Below are positions 1 to 64,000 of a stretch of DNA of 64,000 nt, one piece after another. The DNA comes from Candidatus Thiodictyon syntrophicum. GTDB lineage: Bacteria > Pseudomonadota > Gammaproteobacteria > Chromatiales > Chromatiaceae. The position numbers were made by a program, and so were the translations under genes. The stretch covers positions 4,489,501 through 4,553,500 of the forward strand of contig NZ_CP020370.1 of assembly GCF_002813775.1 (NCBI RefSeq), in the 5' to 3' direction. The notes below the pieces were generated by a model. That model did no database searches, had not been told where the DNA came from, and was given only the letters and a program-made list of their open reading frames with translations. Within the stretch, counting starts at the first letter, position 1. Each line of letters begins with the position of its first letter.

Positions 1-174
1 CCGGCGGGGGGGATGGGGCTCAAGCGGGTCCCGGAACTGATCGGCTTCTACGGGCGCGACTGTTGCCTGCTGATCGGCGGGGACCTGCATGCGCAGGGAC
101 AGGACCTGACGGCGACCTGCCGGGGTTTTCTGGAGGCGGCGAAGGCTGCTGCCAGTGCCGCACGATGGAAATGA
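1..174 (+). CDS. C-terminal end of a RuBisCO-like protein (form IV type), partial
   Basis: Reading frame 1 is open from the first base to a TGA at 172-174 and gives 57 residues of a protein whose start lies left of the window. The segment GGMGLKRVPELIGFYGRD followed by LLIGGDL resembles the last beta-strand/helix unit of the RuBisCO large-chain barrel, where a GG-[MI] turn, a helix ending in FYG.D and a [LI]IGG phosphate-binding turn occur. The LIGGDL form rather than the QFGGG of true carboxylases points to a form IV RuBisCO-like protein, known in Chromatiaceae. Only the tail is visible, so catalytic residues cannot be judged; a different member of the superfamily is possible. Confidence 0.6.
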   Translation, partial: PAGGMGLKRVPELIGFYGRDCCLLIGGDLHAQGQDLTATCRGFLEAAKAAASAARWK

Positions 175-188
175 CCGCAGCGCGACCC

Positions 189-277
189 TAGGGTGCGCCG
201 TGCGCACCATAGCGCCATCCGAAACCCTGGCTTCGGCGATGAACCGCAGCCCCTTAAGGTGCGCACGGCGCACCCTA
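189..277. repeat. Inverted repeat, TAGGGTGCGC family, copy 1
   Basis: Arms at 189-208 (TAGGGTGCGCCGTGCGCACC) and 258-277 are perfect reverse complements separated by 49 bases. A related copy lies at 14552-14625 and a sequence variant at 52950-53047. It fills the gap after the RuBisCO-like gene and, lacking a T-run, looks like a REP-type dispersed element rather than a simple terminator. Confidence 0.8.
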
Positions 278-534
278 CGCCAATGGTCCGAGCAATCGAG
301 TCAAGGTGGTACGAGTGACTCGCAGGAGCGGGCGTGACGGGCCGCTAATCGGCTTGCCGCCCCAGGCCGGCGCCGGCCCGGTCGTCGGCCGCGACCGCGA
401 AGCACCAGTCCAGACCGTCACCGAGACATTGGCCGACCGGGGACACCGCCGCCCGCGCCGAGCGGCCCGGCCAGTTGATCAAGCGACGCACCGCTGGGGG
501 GTTTACCGAGGTGGGGCCGAGCCGCAGGACCAAC

Positions 535-1060
535 TCACTGATGGTCCAACGCCGACCAGGCACAGCCGACCCGGGCGATGGTGGGTTCGCAGTAGACCAC
601 GCCCAGGCCGGCCTTGGCCTTGCACCCGATAGGTGTGCGGTGGCAGGCGTTGTAGCCCGCCACCCGCCCCTGCTGCGCGGCGCGCAGCAGCCCGCCCTCA
701 CCGCCGACGGCATCGCCCGCGATATAGATGGGCAGGCGCACCAGGCGCAGGTGTTCCGGGTGATGGAGCGGAACGCCCTGCCCGTCCAGGGCACAGCCGA
801 CCTGGAGCAGATTCAGACGCCCCAGGTCCGCGTGGCAGCCGACGGCGACCAGGACCCGATCGACCAGGGCCTGGTGCGAACCCGCCCGCACCAGCACCGC
901 GGCCGGGGCGCCGCGCCACAGTGGAAACTCACGACGATGGCATCCGCCTGGATGGTCTCACCGCCGGCCCGCAGCGTCGTGGGGCCGATGAAGCGGGCCT
1001 CCCCCTGAATCAGCGCGGCAGGCGGAACCTCAGTGTGTCGTCCGGCGACCGGGAGTCCAC
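535..1060 (-). pseudogene. Decayed FAD/NAD-dependent disulfide oxidoreductase (dihydrolipoamide dehydrogenase-like)
   Basis: Minus-strand fragments in two frames match successive parts of one flavoprotein. Around 960-1030 one frame reads ARFIGPTTL...ADAIVVS, the end of the FAD-domain segment normally followed by ATGS. Near 900 the frame shifts and continues as RVLVAVG, then IYIAGDAVGG, then AGYNA, the second FAD-contact region of lipoamide dehydrogenase and transhydrogenase relatives. The roughly 150-residue NAD domain that should lie between is missing, no GxGxxG N-terminus is seen, and the dimerisation domain breaks off after YCEPTIARVG. The gene is therefore shifted, internally deleted and truncated at both ends. 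It stands alone between two repeats. The exact family (lipoamide dehydrogenase, mercuric reductase or transhydrogenase) cannot be fixed. Confidence 0.6.
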
Positions 1061-1210
1061 GGCGACCTCGCGTGTTTCCCACGGCAGCGCCGGACACCGC
1101 ATCTGATCCATCCAGGGCCCGGCCCCGATGGTACCGCAACAGTGCCACTAGCCGCGCGGACCGGCATCGTCTGCACCGGATCTACGCAACCCGGGGTAGA
1201 AATATTCCAA

Positions 1211-1238
1211 TTGACAAGGCGAGTGCAGCGCCTAGAAT
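1211..1238 (+). promoter_or_regulatory. Sigma-70-type promoter of the ribbon-helix-helix/esterase pair
   Basis: A consensus -35 TTGACA at 1211-1216 and a near-consensus -10 TAGAAT at 1233-1238 are separated by 16 bases. Transcription would start near 1245, before the regulator gene at 1278. This also rules out the TTG at 1248 as the translation start. Confidence 0.65.
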
Positions 1239-1240
1239 AC

Positions 1241-1254
1241 CATCCACTTGGATG
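1241..1254. promoter_or_regulatory. Palindromic operator candidate overlapping the transcription start
   Basis: CATCCACTTGGATG is a perfect 6+2+6 palindrome placed at the predicted start point of the 1211-1238 promoter, with a further GGATG half-site at 1261-1265. Ribbon-helix-helix repressors bind short palindromes of this kind, so self-repression by the next gene is a reasonable inference. Confidence 0.45.
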
Positions 1255-1277
1255 ATATACGGATGGTCAAGCGCCCA

Positions 1278-1691
1278 ATGAGCGTACACGATATTCGTCA
1301 GAAAGTCAGCGAGACCGAGAAGATCACGATCAATCTGGGGCTCGTCGACCTTGGTCAGATCGACCTGCTGGTGCAGGAGGGTTTTTACTCCAATCGCACC
1401 GACCTGATTCGCACCGCGATCCGCAACCAACTGAGCACCCACGCCGAGGTCGTGCGCCAGACGATCGCCCGCAAGAGCCTGGTGCTCGGACTGCAGCACT
1501 ACTCGCGCGCCGATCTGGAGGCGGTGCAGCGGGCCGGAGAGCGACTCCAAATCCAGGTCCTGGGCCTGGCCAGCATCGGCGCCGATGTCTCACCGGAACT
1601 GGCGCTCGCCACCATCGAATCGGTGGTGGTGCTGGGCGCCCTGCACGCCAGCCCCGCCGTCAAGGGCGCGCTTTCCGGACGCATCCGCTAA
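1278..1691 (+). CDS. Ribbon-helix-helix (CopG-like) transcriptional regulator
   Basis: A 137-residue protein. Residues about 15-55 (KITINLGLVDLGQIDLLVQ, then GFYSNRTDLIRTAIRNQL) have the ribbon-helix-helix layout: a short alternating beta strand, a helix, the GFYSNRTD turn typical of MetJ/Arc-fold regulators, and a second helix. The C-terminal 80 residues are helical to hydrophobic and may mediate oligomerisation or ligand sensing. The ATG at 1278 fits the promoter; 1263 is an alternative. The gene is 27 bases upstream of a PHA-depolymerase-type esterase on the same strand, so it probably controls that operon and itself. No catalytic function is visible. Confidence 0.75.
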   Translation: MSVHDIRQKVSETEKITINLGLVDLGQIDLLVQEGFYSNRTDLIRTAIRNQLSTHAEVVRQTIARKSLVLGLQHYSRADLEAVQRAGERLQIQVLGLASIGADVSPELALATIESVVVLGALHASPAVKGALSGRIR

Positions 1692-1718
1692 CCACCAAAC
1701 ACGCAAGGCTGAACCACA

Positions 1719-2879
1719 ATGAACGAACAAATGCTGGCTGGAATGCGCGAGGCGATGTCGCTGCTGCAACGCGACGGCCCCGTCGCCGCGACCGACAAGA
1801 TCCAACAAACGCTGCTGCGCCTGATGCCGGCCGCTACCCCGGGGGGCCAAGCGGCCTGGCGCGGCGATGGCGCCGCGGCTCGCCCCGCGAGGCTGCCGCC
1901 GGTGGTCGAACCCGTGGGGTTCCTGCCGGACTTGCTGGCCAGGTTGCGCACTGAGGCCCCTGGGATCGGGACGCGCTTGGAACTGCCGACCGCGCCGCGG
2001 ACCGACCGGCAGGAGCCCGACAGCACCCAGGCACCGGGCCGGTTCCTGACCGGCTCATTCACCAATCAGGCCGGCACCCGGGCCTACAAACTCTATGTCC
2101 CCACCGCCTGCCATGGCCAACCGCTGCCCCTGGTGGTCATGCTGCACGGCGGCGGCCAGAGCGCGGATGACTTCGCCGCCGGCACCCGCTTCAATGAGAT
2201 CGCCGAGGCCCAGCCCTGTCTGGTCCTGTATCCGACCCAGTCGGCGGCGGCGAACGCGACGCGGTGCTGGAACTGGTTCAAGGCCCCCGATCAGCAGCGC
2301 GACCAGGGCGAACCCTCGCTCATCGCGGGGATGACCAGGGCGGTCATCGAGCAGTATCACGTCGATCCGGCCAGGGTCTACTGCGCCGGCCTGTCGGCGG
2401 GCGGCGCCATGGCCGTGATCATGGGCGCCACCTATCCCGAGGTCTATGCCGCGGTCGGCGCCCACTCCGGAATGCCCTATGCGGTGGCGAGCGATTTCAC
2501 GTCGGCCTTCGCCGCGATGAACGGTGCCGCCGCACCGGCGGCCGGCGCGTGCCTGAAGGGGGTCCCGCTCATCGTGTTCCACGGCGAGCGTGACGAGACG
2601 GTCCATCCGCGCAACAGCGATCACATCGTCGCCCAGGCGATCGGGCAACCCGCGGCGGCCCGGATCACGCAGGGTCGCGCCGGGACTGGCCACAACTACA
2701 CGCACAGCACACACCAGGGACCCGACGGCAAGGTCCTGGCCGAACAGTGGCTGGTGCATGGCGCTGGTCACGCCTGGTCGGGCGGCAGCCGCCGCGGCAG
2801 CTTCACCGACGAGCAGGGACCCGACGCCTCACGGGAAATGATGCGCTTCTTTGCCGCTCAGTCGCGGCCGGTCGGCTGA
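1719..2879 (+). CDS. PHB-depolymerase/LpqC-family esterase (alpha/beta hydrolase)
   Basis: A 386-residue protein in two parts. The first 100 residues are a helical, proline-rich region beginning MNEQMLAGMREAM with no signal peptide. The catalytic domain follows and has the family marks: YKLYVP, LVVMLHGGGQSADDFA (oxyanion-hole region), the lipase box GLSAGG with Ser near residue 226, PLIVFHGERDETVHP, and GAGHAWSGG carrying the catalytic His near 351. The family hydrolyses short-chain polyhydroxyalkanoates or aryl esters. Lack of an export signal suggests a role on intracellular storage polymer, which purple sulfur bacteria accumulate. It is cotranscribed with the ribbon-helix-helix regulator; an AAGG ribosome site precedes the ATG. 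Confidence 0.85.
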   Translation: MNEQMLAGMREAMSLLQRDGPVAATDKIQQTLLRLMPAATPGGQAAWRGDGAAARPARLPPVVEPVGFLPDLLARLRTEAPGIGTRLELPTAPRTDRQEPDSTQAPGRFLTGSFTNQAGTRAYKLYVPTACHGQPLPLVVMLHGGGQSADDFAAGTRFNEIAEAQPCLVLYPTQSAAANATRCWNWFKAPDQQRDQGEPSLIAGMTRAVIEQYHVDPARVYCAGLSAGGAMAVIMGATYPEVYAAVGAHSGMPYAVASDFTSAFAAMNGAAAPAAGACLKGVPLIVFHGERDETVHPRNSDHIVAQAIGQPAAARITQGRAGTGHNYTHSTHQGPDGKVLAEQWLVHGAGHAWSGGSRRGSFTDEQGPDASREMMRFFAAQSRPVG

Positions 2880-2890
2880 TCCCAAAAAGA

Positions 2891-3050
2891 GTATTTAGCC
2901 GCAAATGAACGCAAATGAACGCAAATAAACGCAAATAAGCGCAAATAAATCTGCTGGTTAGCATCGTCGCGGGCGTCACCCGGCCGGTGAACATGCAGCA
3001 AAGGCCAAGTCTCTGATTATTTGCGTCAATTTGCGTTATTTGCGGCTAAA
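2891..3050. repeat. Decamer tandem repeat and inverted copy (GCAAATRAAC family)
   Basis: Five tandem 10-bp units of the form GCAAATGAAC/GCAAATAAAC occupy 2901-2950, preceded by TTAGCC. The reverse-complement sequence (TTATTTGCGT...TTTGCGGCTAAA) lies at 3017-3050. The two arms can pair over about 65 bases of spacer. The array sits between the convergent esterase and gas-vesicle operons and could act as a mutual transcription stop. Confidence 0.75.
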
Positions 3051-3145
3051 CTGCTTTTTCTGGGTTGATTGGCGTGCTGCGCCGCGGCGCCAGGCGGGCG
3101 CCGGACTGCCTTGATCAGCCTCGTACCGCGAAGCTGAATTCACGA

Positions 3146-3910
3146 TTAAAGCCGGATATCCATCTCCACGAAGTTGTGGGGCGCCCAAGGGCCGTTGAAA
3201 TCGAAGGCGTAGTTGTCGTCGAAGGGGTGCGCCGCCTGCTGCACCGCCTGCTCGAACCGCTCCAGGTCCGCCCGCGGCACCAGGCAGGCCAGGTTCATGA
3301 TCTCGGTTTCGACCCGGCACTTGTTGCGCTTGATCTCACGGCAACAGGTACGCAGCACCGTCTCGACCTGCTCGGTGTAGTTCTCCCGGTCCTCGTCGAG
3401 CAGGCGCTCGAAGCGGCTGCCCAGGGTGATCATTTCATCCTGGGTCAGCTTGCCGCCGTCGCGGAAGAAATTGTCGCGCAGTTCCCGCAACTCGCCGTGG
3501 GTACCGACGAAGAACTCGAAGATGTTGGGCACATCCCAGGTCATGCGCAGACCCATCTCGACACTGCCCTCGACCCGTTTCAACTGCTCCAGGAAGACCT
3601 TGCTGTTGTCTTTCAGGATGCGCGCGATCGCCGCGTCATCGTCCGCCACCAGTCCGAAGGCGGCGGGCAGCGGCGTCACCTGTTGCAGCAGTTGCTTCAG
3701 CACCTCCTGGTGCGCCGCCATGTTGCGGCGCTGCGGGCGGATACGCGCGGCCTTCACGGCACTGACGACCGCGGCCACCTGCCCATCCCCGATGCTGTAG
3801 GCCGGCGCCTCCTCCAGCCCGATCGGCCCCAGGGTCAGGGGGCCCTGATCGGGGATGATCGCGTAGATATAACGTCCGGCCGCGGTGGCCTCTTTGTTTG
3901 CCTCTGGCAT
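3146..3910 (-). CDS. gvpF: Gas vesicle protein GvpF/GvpL
   Basis: 254 residues, the usual GvpF/GvpL length. N-terminal GRYIYAIIP and the PLPAAFGLVADDDAAI segment are the family signature; the middle is charged and helical, and the C-terminal FDFNGPWAPHNFVEM is the conserved gas-vesicle motif (F.G.WPPYSFV type). GvpF/L are minor components that bind GvpA and help nucleate the vesicle. It is the last gene of the minus-strand operon, starting 42 bases after the zinc-ribbon gene, with GAGAG as ribosome site. Confidence 0.92.
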   Translation of the reverse strand: MPEANKEATAAGRYIYAIIPDQGPLTLGPIGLEEAPAYSIGDGQVAAVVSAVKAARIRPQRRNMAAHQEVLKQLLQQVTPLPAAFGLVADDDAAIARILKDNSKVFLEQLKRVEGSVEMGLRMTWDVPNIFEFFVGTHGELRELRDNFFRDGGKLTQDEMITLGSRFERLLDEDRENYTEQVETVLRTCCREIKRNKCRVETEIMNLACLVPRADLERFEQAVQQAAHPFDDNYAFDFNGPWAPHNFVEMDIRL

Positions 3911-3952
3911 GGGTGAATCTCTCGCTGGGGGCCGGCGATCGCGACTTTCGGT

Positions 3953-4183
3953 CTACCGCGGCCCGCCTGGGGATGGGACTAAGGCCGCCGGCCCCGCACC
4001 CAACGGGGCCGGGTCCGGGTTCGGGGCGGCCTGGGGGCACGGCGCCATGGCGCGCAGTAGTCCGCGCTCGACGCGGACCATCATCACATTCTTGCACACC
4101 CGGCAGCGCACGGGGCCATGAAAGGTGTCGCCGCCCTGGTCGAGCGGGAGGCAATGACCACAGTAGAAACAGCGCAGGCTCAT
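3953..4183 (-). CDS. Small zinc-ribbon-like protein in the gas vesicle operon
   Basis: 76 residues. The N-terminus MSLRCFYCGHCLPL followed by VRCRVCKNVM supplies two CxxC pairs (plus one extra Cys) spaced as in a treble-clef or zinc-ribbon knuckle; the rest is proline/alanine-rich. It starts 25 bases after gvpV and precedes gvpF, so it is part of the operon by position. I do not recognise it as a standard Gvp protein. It could be a regulator or an assembly factor; only metal binding is suggested by the sequence. Confidence 0.6.
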   Translation of the reverse strand: MSLRCFYCGHCLPLDQGGDTFHGPVRCRVCKNVMMVRVERGLLRAMAPCPQAAPNPDPAPLGAGPAALVPSPGGPR

Positions 4184-4208
4184 CAGTCTAGCCCCCGTCG
4201 CCCGCGGC

Positions 4209-4601
4209 TCAGTAGCGGATCTTTACCGGTTCGTAGTAGGGGGTCTCGGTCTGTTGCACCGACACCTCACCGCGGGCCCGGGCGTGCCGGGGGTCGGGGC
4301 GCGGCACCGCGCGCAACGCCCGGGGGGCGGCAGTCGGCCCGCCGTCCGCCAGGGACTCGATGGATTCGACCCCCAGGAGGGTCAGCAGTTGCTCCTTTTC
4401 CCGGTCGATCTCCGCGCAGCGCGCGTCGATGTTGGTCACCCGCTGCATGGCACTGGCGCGCTCCTGCTGGCGGCGATGGCGCTCCGTCTCCAAGGCGAAG
4501 AGCCGCATGTACATCTTGTGGGGGGTGTGCAGGTCATCGGCCCGGCCGGCGTGGGTCTTGATGTCGCGGACGGTACGTGACGGCTGACTGGATTTTGCCA
4601 T
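4209..4601 (-). CDS. gvpV: GvpV-like coiled-coil gas vesicle accessory protein
   Basis: 130 residues from the ATG at 4601, which follows the gvpN stop codon by one base and has an AAGGGGGT ribosome site inside gvpN. The conserved start is RTVRDIKTHAGRADDLHTPH followed by a long charged helix (MRLFALETERHRRQQERA, later CAEIDREKEQLL) that should form a coiled coil. The order gvpA-gvpC-gvpN-[this]-gvpF equals gvpA1-C-N-V-F1 in the Serratia 39006 cluster, hence the symbol. The role of GvpV is not established. Identification rests mainly on gene order. Confidence 0.6.
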   Translation of the reverse strand: MAKSSQPSRTVRDIKTHAGRADDLHTPHKMYMRLFALETERHRRQQERASAMQRVTNIDARCAEIDREKEQLLTLLGVESIESLADGGPTAAPRALRAVPRPDPRHARARGEVSVQQTETPYYEPVKIRY

Positions 4602-4602
4602 G

Positions 4603-5586
4603 TCAAACCCCCTTCTCGACGGCCTTGGGTCGGCGTGATCGGCCACTGATGCGCGCGATCACCTCGTCGGCCGGTGATTCGGTCAGACTGTTGCCGTCGC
4701 GCCGGACCTTGGCGGAGTCCATGTCCAGGATGTCGCGGCAGATATCGCGGAAGAAGGTGTTGTCGGCCCGGGCGCTGAGCTTGCGGGCGGCCATCACGCG
4801 CGCGATGGCGATACAGGCGCGCAGGGTCGGGCGATGGTGGTTGACACTTTGCTCGCGCAGTTCGCGCACGATGTCGACCACGATGGCGACCTCGCTCAGG
4901 GGTAGGCCTGACTTGGCCTGGGTGACGCGGATCTCGGTCTCCCGGTCATAGTGACCGATCTTCATGGTGATCATGCGGTCCATCAGGGCGTCCTGCGTCT
5001 TGTGGGTGCCCGCGTATTCCTCCGGATTGGAGGTGAAGATCACCCGGAACTCGGGGTGGACCTGGAGATAGCCCGCGCCCTGGTGGCGCCGGTTGGGGAG
5101 ATTTAAGATGCCCTCGCCCAGGATGCTCAGGAAGAGGTTGTTGACCTCCGGGCGGGAGCGGTTGAATTCGTCATAGATCAGGGTCTCACCGTTGATACAG
5201 GCGGTGGTGACCCGGTTGTCGATCCAGAAGGTGCGGACCTCTTCCTCGGTCTTGACCACGGAGTGGATGTAGTTGTCCACCAGGGTGTTGCGCCGGTAGC
5301 CGTTGTCCTGGCCGACCAGATCGGCGACCCCGAACTCGTCGTTGCCGTGGATCAGCTTGACCGGGCGCCCGCGCTTGGCGGCGGCATGAAAGGCCAGGGT
5401 GGTCTTGCCGGTGCCGGCGGGACCGGCCAGGTGCACCGGGTAGCCGGCGTCGAGATAGGCCGAGGCACGGTCGGCCAGGGATTCGACCAATGGCGTGCAG
5501 ACGAACTCCGTGCTCGCCTCGGGCTGCACGTTGTCACTGTTCACCGTGAGGACCTCGGACGCCGGTTGAAGATTCTGCACGCTCAT
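4603..5586 (-). CDS. gvpN: Gas vesicle protein GvpN, AAA+ ATPase
   Basis: 327 residues, MoxR-like AAA+ fold. Walker A GPAGTGKT at residues 55-62, Walker B TLIYDEFNRSRPE with Asp-Glu at 139-140, and RVIFTSNPEEYAGTHKT as sensor-1 region. GvpN is needed for full-size vesicles and is thought to remodel or chaperone GvpA/GvpC during growth. Start at 5586 with an AGGA ribosome site. It lies 178 bases after gvpC and is nearly fused to gvpV. Confidence 0.93.
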   Translation of the reverse strand: MSVQNLQPASEVLTVNSDNVQPEASTEFVCTPLVESLADRASAYLDAGYPVHLAGPAGTGKTTLAFHAAAKRGRPVKLIHGNDEFGVADLVGQDNGYRRNTLVDNYIHSVVKTEEEVRTFWIDNRVTTACINGETLIYDEFNRSRPEVNNLFLSILGEGILNLPNRRHQGAGYLQVHPEFRVIFTSNPEEYAGTHKTQDALMDRMITMKIGHYDRETEIRVTQAKSGLPLSEVAIVVDIVRELREQSVNHHRPTLRACIAIARVMAARKLSARADNTFFRDICRDILDMDSAKVRRDGNSLTESPADEVIARISGRSRRPKAVEKGV

Positions 5587-5764
5587 CGATTCTTATCCTG
5601 GCTCAAAGTGCGCGCGGCCCTGCCACTCGGCGGCTGACCCCACGCGGGTGTTTGGATTCTGGTTCGTTCGGGTTGGATGACGGCCCCGTCGCGGGCACCG
5701 TCTGCGGCACCGGTCCGGCGACGCGCAACGGGCGCACCGGACCGGCAATCGCTACTGCCAATCG

Positions 5765-6535
5765 CTATGGCATGGACTCGTCGCCCGCCCCATGGGTGGG
5801 ACGCGCCTCGTCCATCATCGGCCGCTCCGCCGGCTTCTCCATCGGCTTCTCGGCTGGTTTCTCCATCGGCTTCATGACCGCCTCAGCCGGCGCCGCCGCC
5901 TTGTGCCGCGGCTTGGCCGCCGCCGGCTTGGCCGCTTCCGGTGCTGCCTGCTGGGGCTTGGCCCGTGCCGGGGCCGCGGCCTTGGGGGCCGCACCGCGCC
6001 AGGCCGCCCGACCCGCACTGCGCTCACCGGCGAAGTCACCGACCAGTTGCATGGTGTCGCGCTGGATGTCGGCCACGGCACCGACGATGCCGGAGACGAA
6101 GGACTGACCGGCGGCCCGCACCTCCATCGCCATCACGCCGCGCGCGTGCTTGAAACCGTCCTGCAGCGCGGCGACCTCGTCACGCATCTGCGCATTCGAC
6201 TGGGCACGCTCGTCGCGCGCCTGCGCCGCGGACTCGGCCAGTGCCTCGCGCACGCTCGCCTGACGCTCGGCCGCGGCGACCCGGATGTCGGCGACGGCGC
6301 CGCCCAGACGGGCCAGAAAGGCGTTGCGGTCCGAGCGGGCGGACTCTGCCATGTCGGCATGTTCGGCCCGGAAATCGGCCTGCAGGGTTCCGACCGTGTT
6401 CTTCAAGTCACTGATGAAGGCGTGTGCGGCCTCCGTGACTTCTTGGCGGGTGTCGGCGATCAGGGTTTGACGGGCGATGCGCTCGGACTCGATCTCGTCG
6501 CGCAGCCGCCCCATATCTTCAGTAAAACGGCCCAT
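5765..6535 (-). CDS. gvpC: GvpC-like gas vesicle outer-surface protein
   Basis: 256 residues. The first 170 are a nearly continuous charged/alanine helix with imperfect repeats of about 33 residues (LIADTRQEVTEAAHAFISDL, FRAEHADMAESARSDRNAFL, FVSGIVGAVADIQRDTM), as expected of a protein wrapping the GvpA ribs. Residues about 180-256 are low complexity: Ala/Lys/Pro, then PMEKPAE repeats. The start at 6535 has a strong GAGGAG site. It is the second operon gene and separated from gvpA by a strong hairpin, so it is probably made in lower amount than GvpA. The assignment rests on repeats and position because GvpC is poorly conserved. Confidence 0.75.
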   Translation of the reverse strand: MGRFTEDMGRLRDEIESERIARQTLIADTRQEVTEAAHAFISDLKNTVGTLQADFRAEHADMAESARSDRNAFLARLGGAVADIRVAAAERQASVREALAESAAQARDERAQSNAQMRDEVAALQDGFKHARGVMAMEVRAAGQSFVSGIVGAVADIQRDTMQLVGDFAGERSAGRAAWRGAAPKAAAPARAKPQQAAPEAAKPAAAKPRHKAAAPAEAVMKPMEKPAEKPMEKPAERPMMDEARPTHGAGDESMP

Positions 6536-6640
6536 GGCTTGCTCCTCGTACTAATTGCGAATCTCGGACCCGGAGCAGGCGGGTTCCCGCGCAGCCGTAA
6601 AACCGGGTTCGGCGCGGCTTGCCACCTGACCCGGCACAAG

Positions 6641-6680
6641 GTGCCGCTCAGGGTCGATGCCTAAGGCATCGGAGCGGCAC
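6641..6680 (-). terminator. Strong hairpin between gvpA and gvpC (attenuator candidate)
   Basis: GTGCCGCTC pairs with GAGCGGCAC, and inside it GATGCC pairs with GGCATC around a TAA loop. There is no T-run on the minus strand. Lying 21 bases after the gvpA stop, it could stabilise the gvpA message or stop part of transcription, giving the large GvpA excess over GvpC that vesicles need. Confidence 0.6.
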
Positions 6681-6701
6681 CCCATTGGCGCGAGAGCGCG
6701 A

Positions 6702-6920
6702 TCAGGCCGGCGCCGCCGCCGGGGCGGTGAGGCCAATCGCTTCGGCATACTTCAGGTAGGTCTCAACCGAGGCGATGACCACACGGGCTTCCACGGCGAG
6801 CAGCTCGATACCGACGAGCGAGACCTTCAACCACGCATCAATCACGATGCCCTTGTCCAGAATGCGGTCAACAACTTCGGCCAGGCTGGAGGAATCGGTG
6901 GAGTTGGCGACTTTTGCCAT
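6702..6920 (-). CDS. gvpA: Gas vesicle structural protein GvpA
   Basis: 72 residues, almost invariant family sequence: [20 protein letters not shown], then [20 protein letters not shown], then [20 protein letters not shown]. GvpA is the small amphipathic protein that polymerises into the gas vesicle wall. An ATG 30 bases upstream is in frame, but the start at 6920 matches the family N-terminus and has GAGGG nine bases before it. First gene of the minus-strand gvp operon. Confidence 0.97.
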
Positions 6921-7354
6921 TTTCTTTACCCTCTGAGAGTGATTTGACATGCACGTGATGTGCGCCGAAAGCGAACCTACCGGGCCTGGGTCACATTGCG
7001 CCTCCCTGCGCCCCCACCCCGCCGGGGGAGTCCCCTGATCCGCTTGATACTGCCGGCGGGCTCAGGGCTTCCCGGTGTGGCATCCTGCCGACTCGGTCGC
7101 TTGATGGGTATAGAGCATGGCGCGTGCCAGCGGCGGATAGTGCCGACGACTTCTTTGAAATTACTTTAATATCAATGCCACCGATCGTCACGTCGCACTT
7201 TGGGGCGAGGCGATTCAGGGGGAACGCGCGGCATTTGCTATGGAATCCTTTCCATAACTCTGGCGCTGGACCCCTAGCCGCATCGCTGACCGACCACAGG
7301 TGCAGCGCGAGAGCGAAACCCATCCCCGCCGCGCTCGGCAAGCACGCACCGGCC
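6921..7354. other. Regulatory gap between gvpA and the DUF4062 gene
   Basis: 434 bases with no convincing gene. It holds the leader of the gvp operon, a GC-rich segment near 7010-7030 with runs of C and G able to pair, a sigma-54 promoter candidate (7114-7129, minus) and an A/T-rich stretch at 7150-7180. The plus-strand frame open here from 7124 shows no family resemblance before 7355. Confidence 0.5.
7114..7129 (-). promoter_or_regulatory. Sigma-54 promoter candidate for the gvp operon
   Basis: On the minus strand the sequence reads TGGCACGCGCCATGCT, against the sigma-54 consensus TGGCACG-N4-TTGCW: the GG and GC elements have the required spacing and one defined base differs. It would give a leader of about 180 bases before gvpA. 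No activator site was identified. Confidence 0.4.
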
Positions 7355-9010
7355 TTGATCAGAACGCGTCTGTTCGTCTCCACCGTCAGCACCGAGCTCG
7401 CCAGTGCCCGCCGTCTGGTCGCGGACACCCTGCGCAGGCTCGGCTTCGACACCGTGACGCAGGACGACTTTCCCACCGGCCACGGCGAGCTGCGGGCTTG
7501 GCTGGAGCAGCAGATCGCGGGCTGCGAGGGCGTCTTCCAAATGGTCGGCAGCGCCTACGGCCGCGAACCGCCCCTGAGCGACGCCCCCGGGCGCCCCTGG
7601 CCTGACCCCGCCTTCGGGCGCTGTTCCTACACCCAGTTCGAGTTGCTCTACGCCCAGCGTCTGCGCAAGCGCACCTGGGTCATCGAGGTCGGCCCCGGCT
7701 GCCGGCGCGACCGCGAACCGGCGCAACTCGACCTGCCGCCGGTGCGCGACGGCGCGCCCCCGCACCCGGACCCCGCCGGCTACCAGGCCGAGCGCCGCGC
7801 CCTGCAACTGGCCTATGTCGAGCGCCTGCGCGCCGCCAACCACCTGCGCCATCGCGTCGACAGCGATGCCGAACTCGAAAACCGCGTGCTCCGGCTCAAG
7901 GACGAACTGGCGCAACTGCGCGCGCGGCAGGAGCGCCACCAGCGCCGGCTCGGCTGGGGTCTGGGCGGCGTCTTCGCCACGCTGCTGCTGGTCGGGGGCG
8001 GCCTGCTGTGGTCCAACCACTGGAACACGACGACCATCGTCGCACAGACCGCGGCCCAGCAGCAGATCACCACCGAGCGCATCCGCGCCCACCTCCTGAC
8101 CGCGGTCGAAGACGCCTACCGCCGCGACCTCCAAGCGGCCGAGACCGTCGCCGACTGGCAGGCGCGCGAGCAACAACGCCAGGCCGCCGCGGCCCAGCGG
8201 GCGGCCCAGGTCGCCCGCATCGAGGACCTGGCCGCCTCCTTCGCCGCGATCGAGGCGCGCGGCGAGGCGAGCGGCGTGTTCACCGAACTCACCCGCATCC
8301 TGAAGGAACAGGGCGTCGATCCGGCCCTCGCCTATGTCGCCGCCAAGCGCGTCGGCATCCTCGACCAGGTCCGCAACCGCCAGGCCGCGGCACGGCAGCG
8401 CAACCGCGACGATTTGCAACCACTGCTCACCAGCGCCGGGCTCTATGCCGCCAAGGGCGAGGCCGAACCCGCGCGGGCGCTGTACCAGGAGGTGCTGGAA
8501 CTGGAGCCGGAGTGGCCGACGGCACTCGATGGCAACCTGCGGTTCCTGATCGCGCAGGGCGACCTTGCGGTGGTCCGCGGTCGTCTGCCCGATGCGGGGC
8601 GGGACTTTGCGCAGGCCAAGGCCCTGGCCGAGCGGCTGGCCGGGCTGGAGCCGGACAATCGCGAGTGGCAGCATAACCTTGGGATGTGTCTGGAGCGCAT
8701 CGGCAACACCAAGACCGCGCAGGGCGACCTCGCGGGCGCGCTGGCGGACTACGGGCAGTCCCTCGCTACCGCTGAGCGCCTGGCCGCCGCGGACCCGAGC
8801 AACGCCGACTGGCAGCGCGACCTGGCCGTGTCCCACTACAGGCTCGGCAAGATTGCCGACCGGCAGGGGTGCGAAGACCTGCTGCGGCAGCATTGGGGTG
8901 AGGTGCTCACGATCTTCGCGGCGATGCAGCAGCGGGGGCTGCATGTGTCGCCTGAGGACCTGGCGGGGTTGGAAAAGATTCGGGCGCGGGTGCAGGGTGC
9001 GGCGCGGTGA
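7355..9010 (+). CDS. DUF4062 domain protein with one membrane helix and TPR-like C-terminus
   Basis: 551 residues from the TTG at 7355, chosen because homology starts with RTRLFVSTVSTELASARRLV; an upstream start is possible. Residues 1-75 form a DUF4062 domain (FVSTVSTELASAR, then GVFQMVGSAYG), a TIR-like fold found at the N-terminus of STAND and NACHT conflict proteins. A coiled segment and one transmembrane helix (VFATLLLVGGGLLW, about 205-220) follow, then a long coiled coil (WQAREQQRQAAAAQRAAQVA) and TPR-like repeats (LYAAKGEAEPARALYQEVLE, AGALADYGQSLATAERLAAA). This layout suggests a membrane-tethered sensor or scaffold. No NTPase domain is seen. It opens an accessory block with a toxin-antitoxin pair and a SLOG-SLATT-like protein. 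Confidence 0.7.
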   Translation: MIRTRLFVSTVSTELASARRLVADTLRRLGFDTVTQDDFPTGHGELRAWLEQQIAGCEGVFQMVGSAYGREPPLSDAPGRPWPDPAFGRCSYTQFELLYAQRLRKRTWVIEVGPGCRRDREPAQLDLPPVRDGAPPHPDPAGYQAERRALQLAYVERLRAANHLRHRVDSDAELENRVLRLKDELAQLRARQERHQRRLGWGLGGVFATLLLVGGGLLWSNHWNTTTIVAQTAAQQQITTERIRAHLLTAVEDAYRRDLQAAETVADWQAREQQRQAAAAQRAAQVARIEDLAASFAAIEARGEASGVFTELTRILKEQGVDPALAYVAAKRVGILDQVRNRQAAARQRNRDDLQPLLTSAGLYAAKGEAEPARALYQEVLELEPEWPTALDGNLRFLIAQGDLAVVRGRLPDAGRDFAQAKALAERLAGLEPDNREWQHNLGMCLERIGNTKTAQGDLAGALADYGQSLATAERLAAADPSNADWQRDLAVSHYRLGKIADRQGCEDLLRQHWGEVLTIFAAMQQRGLHVSPEDLAGLEKIRARVQGAAR

Positions 9011-9513
9011 GCGGCGCCGCGCCGGGTCTCCCCGCGGCCACCCGGCACCCCCGGATGAGGGGGCTTACCGGTTCCCAAGTCACGCGACCGGGCAAGTCGC
9101 CGCCGCCGCGGTCTGCGCCCGCTCCGGGAGGTCTCGTGCGGCCCTTCCGGCTGAAGCCTCGACCTCCGGTTGGGGCGCGGGCCGCGACCGGAGGTCGGGG
9201 CCTTGCCGTGAACGTCCGGGACCCGGTGGGAGCGGCTTCAGCCGCGACGCGACCGCGCAAGCGGCCAGGGCCTCGTCGCGGCTGAAGCCGCTCCCACACG
9301 GGACTTTCATTGTCTTGCCGCCACACCTCGGCGCGACTACCATCCAGTCGTGCGTTACGGTGCCGTCACCCCGATGCGGGACGCCCCGGACTGTCGGCGA
9401 TCCCAGGGCCGACACTGCACCACCACAGCTCACCGGCACGACCCAAGCGTCGCCTGATCGACCCGGCGGATCGTCTCAACGAGGGCGCGCAGGCTCCAAC
9501 AGAGGTTTCAACC
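9011..9513. repeat. Intergenic region with two inverted repeats (GTGGGAGCGGCTTCAGCC family)
   Basis: 503 bases without a gene. A perfect 23-bp inverted repeat has arms at 9226-9248 and 9275-9297 (GTGGGAGCGGCTTCAGCCGC start). A second imperfect one based on CCTCGACCTCCGGTT lies at 9157-9200. A half copy (GCGGCTGAAGCCGCCCCCAC) lies near 12518-12537. These look like dispersed REP-type elements. Confidence 0.7.
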
Positions 9514-9765
9514 ATGTCCCGCGTCGCCTTCGATATCCCCGCGGAAATCGCCCTGCAGCTGGGTGCCGATGACCGTCAGGCCGGCATCGCGTTGCGCATG
9601 ATGGCCGCCATCAAGCTCTTTGAACTGGGACGGCTGTCCTGCGGGGCCGCGGCGGAACTGGCGGGCGTGCCGCAACCGCTGTTCCTCGCGAGGCTGGGCG
9701 ATTACGGCGTTGCGGCGTTCGATCTCACCGCGGATGAACTGGCGCACGATATCGCCAATGCCTGA
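9514..9765 (+). CDS. UPF0175 family antitoxin
   Basis: 83 residues. The pattern AAIKLFELGRLSCGAAAELA followed by GVPQPLFLARLGDYGV is the UPF0175 helix-turn-helix signature (normally LY..G.LS.G.AAELAG). Members pair with DUF3368 PIN-like toxins, as here: its stop overlaps the start of the next gene by eight bases. AGAGG ribosome site. Expected to neutralise the nuclease and repress the operon. Confidence 0.85.
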   Translation: MSRVAFDIPAEIALQLGADDRQAGIALRMMAAIKLFELGRLSCGAAAELAGVPQPLFLARLGDYGVAAFDLTADELAHDIANA

Positions 9766-10258
9766 GGTCATCGCCGACACCTCGCCGATCCAATACCTGT
9801 TCCAGCTTGACCTGCTGGACCTGTTGCCCTGTCTCTACGGGGGTATCTTGCTGCCGCCCGCGGTGCGCGACGCGTTGGAGCGGGGTCGGGCGCTGGGTGT
9901 CCATCTGCCGACGGTGGCGGACTTGCCGTGGATACGGATCGTCGAGCCCCAGACCCGGGTTCTGTTGCCGCTGGCCAGCGGGCTCGGCGCGGGGGAGATC
10001 CAGGTGATGGCCCTGGCCAAGGAAACGGCCGGGCACCTCGCGCTTCTCGACGACCGCCGTGCACGACGCTTCGCCGACCTGCTTGGGGTGGTCTACACGG
10101 GAACACTGGGCGTGCTGCTCAAGGCAAAGCGGGCGCGTATGCTGGACGACTTGGCGCCGATCTGCGACACACTAGAGGACCGGGGCTTTCGATTGTCACC
10201 TGCGGCGCGGCGCGCCCTGTTGTCGCTGGCTGGGGAGCCTGAATCGCCGGGGCCCTGA
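9758..10258 (+). CDS. DUF3368 PIN-like nuclease toxin
   Basis: 166 residues. The start VIADTSPIQYLF is the DUF3368 form of the PIN-domain first motif (Asp followed by TSP). Acidic residues GLGAGEIQVMALAKE and ALLDDRRARRFA complete the metal site, and TGTLGVLLKAK is the family C-terminal motif. All active-site acids appear intact, so an active RNase toxin is likely. Starts inside the end of the antitoxin gene. Confidence 0.85.
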   Translation: MPEVIADTSPIQYLFQLDLLDLLPCLYGGILLPPAVRDALERGRALGVHLPTVADLPWIRIVEPQTRVLLPLASGLGAGEIQVMALAKETAGHLALLDDRRARRFADLLGVVYTGTLGVLLKAKRARMLDDLAPICDTLEDRGFRLSPAARRALLSLAGEPESPGP

Positions 10259-10341
10259 TGGATCGGTCAGGGCCGACGCGACCCGATATGTTTGTGAAGC
10301 CACGTGCGGGATAATCCCCGCCAGTGCCACCGACCCACAGG

Positions 10342-12465
10342 ATGAGCGTCATGCCGCACCCCGCACCCGCGAACTCCCTCCCACCCCGCCCGCGGGCCCT
10401 GCTGCGCCTGGGCTTTGCCGGACGGCGGGTGCTGTCGGCCGCGCAAGAAGAGACCCTGGACACCACCCTGGCACAGGTGTTTGCCGTCATCGGCCGCCAG
10501 TTGGCGGCCCTGACCCCCGGGGTGCCGGTACAGGTCGGGCGAAAGCCGCCGGTATCGGCCTTCTACGCCCGCCGCCCGCCCCTGCTGCGCCTGGTGACGG
10601 GGCTGTGCGAGGGGGCGGATACGGTGGCGGCGCGGGTGCTGGACCGACTGCACATAGCCCCGGACGGTGCGGGGCCGGACGGGGCGGGCGACGACTGCAT
10701 CGAGACCGAGTTGGCGGCGGTGCTGCCCTTCGATCTGCCCAGTTACCGCGCCAGCCGCGCGCCGGACTTCCACCCCGAGTTCGACCGCCAGGTGGCCCGC
10801 TGCGCCTACGTGGTCGTGGCGGACGGCATCTACGACAAGCCGGACCCGGACGCCGCAGCCAGTGAGCGCCTGGCGCTGGCCAGCCAACGCCGCGGCCGTG
10901 CCTATCGCGCCCAGTCGGCCCTGCTGCTGCGACACGCGGACCTCCTGGTAGCCGCCGCGGACCCCAACGCCCCGGCGAAGCCCGGCGGCACCTTAGAGAC
11001 GGTGCCGGCCGCGCTGGCCTGCGACCTGCCCGTGCTGTTCATCAATACGGTGCGCGGCGGGGTCTGGCTGATCCGCCCGGCGGAGGATCTGGCCGGCGCA
11101 CTGGCCGGTCCCCCCTGCACCGATGCCGACCTGGCGGACCTGGTCACCGCCATCCTGGTCGGCCCGGATGTGGGGCTCGCGGGCGCCGACCAGGCCGAGC
11201 GGCAGGCGCACCGTGAGGGGCTGCGCCTGCTCGAGGAGTATTTCGACGGCGCCGCCGCCCCGCCCAGATGGCGCCACACCGGTGAGCGCCGACGCACCTT
11301 GCGCGAGTGGGTGTGGGAGCAGGTGACACGCCGCTTCGCCGACCCCAAGACCCAGCCGCCAACGCCACCCAGACCCCGGGCCGCCTGGTGGGCGCGCGCC
11401 TGGCGCCGGCTCGCGGGCCGGTTTGCGGCGCCGGTCGCGCCCCCACCCGTGCCCCGGCCACCGGCCTTCAAGGACTATCGCACCCGCGCCACCGCGCTCA
11501 ACTATCACTACAGTGGCCTCTACCGCGGTGCCTTTGTGCTCAACTACGGCCTGGCGGTCGCCGCCGTGGCCCTGGCCACGGCCGGCCTCGCCCTGCTCGC
11601 CGTTCACCATGGCGCCCACTGGCTGGCTTGGAGCCTGCTGGGCCTGGCAGCGGCCAAGCTCTGGCTGCTCATCATCATCTCCCGCAACACCCACCGTGCC
11701 CGGGATGAGCACTGGAACGACCGTGCCGTGGACTACCGCTATCTGGCTGAACGCCTGCGCGCACTGCTCTTCCTGCCGGCGTGCGGCGCCTATCGGCCCC
11801 CCGCCGCCGCCCCGCCCCGACACGCCGAGCGCTGTATCCACCAGAGCGCGGTGGACTGGCTGTGCGATGCCATCGCCCGCGGCGTCTCGCCGACCGACCC
11901 CACCGACCCCGCGCCCCAGATCCTGACCCTCGCCCCCGCCGCCGCGCTGGACCTGGTGCGCGGCGGATGGATCGCCGAGCAGATCACCTACCATGACCGC
12001 ACCCAGGGCCTCATGCATCGCCTGGACCGCTTTGCCGAACAGGCCGGCGCCCGGCTCAGCCAGGCCGTGATCTGGGTCGTCGCGTTCGACCTCCTGCTGC
12101 TCGTCCTCTATCTCACCCACCGGCTGCCCTGGGCCGACTGGATCAAGCACGACCTGGCCCCCTGGCTGATCTTCCTCGCCGCCGTCCTGCCCGCCGCCGT
12201 CGCCTCCTGCAACGGCCTGCGCTTCCAGGGCGAGACCCGGCGCCTGGCCGAGCGCTCCAAGCGCCTGGCGCGCGTCCTGGGCGGGCGCGCCGCCGCGGCC
12301 CAGGGCCTGGCAGGACGCCTGGCGCAGGCGCGCGCCCAGCCCGCCACCGACCCCGGCGCCTGGTCGCTCGACATCCTGCGCCTGGCCGAGCGGGTGGCCG
12401 AGGACTGCCTGCACGAGGTGGCCGACTGGTCCGTGCTCTATGCCAAGGAATTGCCGGAGACCTGA
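10342..12465 (+). CDS. SLOG-SLATT-like membrane protein, candidate nucleotide-gated effector
   Basis: 707 residues. Residues 1-270 resemble a SLOG (DprA/LOG-like Rossmann) ligand-sensing domain: LRLGFAGRR, RLVTGLCEGADTVAARVLD, VLPFDLPSYR, YVVVADG, and a second nucleotide-type segment PVLFINTV. Two pairs of membrane helices follow, near residues 396-440 (LAVAAVALATAGLALLAV) and 574-625 (VIWVVAFDLLLLVLYL). Between them are an RARDEHWNDRAVDYRYLAER helix and AEQITYHDRTQ; the end is HEVADWSVLYAKE. This matches the SLATT/DUF4231 arrangement, predicted to form pores in response to a nucleotide signal. An alternative GTG start lies at 10324. No signal-producing cyclase is adjacent. Domain calls are by eye. 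Confidence 0.6.
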   Translation: MSVMPHPAPANSLPPRPRALLRLGFAGRRVLSAAQEETLDTTLAQVFAVIGRQLAALTPGVPVQVGRKPPVSAFYARRPPLLRLVTGLCEGADTVAARVLDRLHIAPDGAGPDGAGDDCIETELAAVLPFDLPSYRASRAPDFHPEFDRQVARCAYVVVADGIYDKPDPDAAASERLALASQRRGRAYRAQSALLLRHADLLVAAADPNAPAKPGGTLETVPAALACDLPVLFINTVRGGVWLIRPAEDLAGALAGPPCTDADLADLVTAILVGPDVGLAGADQAERQAHREGLRLLEEYFDGAAAPPRWRHTGERRRTLREWVWEQVTRRFADPKTQPPTPPRPRAAWWARAWRRLAGRFAAPVAPPPVPRPPAFKDYRTRATALNYHYSGLYRGAFVLNYGLAVAAVALATAGLALLAVHHGAHWLAWSLLGLAAAKLWLLIIISRNTHRARDEHWNDRAVDYRYLAERLRALLFLPACGAYRPPAAAPPRHAERCIHQSAVDWLCDAIARGVSPTDPTDPAPQILTLAPAAALDLVRGGWIAEQITYHDRTQGLMHRLDRFAEQAGARLSQAVIWVVAFDLLLLVLYLTHRLPWADWIKHDLAPWLIFLAAVLPAAVASCNGLRFQGETRRLAERSKRLARVLGGRAAAAQGLAGRLAQARAQPATDPGAWSLDILRLAERVAEDCLHEVADWSVLYAKELPET

Positions 12466-12654
12466 GGGGGTATCCGCCAGGCGCGACGCCGACACCGCGT
12501 TCGCGGCGCGGCCCGGCGCGGCTGAAGCCGCCCCCACCGCGTCGCCGCGCAGCTTTCACGCAGTCCGGCACTGATGTTCGCGCCGCTGCAATCCGATATA
12601 CTAAACGGTTACCAAGCCGATTCATTCTGATCTGTTCACCCGAGACCCTTGCCG

Positions 12655-13839
12655 ATGACCATCAAGCTCGCCGCCCGCGTCCAGGCCGTCAAGCCCTCCG
12701 CCACCCTCGCCGTCGACGCCCGCGCCAAGGCCCTCAAAGCGGCGGGCAAGGACGTCGTCGGCCTGGGCGCCGGTGAGCCGGACTTCGACACCCCGGACCA
12801 CATCAAGGAGGCGGCCGTGGCCGCGATCCACCAGGGGTTCACCAAATACACCGCGGTCGACGGGATGCCCAGCCTCAAGGCCGCGGTCGTCGCCAAGTTC
12901 AAGCGCGAAAACGCCCTGGACTATGCCCCGGAGCAGGTGCTGGTCTCCTGCGGCGGCAAGCAGAGCTTCTTCAACCTGGCGCTCGCGGTCGTCGACCCGG
13001 GCGACGAGGTGGTGATCCCGGCGCCCTACTGGGTCTCCTATCCGGATATCGTGCTGTTGGCCGGCGGGGCCCCGGTGCTGGTACACGCGCCGGCCGAGCA
13101 ACACTTCAAGATCTCCCCGGCCCAGCTCAAGGCGGCGATGAACGACAAGACCCGGTTGGTGGTCATCAACAGCCCGTCCAACCCCACTGGGATGTCCTAC
13201 AGCGCGGACGAATTGAAGGCCCTGGGCGCGGTGCTGCGCAACTTCCCGCGAGCCCTGATCGCCACCGACGACATGTACGAGCACATCCGCTGGGACTCGG
13301 CCCCCTTCGTCAACATCCTCAATGTGTGCCCGGACCTCGCCCCCCGCACCCTGGTGCTCAACGGCGTCTCGAAGGCCTATGCCATGACCGGCTGGCGCAT
13401 CGGCTATGCCGGGGGCCCGGTCGAGGTCATCAAGGCCATGACCAAGATCCAGTCCCAGAGCACCTCCAACCCGACGTCCATCGCCCAGGTGGCGGCGCAG
13501 GCCGCGCTGGAAGGCCCCCAGGACTGCATCGGCGTGATGACCCGCGCCTTCAAGGAACGCCATGACCATGTGGTCGAGCAATTGAACCTGATCCCCGGCA
13601 TCGAGTGCCTGCCCACGGACGGGACCTTCTATGTCTTCCCGCGGGTCCAGCAGGCCATCGAGCGGCTGGCCGGAGTCAACAACGACCTGGAGTTTGCCGA
13701 ATATCTGCTGGAGAAGGTCGGGGTGGCCCTGGTGCCGGGCTCCGCCTTCGGGCTGGCCGGGCATGTGCGCATCTCGATTGCGACCAGCCCGAGCAACCTG
13801 GACCAGGCCCTGGAGCGGATCGGCAGGGCGATCGGGTAG
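12655..13839 (+). CDS. aspC: PLP-dependent class I aminotransferase, aspartate aminotransferase type
   Basis: 394 residues, the usual length. Conserved features in order: GLGAGEPDFDTP, TKYTAVDGMPSLK, SCGGKQSFFNLA, PAPYWVSYPD, VINSPSNPTG, TDDMYEHIRWD, and the Schiff-base lysine in SKAYAMTGWRIGY (Lys near 240), ending with RISIATS. This is the aspartate transaminase/prephenate transaminase subgroup that makes aspartate or aromatic amino acids in the cytoplasm. Start at the ATG 12655. The symbol is a family label; substrate specificity is not proven by sequence alone. Transcribed alone. Confidence 0.9.
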   Translation: MTIKLAARVQAVKPSATLAVDARAKALKAAGKDVVGLGAGEPDFDTPDHIKEAAVAAIHQGFTKYTAVDGMPSLKAAVVAKFKRENALDYAPEQVLVSCGGKQSFFNLALAVVDPGDEVVIPAPYWVSYPDIVLLAGGAPVLVHAPAEQHFKISPAQLKAAMNDKTRLVVINSPSNPTGMSYSADELKALGAVLRNFPRALIATDDMYEHIRWDSAPFVNILNVCPDLAPRTLVLNGVSKAYAMTGWRIGYAGGPVEVIKAMTKIQSQSTSNPTSIAQVAAQAALEGPQDCIGVMTRAFKERHDHVVEQLNLIPGIECLPTDGTFYVFPRVQQAIERLAGVNNDLEFAEYLLEKVGVALVPGSAFGLAGHVRISIATSPSNLDQALERIGRAIG

Positions 13840-13946
13840 CGCCGGCCGGCCGACTCGCGCGGCGCACGCGGCGCGACGCGCGACTTTCACGGTAAACCCG
13901 CACGGCAGCGACTAGACTTGCGCCAGGTCACAAGGAGCGAAATCCC

Positions 13947-14510
13947 ATGACAGCAACGCATCGCCGCCGCCGCGGATTCACCCTGATCGAACTGATGGTC
14001 ACCTTGCTGGTGCTGATCATCCTCCTGGCACTTGGGGTTCCGGCCTTCGCCGACCTCCTCTCCCGCACCAAACTGACCAGTACCGCCAACACCCTGTTGG
14101 CCCATCTCCAGTATGCCCGCTCCAGCGCGGTCAAACGCGGGGTTGGCCGGGTCGCCGTGGGACCCTGCAACGTTGCCGCACAATGCACGGACAACGCCAA
14201 CTGGCCAGCGGATCAACTGTGGCAGGGCGGGTACATGGTCGCGACCGTCGACACCGCGTCGCCGCCCAATATTCTGCAAGTGCTACGGCGCGTGGACGCG
14301 GCCGAACTGGCCGCCGTGACGATCGACAAGAACGGCACCTCGCCGCGCTTTTTCTTCCATCCCGATGGTTCGGCAGGCGGTGCGGCAACCATCACGCTCT
14401 GCGATCGACGTACTCCCAGCTTCGGGCGTGCCGTGATCGTCGATGCCGTGGGGCGTGCCCGGGTCGCACAGTATGCGCCCGGCGGTGTGGCACTCCAGTG
14501 CCCCCCGTAA
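13947..14510 (+). CDS. GspH/FimT-type minor pseudopilin
   Basis: 187 residues. Class III signal RRRRG followed by FTLIELMVTLLVLIILLALG: prepilin peptidase should cut after Gly10, and Glu5 of the mature form is present. The rest is a beta-rich domain (VGPCNVAAQC, RFFFHPDGSAGG, ITLCDRR) of the GspH/FimT family, minor subunits at the tip of type IV pili or type II secretion pseudopili. AAGGAG ribosome site. It is isolated from other pilus genes, so which machine it serves is unknown. Confidence 0.88.
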   Translation: MTATHRRRRGFTLIELMVTLLVLIILLALGVPAFADLLSRTKLTSTANTLLAHLQYARSSAVKRGVGRVAVGPCNVAAQCTDNANWPADQLWQGGYMVATVDTASPPNILQVLRRVDAAELAAVTIDKNGTSPRFFFHPDGSAGGAATITLCDRRTPSFGRAVIVDAVGRARVAQYAPGGVALQCPP

Positions 14511-14551
14511 TACCGCGTGATGCAAATGCCCGGACGACCGCGCCGCTGCCG

Positions 14552-14625
14552 TAGGGTGCGCCGTCCGCGACCCTCTGACCGCTGCGCTCGGGCGCAGCCT
14601 CTTGCGGTGCGCGCGGCGCACCCTA
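14552..14625. repeat. Inverted repeat, TAGGGTGCGC family, copy 2
   Basis: TAGGGTGCGCCGTCCGCGACC at 14552 pairs imperfectly with GGTGCGCGCGGCGCACCCTA at 14606-14625. Both this copy and copy 1 are followed by a TTGGTCCG/ATGGTCCG tail, showing common descent. Lies between the pseudopilin gene and tRNA-Asn. Confidence 0.7.
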
Positions 14626-14750
14626 AGCCTATTGGTCCGGACAAGTGCGCCTGGTGGTGCCCGTCACCAGCGAACCGGCAAGGACAAGCCGACCGAATCT
14701 AGCGGTTGACCACAGGGCCTCGAGTGGCTAAAATAATGGGCTGTCGACAT

Positions 14751-14826
14751 TCCCCGGTAGCTCAGTCGGTAGAGCGGATGACTGTTAATCATTAGGTCGG
14801 CGGTTCGAGCCCGTCCCGGGGAGCCA
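14751..14826 (+). tRNA. tRNA-Asn (anticodon GTT)
   Basis: A 76-base cloverleaf with the 3' CCA encoded. Acceptor stem TCCCCGG/CCGGGGA, D-loop TAGCTCAGTCGGTAGAGC, anticodon loop CTGTTAATC carrying GTT, and T-arm GGTTCGAGCC. A rho-independent terminator follows directly. Confidence 0.97.
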
Positions 14827-14834
14827 AAAAAATA

Positions 14835-14867
14835 AGGGGTTAGGTGAAAGCCTAACCCCTTTTTTTG
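14835..14867 (+). terminator. Rho-independent terminator of tRNA-Asn
   Basis: AGGGGTTAGG pairs with CCTAACCCCT around a TGAAAG loop and is followed by a run of seven to eight T. It begins nine bases after the tRNA. Confidence 0.95.
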
Positions 14868-14869
14868 TG

Positions 14870-15146
14870 CCCATGGCGCACTCATCGCCCAGTCGCCGAT
14901 GATGATGGTCGTTTGCAGGACTCCCGCGCCGATGACCCAGCGGGTCAGGTCGGCCTTGGTTTCCGCAATGCGGGCGTTCGTCTCCGACAGTCTGGCCTCA
15001 AGTTCCAGTTTCGTTTCACGAATACGCGCATCTAACCGCAACTCGAGCGCGCGGATATCGCGGTCCTGCCGCGCGGCTTGCCCGGCGCCGACCGCGGCGG
15101 TCGGGGTGTCGGCCCGGTCCTGCGGCCCTGTCTCGTGGCGGAACAT
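14870..15146 (-). pseudogene. Truncated coiled-coil membrane protein (DUF1640/CCDC90-like), cut off at the tRNA
   Basis: The minus-strand frame from 15146 encodes a coiled coil (LELRLDARIRETKLELEARL, LSETNARIAETKADLTRW) leading into VIGAGVLQTTIIIG, the start of the C-terminal membrane anchor of small DUF1640-like proteins. Family members then continue through a complete hydrophobic helix and stop. Here the sequence turns into DWAMSAPWAQKKG and reads antisense through the terminator and tRNA to 14664, which is not real coding. The last dozen or so residues are therefore lost, with the break beside tRNA-Asn. This fits loss by an integration or excision event. Confidence 0.6.
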
Positions 15147-15568
15147 ACCCTATCCTAGCACATTCACCGACCTTCACAGCGCAGGCGGCTTATTTACGAT
15201 TCAATGACTTGGCGTTTTCGTTGACGACAGGGGAAGGCCGCTCGGCGGGGCCTCATGTGACTGTCGATCCTTAGGATCAGCGGTGCGAGCCCGCCCCGGG
15301 ACATCGAATAGCAATGGGGTGGCGGCCGACGGCTTATGTACGTCAGCGCACCGACCCGGCAAGCGACCAAGCCTATAAGGAGAGGGTCCCGAAAGGACTT
15401 GAGTGTCGGCGCCAGGCGTCTGAGGCGATCCCTGAGTCCTGTCACGCCCCCCTCACGTCACAAGGCCCTCGTCAGGTTGCGTCCTTCCGACCAAGCCCCT
15501 TATTGCAGGTCTTGGTCGCGCCACGGTACCGGACGGCACGCCAACCCAACTTTTTTTCACAGAGAGTC
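15147..15568. other. Intergenic region between the tRNA-Asn scar and the EF-hand gene
   Basis: Apart from the tRNA fragment at 15258-15300 I see no gene or strong signal. The plus-strand frame open from 15314 shows no protein-like composition before the EF-hand start at 15569. A poly-T stretch (15551-15557) lies just upstream of that start. Confidence 0.45.
15258..15300 (+). repeat. Decayed copy of the 3' half of tRNA-Asn (attachment-site-like)
   Basis: TGACTGTCGATCCTTAGG...GCGGTGCGAGCCCGCCCCGGG aligns over about 43 bases with tRNA-Asn 14779-14821 (anticodon arm to acceptor stem), with one inserted base and roughly seven substitutions. The 5' half is absent, so it is not a functional tRNA. 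A partial tRNA 3' end in direct orientation 480 bases from the intact gene is the classic footprint of a site-specific integrative element. Confidence 0.6.
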
Positions 15569-16198
15569 ATGATGAACCACAAGACCCGGATGCTTGTCCT
15601 TAGCCTGGCGATAACCGCCGCTTGCGCGGTCCAGCCCGCGCTGGCCGAGTCGGAGAACGTCATCGTCGGCGGCCCGCTGCCGTTCACCGCCTACGACCGG
15701 GATGGTAACGGCAGTATCAGTGCGCAAGAGTTCAACCGCGTTCACGAGCAGCAGACCAGTGAGCGTGCGGCGGCCGGCGCGCCCATGGGCGGCGTCGCCA
15801 ACACGACGACCTTCGCGGTCTTTGACCGCAATAGCGATGGCCAGGTGACGGCCGCCGAATTCACCACGGTTCAGCCGCCCGCGCCGGCGAGTGGTCCCGG
15901 GACCCAGGGGTCCGGCCCGCAGATGGGGCTCAGTGATGGCGGCGGGGTCGGCATGGCAGGGGCACTGCCCGCCTTCGCCGATCTCGATGAGAATCACGAC
16001 GGCGGCCTCAGTGCGTCTGAATTCAATGACGCACGGGCCAACCGCGTCGTGGAGAAGTCACAACAGGGCTTGCCGATCGGGAGTCTGCGCAATGCCCCGA
16101 CCTTCGAGGCGATCGATCTCAATGGCGACGGACGGATCAGCGCGGAGGAATTCGCCGTGGTCCAGACCCAGCATTCGCAGCCGCAGCCCCAACGCTGA
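15569..16198 (+). CDS. Exported EF-hand calcium-binding protein
   Basis: 209 residues: signal peptide of about 26 residues (LVLSLAITAACAVQPALA, cut before ES) and four EF-hand loops: DRDGNGSISAQEF, DRNSDGQVTAAEF, DENHDGGLSASEF and DLNGDGRISAEEF. Each has the D-x-D/N-x-D/N-G pattern and the final Glu of a calcium site. The first pair and the second pair are separated by a Gly/Pro linker near residues 110-135. Probably a periplasmic calcium sensor or buffer; no enzyme domain. AGAGAG ribosome site. A paralogue of the same plan lies at 22827-23468. Confidence 0.88.
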   Translation: MMNHKTRMLVLSLAITAACAVQPALAESENVIVGGPLPFTAYDRDGNGSISAQEFNRVHEQQTSERAAAGAPMGGVANTTTFAVFDRNSDGQVTAAEFTTVQPPAPASGPGTQGSGPQMGLSDGGGVGMAGALPAFADLDENHDGGLSASEFNDARANRVVEKSQQGLPIGSLRNAPTFEAIDLNGDGRISAEEFAVVQTQHSQPQPQR

Positions 16199-16284
16199 AA
16201 CCAGGGTCGCGCATGACGCATCGCCCCCCGCGGCGGGGGCGACGCCTTAGTAACTAGTCAACAACAAATTAAACACAACACAAC

Positions 16285-16412
<128 letters not shown>

Positions 16413-16460
16413 CAAGCATTCCCTGATCCGGGAGCACTTGGAAGAAATCGCGGTAACACA

Positions 16461-16500
16461 ATACCGGCAGGTCGGACCTTGCGGTCCGACCTGCCGGTAT
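16461..16500. terminator. Perfect 18-bp hairpin between convergent genes
   Basis: ATACCGGCAGGTCGGACC and its exact reverse complement are separated by TTGC. It lies between the plus-strand EF-hand gene and the minus-strand interrupted membrane-protein gene, so a bidirectional stop is plausible, though neither side has a T-run. Confidence 0.55.
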
Positions 16501-16696
16501 TGCACATGCGTTGATCAGGACGGCGTACTGACCGCTAGTACGTGGCTGGCAGCACGCTATCCGACCCGCAGCCCCGATAGGGAGCCCAAGAGTCCAAAGA
16601 GCGACAACAGCCACAGTACCACGACGATGACGACGACCACATTCAAGATCGTCTTGATCTTCCCGTCCATCGGGATATAGTTGTTGATCAGCCATA

Positions 16697-16705
16697 GGGC
16701 GACGC
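16697..16705. repeat. Left target-site duplication of the IS
   Basis: GGGCGACGC at 16697-16705 is repeated exactly at 18666-18674, flanking the IS on both sides. Nine-base duplications are produced by a subset of DDE transposases. Confidence 0.85.
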
Positions 16706-18665
16706 TAGGGTGTTCAATATCTCACCTATATCGCAAATTAAATTCATGCAGTTTTCGTGTTTGACACAAAATCAATGAGAGCACGCCGACGCCGGGCCAG
16801 CATCGACGCACCGAGGTGCGTTGTCGCCCACTGCTCGACATCAATAGTACGCACCGATTCCATCGCCTCCTGAATCAACGGAGTCGCTAGGTCGGCGATG
16901 AAGGCAGGAATCGCAAGCACCAGCTTACCGATCTCCTTGAGCGGCCCCCTGGTGGTGAAGCATTTGTATTTCCCGAAGACCGATTCGATGATATCGGAGG
17001 AGGCCAGCCAGACACTATCAGTCGGGATCTTGGCGGATTCCAATGCGACCTTCGCGAGAATCTGTTGGGTAAAGGCCGCCGCCCGTGGGGTGAGCGTTGA
17101 CGGCGGTGGCAGCGTGGCCTGGAGTGATTCTTGGGAGCCCTGCTGAAGACCCGTGGATTTGAGATGCGACTGAATCAGCTTGGATTGCGCCATCATTTGC
17201 GCGTAATCCACCAGGTCATCCCGGTAGGACAGTAGCCAGGCAAAGCCGTCAAGGAAGCGGCTGTACCCGGCGTCCGCTTGCTGCCAGAACACATCGTCGA
17301 GCGTATCACTCTCGAGGTCTGAGTGTGTCTGCAGTGCCTGGCAAAAAGCCGCCCGGTCGGGATAGCGAATGCCGACGATGGCCCGCAATGGGTGCGCCCG
17401 GGCGGCGCCGAACCGCGCGCACAGGTGCTCCCATGCCGACCACTTCAGGACGTATTGCGCGCGGATCGCGCTGAAGTCGCCGCGATCATGGTAGGCGAGG
17501 ACGCGTTGTGCCCACCGCACATGGACATCCAGATTCATAAAACGCGCCTTGATGCGCTGCCGAGGCGGCAGCAAGAAGGCGAGATCGGTCTGCTGCAAGG
17601 ACGACCACGCGCGGCGACAGTGCGCCAGCAAGGACTCCCAGCGCGCATCTCGGCCCATCTCGGCCTTGAGCCGCGTCGCAATAAGATGCGATATATCATA
17701 AGTATAGACGCAGGCAGTGGCGTGCTCCTGAAACAAGGCGATGCCCTTGTGCAGGTCGCTGCCGTGGTCGGCAACGATCTGGACTGGTGGACCGGTGCGT
17801 TGCGCAACGCGCCTGAGCACTTGTGCGACCCACGCTCCCGTGCTGTGTGTTGTGATCTCCACGGCCAGCACCTGCATGGCGCCGTGACACGGGCTGTAAC
17901 CGCTCTGGGCCAGTGCACTCACCGGAATACCCAGGATGACGAGGCACTTGGACGCCCCCAAGGCGATCGTATGGTCGGCGACGTAGATCCAATCCGTGCG
18001 CCATTGCGGTTGGCGATTGAGAATCGCGAGACCGCAGCGATAGACCCAGTTGAGCACGGTGGTGTGGGCTGGCGCCGCCACCGGGAGTGACGCGCCGAAC
18101 AGATTCAATACCCGCGCCACCCCGCGGCTGCCGAGCCCCGCGTGCAGATACAGCCGCATGGTTAACTGCATGACCATGACCGAATAGTGATGGCCGACCG
18201 GCGGGGACAGCGCAAGGTGTGGTGGCTCATCCGCTGGTTCGTCATCCGCCGGCGCCGCGGCCTCTTCGGCTCCCGTTCGCGCACGCTCCGCCTTTAGCGC
18301 ACGCGCCTTCCACTGCGCGCGGCTGTGCTCCAGATCCCGAATCTTGACCTCCGCGGCCCGCAGGCGCTGCTGCCGCTCCAACGCTTTCGCCTTCCAGGCA
18401 TCACGTGATCGCTGGAACAGGTTGGCCAGACGGCTCGCTGGGCTCTTGAATGCATTCATCACGTCGTGCGTGCTCCGGCAAGGCGGTCAGATCACCGCGC
18501 CAGTAGACTGATCAAGCGTTCGTCGTTTGTCAACGGCTTGGCATGAGAAAGTGTCGCACGCGTCATCGTACTCCCCCAAGCACAGAACCGACCGCCGGGC
18601 CTTCCAGGCAACACGCTTCTTGCATCGACTTTTCGGCGCCTTTTTAGGTCAGATTGAACACCCTA
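16706..18665 (-). mobile_element. Complete insertion sequence, 1,960 bp
   Basis: The ends are inverted: left TAGGGTGTTCAAT at 16706, right ATTGAACACCCTA ending at 18665, 13 bp perfect and then imperfect for about 10 more. It carries one minus-strand DDE transposase and about 200 non-coding bases after 18462. Flanking 9-bp direct repeats and the restored host frame define the boundaries to the base. I cannot name the IS family from memory. Confidence 0.85.
16744..18462 (-). CDS. IS transposase (DDE type, family not recognised)
   Basis: 572 residues. A basic coiled N-terminus (residues 10-65, KAKALERQQRLRAAEVKIRD) precedes a hydrophobic helical segment and a DDE RNase-H-like core: WIYVADHTIALGA (Asp163), QIVADHGSDLHKG (Asp232/Asp236) and SSDIIESVFGKYK (Glu493). 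The wide spacing between second Asp and Glu suggests a large insertion domain. It reads intact from start to stop, so the element may still be active. Base composition is slightly less GC-rich than its neighbours. Confidence 0.8.
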   Translation of the reverse strand: MMNAFKSPASRLANLFQRSRDAWKAKALERQQRLRAAEVKIRDLEHSRAQWKARALKAERARTGAEEAAAPADDEPADEPPHLALSPPVGHHYSVMVMQLTMRLYLHAGLGSRGVARVLNLFGASLPVAAPAHTTVLNWVYRCGLAILNRQPQWRTDWIYVADHTIALGASKCLVILGIPVSALAQSGYSPCHGAMQVLAVEITTHSTGAWVAQVLRRVAQRTGPPVQIVADHGSDLHKGIALFQEHATACVYTYDISHLIATRLKAEMGRDARWESLLAHCRRAWSSLQQTDLAFLLPPRQRIKARFMNLDVHVRWAQRVLAYHDRGDFSAIRAQYVLKWSAWEHLCARFGAARAHPLRAIVGIRYPDRAAFCQALQTHSDLESDTLDDVFWQQADAGYSRFLDGFAWLLSYRDDLVDYAQMMAQSKLIQSHLKSTGLQQGSQESLQATLPPPSTLTPRAAAFTQQILAKVALESAKIPTDSVWLASSDIIESVFGKYKCFTTRGPLKEIGKLVLAIPAFIADLATPLIQEAMESVRTIDVEQWATTHLGASMLARRRRALIDFVSNTKTA

Positions 18666-18674
18666 GGGCGACGC
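18666..18674. repeat. Right target-site duplication of the IS
   Basis: Second copy of GGGCGACGC; see 16697-16705. Confidence 0.85.
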
Positions 18675-18714
18675 CTACGACGACGAGGGTAACAATCAAG
18701 GAAACCAATGGCAT

Positions 18715-19037
18715 GACAATTCTCCAATCAGGTTGCAGCAGCAGGTATTCTGCGGTTGTCTTCGGTGCGATCGGCAGCGGCTTTGGTCGGCTCGCACCCT
18801 GCCTCGGCAATGGCTGAGGAGAGAGTCCGCTGCGATGTTCCCCACTATAGGCCCACGGATGGGCTCAGTCGGTGCGCCGCAGAACATAGCGCGCAGACCG
18901 CAACCAGGCCCGGAAACCGGAACACAACCCAGGGCGCTGCGTCTTAAACCCGGAAAAAGCAGTTTTAGGTTAAATGGCCAGATCAGGCCCCTGGAGGGCT
19001 CAGCATTGAGGGAGTTTCAGCGGCCTGTGGGGCTGCA
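18715..19037. other. Gap between the interrupted membrane-protein gene and grrM
   Basis: 323 bases. It contains the ribosome site and presumably the promoter of the split gene on the minus strand and the 3' end of the RiPP operon. I see no further gene, and no clear terminator for grrM. Confidence 0.4.
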
Positions 19038-20204
19038 TCACTCCCCTCGCCCCCCGCCCGACGCCCCACTGCTATGGGCCGCGCTCGCGCGGGCCTGCCG
19101 CGCCGCGGCGCCCGCCAGGTGGCCGAACAGGGCCTGATAGAGGGCGCAATGGGGGTCCTTCTCAAACAGGGTCCCATGCACCGAGAAGGCCCGCACCGGG
19201 CAGCCGCCGTGGCACAGGGCCAGGTAGTCGCAGGCGATGCAGTCACGCGCGACCAGTGCCATGGGGCGTTGGTGAAAGCGCTCCACGACCGCACTGGCGG
19301 CGAGCAACTCGCTCAGGCTTGCGCACTCGAAGATGTTGCCGAACCGGTAGTCCGGGTAGCTCGTGACCCAACAGTCGCACTGGGCGACATGACCGCGGGC
19401 GTCGATACAGAGAATGTGATTGGCACAGTCGTCGGTCCAGATGCAGGGCAGGACCGTCGGCGTTCCGCTGAAATAGGCCAATAGCTCATCGAAGGGGCCG
19501 ACCCGGACCCCATCGCGTTCGCCGCGCGCCAGCCAGACCTCGGCCAGGTCGATATAGAAGCCGATGAGCGCCGCGCTGCCCGTCGGCAACAGGCCCTTCG
19601 CCTGGTTGGACTCACCCCCGGGAAAAGGCGTATTGACCTGAAAGCTGCGAATACCGAGTTCATCGACGAAATGGCGGTAGAAGCGCTCGGCGCCGAGTTC
19701 CAGAGTCGCCGCGTTGGGCACCGCGATAACCCCCACCTCGATGCCCGCGGCGCGTGCCAGGCGCACCTTGCGCGTCCAGACCGCGTTGTAGTCGGCGGCG
19801 TCCTGCCCCCGGCGGCGCCGGTAGAGGTTGGGATAGTCCAGTGAGGTGCTGACGTTGTTGTCGAACATCTCGCGGATCACCGGATTCCACTTCGGGCTGT
19901 AACCAATCATGTTGGTCTGCAATCCGTGGGTCACGCTACGCCCGCGCGCCGCGGCGGCCGCCGCGATCAGGGCCTGGGCCCGGGCGAACCAGGACGGCGG
20001 CAGGGTCATGGCCTCACCGCCCTGCCAGTGGATCATGAGCCCGGCGATGTCCTGTTCGACGAGATGATCCAATACCTTGTCGATCAGTTCCTGTAGGCGC
20101 TCCAGGGACAGCCGGTCGTTGGTCTTGACCTCGAAGCAGTAGTCACAGTCAGCATTGCATTGGAGCGTCGGGAGGAGGATCAGTGAAAAGACCTTGGTAC
20201 TCAT
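19038..20204 (-). CDS. grrM: Cyclophane-forming radical SAM/SPASM peptide maturase (GrrM/OscB type)
   Basis: 388 residues. The radical SAM motif CNADCDYC (Cys16, 20, 23) sits in LLPTLQCNADCDYCFEV, followed by HWQGGEAM and other SAM-binding turns. The C-terminal SPASM region has paired cysteines: LPCIWTDDC, CDCW, CIACDYLALCHGGCP and DPHC, enough for two auxiliary [4Fe-4S] clusters. With the WxN-repeat peptide at 21127-21420 this is the GRRM arrangement, in which the enzyme joins a Trp ring carbon to the beta-carbon of the third residue to make a three-residue cyclophane. Cytoplasmic. It starts seven bases after the accessory gene. Identification is by motif and context. Confidence 0.82.
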   Translation of the reverse strand: MSTKVFSLILLPTLQCNADCDYCFEVKTNDRLSLERLQELIDKVLDHLVEQDIAGLMIHWQGGEAMTLPPSWFARAQALIAAAAAARGRSVTHGLQTNMIGYSPKWNPVIREMFDNNVSTSLDYPNLYRRRRGQDAADYNAVWTRKVRLARAAGIEVGVIAVPNAATLELGAERFYRHFVDELGIRSFQVNTPFPGGESNQAKGLLPTGSAALIGFYIDLAEVWLARGERDGVRVGPFDELLAYFSGTPTVLPCIWTDDCANHILCIDARGHVAQCDCWVTSYPDYRFGNIFECASLSELLAASAVVERFHQRPMALVARDCIACDYLALCHGGCPVRAFSVHGTLFEKDPHCALYQALFGHLAGAAARQARASAAHSSGASGGGRGE

Positions 20205-20211
20205 GGCGCGG

Positions 20212-21033
20212 TCAACCCCGCGACGCGGCGAAAGCGGCGAGCCCGGCGCGCAGTTCGGCCGCCGCCGCGTGCAGTTCGGCGAACAGCGACTTCACACCGG
20301 TGCAGTCGGCGTCGGACCGGGGCCATTTGAAATAGGCGCCGCAGGGGGCGAGCCAGGGGCAGTCGCGACACTCGGCCCCGGCGGCGACCAGCCCCGCGCG
20401 CCACGCCGTCACGCACGCGGGACCTTGGTCGGGCGCTACCTGGCCCTGGTCGTCCAGGATGAGGACCTCGGCCTGGTCACGCTCCAGCAATGCCCAGAGA
20501 TCGACCGGGGTGTCGTGCAGGAAGGCCAGCAACAGGCCGTGAAAGGGCTCCACCGGCTGGGCGACCGTGGGATTGTAGAGGTATCCTGCGAGTGCCTCCT
20601 GCAGTTCCGCGACCACCGCGGGAGACGCCTGATGCCCCGCCAGACGGACCGCAAAGCCGAGTGAGACCGCCAGCTTGACGGCCCGCGCCACCCCCGGGAG
20701 CAGCGCGATCGTCACGCGCACCGGATGGCGGTCCAGCAATCCGGTACATCGGTAAAGCAGGGGGAGTTGGGTTGCCGGGTCGGCCATCAGCAGGTCGATG
20801 GCCAGCCCCTCACCCCAGTGGACCAAGGGCCCCAGGTCCGCCGTCAGGTCCGTGACCTGCAGGAACAACACCCTTGATGGCACGGCGGGCCCGAGCAGGG
20901 TCCGGGCCGCCGCGGGATCGGCGGTGCGCAGGATCACGCGACGGTCGGGGCAGGCCTGAAACAGGGTCGCGGGAATGCTGAAAACGGTCTGCTCCGGATG
21001 ATCCCCGGACGGGATCGGTGTCTGGTGTGACAC
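20212..21033 (-). CDS. Accessory protein of the grr cluster with a SPASM-like Cys motif but no radical SAM site
   Basis: 273 residues, not recognised. Residues 30-200 alternate beta and alpha segments (RRVILRTADP, RVLFLQVTDL, GLAIDLLMADP, VRVTIALLPG, GFAVRLAG), resembling a degenerate radical SAM barrel, but the CxxxCxxC motif is absent. The C-terminus has five cysteines (Cys207, 222, 225, 231, 244) in ECRDCPWLAPCGAYF and SDADC, like the C-terminal half of a SPASM domain, so it probably binds an Fe-S cluster. It lies between grrA and grrM and nearly abuts grrM. It may be a non-catalytic partner delivering the peptide or electrons. Confidence 0.6.
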   Translation of the reverse strand: MSHQTPIPSGDHPEQTVFSIPATLFQACPDRRVILRTADPAAARTLLGPAVPSRVLFLQVTDLTADLGPLVHWGEGLAIDLLMADPATQLPLLYRCTGLLDRHPVRVTIALLPGVARAVKLAVSLGFAVRLAGHQASPAVVAELQEALAGYLYNPTVAQPVEPFHGLLLAFLHDTPVDLWALLERDQAEVLILDDQGQVAPDQGPACVTAWRAGLVAAGAECRDCPWLAPCGAYFKWPRSDADCTGVKSLFAELHAAAAELRAGLAAFAASRG

Positions 21034-21126
21034 GGTGGCCTGCTCCCCGCGGCGTCGGGGCGCCGCCTTGATGACTGGCCAGCCCCGGCGCTATCGCCCC
21101 GGGGCCGGGTGACAACCGGGCCTCGC

Positions 21127-21420
21127 TCAGCGCCGGTTGATCCAACTGCCGCCGCGGCCGCCGCCGTTGCGGTTGACCCAACCGCCGCCGCCACGGCGAT
21201 TGACCCAGCCGCCGCCGCGGCGGTTGATCCAGCCGCCGCGGCGGTTGAGCCAGCCCGCCTCGGCGTCCGACTGCGGCACCGCCAGGCCGCCGAAGATGGC
21301 GGCGCCGATCACGATCTTCGACCAGCGGCCCATGCCGATCAGGAAACCCCGACGGCTTTGCAGTTCGTCGTCGGTCAGTTCGGCCTCTGAGCCGGAGTCA
21401 GTAACGGATTTGTCGCTCAT
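21127..21420 (-). CDS. grrA: GrrA/OscA1-type precursor of a cyclophane-containing RiPP
   Basis: 97 residues from the ATG at 21420. The leader (residues 1-55) contains ELTDDELQSRRGFLIGMGRW and a hydrophobic stretch KIVIGAAIFGGLAV ending in AEA, which resembles an export signal with twin arginines. The core carries five W-x-N motifs: WLN 57-59, WIN 64-66, WVN 72-74, WVN 81-83, WIN 93-95, each followed by R(R/N) and separated by Gly runs. W-x-N is the substrate of three-residue cyclophane synthases, so up to five crosslinks are expected. It precedes the accessory protein and GrrM on the same strand. The product's activity is unknown. Confidence 0.85.
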   Translation of the reverse strand: MSDKSVTDSGSEAELTDDELQSRRGFLIGMGRWSKIVIGAAIFGGLAVPQSDAEAGWLNRRGGWINRRGGGWVNRRGGGGWVNRNGGGRGGSWINRR

Positions 21421-21591
21421 AGTGATTCTCGTTAGGTGTATTGCCAAAGGGCCTCATCGCTCGTCTTGTGGTTCTGCGGCACCTCCACCCGGGCCAACGG
21501 CCGGGGGGATAAGGAACGGTTCACTAACAGGCAAACAGGTCTATTTAGAGAATGCCTTACTAAGCACTCACTGACGGCGCGGCGCCGCCCT

Positions 21592-22344
21592 TCAGTCCGG
21601 ACGCCGGTGGACCCCGTCCAGCCAGCGGCGCAGATCCCCCGCCCAGCCGTCGAAGGCCTGGCGCGCATAGGCCCAGGTGGAATAGGACTTCACATAGTCC
21701 CCAACCCCGGTCGTGACGGCGCCGGTGAGACCCCCGCTGGTATCGACCACATATTTGCGCCCAACCCGGTTGTCCGCGTACTCCGCGACCACCTGCTGGT
21801 TCTGGGCGTCGATCAGCATCCCGGCGATGCCGGTGCGACCCAGGTAGGCGGTGGAACCCGCGGGGCGGCCGGCCACCGGACCGGACGCCAGGTCGGCGAC
21901 CGTGGCATAGGGGACCACCAGTGCGGCCACACTATAGGCGGGCTTGGTCGGTACCAGGTCGGTGATGGCAATGCGCAGCTTCAGCACCCCGGGGCCGGGT
22001 TTGCTGACCACCTGGTAGGTGGGGCCCAGGGCCTTGGTGATCGCCTGCTGCAGGTAATCGGCCAGGGCCTTCAACTCAGCGGGATCGACCGTCTTGTAGG
22101 CGGCGTCGTCAGCCAGCCGGACCTGGATGGGCTCGATCAGGAACCGCTGGTAGCGCGCCAACTCCGCCCCGGGGTCGATCCACACCAGCGCCCCGCTCGC
22201 ATTGGGTGCGGGGCGCAACCGCTCCGGCTGGCTCAGAAAGTCCGCGTAGGCCGCCCGGTGGCCGCCGCCGTGGGTGGTCGCGCAGCCCCCCGTCAGCAGC
22301 AGGGCCGCCAGCGCGATCGGGGTCAGCAAGGTCTTCAAGGGCAT
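21592..22344 (-). CDS. DUF3313 family outer-membrane lipoprotein
   Basis: 250 residues. The lipoprotein signal LLLTGGC has Cys at residue 21. The body has DUF3313 features: an N-terminal DFLSQPERLRP-like segment, an ALVWIDPGAEL strand, YQRFLIEPIQV, and a Gly-rich end (GGLTGAVTTGVGDYVKSYST). Expected in the outer membrane facing the periplasm; function unknown. It lies upstream of grrA on the same strand with a 171-base gap, so it may or may not belong to the RiPP operon. Confidence 0.82.
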   Translation of the reverse strand: MPLKTLLTPIALAALLLTGGCATTHGGGHRAAYADFLSQPERLRPAPNASGALVWIDPGAELARYQRFLIEPIQVRLADDAAYKTVDPAELKALADYLQQAITKALGPTYQVVSKPGPGVLKLRIAITDLVPTKPAYSVAALVVPYATVADLASGPVAGRPAGSTAYLGRTGIAGMLIDAQNQQVVAEYADNRVGRKYVVDTSGGLTGAVTTGVGDYVKSYSTWAYARQAFDGWAGDLRRWLDGVHRRPD

Positions 22345-22826
22345 GTTCCGCTCAAGGTTCCGGGACGCCGCGGACCGCGGCAGTGCCGCCTCTGGCGTAG
22401 CCGACGCACGTACGTGGCACGCCGATCACGAGGCACGCCGCTCATTTTACGCCAGTTTGCCGCCGCACCGGGGCTGGGATGTGGCCGCCCGCGGCTGGGC
22501 ACCGGCACGCGGCGGCGGCCGTGCACAGCGGCCCGCTGCCGTTAAGTTAAGCGCCGCCGCCCAATCGCCTGGAGTCCAAGGCTTCAGCTTTGGAGCGCGC
22601 CAAGGCTGAAGCCTTGGACTCCAGGCCGAGGCGACGCGGTCGGCGAGTACGCCTTAGCCTAATGGCAGTGGCACACCGCCCGCTACGTTACTGAATTGGC
22701 TTTTCGTTTCTCGCCTTTTCGTAACGCCTTATTTGCCAGCCCCCTCGAAAAACGAGGAACCGAAAATAAAAAACCGTTACGGCTATCCCAGGGCGCCGGC
22801 CGCGGCCGGGACTCCCGATCAGGATA
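22345..22826. other. Gene-free region with a long inverted repeat
   Basis: 482 bases. The notable content is the CCTGGAGTCCAAGGCTTCAG inverted repeat (22568-22625). Upstream of it are the lipoprotein promoter region and GC-rich sequence; downstream, at 22690-22790, a less GC-rich stretch with no convincing frame. Confidence 0.5.
22568..22625. repeat. Inverted repeat, CCTGGAGTCCAAGGCT family, copy 1
   Basis: Arms 22568-22593 and 22600-22625 pair over 26 bases with one mismatch. The left arm and about 30 bases before it resemble 60578-60631, so this is a dispersed element. Confidence 0.75.
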
Positions 22827-23468
22827 TCAGGGTTGCGACATCATTTGCCCGCGATGCGCGGCCTGGCTGGCGGCGAATTCGTCTGGCGTCACCTGGCCAT
22901 TGCCGTCGGTGTCGATAGCACTGAAAGCAGGTGCCTTGCCGGCATTGCGCATCGCATACCCCTGGGCCGCACGCTCGGCCATGCGCTTGGCCCGCGCCTC
23001 ATAGAATTCCGTTTCGGTCAGAGTGCCATCTCCGTTGAGGTCGAACTCGGCGAAGACCGGCATGTTGCGGCCCATACCCATTCCGCGACCACCAGGCCCC
23101 ATACCACCGCCGGGGCCAGCCCCGGGTCCCGCGCCCATCCCCGGACGGCCCTGCATGAGCGCCTGGCGTCCGGCCTGGAACTCCTCGCTGGTCAAGCGGC
23201 CGTCGCCGTTGCGATCGAAGTCGGCGAAGGTCGGCGCCGTGGCCGCACCACGCATGGGTGCGCCTTGGGCCGCGCGCGCGGCCATGTGCGCCCCGTGAGC
23301 GGTCGTGAACTCCTGCTCGGTAACGGCCCCATCGCCGTTCTTGTCCAGTTCGGAGAAGGTCATGGGACCGGGTGGCGCCGGGGCCTGCGCCGCCAGGGTG
23401 CCGGGTAGTAACAGGCAGGCGATGGCCAGGATCAAGCCGCGGGTGATCGTTTCGGTTTGGTGTTTCAT
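22827..23468 (-). CDS. Exported EF-hand protein, second copy
   Basis: 213 residues. Signal peptide LILAIACLLLPGTLAAQ, then four EF-hand loops: DKNGDGAVTEQEF, DRNGDGRLTSEEF, DLNGDGTLTETEF and DTDGNGQVTPDEF, with a Gly/Met/Arg/Pro-rich linker (MGAGPGAGPGGGMGPGG) separating the pairs. Same architecture as the 15569-16198 protein but only moderately similar. It follows the DUF2202 gene by five bases, so the two are cotranscribed. Confidence 0.88.
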   Translation of the reverse strand: MKHQTETITRGLILAIACLLLPGTLAAQAPAPPGPMTFSELDKNGDGAVTEQEFTTAHGAHMAARAAQGAPMRGAATAPTFADFDRNGDGRLTSEEFQAGRQALMQGRPGMGAGPGAGPGGGMGPGGRGMGMGRNMPVFAEFDLNGDGTLTETEFYEARAKRMAERAAQGYAMRNAGKAPAFSAIDTDGNGQVTPDEFAASQAAHRGQMMSQP

Positions 23469-23473
23469 CTAGG

Positions 23474-24085
23474 TTATCCTCCAACGATCGCGTCGAAAAG
23501 CGCCTCGTCGATGTATTGTGGCTGGTATTGCACGCCGGCTGCCCGCAGCAGCTTGACAAAGGCACGCAGGTGGTTCTTCGACCCCTCCATGAGGTTCTGG
23601 TAGGTGGTCTTGAGCGCCGCCTGGTCGGTATCGGCGATGGCCGTCTGCAGGTCGCTGATGTCCATATCCTCGATGGTCGCACCCACCGTCAGCGCCTGAA
23701 CCGGGGACGTCAACCCGCTGGCCGACAGTTCGTCATAGGCGTTCTGCAAGTCGGTGTTGGTGAAGTCGCCCTCTCCCGGCAGGGCGGGATCGGTCAATCC
23801 GTAGGTCCGGATCTTAGCACCGAGCGCATCGAAGTGGATCTGCTCCGAGGCGGCGATCTGCGAGAACACTGGTGTCTTCCAGCGCGCGTAGAGCTTGAAG
23901 TAGACATCGCGGGCGACCTTTTCCTCTTCGCGCATCTTGAGCAAGTCGTCAGCGGCAACAGTGCTGAGGCTGGGGACCGTCACCGGGATTTGCGACGCGC
24001 CTGGGCTGTTGGGTCCCTTGGCCATGACCGGACCGGCGCCAACGCAGGCGAGAATGACCAGGGAGCTTAGTATACGAGTTTTCAT
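23474..24085 (-). CDS. Exported DUF2202 (ferritin-like) protein
   Basis: 203 residues: signal peptide ending PVMAK, then a four-helix ferritin-like domain. Conserved segments are LLKMREEEKVARDVYFKLY, IAASEQIHFDALGAKI, LQTAIADTDQAALKTTYQNL and GSKNHLRAFVKLL; the Glu and His residues could form a di-iron site. DUF2202 proteins are periplasmic or archaeal and uncharacterised. It is the first gene of a two-gene unit with the EF-hand protein, suggesting a metal-related periplasmic function. Confidence 0.85.
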   Translation of the reverse strand: MKTRILSSLVILACVGAGPVMAKGPNSPGASQIPVTVPSLSTVAADDLLKMREEEKVARDVYFKLYARWKTPVFSQIAASEQIHFDALGAKIRTYGLTDPALPGEGDFTNTDLQNAYDELSASGLTSPVQALTVGATIEDMDISDLQTAIADTDQAALKTTYQNLMEGSKNHLRAFVKLLRAAGVQYQPQYIDEALFDAIVGG

Positions 24086-24125
24086 GATGGTTACCTTCCA
24101 AGAGTAGATTCTAGGGTGTCAACGC

Positions 24126-24512
24126 TCAGCGTCCCCGTCCCATGCCGCCCCCACGCCCGCCCCCGCCCCCGCCATGACCGTGCCTGGCCTCGTAGCCGGT
24201 GCCGTAGGGCAAGTCAGCGCGGTGACTGCCACTGCGCCCGACACCGCCGCCCCCCCCGACCGCGCCGGGACCGCCGGGTTGCTCACCCAGGGCCGGCAAC
24301 CGTGCGGCATCCGCGCCAGTGGGCGAACCCCAGGTCCTGGTCAGGGAGCCGCTCGGCAAGCTGAGGTCCAGCGGTCTGCCTGGCGCCGCGGTCGGATCCT
24401 GGCCCCAGGTCGCAGCGGCGAAGACGCAGAGCAGCACGGAGAGGGTCAGGCGGTTGATGATCGGAACTGCCTCGATGATGACGGTACCGATTCTCGCCGG
24501 ATCCTGTAGCAC
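24126..24512 (-). CDS. Small exported Gly-rich protein under the RstA-like operator
   Basis: 128 residues from a GTG at 24512 (start uncertain: no ATG is available, and the aligned sister region at 27478 uses an ATG where this has GTC). A hydrophobic signal LTLSVLLCVFAAATWGQ is followed by DPTAAPGRPLDLSLPSG, then a Gly/Arg/His-rich tail (GGGGGVGRSGSHR and HGHGGGGGGRGGGMGRGR). No known domain. Directly upstream it has the same four-repeat operator as the FapD-like gene, so it is predicted to belong to the same regulon and to act outside the cytoplasm. Confidence 0.55.
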   Translation of the reverse strand: MLQDPARIGTVIIEAVPIINRLTLSVLLCVFAAATWGQDPTAAPGRPLDLSLPSGSLTRTWGSPTGADAARLPALGEQPGGPGAVGGGGGVGRSGSHRADLPYGTGYEARHGHGGGGGGRGGGMGRGR

Positions 24513-24523
24513 CGTCTTGTCAG

Positions 24524-24563
24524 CGCCGTAACGGCTTGTATCGGTGTGTAACGGCGTGTATCT
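24524..24563. promoter_or_regulatory. Four 10-bp direct repeats, RstA-like operator, copy 1
   Basis: Units CGCCGTAACG, GCTTGTATCG, GTGTGTAACG and GCGTGTATCT follow each other with exact 10-bp spacing. Read on the minus strand they contain TACACGCCGTTACA, close to the E. coli RstA box TACATNTNGTTACA. The surrounding 75 bases (24504-24578) are nearly identical to 27491-27565. Confidence 0.7.
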
Positions 24564-24909
24564 GTGCGGCCGGCGACGGCTGGTTTGGGGCGCTGCGGCC
24601 AGGTTGGAGGTGCTGGTCCAACAGACCATGCCGAACGGGCCCCAGGCCCCCAGTCAGCCTTGGACCGAGAGGTGACGGCCGCTCACCTGTTGACGTCGGG
24701 GTGACCCGGATTACCTGACGCGGCTACTGTGTTGGATTCTGCATTTCCAACCGCTTGCGGTCGTCACTGCCGCGAGATGGGCCAGAGGCGTTACAATATT
24801 CAGCTATACTTATGGAGAGATGGTGTAAGTGGGTAGGTTCGCTGCTGCCTGATCGGCGTCGCGGCTACCCGGTGATTGGCGTCAACAGATCGTTCATGTT
24901 TGGAGAATC

Positions 24910-25314
24910 ATGATGTTATCCAGCCGGCTTTCCCGAGCTTCACTCCTGGTAGCAGGGTTAATGCTCTGCGCATCAGCCTGGCAGGCCCAGGCGTTTGAAA
25001 CCGTCATCCAGGTTTCGCCAAGCGCTTTGAATATTGGCAGCGCAGGCAATGTTGTGACGGTGCATACCGAAGTTCCCTATGGCGACGTGGAGGTCCACTC
25101 GGTCTATCTGAACGGTGTTCTGATCGCCAGCTCGAAAGCCGATGATCGGGGTAATTTCGTCGCCAAGTTCGACATCGATGCGATCAAGACACTGAATGGC
25201 TTGATTATCGGCGGCGATAATAAACTGACACTGACCGGTTTGACCACCTACGGGGAAGCCTTCTCGGGCACTGATTGGGTGCGAGTAATCAATATCTTGC
25301 CGCGCAGTCGTTGA
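24910..25314 (+). CDS. Exported beta-rich protein of unknown function
   Basis: 134 residues with a clear signal peptide (LLVAGLMLCASAWQAQA, cut before FET). The mature part alternates beta strands (VIQVSPSALNIGSAGNVVTV, VEVHSVYLNG, NKLTLTGLTTYG) and looks like a single Ig-like or cohesin-like sandwich; no cysteines. GGAGA ribosome site. I do not recognise a family. It faces the double-glycine peptide gene tail to tail, inside the FapD/FapF-like region. Confidence 0.75.
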   Translation: MMLSSRLSRASLLVAGLMLCASAWQAQAFETVIQVSPSALNIGSAGNVVTVHTEVPYGDVEVHSVYLNGVLIASSKADDRGNFVAKFDIDAIKTLNGLIIGGDNKLTLTGLTTYGEAFSGTDWVRVINILPRSR

Positions 25315-25379
25315 TCTTCTGCGAGCGCGGCTGCACTGCCCCCGGTGACGGGGGCGGTGCATCAACCACGGCTTACGGC

Positions 25380-25622
25380 CTATTTCTTGCCGTATTTCGG
25401 ACCGGTGCCGTCAAGCTTCGGGATACCGGTGCCGGTGCAGACGCCGGTGCCGGGGCCCTTGCCACCGGCCACGACCTGGTCCATCTGTGCGGCGCTGAGC
25501 TGAATCGGGGCTGGCTGGCTGCTTTGCCCCTGAGCGACCTGGGTCGCAGTGGTCTGATCCGCCGCGGCTGCCGTGCAAGCGGCGCTGGCCAGCAGGGCGA
25601 TCAACAAGGCTTTTGCGTTCAT
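25380..25622 (-). CDS. Tiny Sec-exported peptide with a double-glycine processing motif
   Basis: 80 residues from the ATG at 25622, with GAGGAA eight bases before it. Signal peptide ALLIALLASAACTAAAA (cut near residue 21), then a 32-residue propeptide ending PIQLSAAQMDQVVAGG. This is the LS..xMD.V.AGG form of a bacteriocin-type double-glycine site, cutting after Gly54. The remaining 26 residues, KGPGTGVCTGTGIPKLDGTG followed by PKYGKK, are small, basic and contain one Cys. A predicted periplasmic C39 peptidase and a FapF-like outer-membrane protein lie just upstream on the same strand, so it is probably their substrate. Confidence 0.7.
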   Translation of the reverse strand: MNAKALLIALLASAACTAAAADQTTATQVAQGQSSQPAPIQLSAAQMDQVVAGGKGPGTGVCTGTGIPKLDGTGPKYGKK

Positions 25623-25832
25623 TTGAATTTCCTCAAGCGACTGTTGTGGAGCACATGGTTCGGCTATCAACCCATACTGACAGCCGCGTCCGCAAACGGC
25701 CCCTCGTGAACCGCGTGTCACTTGGGGCGTTTCTCCGTGTGGCGGTAGAGACATTATTCACTGAGGGTGTTTCGGCACCATGACCAGGGAGTATCGCTTG
25801 GTTTCCCATCGTGTCAGACTGTATCAGTGCCA

Positions 25833-26915
25833 CTAAAAGCGGTACGGCAGTGACACCGAGACGATGAAGTCGTTGGCGTCGTCCGTGACCCCGGCCGCCG
25901 TCGAGAGGTTCAGAAACAGGTTCTTGCCCAGTGTAAAGTCGGCGCCCAGGTTGATGTAACCGGCCGTGGCGGCCGCGCTGCGGTAGGCCTCGCCGTCCAG
26001 CGGTTCAACCTTATCATTGCCTGGAAAGTCAAAGGACAGCCCCGCATCGAGTGAAATAGCGGGGGTCGCGGCCAGGGTGACGCCCAGGGTCAGGCCAAAG
26101 CGATCGGCCGGCGTGAGACGGCCGGTCTGATAGCCCGCACCGTCCCAAAAGGTCGCGGTTCTGGACCAGGCGTAGCCATAGGATACCGTGCCATACAGCG
26201 CCACCGGCTCGCTGCGCTTGACGGCTGACAGTGACAGCGTGAGCGAGCGCAAGCCGTCGCCAATCGGTACGGGGGCGAACGGGGCGCTGCCGTTGTCATG
26301 GGTGTAGGCAAGTCGCGCCACCAGTGACGGCCAGGATGCGGTTTCCTGCGTGAGCCGCTTGCCAAGACTGACCGATACATCACCCGTGCCGTCGGCTCGC
26401 CCCAACGGGTAGTCGCGTTGGATATAAGGCAGATACAGCGCGGCGGCCATGCCCCAGGGGAGGCCGGCCTCCAGACCCAGGCCATAGGCGATGGACTCAT
26501 AATGGTCATCGCCCTGTCCGTCGTGGAACCAGGTCAGGCTCGGGGTAAGGCGGAAGGTGCCGCTAGGCAGCAGCACCAGCCCCTTGGTGACCAAGGCCTC
26601 TTCCATCGCGCTGTTCGCGGCTTGCGCCTCCACCGGGGGCTTGGCGGCGTTGGCATCGAGGCCGATGAGCGGCGACCCGCCGCCCCGTTTGCCGGCGGCC
26701 AGTTGTCCTTCCAGGGCCTTGACGCGCGTATGCAACTGCTGGTTGATCGCCCGCTGGGCCGCCAGTTGTTGCCGTAACGATTCGACGGTTGCGGTGGCGG
26801 AATCAGCGCCAGGCGCCCGGGAGGCCGCCGCGTCTTGCGGCGTTTGTGACAACGCAAGCGTGGGCACGGGTGTTGCGCAGCAGGCCAGCAAAAGGCGCAG
26901 GGCGGTGTTCTTCAT
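25833..26915 (-). CDS. FapF-like outer-membrane beta-barrel transporter
   Basis: 360 residues: signal peptide ending ALSQ, a short coiled coil (residues about 42-75, VESLRQQLAAQRAINQQLHT) of the type that trimerises at the FapF N-terminus, then MEEALVTKGLVLLPSGTFRL, the conserved entry into a 12-strand barrel, and alternating strands ending SVSLPYRF with a terminal Phe. FapF secretes functional-amyloid subunits through the outer membrane in Pseudomonas. It starts eight bases after the C39 peptidase gene. No FapB/C-type amyloid repeat protein is in the window, so the cargo here is probably different. Confidence 0.75.
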   Translation of the reverse strand: MKNTALRLLLACCATPVPTLALSQTPQDAAASRAPGADSATATVESLRQQLAAQRAINQQLHTRVKALEGQLAAGKRGGGSPLIGLDANAAKPPVEAQAANSAMEEALVTKGLVLLPSGTFRLTPSLTWFHDGQGDDHYESIAYGLGLEAGLPWGMAAALYLPYIQRDYPLGRADGTGDVSVSLGKRLTQETASWPSLVARLAYTHDNGSAPFAPVPIGDGLRSLTLSLSAVKRSEPVALYGTVSYGYAWSRTATFWDGAGYQTGRLTPADRFGLTLGVTLAATPAISLDAGLSFDFPGNDKVEPLDGEAYRSAAATAGYINLGADFTLGKNLFLNLSTAAGVTDDANDFIVSVSLPYRF

Positions 26916-26923
26916 GGTGATAC

Positions 26924-27478
26924 TCAGGGAGACGGCGGGCGGGTAACGACAAAGGCCATTCCCTCCATCCAGACGGCAGTGAAGCCGGCGATGGACAGGG
27001 TGCGGTTCCCAAAGGCCGGGTCGGCGAGTAAGACCCGATCGCCCGTGACCCCGTTGAACACCACATAATGGTTGTAGCCGTGCTGATTGATGGGCACGAT
27101 GGGGGCGTGAAAGACGCGCAGGTCATCGAATCCGAGGTGCTGGTAGGCACTGCCCCGATAACCGCGACCCGTGACGAAGTGCTGCAAGTCCAGCAAGGAG
27201 AACCCGCCGCGCGCCTTGACCTTGGCCGGGGCGGTCAGCTCCAGCATGCGCGCGGCGGCGAGGCGCTCGCTGACCGGATCGTTGAAGCCGTAGGTGAGCA
27301 CCGTGGCCACCGCTGCCGCGGCACAACTGCTTTCCCACTGCTGCATGACGACACCGCGCTCTCGGATTTCCTTGAGGCTGCGAAACGGTTGCGGTGTCTG
27401 CGCCGGCGCCGGCGCCGCGGCCAGGCACAGGGTGGCGGTGAAAATACTCAGAACGGCCTTGGTGATCATGGTGCCCAT
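26924..27478 (-). CDS. FapD-like periplasmic C39 peptidase
   Basis: 184 residues from the ATG at 27478 (27469 also possible). Signal peptide (VLSIFTATLCLAAAPAPAQ), then a C39 domain: WESSCAAAAVATVLTYG with catalytic Cys52, GYNHYVVFNG with His138, and LLADPAFGNR with Asp154; the Gln before Cys (QQWESSC) is also there. Unlike ABC-transporter C39 domains it is a free exported protein. It heads an operon with the FapF-like gene and is preceded by the four-repeat operator shared with the two-component system. The likely job is trimming exported peptides at double-glycine sites. Confidence 0.8.
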   Translation of the reverse strand: MGTMITKAVLSIFTATLCLAAAPAPAQTPQPFRSLKEIRERGVVMQQWESSCAAAAVATVLTYGFNDPVSERLAAARMLELTAPAKVKARGGFSLLDLQHFVTGRGYRGSAYQHLGFDDLRVFHAPIVPINQHGYNHYVVFNGVTGDRVLLADPAFGNRTLSIAGFTAVWMEGMAFVVTRPPSP

Positions 27479-27510
27479 GCTCGACCCGCCCTGTAGCAAC
27501 ACCTTGTCAG

Positions 27511-27550
27511 CGCCGTAGCGGCCTGTATCGGTGTGTAACGGCGTGTATCC
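27511..27550. promoter_or_regulatory. Four 10-bp direct repeats, RstA-like operator, copy 2
   Basis: Units CGCCGTAGCG, GCCTGTATCG, GTGTGTAACG and GCGTGTATCC, exact 10-bp period. It lies between the divergent FapD-like gene and the response-regulator gene, so it could serve both. OmpR-family regulators bind such tandem half-sites as dimers. Confidence 0.7.
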
Positions 27551-27590
27551 GTGCGGTCAGCGACGCCGCGTTCTCGGCTAAGATGACGGC

Positions 27591-28304
27591 ATGAACCCCA
27601 GCGCCCGCATCCTGGTGGTAGACGATGATCCCGCACTGCGGGACCTCCTCTGCGCCTATCTCACCGACACCGGCTTCGTCGTCGACCTGGCCGGCGACGG
27701 GGACGCGATGCGCCGCGCCATGCAACAGGCCATGCCGGATGCCATCGTCCTGGACCTGATGCTGCCCAACGAAGACGGCCTGGTCCTCACCCGCGCGTTG
27801 CGGACGCACTCCAGCGTGCCGATCCTGATGCTGTCGGCCCGCGGCGAGGAGATCGACCGGGTGGTAGGCCTGGAACTCGGCGCCGACGACTACCTGGCCA
27901 AGCCCTTCAGCCCACGGGAGTTACTGGCCCGCCTGCGCGCCCTGCTGCGGCGAGCCCAAGGCCCGGCACCGACGCCGACACCGCACCCGCAGGGGGAGCG
28001 CTTCGGCCCCTACCGGCTCGACCAGGGGGCCCGTCGGCTGCTGCGCGGGGACCAGGACCTCGGCCTGTCCGGCGCCGAGTACGACCTGCTCAAGGTCTTC
28101 ATCGAGCGGCCCAATCGGGTGCTGTCCCGGGACCTGCTCCTGGATCTCCTCAAGGGCTACGAGCGCGATCCCTATGACCGCACCGTGGACATCCGGGTAG
28201 CACGCCTGCGGCGCAAGATCGAGCCCGACCCTGCCAATCCGGTCTATGTCCGCACCCTGCGCGGCGCGGGCTATCTGTTCAATCCGCGCGGCGCCGAATC
28301 CTAG
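27591..28304 (+). CDS. OmpR/RstA-family response regulator
   Basis: 237 residues. Receiver domain ILVVDDDPALRDLL with phospho-acceptor Asp55 in VLDLMLPNEDG and Lys104 in YLAKPFSPREL; winged-helix DNA-binding domain from about residue 135 with LSGAEYDLLKVFIERPNRVL, RTVDIRVARLRRKIE and VRTLRGAGYLF. It follows the four-repeat operator by 40 bases, suggesting self-regulation, and is followed by its kinase ten bases downstream. RstA-like by operator similarity; the sequence alone says OmpR family. Confidence 0.9.
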   Translation: MNPSARILVVDDDPALRDLLCAYLTDTGFVVDLAGDGDAMRRAMQQAMPDAIVLDLMLPNEDGLVLTRALRTHSSVPILMLSARGEEIDRVVGLELGADDYLAKPFSPRELLARLRALLRRAQGPAPTPTPHPQGERFGPYRLDQGARRLLRGDQDLGLSGAEYDLLKVFIERPNRVLSRDLLLDLLKGYERDPYDRTVDIRVARLRRKIEPDPANPVYVRTLRGAGYLFNPRGAES

Positions 28305-28314
28305 GGCCGGTCGC

Positions 28315-29643
28315 ATGTCCTGGAATCTGACGCTGCGCCAGCAGAACGCGCTGCGGCTCGCCCTGGTCTTCGTGTTGTTCGAGGTGCTGACGACGCTCGC
28401 CGTGGTCTTCCTGCTCATGCAGCCCCTGGCCCGGCGGGCGACCAGCGATCTGGCCGGCCTGATGGTGCTTGCCGCCCAGACCTGGGCCGAACTGCCGCCC
28501 GAGACCCGCCCGGCCTTCGAGCGGGAACTGACGGCGTCCCACGGGCTGACGCTGGCCGCCGCGCCGCCGCCGGGGGCGGTGTGGACGGCTTGGCACGGCA
28601 TCTATGTGCGCGAACTGGAGGCGCAACTGACACAACGCACCGGGGCGCCCCTGGACTTGGCGAGCGTCGCCGCGGGGGCCGAGCCCTGGTTGTGGGCTGG
28701 GGTGCCGACGGCCGGCCGGACGCTATGGCTGGGCTTTGCGCGCAGCCGCGTCGGCCCCCAGCCGCTGGCCGCCGCCCTGCTGACCCTGTCGGCCGCCCTG
28801 CTCCTGGCTGGCCTTGCCGCCTGGTGGCTCGGTCACAGCACGGTGGCGCCGCTCAAGCGTTTTGACGCCGCCGCCGCCGTCCTCGGCCGCGGCGCGACCC
28901 CGGAGCTCCTGCCGGAGACGGGTCCACGCGAACTGGCGTGCCTGGCGCGCCGCTTCAACCAATTGGCCCGCCAGGTCCATGACCTGCTGGAGGCGCGGAC
29001 CACCCTGCTGGCGGGCCTGTCCCACGACCTGCGCACCCCGCTGGCACGGATGCGCCTGGCGCTCGCGATGCTCCAGCGGCGCCCCGATCCGACCTGGATC
29101 GAGCGGCTGGAAACCGATGTGGAGGAGATGAACCGGCTGGTGGGGGACGTCCTGGAACTGGCCCGCGGCCTGGACGGCGAGGCCGCGGTACCGGTGGACC
29201 TGACCGCCATGCTGGAGGCCTTGGCCGGGCGCGCCTGGGAGGCCGGCGCCGAGGTCACAGTGCAGTGTCCGGACCTGTGCCTCAGCGCCCCGCCCGCGGC
29301 CTTGCGGCGGGTGCTCGGCAACCTCCTGGCCAACGCACAGCGCTATGCCGGCGCCGCACCGATCGAACTGCGCGCGCAATTGAGCGACGGCGCCTGCCTT
29401 ATCGGCATCATCGACCAGGGTCCGGGCATCCCGGAGGACCAACTGGAGGCGGTCTTCCGGCCCTTCCACCGGGTCGACGCCTCCCGCAGCCCGGTCACTG
29501 GGGGCACCGGGCTGGGGCTGGCCATCGTGCGCCAGTTGGCCCAGGCCAACGGCTGGCAGGTCTGGTTGGAGAATCGCCGCGGCGGCGGCTTGGCAGCCTG
29601 GGTGAGGGTGCCGACACCCATTGGCGAGCCGATGGCGCAGTAA
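28315..29643 (+). CDS. Sensor histidine kinase, EnvZ/RstB type
   Basis: 442 residues. Two membrane helices (VFVLFEVLTTLAVVFLL near 20-40 and LTLSAALLLAGLAAWWLG near 155-175) bound a periplasmic loop of about 115 residues; then HAMP, phosphorylated His in AGLSHDLRTPLARMRLAL (near 237), and HATPase motifs LLANAQRY, IDQGPGIPEDQL and GGTGLGLAIVRQL. The start at 28315 follows the regulator stop. Partner of the preceding response regulator; the signal is unknown but its periplasmic loop is of sensing size. Confidence 0.92.
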   Translation: MSWNLTLRQQNALRLALVFVLFEVLTTLAVVFLLMQPLARRATSDLAGLMVLAAQTWAELPPETRPAFERELTASHGLTLAAAPPPGAVWTAWHGIYVRELEAQLTQRTGAPLDLASVAAGAEPWLWAGVPTAGRTLWLGFARSRVGPQPLAAALLTLSAALLLAGLAAWWLGHSTVAPLKRFDAAAAVLGRGATPELLPETGPRELACLARRFNQLARQVHDLLEARTTLLAGLSHDLRTPLARMRLALAMLQRRPDPTWIERLETDVEEMNRLVGDVLELARGLDGEAAVPVDLTAMLEALAGRAWEAGAEVTVQCPDLCLSAPPAALRRVLGNLLANAQRYAGAAPIELRAQLSDGACLIGIIDQGPGIPEDQLEAVFRPFHRVDASRSPVTGGTGLGLAIVRQLAQANGWQVWLENRRGGGLAAWVRVPTPIGEPMAQ

Positions 29644-29677
29644 ACTACCACGATCGGCGAAGGATCACCCCAAAGGT

Positions 29678-29983
29678 TCAGACACAACCGGTCGGCTTGG
29701 GCAGACCACCCCATTTGCAGATGAGCTTCATGGGTCCCTTCTTGAAGATCTCGTAGAGGTCCTTGGTGGTGACACCCTGCTTCTTGGCGAAGATGCGCAG
29801 CGGCGGTACCACGCCGTCTTGTTCGTACATCGCACGGGCCTCGTTGATGAAGTCGCGCACCTGCTGGGTCAGTTCAAAGCCGTCGCCGCGGGCAAGCGCC
29901 GCGGCAATCTCCTCGCTCCAGTCGTCGCGGTCAACCAGGAAGCCCTCACCATCCACAGGGACCTTCAGCACAGCCGTTGACAT
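29678..29983 (-). CDS. TusE/DsrC/DsvC family sulfur carrier protein
   Basis: 101 residues. The C-terminal arm LICKWGGLPKPTGCV has both conserved cysteines in CX10C spacing, as in redox-active DsrC, so it can form the intramolecular disulfide or trisulfide. N-terminus GEGFLVDRDDWSEEIAAALA and central QVRDFINEARAMYEQDGVVP, PPLRIFAKKQGV match the family. Strong GAGGAGC ribosome site. It stands alone, away from a dsr operon; it could be a paralogue linking sulfur transfer to electron carriers such as the Hdr-like Isp2. Confidence 0.93.
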   Translation of the reverse strand: MSTAVLKVPVDGEGFLVDRDDWSEEIAAALARGDGFELTQQVRDFINEARAMYEQDGVVPPLRIFAKKQGVTTKDLYEIFKKGPMKLICKWGGLPKPTGCV

Positions 29984-30283
29984 GATTTTCGCTCCTCATG
30001 ATCGGGGGTACGGTTCGATGTTGTAGGAAACTGGAGGCGGACCCTGGGGAATCAATGCGCGGCGGTTTGGTGTGAGCGCGCGCGGGCGTGCCGGGCGGGG
30101 ATGATGAGTCGGCCTGGCGCCCGCGGCGACGAACCGGCGAACGCCTACCGACCCCCCGGGTAGCCGTTCAGCCGCCCGCCCCAGCCCTCCCCCACAAGGG
30201 GAGAGGGCGTTAGAAGATCAGTCGGTTGCGTTGACCTGGCAGGTGGCGGCCGAGGGGCACTAGACGGCTGCCGCGCGGTGCGC
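29984..30283. other. Gap between the DsrC gene and the hydrogenase 1 operon end
   Basis: 300 bases without a gene. A hairpin at about 30184-30210 (GCCCTCCCC...GGGGAGAGGGC with a one-base bulge) may end the hydrogenase transcript. Otherwise only the DsrC promoter region. Confidence 0.45.
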
Positions 30284-31348
30284 TCAATAGACGCCGTGGG
30301 ACTGGGTGATGTACTTGGTGAGCTCCACGTACTCGGCGTTCATCCGGCGCAGGATACCATGCCCTACCTGAACGATGTTCTGCATCACCCGATAGATCAT
30401 CCAGGGTTCGTCGGTCACCAGGTCCTCGAACGCGGCGCGCTCGAAACTGCACACCTGGGTGCAACCCAGGGATCGCAGGGTCGCGGAGTGCGGCCGACCG
30501 GTGACGAAGCCCATCTCCCCGGCCATGTCGCCCGTGCGCAGGACGTGGATCGTGGTGTAGTCTCCCTTGCCCAGGTTCCGGGTCACGGCCAGGGCCCCCT
30601 CGGTAATGACGTGCAGACTGTTGTCGATCTTGCCCTCTTCGATCAAGACCTCGTGGTCCTGGAGGCGCCGGCAGCAGGTAATGCCGGTCAAGGCCCGCAG
30701 TTGATCATCCGTCAGGCCCTCACTGAGTGGGGAGCGGCGCAGACAGGAGAAATTGTCGATTGCGTTCATCGAATGATCCTCGTTGGTTGGGTTGGTCAGG
30801 TTTGCGCGCCGGCACACTTGCTGCCCTGGCGCGGCGACCGGGTCAAGGCGCACCCCCCACCCGGCCAGAACCGATTGCACGGCCGCGATGACCACGGGGA
30901 TGGCCGCGGTGATGGCGGGCGACAGTTCGAGGTCCAGGGCCATGCGTTGCGGCGCCACGCCGATCAATACCAGTTCGGCGGGCATCTCATCGAGCAGAGC
31001 GAGCAGCGCCAACACCTCGGCGAGGCCCAGATGATGCAGGGTGAGTTTGACCTCCAGGGCGCGCCGGATGTCCTGATCGCGGATCAGGCTGACCGTGCCC
31101 GGCGGCCGGTCGCTGTCCAGGGCATCGATCAGCAGAATCCGGGCATGGTCCCGAAACAGCGGCAACAATTCCAAACCGGCCGTGCCGCCATCGATCAGGG
31201 TGATCGGCGGCTCGCAGTGGTATCCGGCGACGAGCCGCCGCAGCACATGGACACCCAGGCCCTCGTCGCCCAAGAGCAGATTGCCCAATCCCAGCAGCAA
31301 GATACCGCTGGTGCCTTGCGGTCCCGCCGATTCAGACAGTGCTGACAC
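30284..31348 (-). CDS. Hydrogenase maturation protease fused to a cyclic-nucleotide-binding domain
   Basis: 354 residues from GTG 31348, overlapping the large-subunit gene by 17 bases. Residues 15-175 are a HybD/HycI-type endopeptidase: LLLGLGNLLLGDEGLGVHVL with the nickel-binding Glu, LIDGGTAGLELLP, LLIDALDSDRPPG with Asp, and LTLHHLGLAEVLALL with His. Residues 194-354 form a cyclic-nucleotide-binding beta roll (LITEGALAVTRN-like core, GDMAGEMGFVTGRPHSATLR) without a DNA-binding domain. No stop separates them, but an ATG at 30769 with a GAGGAT site seven bases before it sits exactly at the junction, so a separate C-terminal product is possible. The protease would trim the 15-residue tail of the adjacent large subunit. 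Confidence 0.8.
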   Translation of the reverse strand: MSALSESAGPQGTSGILLLGLGNLLLGDEGLGVHVLRRLVAGYHCEPPITLIDGGTAGLELLPLFRDHARILLIDALDSDRPPGTVSLIRDQDIRRALEVKLTLHHLGLAEVLALLALLDEMPAELVLIGVAPQRMALDLELSPAITAAIPVVIAAVQSVLAGWGVRLDPVAAPGQQVCRRANLTNPTNEDHSMNAIDNFSCLRRSPLSEGLTDDQLRALTGITCCRRLQDHEVLIEEGKIDNSLHVITEGALAVTRNLGKGDYTTIHVLRTGDMAGEMGFVTGRPHSATLRSLGCTQVCSFERAAFEDLVTDEPWMIYRVMQNIVQVGHGILRRMNAEYVELTKYITQSHGVY

Positions 31349-33035
31349 GGATCACCCGTTGCCGCTCGTTATCGTGCAAATGGATCGCGCAGGCCAGGCA
31401 GGGATCGAACGAGTGCACGGTGCGCAACACCTCCAACGGGCGTTCCTCGTCGAGGACGGGATTGCCGATCAGGGCCGCCTCGTAGGGTCCGCGCGCGTCG
31501 TCCTGGTTGCGCGGCCCGGCGTTCCAGGTCGAGGGCACCACGGCCTGGTAGTTCTTGATCTTGCCGTTCTCGATCACGATCCAGTGCGACAGGATGCCGC
31601 GCGGGGCCTCGTGGAACCCGAAGCCCATCTGTTCGCCCTTGGGAAAGATCGGCGGATTGAAACTGGTGTAGTCGCCGCCGGCGATGTTGGCGATCAGGGC
31701 CTCGTAGTTTTCCAGCAGCATGTCATAGAGCACCTGGGTGCGCACGCAGCGTGCCGCGTGCCGGCCCAGGGTCGAGTGCAGCGCCGTGACCGGCACCGCG
31801 GAGCCGGTCACGGCGGCGATGCGCGCAAGCGCCAGATCCAGATAGCGCTTGGTGCCTTCATGGCCCGCGGCCACCATCGCCAGGACATTGGCGAGCGGGC
31901 CGACCTGCGCCGGCAGGCCGGCGAACGAGGGCGACTTGACCCAGGAATAGGCGCCTTCCTGGTTGAAGTCGGTATAGTGGGGAACGGTGTCCTCCTCATA
32001 GGGCGAACGGGTCCAGTCCCCCTGATACCAACTGTGCTTGATGCTCTCCTTGACATTCTGCTCGAAATAGGGGTCGCCGAAGTGGGTGAGCGGGTGAAAC
32101 CGGGCGAGATCGGCATTCGGGATATAGCCGCCCGGCATGCCGAAGTCGGTACCCTTGGCATCGCGCGGAAAATCGGGTGCGGAAAGATAATGGGTGACGC
32201 CCTCGCCATAGGGCAGCCAGGCCGCGTAGAGCCCCGCGATGGCGGTGACATCGGGCAGATACACCTCCCGCACGAAACCGCCTAACTCGTCCATGAGCGT
32301 TCGGACATAGGCGAGCCGCTCCATGTTCAAGGCGGACTGCTCATCCGGGTTGATCGCGTTGGCGACCCCGCCGACCGCCAGGTTCTGGATGTGCGGGGTC
32401 TTGCCGCCCAGGATGGCGACGATCTGGTTGGCCCGGCGCTGATAGTCGAGCGCCTCCAGATAATGGGCGACTGCCATCAGATTGGCCGCGGGCGGCAGCT
32501 TCATCGCCGGGTGTCCCCAATAGCCGTGGGCGAAGATCCCGAGCTGCCCGCCGGCGACGAATTTCCTGACCCGCCCCTGGACCTCGGCGAAGTGTGCGGC
32601 GCTGTTGTTGGGCCAGTTCGACAGACCTTGCGCCAGCGTTGCGGTGGCCTGTGGATCGGCGTCCAGCGCGGAGACGACATCCACCCAGTCCAGCGCGGAG
32701 AGTTGATAGAAATGCACGATATGATCATGAATGCCATGGGCGGCCATGATCAGGTTACGAAGCAACTGGGCGTTGAGTGGAATCTCCAGCCCCAGGGCGT
32801 TTTCCACGGCGCGCACCGAGCAGATCGCATGGACCGTGGTGCAGACCCCGCAGATACGTTGCGTATAGAGCCAGGCGTCGCGGGGATCGCGCCCGCTCAG
32901 GATGGTCTCGATCCCGCGCCACATCTGACCGCTGGACCAGGCATCGACGACCTTGCCGTCCCGGATGTCACAATCGATCCGCAGGTGTCCCTCGATACGG
33001 GTCACCGGATCGATAGAAATGCGTTTGGTGCTCAC
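31332..33035 (-). CDS. hybC: [NiFe] hydrogenase 1 large subunit (HybC type)
   Basis: 567 residues from GTG 33035 (GGAG nine bases upstream). Nickel ligands: N-terminal RICGVC (Cys62, 65) and C-terminal DPCLACAIH (Cys546, 549). After His552 follow 15 residues, the extension removed on maturation by the protease encoded next. GHLRIDCDI, GHPAMKLPP and PSTWNAGPRN are typical of group 1 uptake enzymes. Exported to the periplasmic face as a complex with the Tat-signal small subunit. Fourth gene of hybO-hybA-hybB-hybC. Confidence 0.95.
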   Translation of the reverse strand: MSTKRISIDPVTRIEGHLRIDCDIRDGKVVDAWSSGQMWRGIETILSGRDPRDAWLYTQRICGVCTTVHAICSVRAVENALGLEIPLNAQLLRNLIMAAHGIHDHIVHFYQLSALDWVDVVSALDADPQATATLAQGLSNWPNNSAAHFAEVQGRVRKFVAGGQLGIFAHGYWGHPAMKLPPAANLMAVAHYLEALDYQRRANQIVAILGGKTPHIQNLAVGGVANAINPDEQSALNMERLAYVRTLMDELGGFVREVYLPDVTAIAGLYAAWLPYGEGVTHYLSAPDFPRDAKGTDFGMPGGYIPNADLARFHPLTHFGDPYFEQNVKESIKHSWYQGDWTRSPYEEDTVPHYTDFNQEGAYSWVKSPSFAGLPAQVGPLANVLAMVAAGHEGTKRYLDLALARIAAVTGSAVPVTALHSTLGRHAARCVRTQVLYDMLLENYEALIANIAGGDYTSFNPPIFPKGEQMGFGFHEAPRGILSHWIVIENGKIKNYQAVVPSTWNAGPRNQDDARGPYEAALIGNPVLDEERPLEVLRTVHSFDPCLACAIHLHDNERQRVIRVSTV

Positions 33036-33107
33036 GGTCGGGGTCTCCAATTGGTTTGCGGGTGGCGCCCAGGCGCCGCGCATTGGGGAATACTCGTCGC
33101 GTCGTTA

Positions 33108-34241
33108 CTAAGGCTTCGCGGACAACACCGGCGTCTTCTTGACGAAGAACAGATAAGCCATGATCCCGAAAGCGAAAAAGCCCAGGGTGATCATCATCTC
33201 GCCGACCGCCGGAAAATAGTGCCAACCGGGACCCGGATCATAGGCGATCAGGAAGGCATTGAAGCGATAGAGCGCACCGCCCAGTACCACCGCCAGAGCG
33301 CTCCAGAAGAGGGCGCTGGGTCGGATGCGTCGGTGCGGGTCGAGCAGGATGAAGCCAGCATAGATGAACAGGGCCGTTTCCGCCGCGAACAGGATCGGCT
33401 CAGGTCCGGGCTGTAACAGCAATCCGAGCTTGCCGGCGAGGCCGAGATCCCCGATCCGCAGCACCAGCCAGACGATCAGCAGCCAGGGGATGATCGCGCC
33501 GATGCGCGCGAGCATGGCGGTTTCGAGCCGACGCCCCAGATTGACCGCGGCGTAGAGCGACTCGAACACCACCATGCCATAACCCATGGCCACGGCCGTG
33601 ATCAGAAACAGCAGCGGGATCAGATTGCTCTGCCAGAGGGGATGGACCTTGTACCCGGCGATGATCAGCAGCGATCCCAGCGACGACTGGTGCATGGTCG
33701 GCAGCAGGATGCCGACCCCGATGAACAGGAACAACAGGTGGCGCATCAGCCGCAGCAGGCGGTTGGCCTTCATGGCCTCCAGGATCGTGGGTGAAAATTC
33801 GATCCACAGCACCAGGGTATAGGTGGTCACGCACAGGGCCACCTCCAGCATCACCGAGCGGAGATTGATGTATTGCGGCAGGAAGACATTATAGAGATTC
33901 CAGTAGCGCCCGACATCCACCACGATCGAGGCCCCCGCCAGGGTATAACCGAAGACACTGGTCAGGAGTGCCGCCCGAATCATCGGATGGAATTGGCAGC
34001 GGTGGAAGACATAGACCAGGATCGCCATCGCATACCCGCCGCACGCCAAGGCGGTGCCGACGACCACGTCATAGGTAATCCACAGCCCCCAGGGGAAGCC
34101 GTCACTGAGATTGGCGACGTCGCCGATCCCAAAGACGAAGCGGCGCACCAGGAAGTAACCCGCGATCAGTGCCAGGGTCCCCATGAAATAGAACTGCGGG
34201 GTCAGTAGCCGACCGCCGACGGGACGATAGACCTCAGTCAT
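33108..34241 (-). CDS. hybB: HybB/NrfD-type membrane quinone-reactive subunit
   Basis: 377 residues from the ATG at 34241, with AGGAGG before it and an eight-base overlap with hybA. Nine to ten hydrophobic helices, for example LALIAGYFLVRRFVFGIG, WITYDVVVGTALACGGYAMA and ALFWSALAVVLGGALYRFNA; charged TGTLA...RFNAF regions fit the NrfD/PsrC/HybB family, which exchanges electrons with quinone in the membrane. It replaces the cytochrome b used by other uptake hydrogenases. Confidence 0.93.
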   Translation of the reverse strand: MTEVYRPVGGRLLTPQFYFMGTLALIAGYFLVRRFVFGIGDVANLSDGFPWGLWITYDVVVGTALACGGYAMAILVYVFHRCQFHPMIRAALLTSVFGYTLAGASIVVDVGRYWNLYNVFLPQYINLRSVMLEVALCVTTYTLVLWIEFSPTILEAMKANRLLRLMRHLLFLFIGVGILLPTMHQSSLGSLLIIAGYKVHPLWQSNLIPLLFLITAVAMGYGMVVFESLYAAVNLGRRLETAMLARIGAIIPWLLIVWLVLRIGDLGLAGKLGLLLQPGPEPILFAAETALFIYAGFILLDPHRRIRPSALFWSALAVVLGGALYRFNAFLIAYDPGPGWHYFPAVGEMMITLGFFAFGIMAYLFFVKKTPVLSAKP

Positions 34242-35247
34242 GGTGATCCTCCTGCGGCTCAGTGTTTGCATCGGCCGGGGGCGCCGGGTCCTCGCAGCCC
34301 TCGCGGGCGTTGCGGAAGACCGTATAGACCAGTCCGCCGAACAGCAGCGCGGGTGCGACCATGCCCTGATACAGGGTGTGCTGAATGGTCTCGGAGAGCC
34401 GGGCGCGCGAGTCGTTGCCGAGCGGCGGCAGTCCCAACTGAGCGAAGGGCACGCCCGCCATCAGCAATTGCTGGGTGCCGCCGGTCTCGGTCTCGCCATA
34501 GATGCTCGGCACATAGCCGGTCACCCTGGCCGTGCGCTGGTCACCGCTCCCCAGTCGGTGCAGTGGATAGTCCTGGGACTCGCCGGGCTGGAAGGCCAGC
34601 CGCCGATGTCCCTCACCCAAGAGATCAGTGACCGGCCCGAACAGACAGGCGCCGGTCGGACAGGCCGCGCAACAGGCCGGGATGTCGCCGTCCGCGACCC
34701 GCTCGGCACACAGTTGACACTTGACGATCTTCGGGAAGGGCTTGTCATACTCGAACTTCGGGACGTTGAACGGACAGGCCAATTGGCAATAGCGGCAGCC
34801 GATGCACGCATCGGGGTTATACCGGACGATACCGGTCGTGGGGTCTTTGGTCAGGGCACTGACCGGACAGGCCGACACGCAGTTGGGATCGACACAGTGC
34901 ATGCAGGCACGCTTGATGAAGCTGAACCCGCCTTGGCCCCCGTCACCCGTAGCAAGGAGCTTGATCTTGCTCATGGTCTGGCTGTTCAGGTCATCCGGGG
35001 CATCCCAGACCCCGCGCACGCCATGGACCTGCTCGAGGCCCGAGTCGTGATCCATCGGCATCTGGTTGGCGGACTTACAGGCGACCTCGCAGGCCTTGCA
35101 GCCGATACAGAGCGTGGCGTCGTAGAGGATGCCCACCGCCCCCGGCGCCAGGGCTTTCGGGGGGCGCGCCTGGGCCGGGACTGGGGCGAGCGCGGTCGCG
35201 GCCCCCGCGGCCATGAGCTTGAGAAAATCGCGACGATTGGTGTTCAT
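34234..35247 (-). CDS. hybA: HybA-type [4Fe-4S] ferredoxin subunit
   Basis: 337 residues. Tat signal NTNRRDFLKLMAAGAA, then four cluster motifs: CIGCKACEVAC, CMHCVDPNCVSACP, CIGCRYCQLACP and CQLCAERVADGDIPACCAAC. One C-terminal membrane helix (VAPALLFGGLVYTVF) anchors it. It passes electrons from the small subunit to HybB on the periplasmic side. Nineteen bases after hybO. Confidence 0.94.
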   Translation of the reverse strand: MNTNRRDFLKLMAAGAATALAPVPAQARPPKALAPGAVGILYDATLCIGCKACEVACKSANQMPMDHDSGLEQVHGVRGVWDAPDDLNSQTMSKIKLLATGDGGQGGFSFIKRACMHCVDPNCVSACPVSALTKDPTTGIVRYNPDACIGCRYCQLACPFNVPKFEYDKPFPKIVKCQLCAERVADGDIPACCAACPTGACLFGPVTDLLGEGHRRLAFQPGESQDYPLHRLGSGDQRTARVTGYVPSIYGETETGGTQQLLMAGVPFAQLGLPPLGNDSRARLSETIQHTLYQGMVAPALLFGGLVYTVFRNAREGCEDPAPPADANTEPQEDHHD

Positions 35248-35265
35248 TGGCTGCCTCCGGTCCGT

Positions 35266-36459
35266 TCAAGCCTCGTCATCCGTGGCCGGTATGGATTGGC
35301 GCTCCGCCTGTTTGAGTTTGTTGCCGGCCTCCAAGGCATAGACCAAGGCCCCGCCGCCGATCGCGCCCGCGACCGCCGCCGCGGCCAGCGTGACGCCGCC
35401 GGGGTGCTCGGTGAAAACCCCGGGGAAGAGCGAGGTCGGGGTGACCGACAGGACCTTGGCCTGCTCATGCAGGGCCTTGTGAAAACCCACCCCCTGTTCC
35501 GCGCAGCCGAAACAGGGATGACCGATCCCGACCGGCCAGGCGTTGGCGCCGACATCGCCGAACTGGATCGCCGGACAGTTGGCATAGGTCTCGGGACCCT
35601 TGCAGCCCAGCTTGTAGAGACACCAGCCTTGACGATGGCCGGCGTCGCCGAACTGCTCGGCGAAGCGCCCGGCATCGAAATGTGGCCGGCGCTCACAGTT
35701 CTCGTGGATCAGGCGCGCGTAGGCGAACTTGGGCCGGCCCTTGGCGTCGAGTTCGGGCAGGCGGTGCAGGGTCAGGTAATAGAGCAGGGTCGCCAGCAGG
35801 TTGTAGGGCGAGGCCGGACAACCCGGCAGATTGACGACGGGCAGGACGCTGCCATCCGCCTTGAGGATGCCTTCCAGTCCCAGTGCCTCACGCAATCCGA
35901 CCGCGCCGGTCGGATTCGGCGCGGCGCTCTGCACCCCACCCCAGGAGGCGCAGGACCCGATGGCGACCGCCGCGACCGCCTGCGGGGCAATCGCGTGCAG
36001 CATGTCCTGGGGCGTCCGGCCGGCGACCTTGCAGAAATTGCCATGGTCCGCGGTCGGCACCGAGCCCTCGACGACCAGGATGAACCGGCCCTGGTTCTGC
36101 TCCATGGCGTCGTGCAGCGCCCGTTCGGCCTGATGGCCGGCCGCCGCCAGCAGGGTCTCCGAGTAATCGAGCGAGATCAGGTCGAGGATCAGGCCCTCGA
36201 CGGTCGGATGGGTCGCCCGCAGCAGGGATTCGGTGCAGCCGGTGCACTCCTGAAAATGCAGCCAGATCACCGAAGGCCGTGCGGAAGGCCGCTCCAGCGC
36301 CGCCATCACCCGCGCGGTCATGCCAAACGGCAGACCCATGGCGGCGGTGATGCCGAGCACAAACTTCACGAAACCGCGGCGACTGATCCCGCGGACCTCC
36401 AGTTGATCGGCCAGAAAGGGGCCGATTGCCTGCTCGTCTGCCCGTGGTTCGGTGTTCAT
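35266..36459 (-). CDS. hybO: [NiFe] hydrogenase 1 small subunit (HybO type)
   Basis: 397 residues from the ATG at 36459. Tat motif SRRGFVKFVLGITAAMG, then proximal-cluster ECTGCTESLL and AIGSCASWGG, PGCPAS, medial/distal-cluster CERRPHFDAG, GWCLYKLGCKGPETYANCP and HPCFGCAE. A C-terminal hydrophobic helix (VTLAAAAVAGAIGGGALV) anchors the complex. First gene of the operon; an FNR-type box lies 87 bases upstream. Confidence 0.95.
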   Translation of the reverse strand: MNTEPRADEQAIGPFLADQLEVRGISRRGFVKFVLGITAAMGLPFGMTARVMAALERPSARPSVIWLHFQECTGCTESLLRATHPTVEGLILDLISLDYSETLLAAAGHQAERALHDAMEQNQGRFILVVEGSVPTADHGNFCKVAGRTPQDMLHAIAPQAVAAVAIGSCASWGGVQSAAPNPTGAVGLREALGLEGILKADGSVLPVVNLPGCPASPYNLLATLLYYLTLHRLPELDAKGRPKFAYARLIHENCERRPHFDAGRFAEQFGDAGHRQGWCLYKLGCKGPETYANCPAIQFGDVGANAWPVGIGHPCFGCAEQGVGFHKALHEQAKVLSVTPTSLFPGVFTEHPGGVTLAAAAVAGAIGGGALVYALEAGNKLKQAERQSIPATDDEA

Positions 36460-36814
36460 GCGTGCTGTCCCACCTTGCGCCTCGACAAAGTTACAACCGC
36501 CGGTCAGCGCATCCTCCGACACGCCGACCCGAAATCACGTTGTCATTGACAACTGTCAAGCTTATGTGAATATAATTATATTCTGATGTTCTGCTAGACT
36601 AGTTATAGACCGGATCTTCCAACTTGTCCAATTTTTGATTGCTGACCGCGACAGCCCGCTGATCGAAGGGGTCTGAATCCAAGGGAGCCGCGGGGCCGCG
36701 GGGCAGCAGGTGAATCGCCGTGTGCTAGTCTTGGTCTGACCCCATGGCGTCGACTGCCCGGCCGGTCCGGTCCGCGACCGCTTTTCGCCGCGAGGAGCAC
36801 TCGAGGAACACTCA
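36460..36814. other. Divergent control region between hybO and the multihaem operon
   Basis: 355 bases. It contains the FNR-type box (36546-36559), an A/T-rich patch ATATAATTATATTC at 36570-36583 and no convincing gene. Confidence 0.5.
36546..36559. promoter_or_regulatory. FNR-type box upstream of hydrogenase 1
   Basis: TTGACAACTGTCAA has perfect TTGAC/GTCAA half-sites separated by four bases, the geometry of FNR/CRP-family operators (FNR itself prefers TTGAT-N4-ATCAA). A 9-of-10 match to the same box lies upstream of hydrogenase 2 at 44018-44031. A second gene set starts divergently at 36815. Confidence 0.6.
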
Positions 36815-37798
36815 ATGAACGACACGAGCCCTGGACCTCGACGCGGCCGACGTTTGGCCGCCCTGATGTCCCTGATGTGTTTCGCCCTGGCCGCGCCGCT
36901 GATCGCCCAGGGTGCGGCTGCCGGCTCCGCACCGCTGAGCCCTCCCGCGCGTCCGGACAATCGCGCCTGTCTGCGCTGTCATGCCATGGCAACCCTGGCC
37001 TACCGGGATGGCGATACGGGCAAACTGGTCGATCTGTTTATCGATCCGCGCGATTTGGCGGAATCGGTCCATGGCCAACTGCCGTGCGTCAAGTGTCACG
37101 CGCAGGACTACCGGTACTATCCCCACCCGCAAACCGCCACCAGTGAGCAACTCGATTGCGTCGGTTGCCACACGCAGGACCCCACACGCAGCGACTACCC
37201 GTTTCAGGCCATCGCCGCACAATACGCCAAGAGCATCCACGCCAACTCGGACGACCCACAGGCGCGCGGCTTCGGCTGTTACTCCTGTCACGACCCGCAC
37301 GGTTTTCGCGTCTCCACGGTCGGCAAACCGCTCAGCGAGATCGTCCAGGACGATAACCGGGTCTGCCTGTCCTGTCACGAGCAGGTCCGCGATCCGTTGA
37401 GCGATCTCCACCGCTGGCTGCCCAACCGCGAGGCCCATTGGCTGGCCGTGCGCTGTGTCGAGTGCCATACGCCGCCGGCGGTGGGCGCGGATGAGACGCA
37501 ACGGGTGTCGCACCAGATCCTGCCGGCCAAGGAGAGCAATCTGACCTGCGTCAACTGTCATTCCGGGAATCAGCGTCTGCTCAGTCGGCTCTACGCCTAT
37601 CGTTCCAGGGAGGACCTGGCCCGCGACGGGCTGTTCGCCAAGGCGGTGTTCAACGAGGCCTATGTGGTCGGCCTGAGCCGCAGTCCGCTGATCGACGCAC
37701 TGGGCCTGGTCGTTATCGGCTTGACCGCGCTGGGGCTGATGGCCCATGGCGTCGGTCGTTATCGCGCCCATCAACGCTCAGGGGAGAGGCAACCATGA
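36815..37798 (+). CDS. Seven-haem membrane-anchored c-type cytochrome
   Basis: 327 residues. Signal/anchor near residues 14-33, then seven CxxCH sites: CLRCH, CVKCH, CVGCH, CYSCH, CLSCH, CVECH and CVNCH. A C-terminal membrane helix (ALGLVVIGLTALGLMAHGV) holds it on the periplasmic side. It resembles cytochromes that carry electrons between a membrane cytochrome b and periplasmic partners. First gene of a four-gene plus-strand operon divergent from hydrogenase 1; overlaps the next gene by ATGA. Confidence 0.88.
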   Translation: MNDTSPGPRRGRRLAALMSLMCFALAAPLIAQGAAAGSAPLSPPARPDNRACLRCHAMATLAYRDGDTGKLVDLFIDPRDLAESVHGQLPCVKCHAQDYRYYPHPQTATSEQLDCVGCHTQDPTRSDYPFQAIAAQYAKSIHANSDDPQARGFGCYSCHDPHGFRVSTVGKPLSEIVQDDNRVCLSCHEQVRDPLSDLHRWLPNREAHWLAVRCVECHTPPAVGADETQRVSHQILPAKESNLTCVNCHSGNQRLLSRLYAYRSREDLARDGLFAKAVFNEAYVVGLSRSPLIDALGLVVIGLTALGLMAHGVGRYRAHQRSGERQP

Positions 37799-38424
37799 GT
37801 GCCGTTTATCTGTATCCGCGCTGGCTGCGACTCTGGCACTGGCTCAGCGCCCTGCTGTTTCTGGTGCTGATCGTCTCCGGTGCCAGTATGCACTATGCCG
37901 GCACCCCCTGGCTGCTGAGCTTCAAACGGGCGGTGCCGATCCACAATGCCGCCGGCATCGCACTGACGCTCGGCTGGATCGGCTTCGTCGTCGGTAATCT
38001 GGTGACCGCTAACGGCCGCCACTATCGCGTGCAGTGGCGCGGTCTGGCGGGACGGCTCAGCGCGCAGGTCCGCTACTATGGTTACGGCATCTTCCACGGT
38101 GCGCCGCATCCCTTCGCGGTGACTGCCGCGATGAAGTTCAACGTCCTGCAGCAACTGAGCTATCTGGGTGTGATGTATCTGCTGATGCCCTTGCTGATCC
38201 TCAGCGGCTGGGCCTTCCTGTTTGCAGCCTACCTGCCCGAGACACTGTTCGGAATCGGCGCCGTCTGGATCATTGCCATGACCCACCTGACGGTCGCCTA
38301 TGGCCTGGTACTCTTTCTGATGGTGCATGTCTATATCATCACCACCGGGGAGACGCCCCTCACCAATCCGCGGGCGATGTTGACCGGTTGGCACCGTGAG
38401 ACCGAGGCGCCGACGCACCGATGA
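37795..38424 (+). CDS. Cytochrome b561-type membrane subunit
   Basis: 209 residues, four to five membrane helices. Starts YLYPRWLRLWHWLSALLFLV, with haem-ligand histidines in LWHWL, VPIHNAAGIAL, MTHLTVAYGL and VHVYIITTGE, the pattern of hydrogenase and thiosulfate-reductase cytochrome b subunits. Should link the quinone pool to the neighbouring multihaem cytochromes. Start overlaps the seven-haem gene by four bases. Confidence 0.88.
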   Translation: MSAVYLYPRWLRLWHWLSALLFLVLIVSGASMHYAGTPWLLSFKRAVPIHNAAGIALTLGWIGFVVGNLVTANGRHYRVQWRGLAGRLSAQVRYYGYGIFHGAPHPFAVTAAMKFNVLQQLSYLGVMYLLMPLLILSGWAFLFAAYLPETLFGIGAVWIIAMTHLTVAYGLVLFLMVHVYIITTGETPLTNPRAMLTGWHRETEAPTHR

Positions 38425-38476
38425 TCCGTCCGTCACCAGCCGCGGCCTTGCCGAAGGGGCCGCCGGGGATCGCACC

Positions 38477-40690
38477 ATGACTACCTCCATGTACCGCTTG
38501 CGCCATTTCGCGACCAGCCGCCGCCTGCGCTTCGCCATCATCGCGTTGATCGGGCTGGCGCTGGCCTACCAGTTCATCTATCCGCCGCTGTTCGATGCCT
38601 ATGTCGGCAAGACCAATGCCCTCCTGACCTATGCGAGCAGTCAGACGCTGACTGAACCGCAGTTCGAGGCCCTGGCCCGCGACCTCAGCCGGAAGGCGCG
38701 CTACGCCAGGGCCGCGGCCATCGTCGACGCCGATCAGGCGCCGCTCGCCCGCCAGGTCAAGATCGAGATGCTGATGAATACGCAGTCGCTCATCCGGGAC
38801 ACCCAGCCCCGGCATATCGACTATTTTCGCGATGCCGGCATCCGCCGTTACGAGGGGCCGCGCACCTGTCTGGGCTGCCACGCCACCATGACGGTGCGCG
38901 GGCCTGATGGCCGCCGGCGTACGGTCGACACCCTCGATAACCTGGTCAATACCGTCCATTTCAAGTTCCAGAGCGATTCCGGCGGCTTCTCGACCTATGG
39001 CTATGATGGACGCCAGGTCAACGCCGGGGGCTCGCGCAAGATCCCGGTCGGCAAGATCGACCGCGCCTGCGGTATCCCCGGCAGTTTCACCTGGACCGGC
39101 TGGGCCGCGCTGGTCGCCAGCCGTCCCGCGGCGGCGGGCGGCGCGGTCGAACTGCGCAGCGAGGGCTGCGGTCAATGCCATATCGGCGGCAATTATCAAC
39201 CAGCCACCGAGAAGATGATGCCGATCGGCGACGTGCCGGACGACGCCAAGGACGGGATCGACTGTCTGATCTGTCATTCGACCGAGTACGACATGAATCA
39301 GCGCCATGTCATCCGCGACGCGCATGGTCAGCGGTGGAACCAGGATCGCAGTCTGCGCGCGGCGCTGGCGGTGGGACCGATTCGCAACGACCACTGTCTG
39401 CGCTGTCATCAGCACAACATGGGCGGCGATGCCTATCTGCACAATCAGGCCGCCCAGGCGCTCGGCACTGAGCATCAGCGGATCGTGCACCGCGGCGCCA
39501 AGCGCGGCAATCCCTTCAGCCCCCAGGATGATGTCCATGCCGCGGCACAGGTCCAGTGCACGGATTGTCATGTGCCCGAGGGGCACCGGATTCCCCGCGG
39601 GCGACTGGGCGTGGATCTGGTCGCCAACGACCTGCCCGACCGGGAGGTATCCTGTCGGACCTGTCACAGCCGCGCCCCGCACAACAGCTCGAAAGACAAG
39701 GCATTACTCAATGGCCATGTGGCCCGCCTGGCCTGCGAGACCTGTCATATCCAGGAGCTGCAGGCGAGCAATGTGGTGTTGCGTGATTGGGTTCATCCGA
39801 CCTGGAACGCCGATGAGGGGATCTTCGAACCAACCGATATCTATCGCTCCGGGGCGGTCGGCAAGGGCTTCACCTTCCTCTGGTTCAACGGCAATGGGAC
39901 CTTCCTGGCCAATGCGCTCGGCAACAATCCGAACGGGACGACCAACTACGATCCACTGATGCAGCAGATGGCACGCATTACGGACCCTGAGGTCATCGCC
40001 GCGGTGCGTGCGGCGGCGCTGACACTCAAGCAGACCTATCCCGATATCGAGGTCGAGTCGTACGTCAGGACCGCAACCGATCCACTGTCGCAACTGTCCC
40101 CGGCGATGCTTGAGCGGCGCCGCCAGATGATCGACCGGAATCTGCGCACGGCGATGACGACGGGGGACAGTCGGATCTATCCCTTCAAACTCTTCAACGC
40201 CATGATGTACGAGGACATGGGTAATCAGGGGCCGTTCGGCGCCATGATCCTGCCGTTCGACTATCCGGTGTATTATGAAACCGGCGACCCCCGGGCGGCG
40301 GTCGCGCAGGCGGTGCGTGATCCCATCATCCAGCGCATGTACCAGACGCCCTTCAAGCTGTACATGATGGACGAGTTCATGTCCTATTTCGGGGTGACCG
40401 GAGGCTGGCAGACCAAGTATCCGCTGGTGGACGGCAAGCTGGTGAACGTCGAGCCGCACTGGATGCGCCAGATGGGGACCCTCATGGTCAACCACGGCAT
40501 CCAGCGCCGCGGCCGCGCCTGCCGGGACTGTCATGCGCGCGACGGCATCATGGACTTCAAAGGGCTGGGATATCCGCCCGAGCGGGTCGCCGAGTTGGAG
40601 ACGTTGGAACAACTCGAAGCCCCGCCGCCGGCTGATGCGGGTGAGACGGGACCCGCCATGGCCCCATCGGTCTCACGCGCAGACCCATAG
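38477..40690 (+). CDS. Eight-haem c-type cytochrome, possible terminal reductase or electron hub
   Basis: 737 residues. N-terminal membrane helix LRFAIIALIGLALAYQFIY, then eight CxxCH sites: CLGCHA, CGQCH, CLICH, CLRCH, CTDCH, CRTCH, CETCH and, far downstream, CRDCH near the C-terminus. The roughly 250 residues between the seventh and eighth haem carry no haem and may be a separate substrate or partner domain (KLYMMDEFMSYFGVTGG). I do not recognise a characterised octahaem enzyme. It starts 52 bases after the cytochrome b gene. Confidence 0.8.
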   Translation: MTTSMYRLRHFATSRRLRFAIIALIGLALAYQFIYPPLFDAYVGKTNALLTYASSQTLTEPQFEALARDLSRKARYARAAAIVDADQAPLARQVKIEMLMNTQSLIRDTQPRHIDYFRDAGIRRYEGPRTCLGCHATMTVRGPDGRRRTVDTLDNLVNTVHFKFQSDSGGFSTYGYDGRQVNAGGSRKIPVGKIDRACGIPGSFTWTGWAALVASRPAAAGGAVELRSEGCGQCHIGGNYQPATEKMMPIGDVPDDAKDGIDCLICHSTEYDMNQRHVIRDAHGQRWNQDRSLRAALAVGPIRNDHCLRCHQHNMGGDAYLHNQAAQALGTEHQRIVHRGAKRGNPFSPQDDVHAAAQVQCTDCHVPEGHRIPRGRLGVDLVANDLPDREVSCRTCHSRAPHNSSKDKALLNGHVARLACETCHIQELQASNVVLRDWVHPTWNADEGIFEPTDIYRSGAVGKGFTFLWFNGNGTFLANALGNNPNGTTNYDPLMQQMARITDPEVIAAVRAAALTLKQTYPDIEVESYVRTATDPLSQLSPAMLERRRQMIDRNLRTAMTTGDSRIYPFKLFNAMMYEDMGNQGPFGAMILPFDYPVYYETGDPRAAVAQAVRDPIIQRMYQTPFKLYMMDEFMSYFGVTGGWQTKYPLVDGKLVNVEPHWMRQMGTLMVNHGIQRRGRACRDCHARDGIMDFKGLGYPPERVAELETLEQLEAPPPADAGETGPAMAPSVSRADP

Positions 40691-40730
40691 CGCGGGTGAA
40701 AGAACGCTCATCCATGAAGAGGAACGACCA

Positions 40731-41267
40731 ATGACCAGGATAACCAACTACCTGGATTTCAAGAACCGCCTCGGTGCCCTACCGCTGCGGGCCCAGCGTC
40801 AACTGGCGGCGACATTTATCGGTGAGGTGCTGGATCTCGCGAAAGATCCGCGTATCCGCCACGCGGTGGAGGTAGCGGCCAAGGGTGACGCCACGGCGGA
40901 GGAACTGGCCGCGACCCATCACGCCGTTCATGCCATCTATGTGGAGAGCAATCCGCAGTCGGACCTGCTGGAGATGGACTTCGCGCGCCAGGCCGCCCAC
41001 TTCGTGACGGCGGCCTGTCTGGTCAGCCTGTCCCCCGCCGACAGCAAGGCCGCGCCCGCCCACCTGGCGCAAAAGGTCGCCATGTACTGCCGCATGGCGA
41101 GGACCTGTTCGAGCATGCGCCACGACGACGACACGCCGGACTTTTCCGCCCTTGGGTCGGTCGTGGAGCGACTCGTGGAGGGGCAATATCGGCAGGCCGA
41201 GGCGTTTGAAGCGGCTCAGAACCTGGGCTTGGGCGTGTCCTTGGTCTCCACCGGAAGGATCGGGTAA
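40731..41267 (+). CDS. Hypothetical helical protein at the end of the multihaem operon
   Basis: 178 residues, ATG 40731 with an AGAGGAACG ribosome site, 40 bases after the octahaem gene. Largely helical with no signal or membrane helix; HHAVHAIYVESNPQSDLLEM and KVAMYCRMARTCSSMRHDDD are its most distinctive stretches. Family not recognised. Its last 52 bases overlap the 3' end of the convergent cytochrome c peroxidase gene. Confidence 0.65.
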   Translation: MTRITNYLDFKNRLGALPLRAQRQLAATFIGEVLDLAKDPRIRHAVEVAAKGDATAEELAATHHAVHAIYVESNPQSDLLEMDFARQAAHFVTAACLVSLSPADSKAAPAHLAQKVAMYCRMARTCSSMRHDDDTPDFSALGSVVERLVEGQYRQAEAFEAAQNLGLGVSLVSTGRIG

Positions 41268-42262
41268 GGCACCTGGGGCTGCTGGCCGGTGAGCGCGGTC
41301 AGGAAGGTGGCGATCAGCCCGGTGTCCTGCGCCGACATCTCGCTGCCGAGTTGGGCGGTGGACATGATGGCGACCGCCTGCTGCAGGTCCCAGACCTGAC
41401 CCGAATGAAAGTAGGGAGCGGTGAGCGCGATGTTGCGCAGTGGGGCGGCGCGGAAGACGTATTCATCGGAGGCGGTCTTGGTCACGGCAAAGCGCCCCTT
41501 GTCGCCGGGCGGCAGGATGTCGGCGCCAGGCTTCTTGATCAGACCGAACGGGAAATAGGCCTGACCGCCGACGTTCACCCCGCTATGGCAGGCGGTGCAG
41601 CCCTTGCCGATGAAGAGCGCCAGGCCTTGCTTCTGTTCGTCGCTCAGGGCGGCATCGTCACCTTCGAGCCAGGTGTCGAAGGGCGCGGACGGGGTCACCA
41701 GGGTCGCCTCGAAGGCCTCGACGGCCTTGGCCACATTGTCGAAGGTCACGGGGTCCGGCTCACCGGGGAAGGAGCGGTGGAAGCGCTCCACATACTCCGG
41801 CATGCTCTTCAGCGTCTTGACCACCGCCTCCGGCTGGTTGGCCATTTCAACCCCCGCCTGGATCGGCCCCTTGGCCTGGGCCTTGAGGTCCGCGGCGCGA
41901 CCATCCCAGAACTGGGCCTTGTTGTAGACCGCGTTCAGCACCGTGGGGGCATTGCGCGGACCCTTCTGCCAGCCGTGCCCGACGGAGGTCGGCAGATTGT
42001 CGTCGCCGCCGGTGCCCAGGTTGTGACAGGTGTTGCAACTGATCAGACCGCTGGCGGACAGGCGGGGATCGAAGAACAGCATGGCACCCAGGTCGATCTT
42101 CTCATGAATCAAGGGATTGTTCTCCACCTTACCGGCCCCGAAGGGTAAGGCCGCGAGTCCCGCCCCCTTGGCCTGGTCGCGCAGGGTGGTATCGTCGGCC
42201 AAGGCCGGGGCCACGGCAAGCAGCGCGGCGGAACAAGCGACGGCGATGAGGCGCAGTTTCAT
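41216..42262 (-). CDS. Di-haem cytochrome c peroxidase (CcpA/MauG family)
   Basis: 348 residues from the ATG at 42262. Signal peptide ending PALA, two haem sites CNTCH and CTACH, and family segments GAMLFFDPRLSASG, NAPTVLNAVYNKAQFWDGRA and LRNIALTAPYFHSGQV. Periplasmic enzyme reducing hydrogen peroxide with electrons from small cytochromes. Transcribed on its own; its 3' end overlaps the unknown gene 40731-41267 by 52 bases. Confidence 0.93.
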   Translation of the reverse strand: MKLRLIAVACSAALLAVAPALADDTTLRDQAKGAGLAALPFGAGKVENNPLIHEKIDLGAMLFFDPRLSASGLISCNTCHNLGTGGDDNLPTSVGHGWQKGPRNAPTVLNAVYNKAQFWDGRAADLKAQAKGPIQAGVEMANQPEAVVKTLKSMPEYVERFHRSFPGEPDPVTFDNVAKAVEAFEATLVTPSAPFDTWLEGDDAALSDEQKQGLALFIGKGCTACHSGVNVGGQAYFPFGLIKKPGADILPPGDKGRFAVTKTASDEYVFRAAPLRNIALTAPYFHSGQVWDLQQAVAIMSTAQLGSEMSAQDTGLIATFLTALTGQQPQVPYPILPVETKDTPKPRF

Positions 42263-42641
42263 GGATCGACTCCCCAAGAGGTGTGAACGGGCGGGGGCAG
42301 ATTAGCGGGCCGGGCGGGGAAGGTAAATGCGCTTTGGCAAGCCCTGAGGCAGACGGGGGGCCTGAACGATTACAGACGCTTACCAGGTGCTTACCCTTTC
42401 AGTCGCCAACCGAGAGCGTAACGCACTAATACTTAAGCGTTGTCGTCCGACTCGGGAAAGCCCTGAGGGGTGTGGGAGTGTGACCGGGTCGGCACTTTCC
42501 GAAACCCAGATTGACGTTTATTTGGTTATATACTAATATATTAACAATTCCCGTGACCGACCCATCGAGGGTCCCGAAGTCGGGTTTAAGACAGACCGCG
42601 CCCGTCGGGCGTCATCCTCCACAACATACAGGCAAGCCGCA
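42263..42641. other. Gap between the peroxidase and the 34-residue peptide gene
   Basis: 379 bases: peroxidase promoter region at left, then an A/T-rich segment (42505-42550) with a strong plus-strand promoter. No longer frame looks coding. Confidence 0.5.
42511..42539 (+). promoter_or_regulatory. Sigma-70-type promoter for the 34-residue peptide gene
   Basis: TTGACG (42511-42516) and TAATAT (42534-42539) with a 17-base spacer in an A/T-rich island of an otherwise GC-rich region. The next plus-strand start is the ATG at 42642. Confidence 0.6.
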
Positions 42642-42746
42642 ATGAGATATCTGCTTAAGATGAAGGAACTGACGATCAGCGAGCTGCTGTCGATCGCCAT
42701 CGTGTTTACCGCACCGTTCCTGATCCTCTACAACATCGTGACCTGA
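42642..42746 (+). CDS. 34-residue single-pass membrane peptide
   Basis: Sequence starts MRYLLKMKELTISELLS and continues as IAIVFTAPFLILYNIVT: a basic amphipathic start, one membrane helix, and a tail of a few residues. It follows a near-consensus promoter by about 95 bases; the ribosome site (AGGCAAGCC) is moderate. Its position between redox genes suggests a small subunit or regulator of a membrane complex, comparable in size to CydX-type peptides. Family not recognised. Confidence 0.45.
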   Translation: MRYLLKMKELTISELLSIAIVFTAPFLILYNIVT

Positions 42747-42981
42747 GACCGCGCCGCGGAGCCCCCGGCTTCCAGCATCAGGTCCCGCTCCACCAGCCCC
42801 CTCGGTCCCCTGACGACCGATCCCGAGGCGCCCCGTCGCCGACATGCCGTCGGCCGGGGACCTCGTCGGCGATCCTCCCGCACCGCCCTGTTACCAGACA
42901 ACGGCCATCCTGCGCGTCCAGACCCCAAGGCTGAGGTCGCCCCCCCGAAAATCCGGTCGGCCAAGGTGCGAGAGCAGTTGG

Positions 42982-43265
42982 TCAGTCGCTTGCCACCGAC
43001 AATTCCGCTCGCTGCCATTCCGGCCAGCCGTCGCGCAAACGACGCGCGGAGAATCCCGCCTCACGCAGCCGCGCCACCGCCTCGAACGAGAGCACGCACC
43101 AGGGACCGCGGCAGTAGGCAACGACCTCGCGATCCGGCGGCAGGTCTTGGAGCCGCGCCTGCAATTGATCCAGCGGAATGTTCAACGCACCGGCCACATG
43201 GCCTTGGGCGTACTCCTCGGGCGGGCGCACATCGAGCACCGTCACGAGCCCGTCGCGCACCGATG
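42982..43265 (-). pseudogene. Rhodanese domain, truncated (ArsR-rhodanese type)
   Basis: VTVLDVRPPEEYAQGHVAGA, VAYCRGPWCVLSFEAVARL and RRLRDGWPEWQRA are a complete rhodanese domain with the active-site loop CRGPWC, in the version normally fused behind an ArsR helix-turn-helix. The upstream part is missing: homology ends at SVRDGLVTVLD near 43265, where the sequence becomes the antisense of a DsrE-type gene. A short product from an upstream ATG at 43296 could be made but would lack the regulator domain. Confidence 0.6.
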
Positions 43266-43273
43266 TCACCTGG

Positions 43274-43573
43274 AACGCACTGCGCCTGGCCGACACCCTG
43301 GTCGACGACGGACAGGCGGTGCGCTGCTTCTTGATGAACGATGCGGTCGACCTGGCCCGCGATGCCTGCCGTCCGCCTGAGGGCTACGACCAGGATCTTT
43401 CGCAGATGCTCAAGTCCTTGATCGGACGCGGCGTGGTAGTGAAGGTTTGCGGCACTTGCATGACGCGCTGCGGCCTTTACAGGAACCATCCCTATTTCGA
43501 CGGCGCCGAGCACTCGACCATGAAGGCGCTGGCGCAGTGGGTCATCGACAGCGACAGGGTTCTGACCTTCTGA
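43274..43573 (+). pseudogene. DsrE-family protein, N-terminus lost
   Basis: NALRLADTLVDDGQAVRCFL, MNDAVDLAR, VVVKVCGTCMTRCG and HSTMKALAQWVIDSD are a DsrE/TusD-like sulfurtransferase with its two Cys positions. Family members begin about 20 residues earlier with a ILNDPPYGTERSYNALRLA type segment; here that part is replaced by the 5' end of the facing rhodanese gene. The stop at 43571-43573 is normal. Confidence 0.6.
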
Positions 43574-43670
43574 ACCCATCCCTGGGCAGGGCCGCAAGCC
43601 TGGTGACCCGGCCCTGCCCCTCACAGCCACCAACGCGACGGTGCGCGATGCCATCGCTGTCGTTGCTGCC

Positions 43671-43695
43671 CCCCTCCCCTCCCCTCCCCTCCCCT
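43671..43695. repeat. CCCCT pentamer array
   Basis: Five tandem CCCCT copies; purine/pyrimidine asymmetric and prone to slippage. It follows the truncated DsrE gene. Confidence 0.8.
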
Positions 43696-44017
43696 GCCAC
43701 GCGTTCGACTCACGGATCGACGCGCACTCCACCATATATAAGTAATTTATCATTTAGCTAGATAATTAATTAAGTTAATGATTCATTACTTGCATAAGAT
43801 CCACTCGTTTTTCCAATAGCTCGTGCGCGCACTATGAGAAATAGCCGATGGCGCCGTATTTGGCCATTCACCTGACCTGGCTCAACCCAATCCGGCAATT
43901 TTTTCTGCTAGTATCGACCCGCAACGGCACCGTAACGAAACGATCCACCGAACTGACCGCCGGACACCCGTCCGGGCGACCACCAACCACGAACGCGGAG
44001 GCGCCTATTGCCAACGA

Positions 44018-44031
44018 TTGCGAATTGTCAA
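44018..44031. promoter_or_regulatory. FNR-type box upstream of hydrogenase 2
   Basis: TTGCGAATTGTCAA matches the TTGAC-N4-GTCAA box of hydrogenase 1 in nine of ten half-site positions. It is centred about 126 bases before hynS. FNR control of hyn genes is described for Thiocapsa, which supports the reading. Confidence 0.5.
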
Positions 44032-44150
44032 TTACTGTGACTTTGGCCGGTCACCACTCACCGGGCACGGCGCCGACGGCGCCGCGAGCGCAGGCCCCGC
44101 CTGCCGACGCCCGGTGAGAACATACTAATATAAGACGAGGAGGAACTCCT

Positions 44151-45215
44151 ATGGCCCACAACTCCACCCTTGGCGAACTGCTGCGCAGCCAAGGGGTCAG
44201 TCGTCGTGCCTTTCTCAAATTCTGCACCACCACCGCCTCGGTGATGGCCCTGCCGGCGACCCTGGTGCCGGTGATGGCGGACGCCCTGGAGCAGGTCCGG
44301 CGCCCGTCCGTGATTTGGCTCTCTTTTCAAGAGTGTACCGGCTGCACCGAGGCCCTGACCCGGTCCCATGCGCCGACGCTGGAGAACCTGATCTTCAACT
44401 TCATCTCGCTGGACTACCATCACGCCCTGCAGGCGGCCTCCGGTCGGGCGGCCGAGGCGGCGCGCGAGGAGGCGATGCGCGAGAACGCGGGAAAGTACCT
44501 GTTGCTGGTCGACGGCTCCATCCCGACGGTGAAGGCCTATTCAACCATCGCCGGCATCAGCAACCTGGACATGCTGATGGACTCCGCCCCCAATGCCGCC
44601 GCCATCATCGCCGTGGGCACCTGTGCCGCCTATGGCGGACTGCCGATGGCCGCCCCCAATCCGACCAGCGCGGTCAGCGTCTCGGACCTGATCAAGGACA
44701 AGCCGATCATCAATATCCCGGGCTGTCCGCCGATTCCGCTGGCGATGACCGGGGTGCTCGCCCATTACCTTACCCTGGGCACCCTGCCGGCGCTCGACGC
44801 GCTGGGCCGCCCGCTCGCCTTCTACGGCGACACCATCCACGACCGCTGTTACCGCCGACCTTTCTATGACCGCGGGCTCTTTGCCAAGACCTTCGATGAC
44901 GAGGGGGCGCGCAAAGGCTGGTGCCTCTATAAGCTGGGCTGCAAGGGCCCGGTCGCCTACAACGCCTGTGCCAACGTGAAATGGAATCAGGGGGTGAGCT
45001 TCCCGATCCAGTCCGGTCACGGCTGCATCGGCTGCTGCGAGCCCGGTTTCTGGGACAACGGCGGGATCTATGAGTCCATCGCCCGCGGTCAGTTCGGCAC
45101 CGGCCCGACGATGGGCGTCGCGGCCATGGTCGGTGCCGGCGTCGGTGCCGGGGCGGCCTTGGCCGCCCGTTCCAAGAAGGAGCAGGCCGCGGCCGCACAC
45201 CGGGCCGCGGAATAG
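44151..45215 (+). CDS. hynS: [NiFe] hydrogenase 2 small subunit HynS
   Basis: 354 residues. Tat motif VSRRAFLKFCTTTASVMALP, ECTGCTEALTRS, AVGTCAAYGGLP, PGCPPIPLA, a CYRRPFYDRG medial region, GWCLYKLGCKGP and GHGCIGCCEPGFWDN. C-terminal Gly/Ala hydrophobic tail. First gene of hynS-isp1-isp2-hynL, the order known from Thiocapsa roseopersicina, where this enzyme is thermostable. Strong GAGGAGG site. Confidence 0.95.
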   Translation: MAHNSTLGELLRSQGVSRRAFLKFCTTTASVMALPATLVPVMADALEQVRRPSVIWLSFQECTGCTEALTRSHAPTLENLIFNFISLDYHHALQAASGRAAEAAREEAMRENAGKYLLLVDGSIPTVKAYSTIAGISNLDMLMDSAPNAAAIIAVGTCAAYGGLPMAAPNPTSAVSVSDLIKDKPIINIPGCPPIPLAMTGVLAHYLTLGTLPALDALGRPLAFYGDTIHDRCYRRPFYDRGLFAKTFDDEGARKGWCLYKLGCKGPVAYNACANVKWNQGVSFPIQSGHGCIGCCEPGFWDNGGIYESIARGQFGTGPTMGVAAMVGAGVGAGAALAARSKKEQAAAAHRAAE

Positions 45216-45268
45216 CAAGACGACTGAAACCAAGACAAAAATAAAGAATCCACAGGAGGATTCCCGCT

Positions 45269-45919
45269 ATGAATCTGTTGGAGTTCGCGCGCGGCCCGGT
45301 GATCCACTGGGCACTCATCATCCTCGTGGCCGGCACCATCTGGCGCCTGCTCGGGGTTCTCATTCTGACCCGCGGGGCCGACCTGTCCCGGCCGCGGGAT
45401 GCCTTCGGAAACTTCAAAGGCTATCGCACCGTGTTCAGCCGCGCCTGGCCCAGCGGTGAGTTCACCGTCGCCACCCGCTATCAGACGATCATGGCCTATT
45501 TCTTCCATTTCGCCACCCTGATCGTCGTCATCGGCATCACCCCGCACATCGAGTTCATCACCAGCCTGACCGGGTATTCCTGGCCCGCGCTGCCCAATGC
45601 CGTCGGGGTGGCCGTCGGCACCATCGCCCTGGTCTCGCTGATCGCCCTGATCGGTCGGCGCCTGTCCATGCCCAAGATCTATTGCTCCAACATCGGCGAC
45701 TACGTCACCTGGGTCCTGGTCGCCACGCCCCTGATCACCGGACTCCTGGCCTTCGCCCACCTCGGGGCCCGCTACGAGACCATGCTGGCGATCCATATCC
45801 TGAGCGTCGCCGCGCTGTTCGTGTGGTTCCCGTTCAGCAAGCTGATGCACTCCTTCTGGTTTATCTTCTCACGGGCCCAAAGCGGCCTGTCCTACGCCCA
45901 CAAGGGGGTCCGGATATGA
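45269..45919 (+). CDS. isp1: Isp1, cytochrome b-like membrane subunit of hydrogenase 2
   Basis: 216 residues with five membrane helices (for example VIHWALIILVAGTIWRLLGV, YFFHFATLIVVIGITPH, TWVLVATPLITGLLAFA) and membrane His residues (VIHW, FFHF, AIHILS) able to bind haem, as in the NarI/DsrM family. It should pass electrons between the periplasmic hydrogenase, quinone and Isp2. CAGGAGG ribosome site; overlaps isp2 by ATGA. Confidence 0.93.
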   Translation: MNLLEFARGPVIHWALIILVAGTIWRLLGVLILTRGADLSRPRDAFGNFKGYRTVFSRAWPSGEFTVATRYQTIMAYFFHFATLIVVIGITPHIEFITSLTGYSWPALPNAVGVAVGTIALVSLIALIGRRLSMPKIYCSNIGDYVTWVLVATPLITGLLAFAHLGARYETMLAIHILSVAALFVWFPFSKLMHSFWFIFSRAQSGLSYAHKGVRI

Positions 45920-47303
45920 GCACACCAGCCACGATCACACCGATCTTTCCAACCTTTGAACAGGTCTGCCAGGGCTTCGGCAGCCAGATCGGGATGCTGC
46001 GCGAGATGGCGCCCAAGCCGACCCACAGCGCCGAGGTGCGCGTCGCGCGCGCCATCGATACCCTGATCGCCGAGACCAACGCAGACGAGGCGGTCTGGCT
46101 GGAGAGCTGCATCCACTGCGGCCAATGCACCACCGCCTGTCACTTCTTCCAGGCGACCGGGGAGACCAAGTACGCCCCGATGCGCAAGATGGAACTGTAT
46201 CGGCGCATCTATCAGCGCGAGATCGGCCCCTTCCGCTGGTGGTACCAACTGATCACCAGCCCGATCAAGCTCCAGGACCTGGAAGACCTGCAGGAATTGG
46301 TCTATGACTCCTGCTCCGAGTGCGGACGCTGCACCATGGTCTGCCCCATGGGCATCGACACCGCCTCCCTGGTCCACCACCTGCGCAGCGCCCTGGTGGC
46401 CGCCGAACTGGTGCCGCCCGAACTCTCGGCCCTGCGCGAGGAACAGCGTCACCGGGGCACCGTCTTCGGCGCTTCCTCGGACACGCTGCTGCAGATGGTC
46501 AAGACCATCAGCGAGCACTACGGGGTCGCGATCCCGGTGGACAAGGCCAGTGCCGAGGTCATGGTGCTCAGTTCCGCGGTCGACCTGGTGGCCAACGGCA
46601 ACGGGTTGCTCGCGACCGCCAAGGTGATGAACCACCTGGGGGTTGACTGGACGGTCTGCACCGACGGCTTCGAGAGCGCCAACTTCGGCCTCCTGTCCGG
46701 CGATATGACCCTGTGGCGCCAGCAGGTCGAACCCATCGTCGCCGCGGCCCAACGCATCGGCGCCAAGACCCTGGTCATCGCCGAGTGCGGTCACGCCTAC
46801 CCGGCCCTGCGCTGGAACCCGATGCTCAAGAGCGAAGACCTGCCCTTCGACATGGTCTTCATGTCCGAGTACATGGGGCGCATGGCGAAGGAGGGACGCC
46901 TGCGCCTCTCGCCGCTCAAGGGCAAGATCACCTTTCACGACCCCTGCAAGACCGGGCGGCGCGGCGGCGCCTTCGATGAACCGCGGGCGGTGCTCAAGGC
47001 CATGGACGCGGACCTGGTGGAACTGCCCGCCAACCGGGAATACAACTGGTGCTGCGGCGGCGGGGCCGGCATCTTCCTGCTGGAGCGGGCCACCCGGCTG
47101 CGCGACGAATCCTTCAAGATCAAGCTCAATCAGGTCAATGCGACCGGGGCCAGTATGGTAGTGGTGTCCTGCGCGAGCTGCCGACTCAACTTCGAGGTCG
47201 GGCGCGTGAAGAACCATTGGGACAAAGAGGTAGCGAGCCTGGTGGAGTTGGTGGCCGACCACCTGATCGAGCCGCCGGCCGCGGCCACCGCGGGAGCACA
47301 CGC

Positions 47304-47307
<4 letters not shown>
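45916..47307 (+). CDS. isp2: Isp2, HdrD/DsrK-like Fe-S protein of hydrogenase 2
   Basis: 463 residues. Two ferredoxin motifs, CIHCGQCTTACHFF and CSECGRCTMVCPMG, followed by two CCG domains: AECGHAYP...HDPCKTGRRGG...NWCCGGGAG, and VVSCASCRLNFEVG. This is the HdrD/DsrK architecture, with a non-cubane cluster that can work on disulfides or trisulfides. Cytoplasmic, bound to Isp1. A DsrC-type protein with the reactive CX10C arm is encoded at 29678-29983 and is a plausible partner. Overlaps hynL by ATGA. Confidence 0.95.
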
Positions 47308-49034
<1,727 letters not shown>

Positions 49035-49070
49035 CCCGAGCGCGGCCACCCGGGACTCCGCCGCGCTCGC

Positions 49071-49090
49071 GACACCGCTCCAGCGGTGTC
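49071..49090 (+). terminator. Hairpin after hynL
   Basis: GACACCGCT and AGCGGTGTC pair perfectly around a two-base loop, 37 bases after the hynL stop. No T-run, so a weak or factor-dependent terminator. A second hairpin, GGACGGGGC/GCCCCGTCC, lies at 49171-49192. Confidence 0.5.
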
Positions 49091-49224
49091 GGCCTTGATC
49101 GTCGTTCCGGCCACTGGAGGTCGAGGCTTTTGCCGGTCCGGTGTGCAGACGCCACGGATTTCTTCGGGCCGGACGGGGCATTCGCCCCGTCCGTCACGTA
49201 TAATTCGCCACCGGCTAAAATCTG

Positions 49225-49803
49225 CGGCAAGCGACATCGCTGGAGGCCATGCACGAGCGCGTACTGCCGCTGCAGGCCGGTATCGAGCGGGCCCGCCAGT
49301 TGACCGAGCAACTCTTGAACCTCGCCAGGGCGCAGGCGGGCGGGGTGCCCATCTCCGAGGTGGATATCCCGGCGCTGGCCCGCGAGTTGATCGCGGACTA
49401 TCTGCCGATGGCGGAGGCGAAAGGCATCGACCTTGGTCTCGATGAGGTCGCCTCGGTGCGGATCGAGGCCGCGCCGGAGACCCTGCGGCTGGTGCTCAAG
49501 AACGGGCTGGAGAATGCGCTTAAATTTACCCCCGCAGGCGGCGAGGTCACGCTCCGGCTCGCGGCGGATGACACGAGCGCCATCATCGACATCATCGATA
49601 ACGGCCCCGGCCTGCCGGACTGCGAGTACGAGCGCGTGCTCGACCCCTTCTACCGCCTGCCGGGCGCCCTTGGCGAGGGCAGTGGACTCGGGCTCGCGAT
49701 CGCCAGGGAGGCCGCCGCCGCTCAGGGTGGCAGCCTACGCCTTCATGCCCGGCCGCAAGGTTCCGGGCTGGTCTTCCACTATCGGCAACCGCGCAAGGTA
49801 TGA
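49225..49803 (+). pseudogene. C-terminal fragment of a QseC-type histidine kinase
   Basis: In frame after a stop at 49216 the sequence reads SLEAMHERVLPLQAGIERAR and QLTEQLLNLARAQ (the second DHp helix, after the phospho-His), then a full HATPase domain: LKNGLENALKFTPAGGEVTL, DIIDNGPGLP, DPFYRLPG and GSGLGLAIAREAAAAQGGSL. Sensor, membrane helices and the phospho-accepting His are missing, so it is a remnant. Confidence 0.7.
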
Positions 49804-49844
49804 GGGTCAACTCACGCGACGGAGAATATCGTAGATGGCACCAA

Positions 49845-49990
49845 GAGCGCCGGTGTGGCGATTGCCGTGTCGGCGGGTGAGTATCTGCACCACGTGTGTC
49901 CCTCGACCTGCACCTGGAGTTGCGGCTCCTGTGCCAGGAGGGCGGCCAATTGTTTCAAGCGGGCGGGCCCTGGGCTGGGCAGGGTACCCT
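49845..49990 (-). pseudogene. Remnant of an OmpA-type peptidoglycan-binding domain
   Basis: On the minus strand LKQLAALLAQEPQLQVQVEG followed by HT resembles the OmpA C-terminal core (LxxIAxxLxxxPxxxxxxxGHT), but the next conserved residues (the DxxG and LSxxRA helix) are absent and the frame runs into WCRYSPADTA. About 45 residues, no start. Weak evidence, recorded because the stretch is otherwise unexplained. Confidence 0.3.
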
Positions 49991-50105
49991 TGCGTTGCGA
50001 TCTCGCATCGCCGCGTCCCCGCGTTCGGGTTAAGATCGCCGACGGTCCACTTCGAGACCGTCGGCCCGCTCCTTCTAACTCACTGTCGCTTCTTGGGAAA
50101 CCGCC

Positions 50106-51746
50106 ATGCTGGACAGCACCATGATCGAGTTGTCGCGCTGGCAGTTCGCCGGCACGGCCCTGTACCACTTTCTGTTTGTGCCCCTGACCCTGGGCCTGTC
50201 CTGGATCCTGGTGATCATGGAGACGGTCTATGTCATGACCGGCCGGACCATCTACCGGGACATGACGAAGTTCTGGGGCAAGCTGTTCGGCATCAACTTC
50301 GCGCTCGGGGTAACCACTGGGCTGACCATGGAGTTTCAGTTCGGCACCAACTGGGCCTACTACAGCCACTATGTGGGCGACGTCTTCGGTGCGCCCCTGG
50401 CCATCGAGGGGCTCATGGCCTTTTTCCTCGAGTCCACCTTCATCGGGCTCTTTTTCCTGGGCTGGGAGCGCCTGACCAAGGTCCAGCATCTGGGGGTGAC
50501 CTTCCTCACCGCCCTGGCCTCCAACCTCTCGGCGCTGTGGATCCTGATCGCCAACGGCTGGATGCAGAATCCGGTCGGCTCGGAGTTCAGCTTTGAGACC
50601 ATGCGCATGGAGATGGTGAGTTTTTCGGCGCTGCTGCTGAACCCGGTGGCGCAGGTCAAGTTCGTACATACGGTCGCGGCGGGCTATGTCACCGGGTCCA
50701 TATTCGTGCTGGGGTTGAGCGCCTGGTACATGCTCAAAGGGCGGGACCTGGCCTTCGCCAAGCGGTCCTTTGCCGTGGCGGTGGGCTTCGGGATGGCCGC
50801 GATCCTGTCGGTCATCCTGCTGGGCGACGAGTCCGGCTACGAGATCGGCGAGATACAGAAGGTCAAGTTGGCGGCGATCGAGGCGGAGTGGGAGACCGAA
50901 CCGGCCCCGGCCGCCTTCACCGTCTACGGCATCCCGAGCAACGAGGATGCGGAGACCGCCGATGCGATCAAGATCCCCTATTTGCTGGGCCTGATCGCCA
51001 CCCGCTCCCTGGATACCGAGGTGATGGGGCTCAAAGACCTGATGAAGGGGCACGAGGTGCGCATCCGCAACGGCATGATCGCCTACGGCTACCTCCAGCA
51101 GTTGCGCACCGGCGCCGACACCCCCGAGAACCGTGCGCGCTTCGCCGAACACAAGGCGGACCTGGGCTACGGCCTGCTCCTGAAGCGCTACACCGAGAAC
51201 CCGGCGGCGGCGACGGAGGAACAGATCCAGTTGGCGACCAAGGACTCGATCCCCGAGGTGGCGCCGATCTTTTGGGCCTTCCGGGTCATGGTGGGTGCCG
51301 GGGTCTGGATGCTGCTGCTGATGGTCCTGGGCTTCTGGTTCAATGCCCGGCGTACCATCCAGAACCACCGCTGGCTGCTGTGGCTCTTCGTGCTCAGTAT
51401 CCCGGTCCCCTGGCTGGCGGTGGAGACCGGCTGGTTCGTCGCCGAGTTCGGCCGCCAACCCTGGGCCATCGGCGAGGTGCTGCCCACCGCCATCGCCGCC
51501 TCCAGCCTGACCGCGACCGACCTGCGGATCAGCCTCGGCGGCTTCCTGGTCTTCTACACCATCCTGTTCCTCATCGAGATGTTCCTGATGTTCAAGTTCG
51601 GACGCATGGGACCGAGCGCCCTGCATACCGGCAAGTATCACCATGAGCGCCCGGCCGCGGGCCCGGACGAGGGGCGCGATGGTCCGCGCGGCGGCCATGG
51701 CGGCGGCACGGTACCGGCCACGGCACCCCAGCGTAATGAACCCTGA
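50106..51746 (+). CDS. cydA: Cytochrome bd ubiquinol oxidase subunit I
   Basis: 546 residues. Start [20 protein letters not shown] carries the high-spin haem His, followed by FGKLF-like [40 protein letters not shown] (haem d region), NGWMQNPVG, the quinol loop with [20 protein letters not shown], and [22 protein letters not shown]-terminal His/Gly-rich tail is unusual. High-affinity oxygen reductase, protective in an anaerobic phototroph. Operon cydA-cydB-cydX-cydD-cydC. Confidence 0.96.
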
Positions 51747-51764
51747 AGTGAAAGGCGGCACATC

Positions 51765-52907
51765 ATGATTTTCGACTACGAGACACTGAAGTTCATCTGG
51801 TGGGTGCTGGTGGGCGTACTGTTGATCGGCTTCGCCGTCACCGACGGCATGGACATGGGCGTGGGTACCCTCTTGCCCTTCCTGGGTAAGAACGACCTGG
51901 AGCGGCGGGTCATCATCAACACCGTCGGTCCCCATTGGGACGGCAATCAGGTGTGGCTGATCACCGCCGGCGGGGCCATCTTCGCCGCCTGGCCCCTGGT
52001 CTATGCGACGGCCTTTTCCGGCTTTTATTTCGCTATGCTGTTGGCGCTCTTCGCCCTGTTCTTCCGGCCCGTGGGCTTCGACTACCGCAGCAAGATCGAG
52101 AACCCGCACTGGCGCAGCGCCTGGGACTGGGGGCTCTTCGTGGGCGGGGCCGTGCCCGCCCTGGTCTTCGGCATCGCCTTCGGCAACCTGTTGCAGGGCG
52201 TGCCCTTTCAATTGGACGAGTTCCTGCGGCCGTCCTATACGGGCGGCTTCTTCGGGCTGCTAAATCCCTTCGCCCTGTTGGCGGGGGTCGTGAGCCTGGG
52301 GATGCTGACGATGCACGGGGCGGTCTGGCTGCAATTGCGCACGGCGGAGCCGATCGCCTCCCGGGCCGCGGTCTGGGTCCGGCGCACGGGACTCGCGACC
52401 ATCGGCGCCTTTGCGCTCGCGGGGGTCTGGCTGACCCTGGGGATCGACGGCTTCCGGGTGGTCGCGATGCCGGCCCTGGACGCGGTGGCGAACCCGCTCG
52501 GCAAGACGGTGGAGATCGCCGCCTGGGCCTGGCTCGGCAACTACAGTCAGTATCCCTGGACGCTCGTCTTCCCCCTCCTGGGCTTCGCCGGTCTGGGGTT
52601 GGCCGTCCTGCTGTCCGGGGCCAACCGGGCGGGCTGGGCACTGGGCGCGAGTGCGCTGGCGCTGACCGGGATCATCATGACGGCCGGGGCGGCCATGTTC
52701 CCCTTCATCATGCCGTCGAGTACGCACCCGGGGCACAGCCTGATTGCCTGGGATGCGGTCTCCAGCCGTCTCACCCTGACGGTGATGTTCTGGGCGACGG
52801 CCATCTTCATTCCGCTCATCCTGGGCTATACCGCCTGGACCTATACCAAGATGTGGCGGCGGGTGACGGTGGAGGAGATCCGCGAGCAGGAGCATTTGGC
52901 GTATTGA
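51765..52907 (+). CDS. cydB: Cytochrome bd ubiquinol oxidase subunit II
   Basis: 380 residues, eight to nine membrane helices. DYETLKFIWWVLVGVLLIGF, AVTDGMDMGVGTLLPFLGK, GPHWDGNQVWLITAGGAIFA, WAWLGNYSQYPW and MFPFIMPSSTHPGHSLIAWD are CydB signatures. Eighteen bases after cydA. Confidence 0.96.
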   Translation: MIFDYETLKFIWWVLVGVLLIGFAVTDGMDMGVGTLLPFLGKNDLERRVIINTVGPHWDGNQVWLITAGGAIFAAWPLVYATAFSGFYFAMLLALFALFFRPVGFDYRSKIENPHWRSAWDWGLFVGGAVPALVFGIAFGNLLQGVPFQLDEFLRPSYTGGFFGLLNPFALLAGVVSLGMLTMHGAVWLQLRTAEPIASRAAVWVRRTGLATIGAFALAGVWLTLGIDGFRVVAMPALDAVANPLGKTVEIAAWAWLGNYSQYPWTLVFPLLGFAGLGLAVLLSGANRAGWALGASALALTGIIMTAGAAMFPFIMPSSTHPGHSLIAWDAVSSRLTLTVMFWATAIFIPLILGYTAWTYTKMWRRVTVEEIREQEHLAY

Positions 52908-52949
52908 GGCGCGGCCTTGATCGTATACCCGGTCGACGACGCGATGCCG

Positions 52950-53047
52950 TAGGGTCCGCTGTGCGGACCAGCAACCTCGCGGCCGGCAGCGTGGCCGGTG
53001 TTATGCTCAATGCCCTTAGGTATCGTCGGTCCGCACAGCGGACCCTA
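52950..53047. repeat. Perfect 20-bp inverted repeat between cydB and cydX
   Basis: TAGGGTCCGCTGTGCGGACC at 52950-52969 and its exact reverse complement at 53028-53047. It is a sequence variant of the TAGGGTGCGC family. It separates cydB from cydX, so it could pause transcription or protect the message. Confidence 0.8.
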
Positions 53048-53113
53048 CGCATCGGTCCGCACCGCGGACCCGACAAAACGGGCCGCGGGGCGGCCCGCTG
53101 GGGAGTAACGAGA

Positions 53114-53236
53114 ATGTGGTATTTCGCCTGGCTGCTGGGCGTGCTGTTGGCGGTGGCCTTCGGCATCATCAATGTCATGTGGTATGAGTCGGAGCAGTGC
53201 TTCGGCCAGGCCGACGACGAGGGGCTGTCCGCCTGA
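53114..53236 (+). CDS. cydX: Cytochrome bd oxidase small subunit CydX
   Basis: 40 residues, MWYFAWLLGVLLAVAFGIIN then VMWYESEQCFGQAD. The MWYFAWLLG start, single helix and following acidic residues are diagnostic of CydX/YbgT, needed to stabilise haems in the oxidase. GGGAGTAACG ribosome site. Confidence 0.93.
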   Translation: MWYFAWLLGVLLAVAFGIINVMWYESEQCFGQADDEGLSA

Positions 53237-53303
53237 GCGTCACGCGTGGCCGTGTCACCGGGCCGCGCGGACCGCGGCGGGCGCTCTGACCGGCCCTGCC
53301 CCA

Positions 53304-55076
53304 GTGTCTGCCAAGGCCTGGCTCAAGGCACAACGGCCACTGGCCGGGCACTGGCTGACGCTCGCCGTCGCTTGCGCGGCAGCGGGCGGGTTGTTGACCA
53401 TCCTCCAGGCCTGGCTCCTGGCGAACTGCGTCGATGCAGCGATCTTCCGCGGCGCGGACCTGCGGCAGGCGCAGGTCTGGCTCTGGCCGCTGCTCGGGGT
53501 CTTCGCGGCACGCGCGGTGCTCGCCTGGTGCGCCGAACTGACCGCGGTGCAGGGTGCGGGGCGGGTGAAGGTGGCCCTGCGCGCGCGGCTCTTCGCCCAT
53601 ATCCAGGCACTCGGCCCCCGCTGGCTGACGGGTGAGCGCAGCGGCGCCCTGGCCGAGGACCTGACGACGGGCATCGAGGGGCTGACCGCCTACTTCGCCC
53701 GCTACCTGCCCGCGCTGGCCCTGACCGCGACCCTGCCGGTCGCGATCCTGGTGTTCGTCTTCCCCCTGGACTGGGTCTCGGGGCTCGTGCTGCTGCTGAC
53801 GGCGCCGCTGATCCCGTTTTTCATGCTGCTGATCGGAAAAAGCGCGGAGCATCTCAACCAACGGCACTGGCAGGAGTTGGCCCGGATGGGCGGGCATTTT
53901 CTGGATACCATCCAGGGGTTGACCACGCTCAAACTCTTCAACGCCAGCCGCCGCGAGGCGCAGGTCATCGCGCGTATCTCGGACGACTACCGGATGAGCG
54001 CCATGCGGGTGCTGCGGGTCGCCTTCCTCTCCTCGGCGGTGCTGGAACTGTTCGCGAGCCTGGGGATTGCCATCGTGGCCGTCTTCATCGGGTTCCGCCT
54101 CTATCACTTGAACCTGCCGCTACCCGACTGGGCCGCTCTGCCACAGATCGGTTTCCTGCACGGATTCGTCATCCTGCTACTGGCCCCTGAGTTCTATCAG
54201 CCGTTACGCAATCTGGGCACCCATTACCACGGGCGCATGCAGGCGGTGACGGCCGCCGAGCGGCTGCTGCTGATCCTGGCCACGCCTCTGCCTGAGCCCC
54301 TGCGCGAACAGGGCGCGGCGTCGCTCGGACTCGACCCCAAGGCGCCACTGCACATCCGCTTCAGCGCCGTCCACTTTGCCTACGAACCCGGTCGGCCGGC
54401 ACTCGCCGGTGCCGACTTTGAGATCTGCCCCGGGGAGCGGGTCGCCCTGGTCGGCGCGAGCGGTGCGGGCAAGACCACGGTGCTCAACCTGCTGCTCGGG
54501 TTCATCCGGCCGGATGAGGGCGCGGTGCTGGTCAACGGACTCGACCTGGCCGGGTTGGACCTGGCCGACTGGCGCCGTCGCCTGGCCTGGGTGCCCCAGT
54601 CCCCGCGATTGCTGCGCGGCACCATCCTGGACAACATCCGGCTCGGCGCCCCGGAGGCTCCCATGACGGCGGTGCAGGAGGCCGCACGCCGCGCCGAGGC
54701 GGCGGACTTCATCGAGACGCTCCCCCTGGGCTATCTCACGCCGCTCGGGGAGCGCGGCGCCGGGCTCTCCGGCGGCCAGATTCAGCGCATCGCCCTGGCC
54801 CGGGCCTTTCTGCGCGACGCCCCCCTGGCGCTCCTGGACGAGGCCACCGCGAGCCTGGACCCCGCCAGCGAAGCCGCGGTGCAACAGGGCATCGAGGCCC
54901 TGGCCCGCGACCGCACCCTGCTGGTGGTAGCCCACCGGCTGAACACGGTCGAGCGGGCCGACCGCATCCTGGTGCTGGAGCACGGACTGGTGGTCGAATC
55001 CGGCCGTCATGCCGAGTTGCTGGCGCGGGACGGGCCCTACCGGCGGATGATCGCGGCCTATCGGGGAGCCTCATGA
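53304..55076 (+). CDS. cydD: ABC transporter subunit CydD (cytochrome bd assembly)
   Basis: 590 residues from a GTG at 53304; the true start is uncertain because no good ribosome site is visible. Six-helix exporter domain (WLTLAVACAAAGGLLTILQA onward), then the nucleotide-binding domain: Walker A GASGAGKTT near residue 386, signature LSGGQIQRIALARA, Walker B APLALLDEATASLD. With CydC it exports glutathione/cysteine or haem-related cargo needed for bd oxidase assembly. Ends with an ATGA overlap onto cydC. Confidence 0.93.
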   Translation: MSAKAWLKAQRPLAGHWLTLAVACAAAGGLLTILQAWLLANCVDAAIFRGADLRQAQVWLWPLLGVFAARAVLAWCAELTAVQGAGRVKVALRARLFAHIQALGPRWLTGERSGALAEDLTTGIEGLTAYFARYLPALALTATLPVAILVFVFPLDWVSGLVLLLTAPLIPFFMLLIGKSAEHLNQRHWQELARMGGHFLDTIQGLTTLKLFNASRREAQVIARISDDYRMSAMRVLRVAFLSSAVLELFASLGIAIVAVFIGFRLYHLNLPLPDWAALPQIGFLHGFVILLLAPEFYQPLRNLGTHYHGRMQAVTAAERLLLILATPLPEPLREQGAASLGLDPKAPLHIRFSAVHFAYEPGRPALAGADFEICPGERVALVGASGAGKTTVLNLLLGFIRPDEGAVLVNGLDLAGLDLADWRRRLAWVPQSPRLLRGTILDNIRLGAPEAPMTAVQEAARRAEAADFIETLPLGYLTPLGERGAGLSGGQIQRIALARAFLRDAPLALLDEATASLDPASEAAVQQGIEALARDRTLLVVAHRLNTVERADRILVLEHGLVVESGRHAELLARDGPYRRMIAAYRGAS

Positions 55077-56917
55077 ACCCGGGACCTGCGGGCGATCTGC
55101 GCACCCTGGCCCGGCTGCTGGGTCTCTTCGCACCCTATTCGGGTTGGGTCCTGCTGGGGTTCGGCGCGGCGCTCGTGACCCTGCTCGCTAACGTCTGCCT
55201 GCTGGCGGTCTCCGGCTGGTTCATCGCCGCCATGGCCTGGGCCGGCGCCGCCGGGGCGGCCATCAATTATTTCACCCCCGCCGCCCTGATCCGCGGCAGT
55301 GCTATGGTCCGCACCGGCGGGCGCTACCTGGAGCGGCTCGTCACCCACGAGGCGACCCTGCGCCTGCTCTCCCACCTGCGGGTCTGGTTCTACCGCCACC
55401 TGGAGCCCCTGGCCCCGGCGCGGCTCCAGCAGTTGCACAGCGCCGACCTGTTCAGCCGCATCCGTTCGGACATCGACTCACTGGAGCAACTCTATGTCCG
55501 CAGCCTGGTACCCCTGCTCACCGCGCTGGCCGGCGCGACGCTGCTGACCCTCTTCCTGGCCCATTACGACACGACACTGGCACTGACGGTGCTTGCCTTC
55601 CTCGCGGCCGGGGGCCTGCTGGTGCCGCTCTGGAGCGCGCGCGTCGGCGCCGCCCCCGGGCGCCGCCTGGTGGAGACCGAGTCCGCGCTGCGCGAGGCGG
55701 TGGTGGATGGTGTCCAGGCATTGCCCGAACTCCTGGTCTACGGCGCGGCCGCGGGCCAGGCACAGCGGCTCAACGCCGTGAGCGCGGACCTGACCGCCGC
55801 GCAGTTGCGCCTGGGGGGCTACGCGGGCGTCGCCCAAGGGGCGCTCGGCCTGTGCGCCAACCTGGCCCTCTGGTGCGCCCTGTGGCTCGCGATCCCGCTG
55901 GTACGCGAGGGGCGCATCGCCCCGCCCGACCTGGCCATGCTGGCGCTCCTGGCGCTGGCCGCCTTCGAGTCCGTCGCCCCCCTGCCCGCGGCCTTCCAGC
56001 AGTTAGGGGCGGCCCTGACCGCGGCCCGGCGGCTGTTCGCCATCGTGGATGCCCCGCCCGCGGTGACCGAGCCGCCGGGGCCCTCACCGCGGCCCATGGG
56101 CTTCGCGCTGCGCCTGCGCGGGGTGCGTTTTACCTATCCGGGGGCGGGGCGCCCGGCACTGGACGGGATCGATCTGGAGCTGCCGGCCGGGCGGCGGATC
56201 GCGGTGATCGGGCCCAGCGGGTCCGGCAAGAGCACCCTCTTCAACCTGCTCCTGCGCTTCTGGGCATCCGAGGCCGGGGAGATTCGACTGGGCGGCCACG
56301 CCCTCGCCGACTACGCGGGCGAGGAGGTGCGCCGGCAGTTCGCCCTGGTCTCCCAGCAGACCCACCTGTTCAACACCAGCATCCGGGATAACCTGCTGCT
56401 GGCCCGGCCGGATGCATCGCAGACGGAAATCGAGGCCGCCTGCCGGGCGGCCCAGGTCCACGATTTCATCGGTGCCCTGCCCGCCGGCTATGACACCTGG
56501 GTCGGCGAGACCGGTGTGCGCCTGTCCGGCGGCGAGGCGCGCCGCATCGCGGTCGCCCGGGCGGTGCTCAAAGACGCACCGATCCTGCTCCTGGACGAGC
56601 CCACCGAGGGCTTGGACGCCCCCGCCGAACGGGCGCTGCTCCAGGCCGTCGACCGCCTGATGGCGGGACGCACCGTACTGCTCGTCACCCACCGCCCCTG
56701 GGGCCTCGAGGCCATGGACGAGATCCTCGTGCTCGACGCCGGCCGGATCACGGCGCGCGGGACCTATGCCGAACTCATCGCGGGAGGCTGGCTCGCACCG
56801 GCCCCAAAGCGTCTGACACTCACAAGTCCGGGCCCGTGTGCTGCCGTACAGACCGCCCATCGTCAGCCGGCTATCCTCTCGGCAGGTTGCGATAGGGAGT
56901 CGGGCGCTCGGGATTGA
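55073..56917 (+). CDS. cydC: ABC transporter subunit CydC (cytochrome bd assembly)
   Basis: 614 residues. Six-helix domain beginning LLGLFAPYSGWVLLGFGAAL, then Walker A GPSGSGKST near 381, QQTHLFNTSIRDNLLLARPD, signature LSGGEARRIAVARA and Walker B APILLLDEPTEGLD. About 30 residues after GWLAPAPKRL look like extension beyond the normal end. Half-transporter partner of CydD. Confidence 0.94.
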   Translation: MNPGPAGDLRTLARLLGLFAPYSGWVLLGFGAALVTLLANVCLLAVSGWFIAAMAWAGAAGAAINYFTPAALIRGSAMVRTGGRYLERLVTHEATLRLLSHLRVWFYRHLEPLAPARLQQLHSADLFSRIRSDIDSLEQLYVRSLVPLLTALAGATLLTLFLAHYDTTLALTVLAFLAAGGLLVPLWSARVGAAPGRRLVETESALREAVVDGVQALPELLVYGAAAGQAQRLNAVSADLTAAQLRLGGYAGVAQGALGLCANLALWCALWLAIPLVREGRIAPPDLAMLALLALAAFESVAPLPAAFQQLGAALTAARRLFAIVDAPPAVTEPPGPSPRPMGFALRLRGVRFTYPGAGRPALDGIDLELPAGRRIAVIGPSGSGKSTLFNLLLRFWASEAGEIRLGGHALADYAGEEVRRQFALVSQQTHLFNTSIRDNLLLARPDASQTEIEAACRAAQVHDFIGALPAGYDTWVGETGVRLSGGEARRIAVARAVLKDAPILLLDEPTEGLDAPAERALLQAVDRLMAGRTVLLVTHRPWGLEAMDEILVLDAGRITARGTYAELIAGGWLAPAPKRLTLTSPGPCAAVQTAHRQPAILSAGCDRESGARD

Positions 56918-56993
56918 CACCGTCGCTTAGTTTCCCTGGCCTCGATCATCGTTCCCGCCACCGCGGTGTGTCGGTCGGCCTTCAGGCCGACCG

Positions 56994-57093
56994 ACTGGGA
57001 GCGCCGCACCCCAGTGCGGCCCGGCCTGTCCGCAGCACGCAACGCCGCGGTCGCCAGCGAGATCGCGCCGCACTGGGGTGCGGCGCTCCCAGT
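56994..57093. repeat. Perfect 26-bp inverted repeat after cydC
   Basis: ACTGGGAGCGCCGCACCCCA... at 56994-57019 matches the reverse complement at 57068-57093 over all 26 bases. A nested hairpin GTCGGCC/GGCCGAC lies at 56975-56992, and the outer flanks (CCTCGATCATCG/GATCGAGG) are also loosely complementary. The 318-base gap 56918-57235 holds nothing else. Confidence 0.8.
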
Positions 57094-57235
57094 GGCCGGG
57101 ACTATGATCGAGGCCGTTTCCCGCTACTCACGCGCTGCCGATCAGCACCGATCGATCGGCAACGCGGCAAGGCCTGATGGTCGTCAACGCCCATTCCGAC
57201 CATAAAACGCGACCTCTGACCCATGGTATTGCGCT

Positions 57236-58102
57236 ATGAAGACCTACCTCGACTGCTATCCCTGTTTCCTGCGTCAGGCGTTGAGCGCGGCGCGCCACGC
57301 CGGGGCCTCGGTGGAACTGCAACGTCACATCCTGCTGGAGACCATGGAGCAGCTGCGCACCTTACCGGCGCAAGCCACGCCGCCCGTGATGGCGGAACTG
57401 ATCCATCGGATGGTCCGGCGCGAGACCCACACCGCCGATCCCTATGCCCAAAGCAAGCGCGACGCCACCGCGCAGGCAATGACCCTGCTGCCCGCATTGC
57501 GCGAGCGTGTGCGGACCGCCCCTGATCCGCTGGAGACCGCCGTGCGCATCGCCATCGCCGGCAACATCATCGACGATGGCGCGGCGGATCATTTCGAATT
57601 GCAGGCGACCTTGGCGCGGGTCCTCGAACAGCCCTTTGCCATCGACGGCCTGACGCCGTTGCGCGAGGCGCTCCGGGGGGCCGGGACCATTCTCTACCTG
57701 GCCGATAACGCCGGTGAAACGGTCTTCGATCGGCTCCTGATCGAGACCATCGCCCGGCCGGTGACCTATGTGGTCAAGGCCGGTCCGGTCATCAACGATG
57801 CGACCCGGGAGGACGCCCTGGCCGCGGACCTGGCCGCGGTCAGTGACATCATCGACAGCGGATCGGATGCGCCCGGGACCTTGCTCGATCGCTGCTCCCC
57901 GGCGTTTCGCGAGCAATTTGCGCGCGCGCCGCTGATCATTGCCAAGGGCCAGGCGAACTACGAGACACTCAGCGAGATTCAGGCCCCGGTGTTCTTTCTC
58001 CTGCTGGTGAAGTGCGCGATCATTGCCGACGACTTGGGCGTACCCAACGGCAGTGTCGTATTGAAAGCGCCCGTCAGCATGAGCCGCTGGGTCAACGACT
58101 GA
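57236..58102 (+). CDS. DUF89 / ARMT1-like protein (metal-dependent phosphatase family)
   Basis: 288 residues, archaeal AF1104-like subgroup. N-terminal [11 protein letters not shown] with Cxx[21 protein letters not shown] with the catalytic Asp-Asn-x-x-Glu, [18 protein letters not shown], and [14 protein letters not shown]. Members are phosphatases proposed to repair damaged sugar-phosphate or cofactor metabolites. It lies 65 bases before phosphoketolase, so a role in sugar-phosphate control is possible. Confidence 0.88.
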
Positions 58103-58167
58103 ACTCAGGTTGGAGACCGAGACATGACCCGTACCGACAGTCGCCGCAACCACCCAGGACTACGCAC

Positions 58168-60531
58168 ATGATAACGCAAACCCCGGCCCTCGATCCGCAA
58201 CGGCTGCGCCAGCTCGACGCCTGGTGGCGCGCGGCGAACTATCTCTCGGTCGGACAGATCTATCTCTATGCCAACCCGCTGCTGAAGGAACCGCTGACAC
58301 TGGCCCACGTCAAGCCGCGCCTGCTCGGCCACTGGGGTACCACGCCGGGACTGAGCTTCATCTATGCCCATCTGAACCGCGCGATCACCGACCATGACCT
58401 CGACATGATCTATATCGCCGGACCCGGTCATGGCGGGCCCGCCCTGGTGGCGAACGCCTATCTGGAGGGGACCTACAGCGAGGTCTATCCGAACATCGCC
58501 CAGGACGAGGCCGGGATGCAGCGCCTGTTCAAGCAGTTCTCCTTTCCGGGCGGTATCCCGAGCCATGTCGCGCCGGAGACGCCCGGGTCGATCAACGAGG
58601 GGGGCGAGTTGGGCTATTGCCTGTCCCATGCCTATGGCGCGGCCTTCGACAACCCCGACCTGATCGTCACCTGCGTGGTCGGCGATGGCGAGGCGGAGAC
58701 CGGGCCGCTGGCGACGAGTTGGCACTCGAACAAGTTTCTCAACCCGGTCCACGACGGCGCCGTGCTGCCCATCCTGCACCTGAACGGCTACAAGATCGCC
58801 GGCCCCACGGTCCTGGCGCGCATCCCGCGCGAGGAGTTGGAGGCCCTGTTCCGCGGTTACGGCTATCGGCCCTACTTTGTCGAGGGTGAGGACCCGGCGG
58901 CGATGCACCAGCTCATGGCCGCGACGCTCGATACGGTGGTCACCGAGATCCAACGCATCCAGCGCGAGGCCCGCGCCGACGGCTTCAAGACCCGTCCCGT
59001 CTGGCCCATGATCATCCTGCGCTCGCCCAAGGGCTGGACCGGCCCCAAGTTCGTGGACGGCAAGGCCACCGAGGGCACCTTCCGTTCACACCAGGTGCCG
59101 ATGGCCGACATGACCCATCCGGGGCACCTCAAGATCCTGGAAGATTGGCTGAAGAGCTATCACGCGGAGGAGTTGTTCGACGCGCACGGGCGACTCAACG
59201 CCGAGTTGGCGGCCCTGGCCCCGCGGGGCGAGCGGCGCATGAGCGCCAATCCGCACGCCAATGGCGGCCTGCTGTTGCGCGACCTGCGGATGCCCGATTT
59301 TCGCGACTACGCGGTGGCGGTGCCGCGGCCCGGCAGCGTCGATGGCGAGGCGACCCGCACCCAGGGCGAGTTCATCCGCGATGTGATCAGGCTCAATCCG
59401 CAAAGCTTCCGGGTCTTCAGCCCCGACGAGACGGCCTCCAATCGCTGGGGCGCGGTCTTCGAGGTGACGGACCGTTGCTCGACCGCGGAAATCATCCCCG
59501 GCGACGACCACGTCGGACCCGCCGGGCGGGTGATGGAGATGCTGAGCGAGCATCAATGCGAGGGCTGGCTCGAAGGCTATCTGCTGACCGGCCGTCACGG
59601 GTTCTTTTCCTGCTATGAGGCCTTCATCCATATCGTCGATTCGATGTTCAACCAGCACGCCAAGTGGCTCAAGGTGTGCAACCAGATCCCCTGGCGCCGG
59701 CCGCTCGCCTCGCTGAATTACCTGCTGTCGTCTCATGTCTGGCGCCAGGACCACAACGGCTTCAGCCATCAGGACCCCGGCTTCATCGACCATGTCGTCA
59801 ACAAGAAGGCGGAGGTGATCCGGGTCTATCTGCCGCCGGACGCGAACACCCTGCTCTCGGTCACGGATCACTGCCTGCGCAGCCGCAACTATGTGAACGT
59901 GATCGTGGCCGGCAAACAACCCTCACCCCAGTGGCTCGACATGGACGCCGCCATCAAGCACTGCACGGCCGGCATCGGCATCTGGCCCTGGGCCAGCAAC
60001 GACCGTGGGGACGAGCCGGACGTCATCATGGCCTGTGCCGGTGACGTGCCGACGCTCGAAACACTGGCCGCGGTCGAATTGCTGCGCGAGCACTTTCCCG
60101 AGTTGAAGGTCCGGGTGATCAACGTGGTCGACCTGATGAAGCTCCAACCGGCGAGCGAGCATCCGCACGGGTTGAGCGACGCGGACTTCGATGTGCTCTT
60201 CACCCGGGATAAGCCGATCATCTTCGCCTATCACGGCTACCCCTGGCTGATCCATCGGCTCACCTATCGCCGCACCAACCACGCGAATCTGCATGTGCGC
60301 GGTTACAAAGAGGAAGGCACGACCTCGACGCCGTTCGATACGGTGGTCAGGAACGAACTGGACCGCTTCGATTTGGTCGCCGACGTGATCGACCGCGTGC
60401 CGCAATTGGGTCCCAGGGCCGCCTACGCCAAGCAGGCCATCCGCGATAAACTCATCGCGCACAAGCAGTACATCGCCGAGCATGGCGAGGACCTGCCGGA
60501 GATCCGGAACTGGAAGTGGCAAGGGGCCTGA
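58168..60531 (+). CDS. Xylulose-5-phosphate/fructose-6-phosphate phosphoketolase
   Basis: 787 residues, the standard length. Thiamine-diphosphate enzyme: [72 protein letters not shown], and later [37 protein letters not shown], with [17 protein letters not shown] near the end. Cleaves xylulose 5-phosphate or fructose 6-phosphate to acetyl phosphate plus a shorter sugar phosphate. In a Calvin-cycle phototroph this can make acetyl units for storage polymer without carbon loss. Confidence 0.96.
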
Positions 60532-60577
60532 GGTCAGGCTAGGTCGAAGTTGAAGTCTGCGCCTTGCGGGTCACTGC

Positions 60578-60631
60578 CATTAGGTGAAGCGCCACAGCCC
60601 AAGCGCCTGGAGTCCAAGGCTTTAGCCTTGG
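60578..60631. repeat. CCTGGAGTCCAAGGCT family repeat, copy 2
   Basis: CCTGGAGTCCAAGGCTTTAG (60606 on) ends in the hairpin CCAAGGCTTTAGCCTTGG at 60614-60631. With about 28 preceding bases it matches 22538-22593. It lies between the convergent phosphoketolase and ZIP genes. Confidence 0.7.
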
Positions 60632-60669
60632 CACTGCGATTGGGTTGACAGGCGCCGTGTGGACGGCGC

Positions 60670-61602
60670 TCAGGTGAGGGTGGTGTCGAGCACCATCATC
60701 ATCGCGAAGCCGCACATCAAGCCTAAGGTCGCCGAGGTTTGATGCCCGTTACGATGAGTCTGCGGAATCACCTCGTGCGACACCACGAACAGCATGGCAC
60801 CGGCGGCCAGCCCCAGCCCGGCGGGGTAGGCCAGCGCCAGCCCGCTGGACAGGCCCACACCGAGCAGGGCACCCAGGGGTTCGAGCAGGCCGCTGGCCGC
60901 GGCGACCAGCACCGACAACAGCGGCGCGAAGCCGGCCCCGCGGAGCGCGAGCGCCACCGCCAAGCCCTCGGGGATGTCCTGCAGGGCGATCGCGCTGGTC
61001 AGCGGCAGGCCGACCGCCAGGTCGCCCTGCGCGAAGCTCGCGCCGATCGCCATGCCCTCGGGCAGGTTGTGCAGGGCAATGGCAAACACGAACAGCCAGA
61101 TCCGGCCGCAGCGCTCGTAGCCCGGGCCGCAGGGACCGGTGTGGTCGTGCTCATGCGGCGTGAACTCGTCGAGCCCGAGCATCAGCAGCACGCCCAAGGC
61201 CATCCCGAACACCACCACCGCGGCGCCGAGCGGCTTGCTGCCCAGCAGGGCGGCACCGGCCTCAAGGCCCGGCAGCAGGAGCGAGAAGGCGCTGGCGGCG
61301 AGCATCATCCCGGCCGCCAGCCCCAGCAGGATGTCCTCCACGCGCTGCGGCAGGTCGCGCAGCACCAGCCCGGGCAAGGCCCCCAGTGCCGTTGCCGCCA
61401 ACCCCGCGGCCCCGCCCAGCATGGCCAGGCGCAACCCCGGGGCGGCGGTGCCGGCCAGCACCTGTGACAGGCTCTGGACCAACAGGGCGAGCACGGCCAA
61501 CAGGGCGATTCCCAGACCCAGCGCAGCGAACCCATGCCGACGCGCGTGACCGCGCAACAGCGGTATCCAACCGGGCCCAGGGTCCACCAGCGCTATCGTC
61601 AA
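60670..61602 (-). CDS. ZIP family divalent metal transporter
   Basis: 310 residues, about eight membrane helices. Metal-site motifs ALHNLPEGMAIGASF and ALQDIPEGLAVALAL, plus a His/Asp loop DEFTPHEHDHTGPCGPGYE between helices 3 and 4. The start is a TTG at 61602 and is uncertain by a few codons. Imports zinc, iron or related ions. Confidence 0.9.
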   Translation of the reverse strand: MTIALVDPGPGWIPLLRGHARRHGFAALGLGIALLAVLALLVQSLSQVLAGTAAPGLRLAMLGGAAGLAATALGALPGLVLRDLPQRVEDILLGLAAGMMLAASAFSLLLPGLEAGAALLGSKPLGAAVVVFGMALGVLLMLGLDEFTPHEHDHTGPCGPGYERCGRIWLFVFAIALHNLPEGMAIGASFAQGDLAVGLPLTSAIALQDIPEGLAVALALRGAGFAPLLSVLVAAASGLLEPLGALLGVGLSSGLALAYPAGLGLAAGAMLFVVSHEVIPQTHRNGHQTSATLGLMCGFAMMMVLDTTLT

Positions 61603-61816
61603 GGGGGTACACCGGCCTCGCCTCGGTCACCGGGCGTGCCTTGGCGATGCAATGGATAAATTAAGGAGGAAAGACGGCCATGATACCAGCCCCGCCGGGG
61701 TCGGGCGACAAGCCCGACCCGCGCCCCCGGGCAGGCGCGGCTCGGCCGGTGCGCCGCCCGCGAATGGGCACTGCGATTGGGTTGATATGCTCGGCTCCGG
61801 TGACACTCCGCAATAG

Positions 61817-63010
61817 ATCGGTCATAGCAGTCCAGGAGTCGGGTGCCGTTGGATCAGGGACAGGCCGGCCCTGTCCCCTGCCGGCTGCATCCTGTCCGGC
61901 GCCTGTCCTGTCGCCGGCGCCCGCGCTCGGCTGGAGGAGACCATCGCCAGGACCGCGACGGCCGACCGCCTGGACGCCCTGGAGCGGTTCCTCAGGGCCA
62001 TCCTCCTGGCCTGTGCCGCCGAGGACGACGGCCTCGATCCCGGCCGTTGGCATCTGCACCATGGCGAGACCAAGGCCTGGCCCTTCCGGGCGATGATCGA
62101 CCGGTCCCAACGGCTCGATGGGATGCGACTGGTCCGCGCGGCCCCGCACACCGCCGAGGCACGGCTCGACGACGGCCCTGACTCCACCCGCGCCGTGCGC
62201 TCCGGCAACGTCAGCCAGATCAGCGCCGATGCGCGACTGCATCAACTCGTCTGCGAGATCGCCGACACCCTCGGCACCGTCGATCAGGACCGGCCGGCGG
62301 CGACCGACGGCCAGGGCCTTGCCGGCTTTTGCCGGACCGTCAACAACGAGCTGTTCCGGCACAACAGCCGACACACCCATGTATTCGGCCTGTGGGAGCG
62401 CTGCACCTGCGAGGCGGACGAGGTCAGGCAGGCCCTGCTGCGCGCGCTTCCGAACCTGCGCCTGTTCGACTGCGGCGACCCGGCGCGCGCCAGCACCGTG
62501 CTGCGGGCCGACCGGGACACCCTGGAGACCTGGTACGCGTCCCACCTGCGCGCCATCGCCGAGCGCCGCAAGACCCTGGCAAGCACCCCGACGCCCGCGA
62601 CCCCACCCGCCCAACCCACCGCCAAGCCGGAGCCGATACCAATGAACGACCCCCAGGGCGCCGCCCCGATCAACGTCAGCGTGAACGTCAACACCGGCAA
62701 GGGCCCGGCCAATCAGGCCGCCGGCCGGTCTGCGGCCCATCAGCACCATCTGAGCACCGCGCAAGCCGAGCTGCTGCCGCTGCTCGAACGGCTGCTCGCC
62801 GCAACCGGCACCGGCGAGCCGCACTACATCGAGCTGCGCAAGGCCTGCCGCGAGGCCCAAGGCGAGTTGGAGGAGAACGAGCCCCTGCCCGCGCCGGTCA
62901 AGACCCGCTTGCGGCGGGCCATCGACGCCTTGCCCACCGCGGACAGTGCACTCGAAATCGCCGCCAAGGTCGCCGAGGCGATCGGCCGGATCCCGGGGTT
63001 GGGGTTATGA
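61817..63010 (+). pseudogene. Conflict-system effector-type protein, apparently without its 5' end
   Basis: The frame is open from 61817, after TAG 61814-61816, but has no ATG, GTG or TTG before 62093, although coding-like sequence (RLEETIARTATADRLDALER and LRAILLACAAEDDGLDP) already runs from about 61925. Either translation starts at 62093 (305 residues) or the front of the gene is lost. The C-terminal third has a linker INVSVNVNTGKGPANQ and a helical module LSTAQAELLPLLERLLAATG that resembles effector-associated domains of MoxR/NTPase conflict systems. It overlaps the MoxR-like gene by ATGA. No catalytic domain recognised. Confidence 0.45.
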
Positions 63011-63678
63011 GCGACGCACCGCCCCCCGCCAACGGCACCGCCCCGCAAGCCGACCGTTACGCCGCAATCGCCGCGCAGATCGGCACCGTGCTGCGGCTGC
63101 CCGCGACCGGTGCCTGGCCGGCGGTGCCGCACAAGCTCGATGCGGCCTCGGCCCACGCCATCGTCGCCGCGGCGGCGGCCGGCCGGCCGCTCCTGGTACG
63201 CGGCGAGCCCGGGGTCGGCAAGAGCCAACTCGCCCGCGCCGCCGCGCACCTGCTCGGGCGACCCTTCCTCGCCGCCGTGGTCCAGCCGGACAGCGAATAC
63301 CAGGAGCTGCTCTGGTCGCTGGACCACACCGCCCGGCTCGCCGACGCCCAACTCGGCAACCGCGACGACACCCGCCAGTTGCCGGCCGCCCTGCTGCGCC
63401 GCTGCGTGGTGCTGCGCATGGAACTGCCGGCCGAACCGCTGCGTTGGTTCCTGGACCGCGGCGAGACGCATTTCCCGGACCTGGACCCGGGCGTCCTCAG
63501 CGCCGCCGTCCTGCAGATCCTGGCCGACCGCGCCGCCTGCGCTGCCACCGCCCGCACCGGGCTCGCCGAGTACCTGGACCTGCTGCGCGCCCTTTCCGAG
63601 GTCGCCGCCGATGCGCAGGGCCAGCTTGAGTGGCTCGCGCGGCTCTCGGTCTATTTCAAGAAGAGTCATGCGGGCTGA
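63007..63678 (+). CDS. MoxR-like AAA ATPase with an internal deletion
   Basis: 223 residues instead of the usual 320 or more. The first half is normal: PLLVRGEPGVGKSQLARAAA (Walker A) and VVQPDSEYQELLWSLDHTAR. It then jumps to GNRDDTRQLPAALLRRCVVL, the sensor-1/arginine-finger region, leaving out the Walker B, DE[IV]-type segment entirely. The frame is maintained and the end (LSEVAADAQGQLEWLARLSV) is intact. Without Walker B, ATP hydrolysis should fail; it may bind only. Lies between the effector-like gene and the last gene. Confidence 0.65.
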   Translation: MSDAPPPANGTAPQADRYAAIAAQIGTVLRLPATGAWPAVPHKLDAASAHAIVAAAAAGRPLLVRGEPGVGKSQLARAAAHLLGRPFLAAVVQPDSEYQELLWSLDHTARLADAQLGNRDDTRQLPAALLRRCVVLRMELPAEPLRWFLDRGETHFPDLDPGVLSAAVLQILADRAACAATARTGLAEYLDLLRALSEVAADAQGQLEWLARLSVYFKKSHAG

Positions 63679-63683
63679 GACCG

Positions 63684-64000
63684 ATGACATCTGAGATCTC
63701 GCGTGCCGACCTGCTGCGGGTCCTGGCCCGCGCCCCGGGCCTGCCGGCCGCGGCGCTCGCGCGCCTGCTCGGGTGGGAGGGCGCGGAGCACGCCGAGCCC
63801 GACGCCGCGCAGTCGACGGCCACTGGGACGGCTACCGCGGCGCCGTCCGTCGCTGGCGCGGCCGTCGCACCCGTGCGCTACCTCGCCCGACCGGCCCCGG
63901 TCTACTGGCACCTGGTCGGCTGCGAGCCGCTCCCGGGCGAGCCCGCAACGGATCGGCCAGAGGACCCGGCGCGGGTCGCGACCGATTCCGCTCAAGAGCC
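63684..64000 (+). CDS. Start of a further gene of the MoxR locus, partial
   Basis: ATG at 63684, six bases after the MoxR stop, open to the window edge (105 residues). SRADLLRVLARAPGLPAAAL, ARLLGWEG is a short helical adaptor; an Ala/Thr linker and VRYLARPAPVYWHLVGCEPL follow. This leader is what one sees before the main domain of the third partner in MoxR-centred ternary systems, but the diagnostic part lies outside the window. Confidence 0.55.
   Translation, partial: MTSEISRADLLRVLARAPGLPAAALARLLGWEGAEHAEPDAAQSTATGTATAAPSVAGAAVAPVRYLARPAPVYWHLVGCEPLPGEPATDRPEDPARVATDSAQE

What the first reader, a model, noticed from the sequence alone, without database searches (positions are those of the whole stretch)
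19038..21420. Triceptide RiPP cluster with an extra non-catalytic SPASM-like partner
GrrA has five W-x-N motifs and GrrM has a complete radical SAM/SPASM set. Between them lies a 273-residue protein with a barrel-like pattern, no CxxxCxxC, and five C-terminal cysteines. The known GRRM systems I can recall use a maturase, precursor and sometimes a binding protein; I do not recall this partner type. It may be a pseudo-radical-SAM subunit forming a heterodimer with GrrM, or a peptide-recognition and electron-relay factor. The precursor also has an RR...hydrophobic leader, suggesting that a folded, crosslinked peptide is exported.
Basis: partly seen in the sequence, partly recalled or inferred. 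Interest (0 to 1): 0.8.

Follow-up and report, generated by a model that had tools for sequence, protein, structure and literature searches.

The report
Pseudo-radical-SAM partner in a cyclophane-peptide operon
Purple sulfur bacteria carry a three-gene operon that makes a glycine-rich, probably cross-linked peptide, and the middle gene is a catalytically stripped relative of the cross-linking enzyme that is always inherited with it, most likely as its second subunit.

Summary
Confirmed and extended. On the minus strand a tight operon encodes a 97-aa precursor (five W-x-N motifs, leader RRxFL...AxA), a 273-aa partner and a 388-aa radical SAM (rSAM)/SPASM enzyme. The partner matches no Pfam, NCBIfam or PDB sequence. 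Its predicted fold (pLDDT 86) matches whole rSAM-SPASM enzymes best: the cyclophane synthase ChlB (Z 12.9) and anSME (12.5). Profile comparison puts its four invariant cysteines (CX2CX5C...C, 20/20 copies) on the AuxII ligands of its neighbour's SPASM domain. CxxxCxxC, the GGE motif and the AuxI cysteines are missing. It is therefore a pseudo-rSAM that probably keeps one auxiliary cluster. Partner and rSAM co-occur without exception: the same 18 of 210 family genomes, plus two genomes of another family where the two genes lie on different contigs, each beside its own precursor with the same leader. Both genes are under purifying selection. Most likely it is the non-catalytic subunit of a two-protein maturase, like TrnD beside TrnC in thuricin CD but without the SAM cluster. 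The leader looks like a Tat signal. Peptide docking versus electron relay is undecided; a fused two-protein model was uninformative (pTM 0.59).

The parts
21127..21420 (-). Precursor peptide, 97 aa, five W-x-N motifs (stop included)
   Evidence: same gene directly upstream of the partner in every intact locus with upstream sequence
21256..21354 (-). Leader segment R23-R24-x-F-L ... A-E-A (to residue 55): Tat-type signal pattern, and probable recognition leader
   Evidence: RR, F, L, G, W, S, I and GG invariant in 13 to 17 precursors; TatC in the genome
21130..21255 (-). Core, residues 56-97: W-x-N x5 separated by Gly/Arg-rich spacers, predicted sites of three-residue cyclophanes
20212..21033 (-). 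Partner: pseudo-radical-SAM/SPASM protein, 273 aa
20302..20370 (-). Partner C222-x2-C225-x5-C231-xx-YFKWP-xxDxx-C244: AuxII-type cluster ligands
   Evidence: present in 20 of 20 copies; aligned to rSAM C322, C325, C331, C353 by hhalign
19038..20204 (-). Radical SAM/SPASM maturase, 388 aa
20136..20159 (-). CNADCDYC: SAM-binding [4Fe-4S] motif of the maturase
   Evidence: invariant cysteines in 18 sequences
19146..19445 (-). SPASM region of the maturase (C254 to C353), AuxI and AuxII ligands
   Evidence: invariant cysteines; TIGR04085 SPASM domain 46.8 bits against cut-off 27

Best explanation
The three genes make a ribosomal peptide whose W-x-N motifs are cross-linked into three-residue cyclophanes by a two-subunit maturase. 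The 388-aa rSAM/SPASM protein is the catalytic subunit: it cleaves SAM and couples Trp to the beta carbon of Asn in each motif. The 273-aa partner is a degenerate copy of an rSAM/SPASM enzyme that lost the SAM-binding cluster and the inner auxiliary cluster but kept the outer one (AuxII). It works as the non-catalytic subunit: it docks on the catalytic subunit and holds or advances the leader and repetitive core so that one active site can serve several motifs. Its [4Fe-4S] cluster is mainly structural, possibly also an electron relay. The modified peptide is then exported, probably by Tat, and the leader is removed at AxA just before the first motif. Shown here by computation: gene order, co-inheritance, constraint, predicted fold and loss of catalytic motifs. 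Inferred: complex formation, cluster binding, cross-linking and export.
For: Fold: AF2 model pLDDT 86.3, pTM 0.84; the best PDB matches are rSAM/SPASM peptide-modifying enzymes over the full length: ChlB Z 12.9, 246 residues aligned; anSMEcpe 12.5, 241-243 aligned; SuiB 8.6; unrelated barrels reach 8.6 at best over about 160 residues. Homology to the operon's own maturase: hhalign E 8e-5 (probability 61%) over partner 105-271, with C222/C225/C231/C244 on C322/C325/C331/C353. Loss of catalysis: no CxxxCxxC in 20 copies and no GGE motif, while the maturase keeps both. Retained cluster: four cysteines in 20/20 copies, two copies having no other cysteine. Functional coupling: partner and rSAM occur in the identical 18 of 210 family genomes and in the same two genomes outside the family; there they sit on different contigs, each next to a precursor with the same leader. 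Purifying selection: partner dN/dS 0.16-0.27, rSAM 0.11-0.22. Tight coupling: 7-nt gap here, 8-nt overlap in three relatives. Precedent: TrnC/TrnD complex in thuricin CD, where TrnD has CX2CX5C plus one Cys and only TrnC's SAM chemistry is strictly needed.
Against: No interaction, cluster or cross-link was measured. The fused partner-maturase prediction gave pTM 0.59 and says nothing about an interface. Foldseek E-values to ChlB are only 9e-3 to 3e-2 and the hhalign probability is 61%. Known triceptide enzymes were shown to work in coexpression with precursor (PMC11002830), with no such partner mentioned, so the catalytic subunit may not need it. No solo rSAM of this subfamily was found to compare with.
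Confidence: 0.66

Rival explanations
1. The partner is a leader-binding escort, like the Tat proofreading chaperones of redox enzymes: it binds the RRxFL leader after or during cross-linking and hands the folded peptide to Tat, without assisting the chemistry.
For: The leader has an invariant Tat-like RRxFL and an AxA site; TatC is encoded; no exporter or protease gene is conserved beside the operon; in two genomes the partner lies beside a precursor but away from the rSAM.
Against: Its predicted fold is that of rSAM/SPASM enzymes, not of known Tat chaperones, and it keeps an AuxII cysteine set that a mere chaperone would not obviously need.
Confidence: 0.14
2. The partner's lone AuxII-type cluster is an obligatory electron relay or acceptor for the catalytic subunit, taking the electron left after each cyclophane is closed or re-reducing the SAM cluster.
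For: Only the outer auxiliary cluster's ligands are conserved; intermolecular electron transfer, likely through the second auxiliary cluster, is needed for turnover in PapB (PMC10470005).
Against: The catalytic subunit keeps its own full SPASM set, and other triceptide enzymes are described without such a protein.
Confidence: 0.15
3. The partner is an independent iron-sulfur enzyme that installs a second modification on the same precursor.
For: In two genomes it sits beside a precursor with no rSAM gene next to it; the invariant Y-F-K-W motif and other invariant polar residues could be an active site.
Against: It has lost SAM-binding motifs and its cluster appears to be fully ligated by four Cys, leaving no open iron site.
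Confidence: 0.07
4. The partner is a decaying duplicate without function.
For: It lost catalytic motifs, and broken copies exist in two genomes.
Against: dN/dS 0.16-0.27, 25 invariant positions and perfect co-inheritance with the rSAM over 20 genomes.
Confidence: 0.02

Closest known systems
OscB/GrrM, XncB and other three-residue cyclophane-forming enzymes (triceptides; PMC11002830)
   Same: SPASM-type rSAM next to a precursor with repeated aromatic-x-Asn motifs; OscB joins Trp C7 to the beta carbon of Asn/Asp in such motifs
   Different: The rSAM here falls far below the GrrM/OscB cut-off, nearer to anSME and DynA models; the leader is Tat-like; a pseudo-rSAM partner is always present
ChlB, a multiple cyclophane synthase (PDB 9gm3, 9gmc)
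   Same: Best structural match of the partner over its whole length (Z 12.9) and a sequence match of the maturase (E 7e-9)
   Different: ChlB is a catalytic rSAM; the partner has neither SAM cluster motif nor AuxI cysteines
TrnC/TrnD of thuricin CD (PMC12093266)
   Same: Two rSAM-fold proteins act together; one SAM site suffices; TrnD has a CX2CX5C plus one Cys auxiliary site like the partner here
   Different: TrnD still has an active SAM cluster and an RRE; the product has thioether, not C-C, links
Pseudo-rSAM of Bacteroidales RiPP clusters (IPR026418; PMC10352776)
   Same: rSAM-like protein without catalytic site, beside an rSAM and a precursor gene, suggested to assist the rSAM
   Different: No detectable NCBIfam match between the families; different precursors and phylum; function of both untested

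Membership tests
Radical SAM enzymes (partner) | CxxxCxxC motif binding the SAM [4Fe-4S] cluster | tested here: not met
   absent in 20 of 20 copies
Radical SAM enzymes (partner) | GGE SAM-binding motif after the second strand | tested here: not met
   no GGE among conserved columns of A1 or in the window sequence; the neighbouring rSAM has it invariant
Radical SAM/SPASM fold (partner) | partial (beta/alpha)6 barrel followed by SPASM domain | tested here: met
   predicted model only: six strand-helix units; ChlB and anSME matched over 241-246 residues, Z 12.5-12.9
SPASM domain (partner) | AuxI ligands plus AuxII ligands (7-8 Cys) | tested here: not met
   only the four AuxII-type cysteines are present and conserved
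GrrM/OscB (TIGR04261) | NCBIfam score at or above 310 bits | tested here: not met
   79.1 bits
GrrA/OscA1 precursor (TIGR04260) | NCBIfam score at or above 31 bits | tested here: not met
   21.8 bits, repeat region only
Triceptides | aromatic-x-Asn/Asp motifs in the core beside a SPASM rSAM | tested here: met
Triceptides | C-C cross-link between residues i and i+2 | not testable with these tools
   needs mass spectrometry and NMR
Bacteroidales pseudo-rSAM (IPR026418) | significant match to its family model | tested here: not met
   no such match for any of 16 members against NCBIfam
Tat substrates | RRxFL motif, hydrophobic stretch, AxA-type site | tested here: met
   RRxFL invariant; small-residue AxA-like site before the first W motif in nearly all
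Tat substrates | export that depends on TatABC | not testable with these tools
   TatC is encoded; no Pfam/NCBIfam Tat-signal model matched the precursor

The most novel reading that the evidence does not exclude
A two-subunit cyclophane synthase in which the second subunit is an rSAM enzyme stripped to a substrate-guiding scaffold with a solitary AuxII cluster that is required for multi-site turnover, and whose product is a folded, cross-linked RiPP carried by the Tat pathway on a leader that serves both as maturase recognition element and Tat signal.
Probability: 0.22. Interest if true: 0.8.

Novelty: new variant of a known kind. Interest (0 to 1): 0.58.

Why it matters
Pseudo-rSAM genes have been listed beside rSAM genes in RiPP clusters without any tested function. 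Here is a compact three-gene case with 20 genomes, strict co-inheritance and a partner reduced to one auxiliary cluster, so a coexpression experiment can ask directly what a pseudo-rSAM does and what the long-debated outer auxiliary cluster is for. The Tat-like leader would also offer a self-contained export route for a cross-linked peptide, with no dedicated exporter or protease.

Tried and rejected
Naming the enzyme GrrM: rejected by NCBIfam cut-off. Partner in sequence libraries: no match above noise in Pfam, NCBIfam or PDB for one or 16 members. Partner on plasmids or in viral contigs: none. Fused partner-maturase AF2 model by reading through the TGA of relative L024: pTM 0.59, partner half poorly modelled, no interface claim possible; a first joint alignment was discarded because MAFFT laid the partner's C-terminus on the maturase's SPASM domain, in itself consistent with homology. 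Leader elsewhere in the phylum: only chance-level hits. Hairpin between precursor and partner: strong stems in close relatives but z -1.2 here, so no claim. Literature search for Tat-exported RiPP precursors and for 'pseudo-rSAM' terms gave no relevant paper in this open-access library, which does not show absence of prior work.

Full report
WHAT IS THERE. On the minus strand of this Chromatiaceae genome (nearest named relatives: Thiodictyon and Lamprocystis records; the family name itself is inferred from these) three genes lie head to tail: a precursor (21127-21420), a partner (20212-21033) and a radical SAM enzyme (19038-20204). The partner's GTG follows GGGGAG, and the rSAM ATG lies 7 nt after the partner's stop. 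In three relatives the two genes overlap by 8 nt. No other gene is conserved around them beyond the closest relatives, so the unit is these three genes.

PRECURSOR. The 97-aa peptide has five W-x-N motifs in its last 42 residues (0 of 200,000 shuffles reach five). All intact relatives keep a series of such motifs, from two to more than ten. The leader is strikingly fixed: RR-x-F-L, then G-x-W-S, I and GG are invariant in 17 sequences, followed by a small-residue site (AxA type) just before the first motif. RRxFL plus a hydrophobic stretch plus AxA is the pattern of a Tat signal (established knowledge); TatC is present. Export itself is untested. The leader profile finds only this one peptide in the genome and nothing convincing in 398 genomes of the phylum.

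CATALYTIC SUBUNIT. The rSAM carries CNADCDYC, a GGE motif and a full set of SPASM cysteines, all invariant in 18 sequences. It matches many peptide-modifying rSAM models, best the anaerobic sulfatase maturase (118 bits) and DynA (117), and reaches no cut-off of a specific family; GrrM/OscB gives 79 of 310 bits needed. By sequence its solved relatives are anSME (E 1e-23) and ChlB (E 7e-9).

PARTNER IDENTITY. No Pfam, NCBIfam or PDB sequence match stands out, alone or for 16 members. AlphaFold2 with 16 orthologues gives pLDDT 86, pTM 0.84, with six strand-helix units followed by a C-terminal part. Among solved structures the best are ChlB, a multiple cyclophane synthase (the JACS 2025 paper is cited in PMC12636437), anSME, and, lower, SuiB (Z 12.9, 12.5, 8.6), over the whole chain; other barrels stay at or below 8.6 over shorter stretches. 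Profile comparison with its own neighbour aligns residues 105-271 to the neighbour's C-terminal half (E 8e-5) and puts C222, C225, C231, C244 on C322, C325, C331, C353, which by the published SPASM motif are the AuxII ligands (PMC12093266). These four are present in 20 of 20 copies; two copies have no other cysteine. The CxxxCxxC, the GGE and the AuxI cysteines are gone. The simplest reading is a duplicated rSAM/SPASM protein that lost SAM chemistry and kept one outer cluster.

COUPLING. Partner and rSAM occur in exactly the same 18 of 210 family genomes (the order-level set is the same 210 genomes). Outside the family both occur in the same two genomes, G183 and G407, of samples of 369 and 274 genomes of the class. 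In these two the genes are unlinked: one contig has precursor + partner, another has rSAM + a second precursor with the same leader. Linkage broken but co-occurrence kept argues for one shared machine rather than a passenger gene. Both genes are under purifying selection (dN/dS 0.16-0.27 and 0.11-0.22). In G229 the partner is broken and the precursor leader is gone although the rSAM frame is open: the parts decay together at least in part.

MECHANISM. Best supported: a non-catalytic subunit of a two-protein maturase. [quoted passage not shown] TrnD has CX2CX5C plus a further Cys (PMC12093266). The partner here looks like the end point of that path: same auxiliary site, SAM site lost. Whether it guides the peptide or relays electrons is open. 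Intermolecular electron transfer, likely via the second auxiliary cluster, is documented for PapB (PMC10470005), so the relay idea is reasonable, but the catalytic subunit has a full cluster set of its own. I rate scaffold/docking above relay. A fused model was tried and is uninformative.

COMPARISON AND NOVELTY. It works like a triceptide system with a TrnD-like helper. It is not a member of GrrA/GrrM by their models, nor of the Bacteroidales pseudo-rSAM family, whose members are reported beside rSAM and precursor genes with no tested function (PMC10352776). Hence: new variant of a known kind. The finding's value is that a clean three-gene system makes the role of a pseudo-rSAM and of a solitary auxiliary cluster testable.

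Noticed in passing
L033 (G183:C18), L071 (G183:C61), L072 and L073 (G407): The system is split over two contigs: precursor + partner at one place, rSAM + a second precursor with many GW[FHYN]NR-type repeats at another, both precursors with the same leader.
   Followed up: yes
L074 (G229:C36), about 5768-7900: Partner with an internal deletion and frameshift, precursor leader gone with only GGWINGR left on an unrelated frame, rSAM frame still open: a system in decay.
   Followed up: partly
L023 / L020 (Candidatus Thiodictyon intracellulare): In this reduced symbiont genome the precursor has only two W-x-N motifs and the rSAM is interrupted by stops and frameshifts.
   Followed up: partly
L037 (G082:C1, about 7594-7950): Third, fragmentary partner copy in a genome that has two intact operons, next to a sulfatase-like reading frame.
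   Followed up: no
window 21036-21126: GC-rich hairpin between precursor and partner, with different sequence but similar strong stems in close relatives; might set the precursor-to-enzyme ratio. Not significant by shuffling (z -1.2).
   Followed up: partly
window 25833-27502 (-): FapF-like outer-membrane protein (60 bits) and FapD-like C39 peptidase (76 bits), both below cut-off, with a small Gly-rich protein at 25380-25754: a possible distant functional-amyloid (fap) type cluster.
   Followed up: no
window 16744-18462 (-): 572-aa protein with only a weak IS6 transposase match (20 bits): a possible unclassified transposase.
   Followed up: no
window 22827-23468 (-) and 15314-16198 (+): Two secreted-looking proteins with EF-hand-like DxNGDG repeats; the first has four EF-hand matches.
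   Followed up: no

Follow-up and report, generated by a model that had tools for sequence, protein, structure and literature searches.

A probable Sec-plus-FapF-type secretion locus for a small basic peptide in Candidatus Thiodictyon syntrophicum, and the leader motif found beside related C39 peptidase genes

Overview of the locus

A locus of the purple sulfur bacterium Candidatus Thiodictyon syntrophicum (NZ_CP020370.1, GCF_002813775.1) probably encodes a two-step secretion system, Sec plus a FapF-type barrel, for a small basic peptide whose leader would follow a code shared by FapD-type cargo. The case was built by computation from gene content, conservation, motif association and structural kinship. 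The window, meaning the whole stretch of DNA analysed, is 64,000 nt long (4,489,501-4,553,500). The genes at 24126-29643 of the window were confirmed, and all but the two-component genes lie on the minus strand. The features are as follows.

24126..24512, minus: secreted Gly-rich protein, 128 aa from GTG at 24512, with relatives in the genus
24528..24562, plus: second copy of the promoter element, a candidate regulator site, upstream of the Gly-rich gene
25380..25622, minus: 80-aa precursor of the cargo peptide, made up of Sec signal, spacer, C39-type leader and core, from genus conservation and pN/pS
25383..25463, minus: predicted mature core GKGPGTGVCTGTGIPKLDGTGPKYGKK, residues 54-80, 27 aa, with the cut placed by the leader register
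25464..25499, minus: leader motif LSAAQMDQVVAG, residues 42-53, from sequence and the same motif beside C39 genes elsewhere
25833..26915, minus: 360-aa outer-membrane beta-barrel resembling FapF, with a coiled coil at its N terminus plus short helices, from profile and model
26924..27478, minus: Sec-exported free-standing C39 peptidase (FapD/FilB-like), 184 aa, from profiles and AlphaFold model
27515..27549, plus: two direct copies of GTA[AG]CGGCnTGTATC, 20 bp apart, a candidate regulator site between the C39 and regulator genes
27591..28304, plus: response regulator of the OmpR family, transcribed away from the C39 gene, from profiles and conservation in L021-L023
28315..29643, plus: EnvZ-like sensor histidine kinase, from profiles and conservation in L021-L023

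The grouping of peptide, barrel, C39 gene, regulators and Gly-rich gene is retained in loci L021-L023. Among eight genomes of the genus, the C39 gene was found in four and the peptide in five, the fifth peptide genome (G107) having a contig that ends within the barrel gene; neither gene was found in the other three. The co-occurrence in relatives that the earlier note expected was seen, the peptide being tied to the C39/barrel pair within the genus. A defence role was rejected, as the sole PADLOC match at E of 0.1 or below among the five proteins was DrmC for the peptide (0.029), judged to be chance.

C39 peptidase and FapF-like barrel

The proposal of a free, Sec-exported C39 peptidase with intact Cys/His/Asp is borne out. 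The protein matches Pfam Peptidase_C39 (PF03412) at E=5.6e-15, and its catalytic Cys52, His137 and Asp153 are invariant among 15 relatives; in a set of 25 each is either invariant or retained in 90% or more. The best NCBIfam match is FilB (8.5e-24), with FapD at 1.9e-21, both under their cut-offs. The AlphaFold model (pLDDT 91.8) matches the C39 domains of PCAT1, ComA and LahT.

The coiled-coil/barrel protein had likewise been read correctly as FapF-like. It matches NCBIfam FapF at E=1.3e-16, under the curated cut-off, and a 32-row profile recovers the FapF crystal chains at 1.6e-47. The model (pLDDT 84.4) has a helix at 38-77, short helices at 97-110 and strands from 121, and its top Foldseek match is FapF 5o67 (E 3.9e-22). 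In fold and profile the protein matches FapF, which in Fap is a trimeric barrel bearing a coiled coil and a plug helix.

Cargo peptide

The 80-residue exported peptide described in the earlier note, a signal peptide plus LSAAQMDQVVAGG, holds up as a conserved gene. Across its five copies in the genus, pN/pS is 0.17 in the leader and 0.18 in the core but 0.82 in the signal and spacer taken together; purifying selection acts on leader and core, not on the spacer. The predicted core has a pI of 9.75 and one Cys. The earlier note had the peptide cut after AGG to a 26-residue product starting KGPGTG. The single Cys stands, and the start shifts by one residue: the leader register (-12/-7/-4) places the cut probably after ...VVAG, giving a 27-residue GKGPGTG... 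product, with 26 residues resulting if the cut follows GG.

A leader motif beside C39 genes

The leader LSAAQMDQVVAG recurs beside C39 genes elsewhere, after a Sec signal, with the consensus L[ST]xx[QE][ML]DxV[TS]AG. Of the ORFs with the strict motif after a Sec-like signal, 96 lie at most 4 kb from a C39 gene and 5 lie beyond, covering 41 of the 80 loci, with residue choices that had been sharpened after inspecting matches from the same loci. Without the 4 contigs seen earlier, 88 ORFs and 37/76 loci remain. Sixty permuted strict motifs gave a mean of 0.03 and a maximum of 1. A relaxed motif gave 117 near matches versus 5 far ones in 54/80 loci (40 permutations: mean 1.0, maximum 8). The strict motif is absent from 39 loci and the relaxed motif from 26, under a crude, home-made signal-peptide rule that missed some likely signals, e.g. 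in L122. In 60/80 loci a FapF-like ORF is present no more than 4 kb away; by the test used, none was found in the other 20, some of which are at contig ends.

The motif is carried by 47 clusters of cargo cores mutually unrelated at E<1e-3. At position -8, which the search did not constrain, 39 of them have Q or E, and in this VTAG class 44 of the 47 representatives have Ala at -2. Judged from its residues, the motif keeps the register of a double-glycine leader: the PCAT leader has L-12, E-8, L-7, V/L/I-4 and GG/GA/GS at -2/-1, and both the hydrophobic positions and -8 are matched, with mostly Ala at -2. In a crystallised C39 domain with leader, Leu-12, Leu-7 and Val-4 sit in a hydrophobic groove, according to the portion of the report available (PMC6363468), and the modelled peptidase shares the fold of that domain. 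The described double-glycine leaders in the same portion carry Gly at -2, whereas the VTAG class has Ala, and the exact bond cut is therefore a prediction.

The scan for C39 loci returned at least 577 stretches encoding relatives. When 71 cargo proteins were searched against family models, not a single NCBIfam or Pfam family was matched by two or more of them; at further C39 loci, where such models say nothing, the leader signature could be used to locate cargo. Many of the relatives' cargo proteins have Ala-rich or Asn/Gln-rich, fibre-like repeats, and tandem paralogues are common.

Surveys with a DNA pattern

The motif was also searched as a DNA pattern in 194 genomes of the family, where it occurred in 11 of the 14 whose C39 match is strong (E<1e-20) versus 37 of the 180 others. 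The bare pattern is noisy, because a backward control pattern was found in 22/194 (5/14 and 17/180, respectively). When 30 returned loci were checked for a signal peptide, the pattern was kept in 7/9 loci from strong-C39 genomes and 1/21 others, the sole passing "other" being G107 with its broken contig. In G185, which has no C39 match, a signal plus motif stands at a contig end.

A class-wide run found the pattern in 81/369 genomes and the backward control in 13. No more than 8 matches were near a C39 match; they come from 5 genomes (G000, G329, G346, G364 and G439), and the run was dropped as support for the leader code. Many matches were far from any C39 gene, and many of the genomes have a recurring LDLVVAG-type site, which we take to belong to a housekeeping protein.

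Comparison with Fap, Fil, nap and PCAT systems

The locus resembles Pseudomonas Fap in its Sec-exported C39 peptidase with catalytic Cys and its coiled-coil barrel, and FapE has a leader-like motif in the same register. It differs in that its cargo is one short peptide and in that peptidase and barrel fall under the FapD and FapF cut-offs. The earlier note's statement that no amyloid subunit is present agrees with the FapB and FapE searches of the genome: the best FapB-like match is at E=0.24, and the FapE profile returned no match, an empty answer that by itself shows nothing. The locus itself has no FapA/B/C/E genes. FapD-like and FapF-like matches number one each in the whole genome and both fall at this locus, and a full Fap system in the genome was rejected within that FapB/FapE scope.

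The matching motif follows the signal of FapE in 10/10 over-cut-off fap loci read, which are not independent events because a leader shared by descent is expected within one family. Among looser loci, FapE-like proteins carry it in 17/17 chosen from 20 fetched; the three set aside have no motif (L198), a different GG form (L199) and four VTAG-type ORFs (L200). In 5/5 further loci read, a protein beside the C39 gene, which we presume from gene position to be FilA, carries M/LDDxxLxxV/IT/SGQ after its signal. Fil (FilA, FilB, FilC) is thus alike in this motif and in FilB being the closest NCBIfam family of the C39 enzyme, and unlike in its FilA-type cargo of about 145 aa where predicted and in the further conserved genes of its loci.

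The gonococcal nap island of Neisseria gonorrhoeae (NapP C39, NapF barrel, NapA-C) is described in the accessible text as a C39 peptidase and FapF homologue serving small GG peptides, which are short and basic like the present one, with periplasmic processing proposed (PMC11798529). In gene content the present locus agrees with it. In contrast, that text describes no Sec signals on the Naps, suggests a holin-like protein for inner-membrane transit and gives other regulators. The PCAT/AMS exporters (LahT, PCAT1, ComA) share the C39 fold and the -12/-8/-7/-4 register, but in them the peptidase forms one protein with an ABC transporter and acts in the cytosol, whereas here both the 184-aa C39 enzyme, which is free, and its precursor have Sec signals.

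The locus type is already known in kind, and calling it a new system, as the earlier note did, was too strong: besides nap, fapD-fapF pairs outside Fap are reported from five further phyla in the part of that paper available (PMC6173800). FapD and its active-site Cys38 are required for FapC secretion (PMC5557850, as available), and the 2017 and 2018 papers, as available, describe its substrate as unclear or undetermined (PMC5557850, PMC6173800). The peptide's leader, recurring in many bacteria beside the C39 enzyme, suggests what this enzyme family cuts. Since the signature marks cargo beside FapD-type peptidases, the FapD-substrate question becomes directly testable by one peptide-cleavage assay. 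No paper describing the leader code was found in the literature search.

We lean slightly towards the view that the periplasmic FapD-type C39 peptidases as a class recognise their substrates by a double-glycine-type code directly after the Sec signal, with L-12, E/Q-8, L/M-7, V/L-4 and G at -2 or -1. The substrates would be FapE, FilA and dozens of small cargo families without mutual relationship, the present peptide among them, and Fap, Fil, nap and the unnamed loci would therefore belong to one multi-phylum Sec-C39-FapF pathway. If true, amyloid, pilus-like and small-peptide secretion would be joined.

The homology of the machinery to Fap also suits a reduced surface-fibre system, in which either the peptide or the Gly-rich protein would serve as a small subunit or nucleator of an extracellular fibre, with activation of the barrel or fibre as the main task of the C39 enzyme, as proposed for FapD/FapE. 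The fibre-like repeats and tandem paralogues among relatives' cargo are compatible with this, as is the Gly-rich, low-complexity core. We find it doubtful, given that the core is basic, just 26-27 residues long and lacking amyloid-type repeats, and that the searches for FapB and FapE gave no convincing gene in the genome.

Proposed mechanism

From the comparative evidence we infer cleavage, exit, regulation and any function of the peptide along the following lines. The 80-residue precursor would pass the inner membrane via Sec. The periplasmic C39 peptidase would recognise the leader by its hydrophobic residues at -12, -7 and -4, and a cut at or beside the leader end would release the core of about 27 residues with its one Cys. 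This core contains no hydrophobic stretch and may then exit via the FapF-like barrel. The leader would be one version of a periplasmic double-glycine code of FapD-type cargo, with Pseudomonas FapE and the FilA protein of Fil probably among that cargo. Sec export, periplasmic C39 processing and FapF-type exit are kept from the earlier interpretation on comparative grounds; its novelty and RstAB switch are not, and its cut site probably lies one residue earlier.

Alternatively, the peptide is no substrate of the C39 enzyme: the two would lie close together through shared regulation, and signal peptidase alone would release the peptide as a periplasmic or surface protein. The long spacer, with the motif beginning after residue 41, would suit this; we nevertheless consider it improbable, for the leader motif is kept although the spacer has diverged, and the motif follows C39 genes across unrelated cargo.

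Regulators, promoter repeats and Gly-rich protein

The RstAB label given earlier to the two-component pair was rejected, as the profiles favour OmpR/EnvZ (255 and 206 bits) over RstA/RstB (160 and 134), with all scores under cut-off. Both direct repeats at 27515..27549 are present in L021 and L022 and one in L023; the pair was not among the output of a general repeat finder, which reported the repeats at 24528..24562 with 10-bp spacing. The two elements have an exact 26-bp stretch in common, where none is expected by chance. These shared repeats are the probable means by which the divergent OmpR/EnvZ-type pair would regulate its own genes as well as the C39-barrel operon and the Gly-rich gene.

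A signalling loop, in which the adjacent EnvZ-like kinase senses the exported peptide and controls the operon, would fit the pair kept beside the peptide in L021-L023 and the common repeats preceding two secreted-protein operons, but we give it little credence: in the related locus L024 no such pair was matched alongside, the outer domain of the kinase has no tie to the peptide, and OmpR/EnvZ-type pairs usually sense other cues.

The start of the Gly-rich gene is uncertain, with an in-frame ATG also at 24629, and the family-profile, PADLOC and L021-L023 comparisons used its inner stretch 24126-24485, whose first codon is not a start codon. No C39 leader was seen in the protein, and no match outside the genus was found among the loci compared. 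Relatives occur in four other genomes of the genus (L021, L022, L023 and L148). The upstream element was not found at that place in L021-L023; it is present in L148 too, and the Gly-rich protein is possibly a co-regulated partner.

Locus organization and protein identity

The window sits in a 6,837,296-base contig of a genome totalling 7,738,984 bases in three contigs. Its candidate peptide secretion locus is arranged as follows.

26924-27478, minus strand: Sec-exported C39 peptidase, first in transcription order
25833-26915, minus strand: FapF-like outer-membrane barrel, beginning 8 bases past the C39 gene
25380-25622, minus strand: 80-residue secreted peptide, downstream of the barrel gene
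24910-25314, plus strand: 134-residue secreted protein between the peptide and Gly-rich genes; its bacterial Ig match is weak (E 0.05)
24126 to a GTG at 24512, minus strand: secreted Gly-rich protein, start uncertain, farther downstream of the peptide
Response regulator and sensor kinase genes: opposite orientation, diverging from the C39 gene

Against Pfam Peptidase_C39 the C39 protein scores 5.6e-15; NCBIfam FilB and FapD match it at 8.5e-24 and 1.9e-21, each falling far short of its curated cut-off. The catalytic Cys, His and Asp are retained in relatives, and the fold of the model (pLDDT 91.8) agrees with the PCAT1, ComA and LahT C39 domains. The barrel model (pLDDT 84.4) shows a long helix in its N-terminal part, then a linker of low confidence, short helices and the strands of the barrel; FapF is its top structural match, and a profile built from 32 barrel relatives recovered FapF chains at 1.6e-47. 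For the two-component pair, OmpR and EnvZ models score highest, under cut-off.

The window contains two identical copies of a 26-base sequence, one in the C39-regulator intergenic region and one upstream of the Gly-rich gene, with no further copy at up to 3 mismatches and none expected by chance. Each copy sits in paired GTA[AG]CGGCnTGTATC units, 20 bases apart. Among the genus loci keeping the whole neighbourhood, the C39-regulator pair is retained in L021 and L022 and half-retained in L023, while the Gly-rich upstream pair was re-found only in L148, the locus of genome G107. Repeats of this kind suit an OmpR-family response regulator, and we infer that they are candidate sites of such a regulator.

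Several neighbouring genes were also observed. The 134-residue protein is matched in G107, at the same place, over its last 23 residues only, and so may be decaying there. Adjacent EF-hand and DUF2202 genes (22827-24085, minus strand) adjoin the Gly-rich gene, as they do in G107, where the DUF2202 gene matches residues 1-88 only. At 19038-21447 (minus strand), three genes look like a RiPP (modified-peptide) cluster: one encodes a radical-SAM-like protein (CxxxCxxC near the start, by eye), another a partner protein, and the third a protein of 106 residues with GGW[VI]NRRGG repeats at its end. Three were scanned, namely the partner, the repeat protein and the next upstream gene, and gave no NCBIfam match at E<=0.01.

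Conservation of the peptide

Among 210 genomes of the order, the peptide was found at E<1e-29 in five, all within the eight of the genus. Weak matches (0.001-0.01) occurred in five other genomes and at another site in the genome that carries the window; the one in G165 adjoins a C39-barrel pair. The C39 gene was detected in four of the eight genus genomes. In the fifth peptide genome, G107, whose peptide is identical to the window's over the last 47 residues, the contig breaks off within the barrel gene, which lies immediately upstream of the peptide. The three genus genomes lacking the peptide, all draft assemblies, also gave no C39 match at 1e-5. Across the five copies, the signal plus spacer has a pN/pS of 0.82, against 0.17 for the 12-residue leader and 0.18 for the core. 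Judged from sequence, the peptide is a genuine gene under selection and tied to the C39-barrel pair.

A leader motif shared across C39 loci

C39-FapF pairs outside Fap, the Pseudomonas amyloid secretion system, have already been published (PMC6173800, available text), and in the described Neisseria gonorrhoeae nap island short GG peptides accompany a C39 peptidase and a FapF homologue (PMC11798529, available text). No description of a leader signature in the Sec-exported cargo of such peptidases was found in the literature covered, which leaves most subscription papers and bioRxiv preprints aside; the shared leader code is therefore the part worth testing.

Reading of other Chromatiaceae C39 loci revealed a similar motif in short secreted proteins. 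A C39 profile was used to draw eighty loci from the genome collection, and their ORFs in all six frames were scanned for a Sec-like signal with the motif after it, in strict form L[ST]xx[QE][ML]DxV[TS]AG. Within 4 kb of a C39 gene (592 kb searched), 96 ORFs carry the strict motif, versus 5 farther out (610 kb), covering 41 of the 80 loci, and all 5 distant ORFs fall in loci that have near ones too. Sixty permuted strict motifs gave a mean of 0.03 near matches (maximum 1). Leaving out the 4 contigs on which the motif was first recognised brings the totals to 88 ORFs and 37 of 76 loci. A relaxed motif gave 117 near versus 5 far (54/80 loci), against a mean of 1.0 and maximum of 8 for forty permutations. 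These ORFs are not independent, because tandem paralogues are common.

The records behind the strict-motif loci, metagenome bins among them, include ones titled Gamma-, Beta- and Alphaproteobacteria, Acidobacteriota (Edaphobacter) and Omnitrophota. Past the motif, the 95 cores that are complete fall into 47 clusters unrelated at E<1e-3. In a scan of 71 cargo proteins, each NCBIfam or Pfam family matched at most one. With one representative per core cluster, position -8, free in the search, is Q in 27 and E in 12 (39/47). The motif is, on these predicted proteins, general among cargo near C39 genes.

Four loci (L068, L070, L073 and L091) carry three to five paralogous cargo proteins in a row, of ~79-120 aa. 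They belong to one cluster of 16, and their SPVTxxQxN...GNxAxVxSGN-like cores are reminiscent of curli-type repeats. Genome G239, the source of L198, has seven FapD-profile matches over several contigs; in the one stretch read, a C39 gene is accompanied by a secreted protein, possibly a barrel, with no recognisable leader peptide.

Leader register and the FapD substrate

Described double-glycine leaders carry Leu-12, Glu-8 and Leu-7 before GG, GA or GS, with Val/Leu/Ile at -4; a crystal structure of a C39 domain together with its leader has Leu-12, Leu-7 and Val-4 buried, and Glu-8 was replaceable without loss (PMC6363468, available text). A cut after AG places the motif L at -12, Q/E at -8, M/L at -7 and V/I at -4. 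The motif fits this known register, although the bond is predicted and Ala at -2 is atypical, differing from the described leaders. The earlier note had placed the cut after the double glycine; the register predicts it one residue earlier, after AG.

The same register recurs in Fap. The FapD cut-off was passed by 12 of 59 genomes in the family of G559 (the Stutzerimonas record of L038), and in 10/10 of the fap loci read among these, FapE bears L/I-x-D-x-E-L/M-x-x-L-R-G-[RK] directly after the signal, that is L-12, E-8, L-7, L-4 and G-2. Of 20 looser Fap-like loci retrieved, 17 were tested and all 17 gave a FapE-like match, under a wider expression that admits some chance matches. In Fil-type loci, taken from 15 places under the FapD cut-off, the FilA-type protein shows M/L-D-D-x-x-L-x-x-V/I-T/S-G-Q in the same register in 5/5 read.

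In the available text of PMC5557850 and PMC6173800, Fap proteins are said to have no canonical C39 site, the FapD substrate is called undetermined, and FapF itself is also raised as a possible one. Complete N-terminal processing by mass spectrometry is reported there for FapE alone, with no peptides in the first ~70 residues, whereas the cut predicted here lies nearer residue 38. Conservation of the FapE motif by itself could have other causes; the weight of the leader reading comes from unrelated cargo in one register. The motif offers a concrete candidate answer to the FapD substrate question.

Two FapF-like barrels (L025, 8597-9793; L194, 3212-4405) hold a leader-like motif within the linker (LDEAALERVSAG; SSADLDTQRGG), which makes the barrel itself a possible further substrate of C39, in line with the speculation in the Fap paper.
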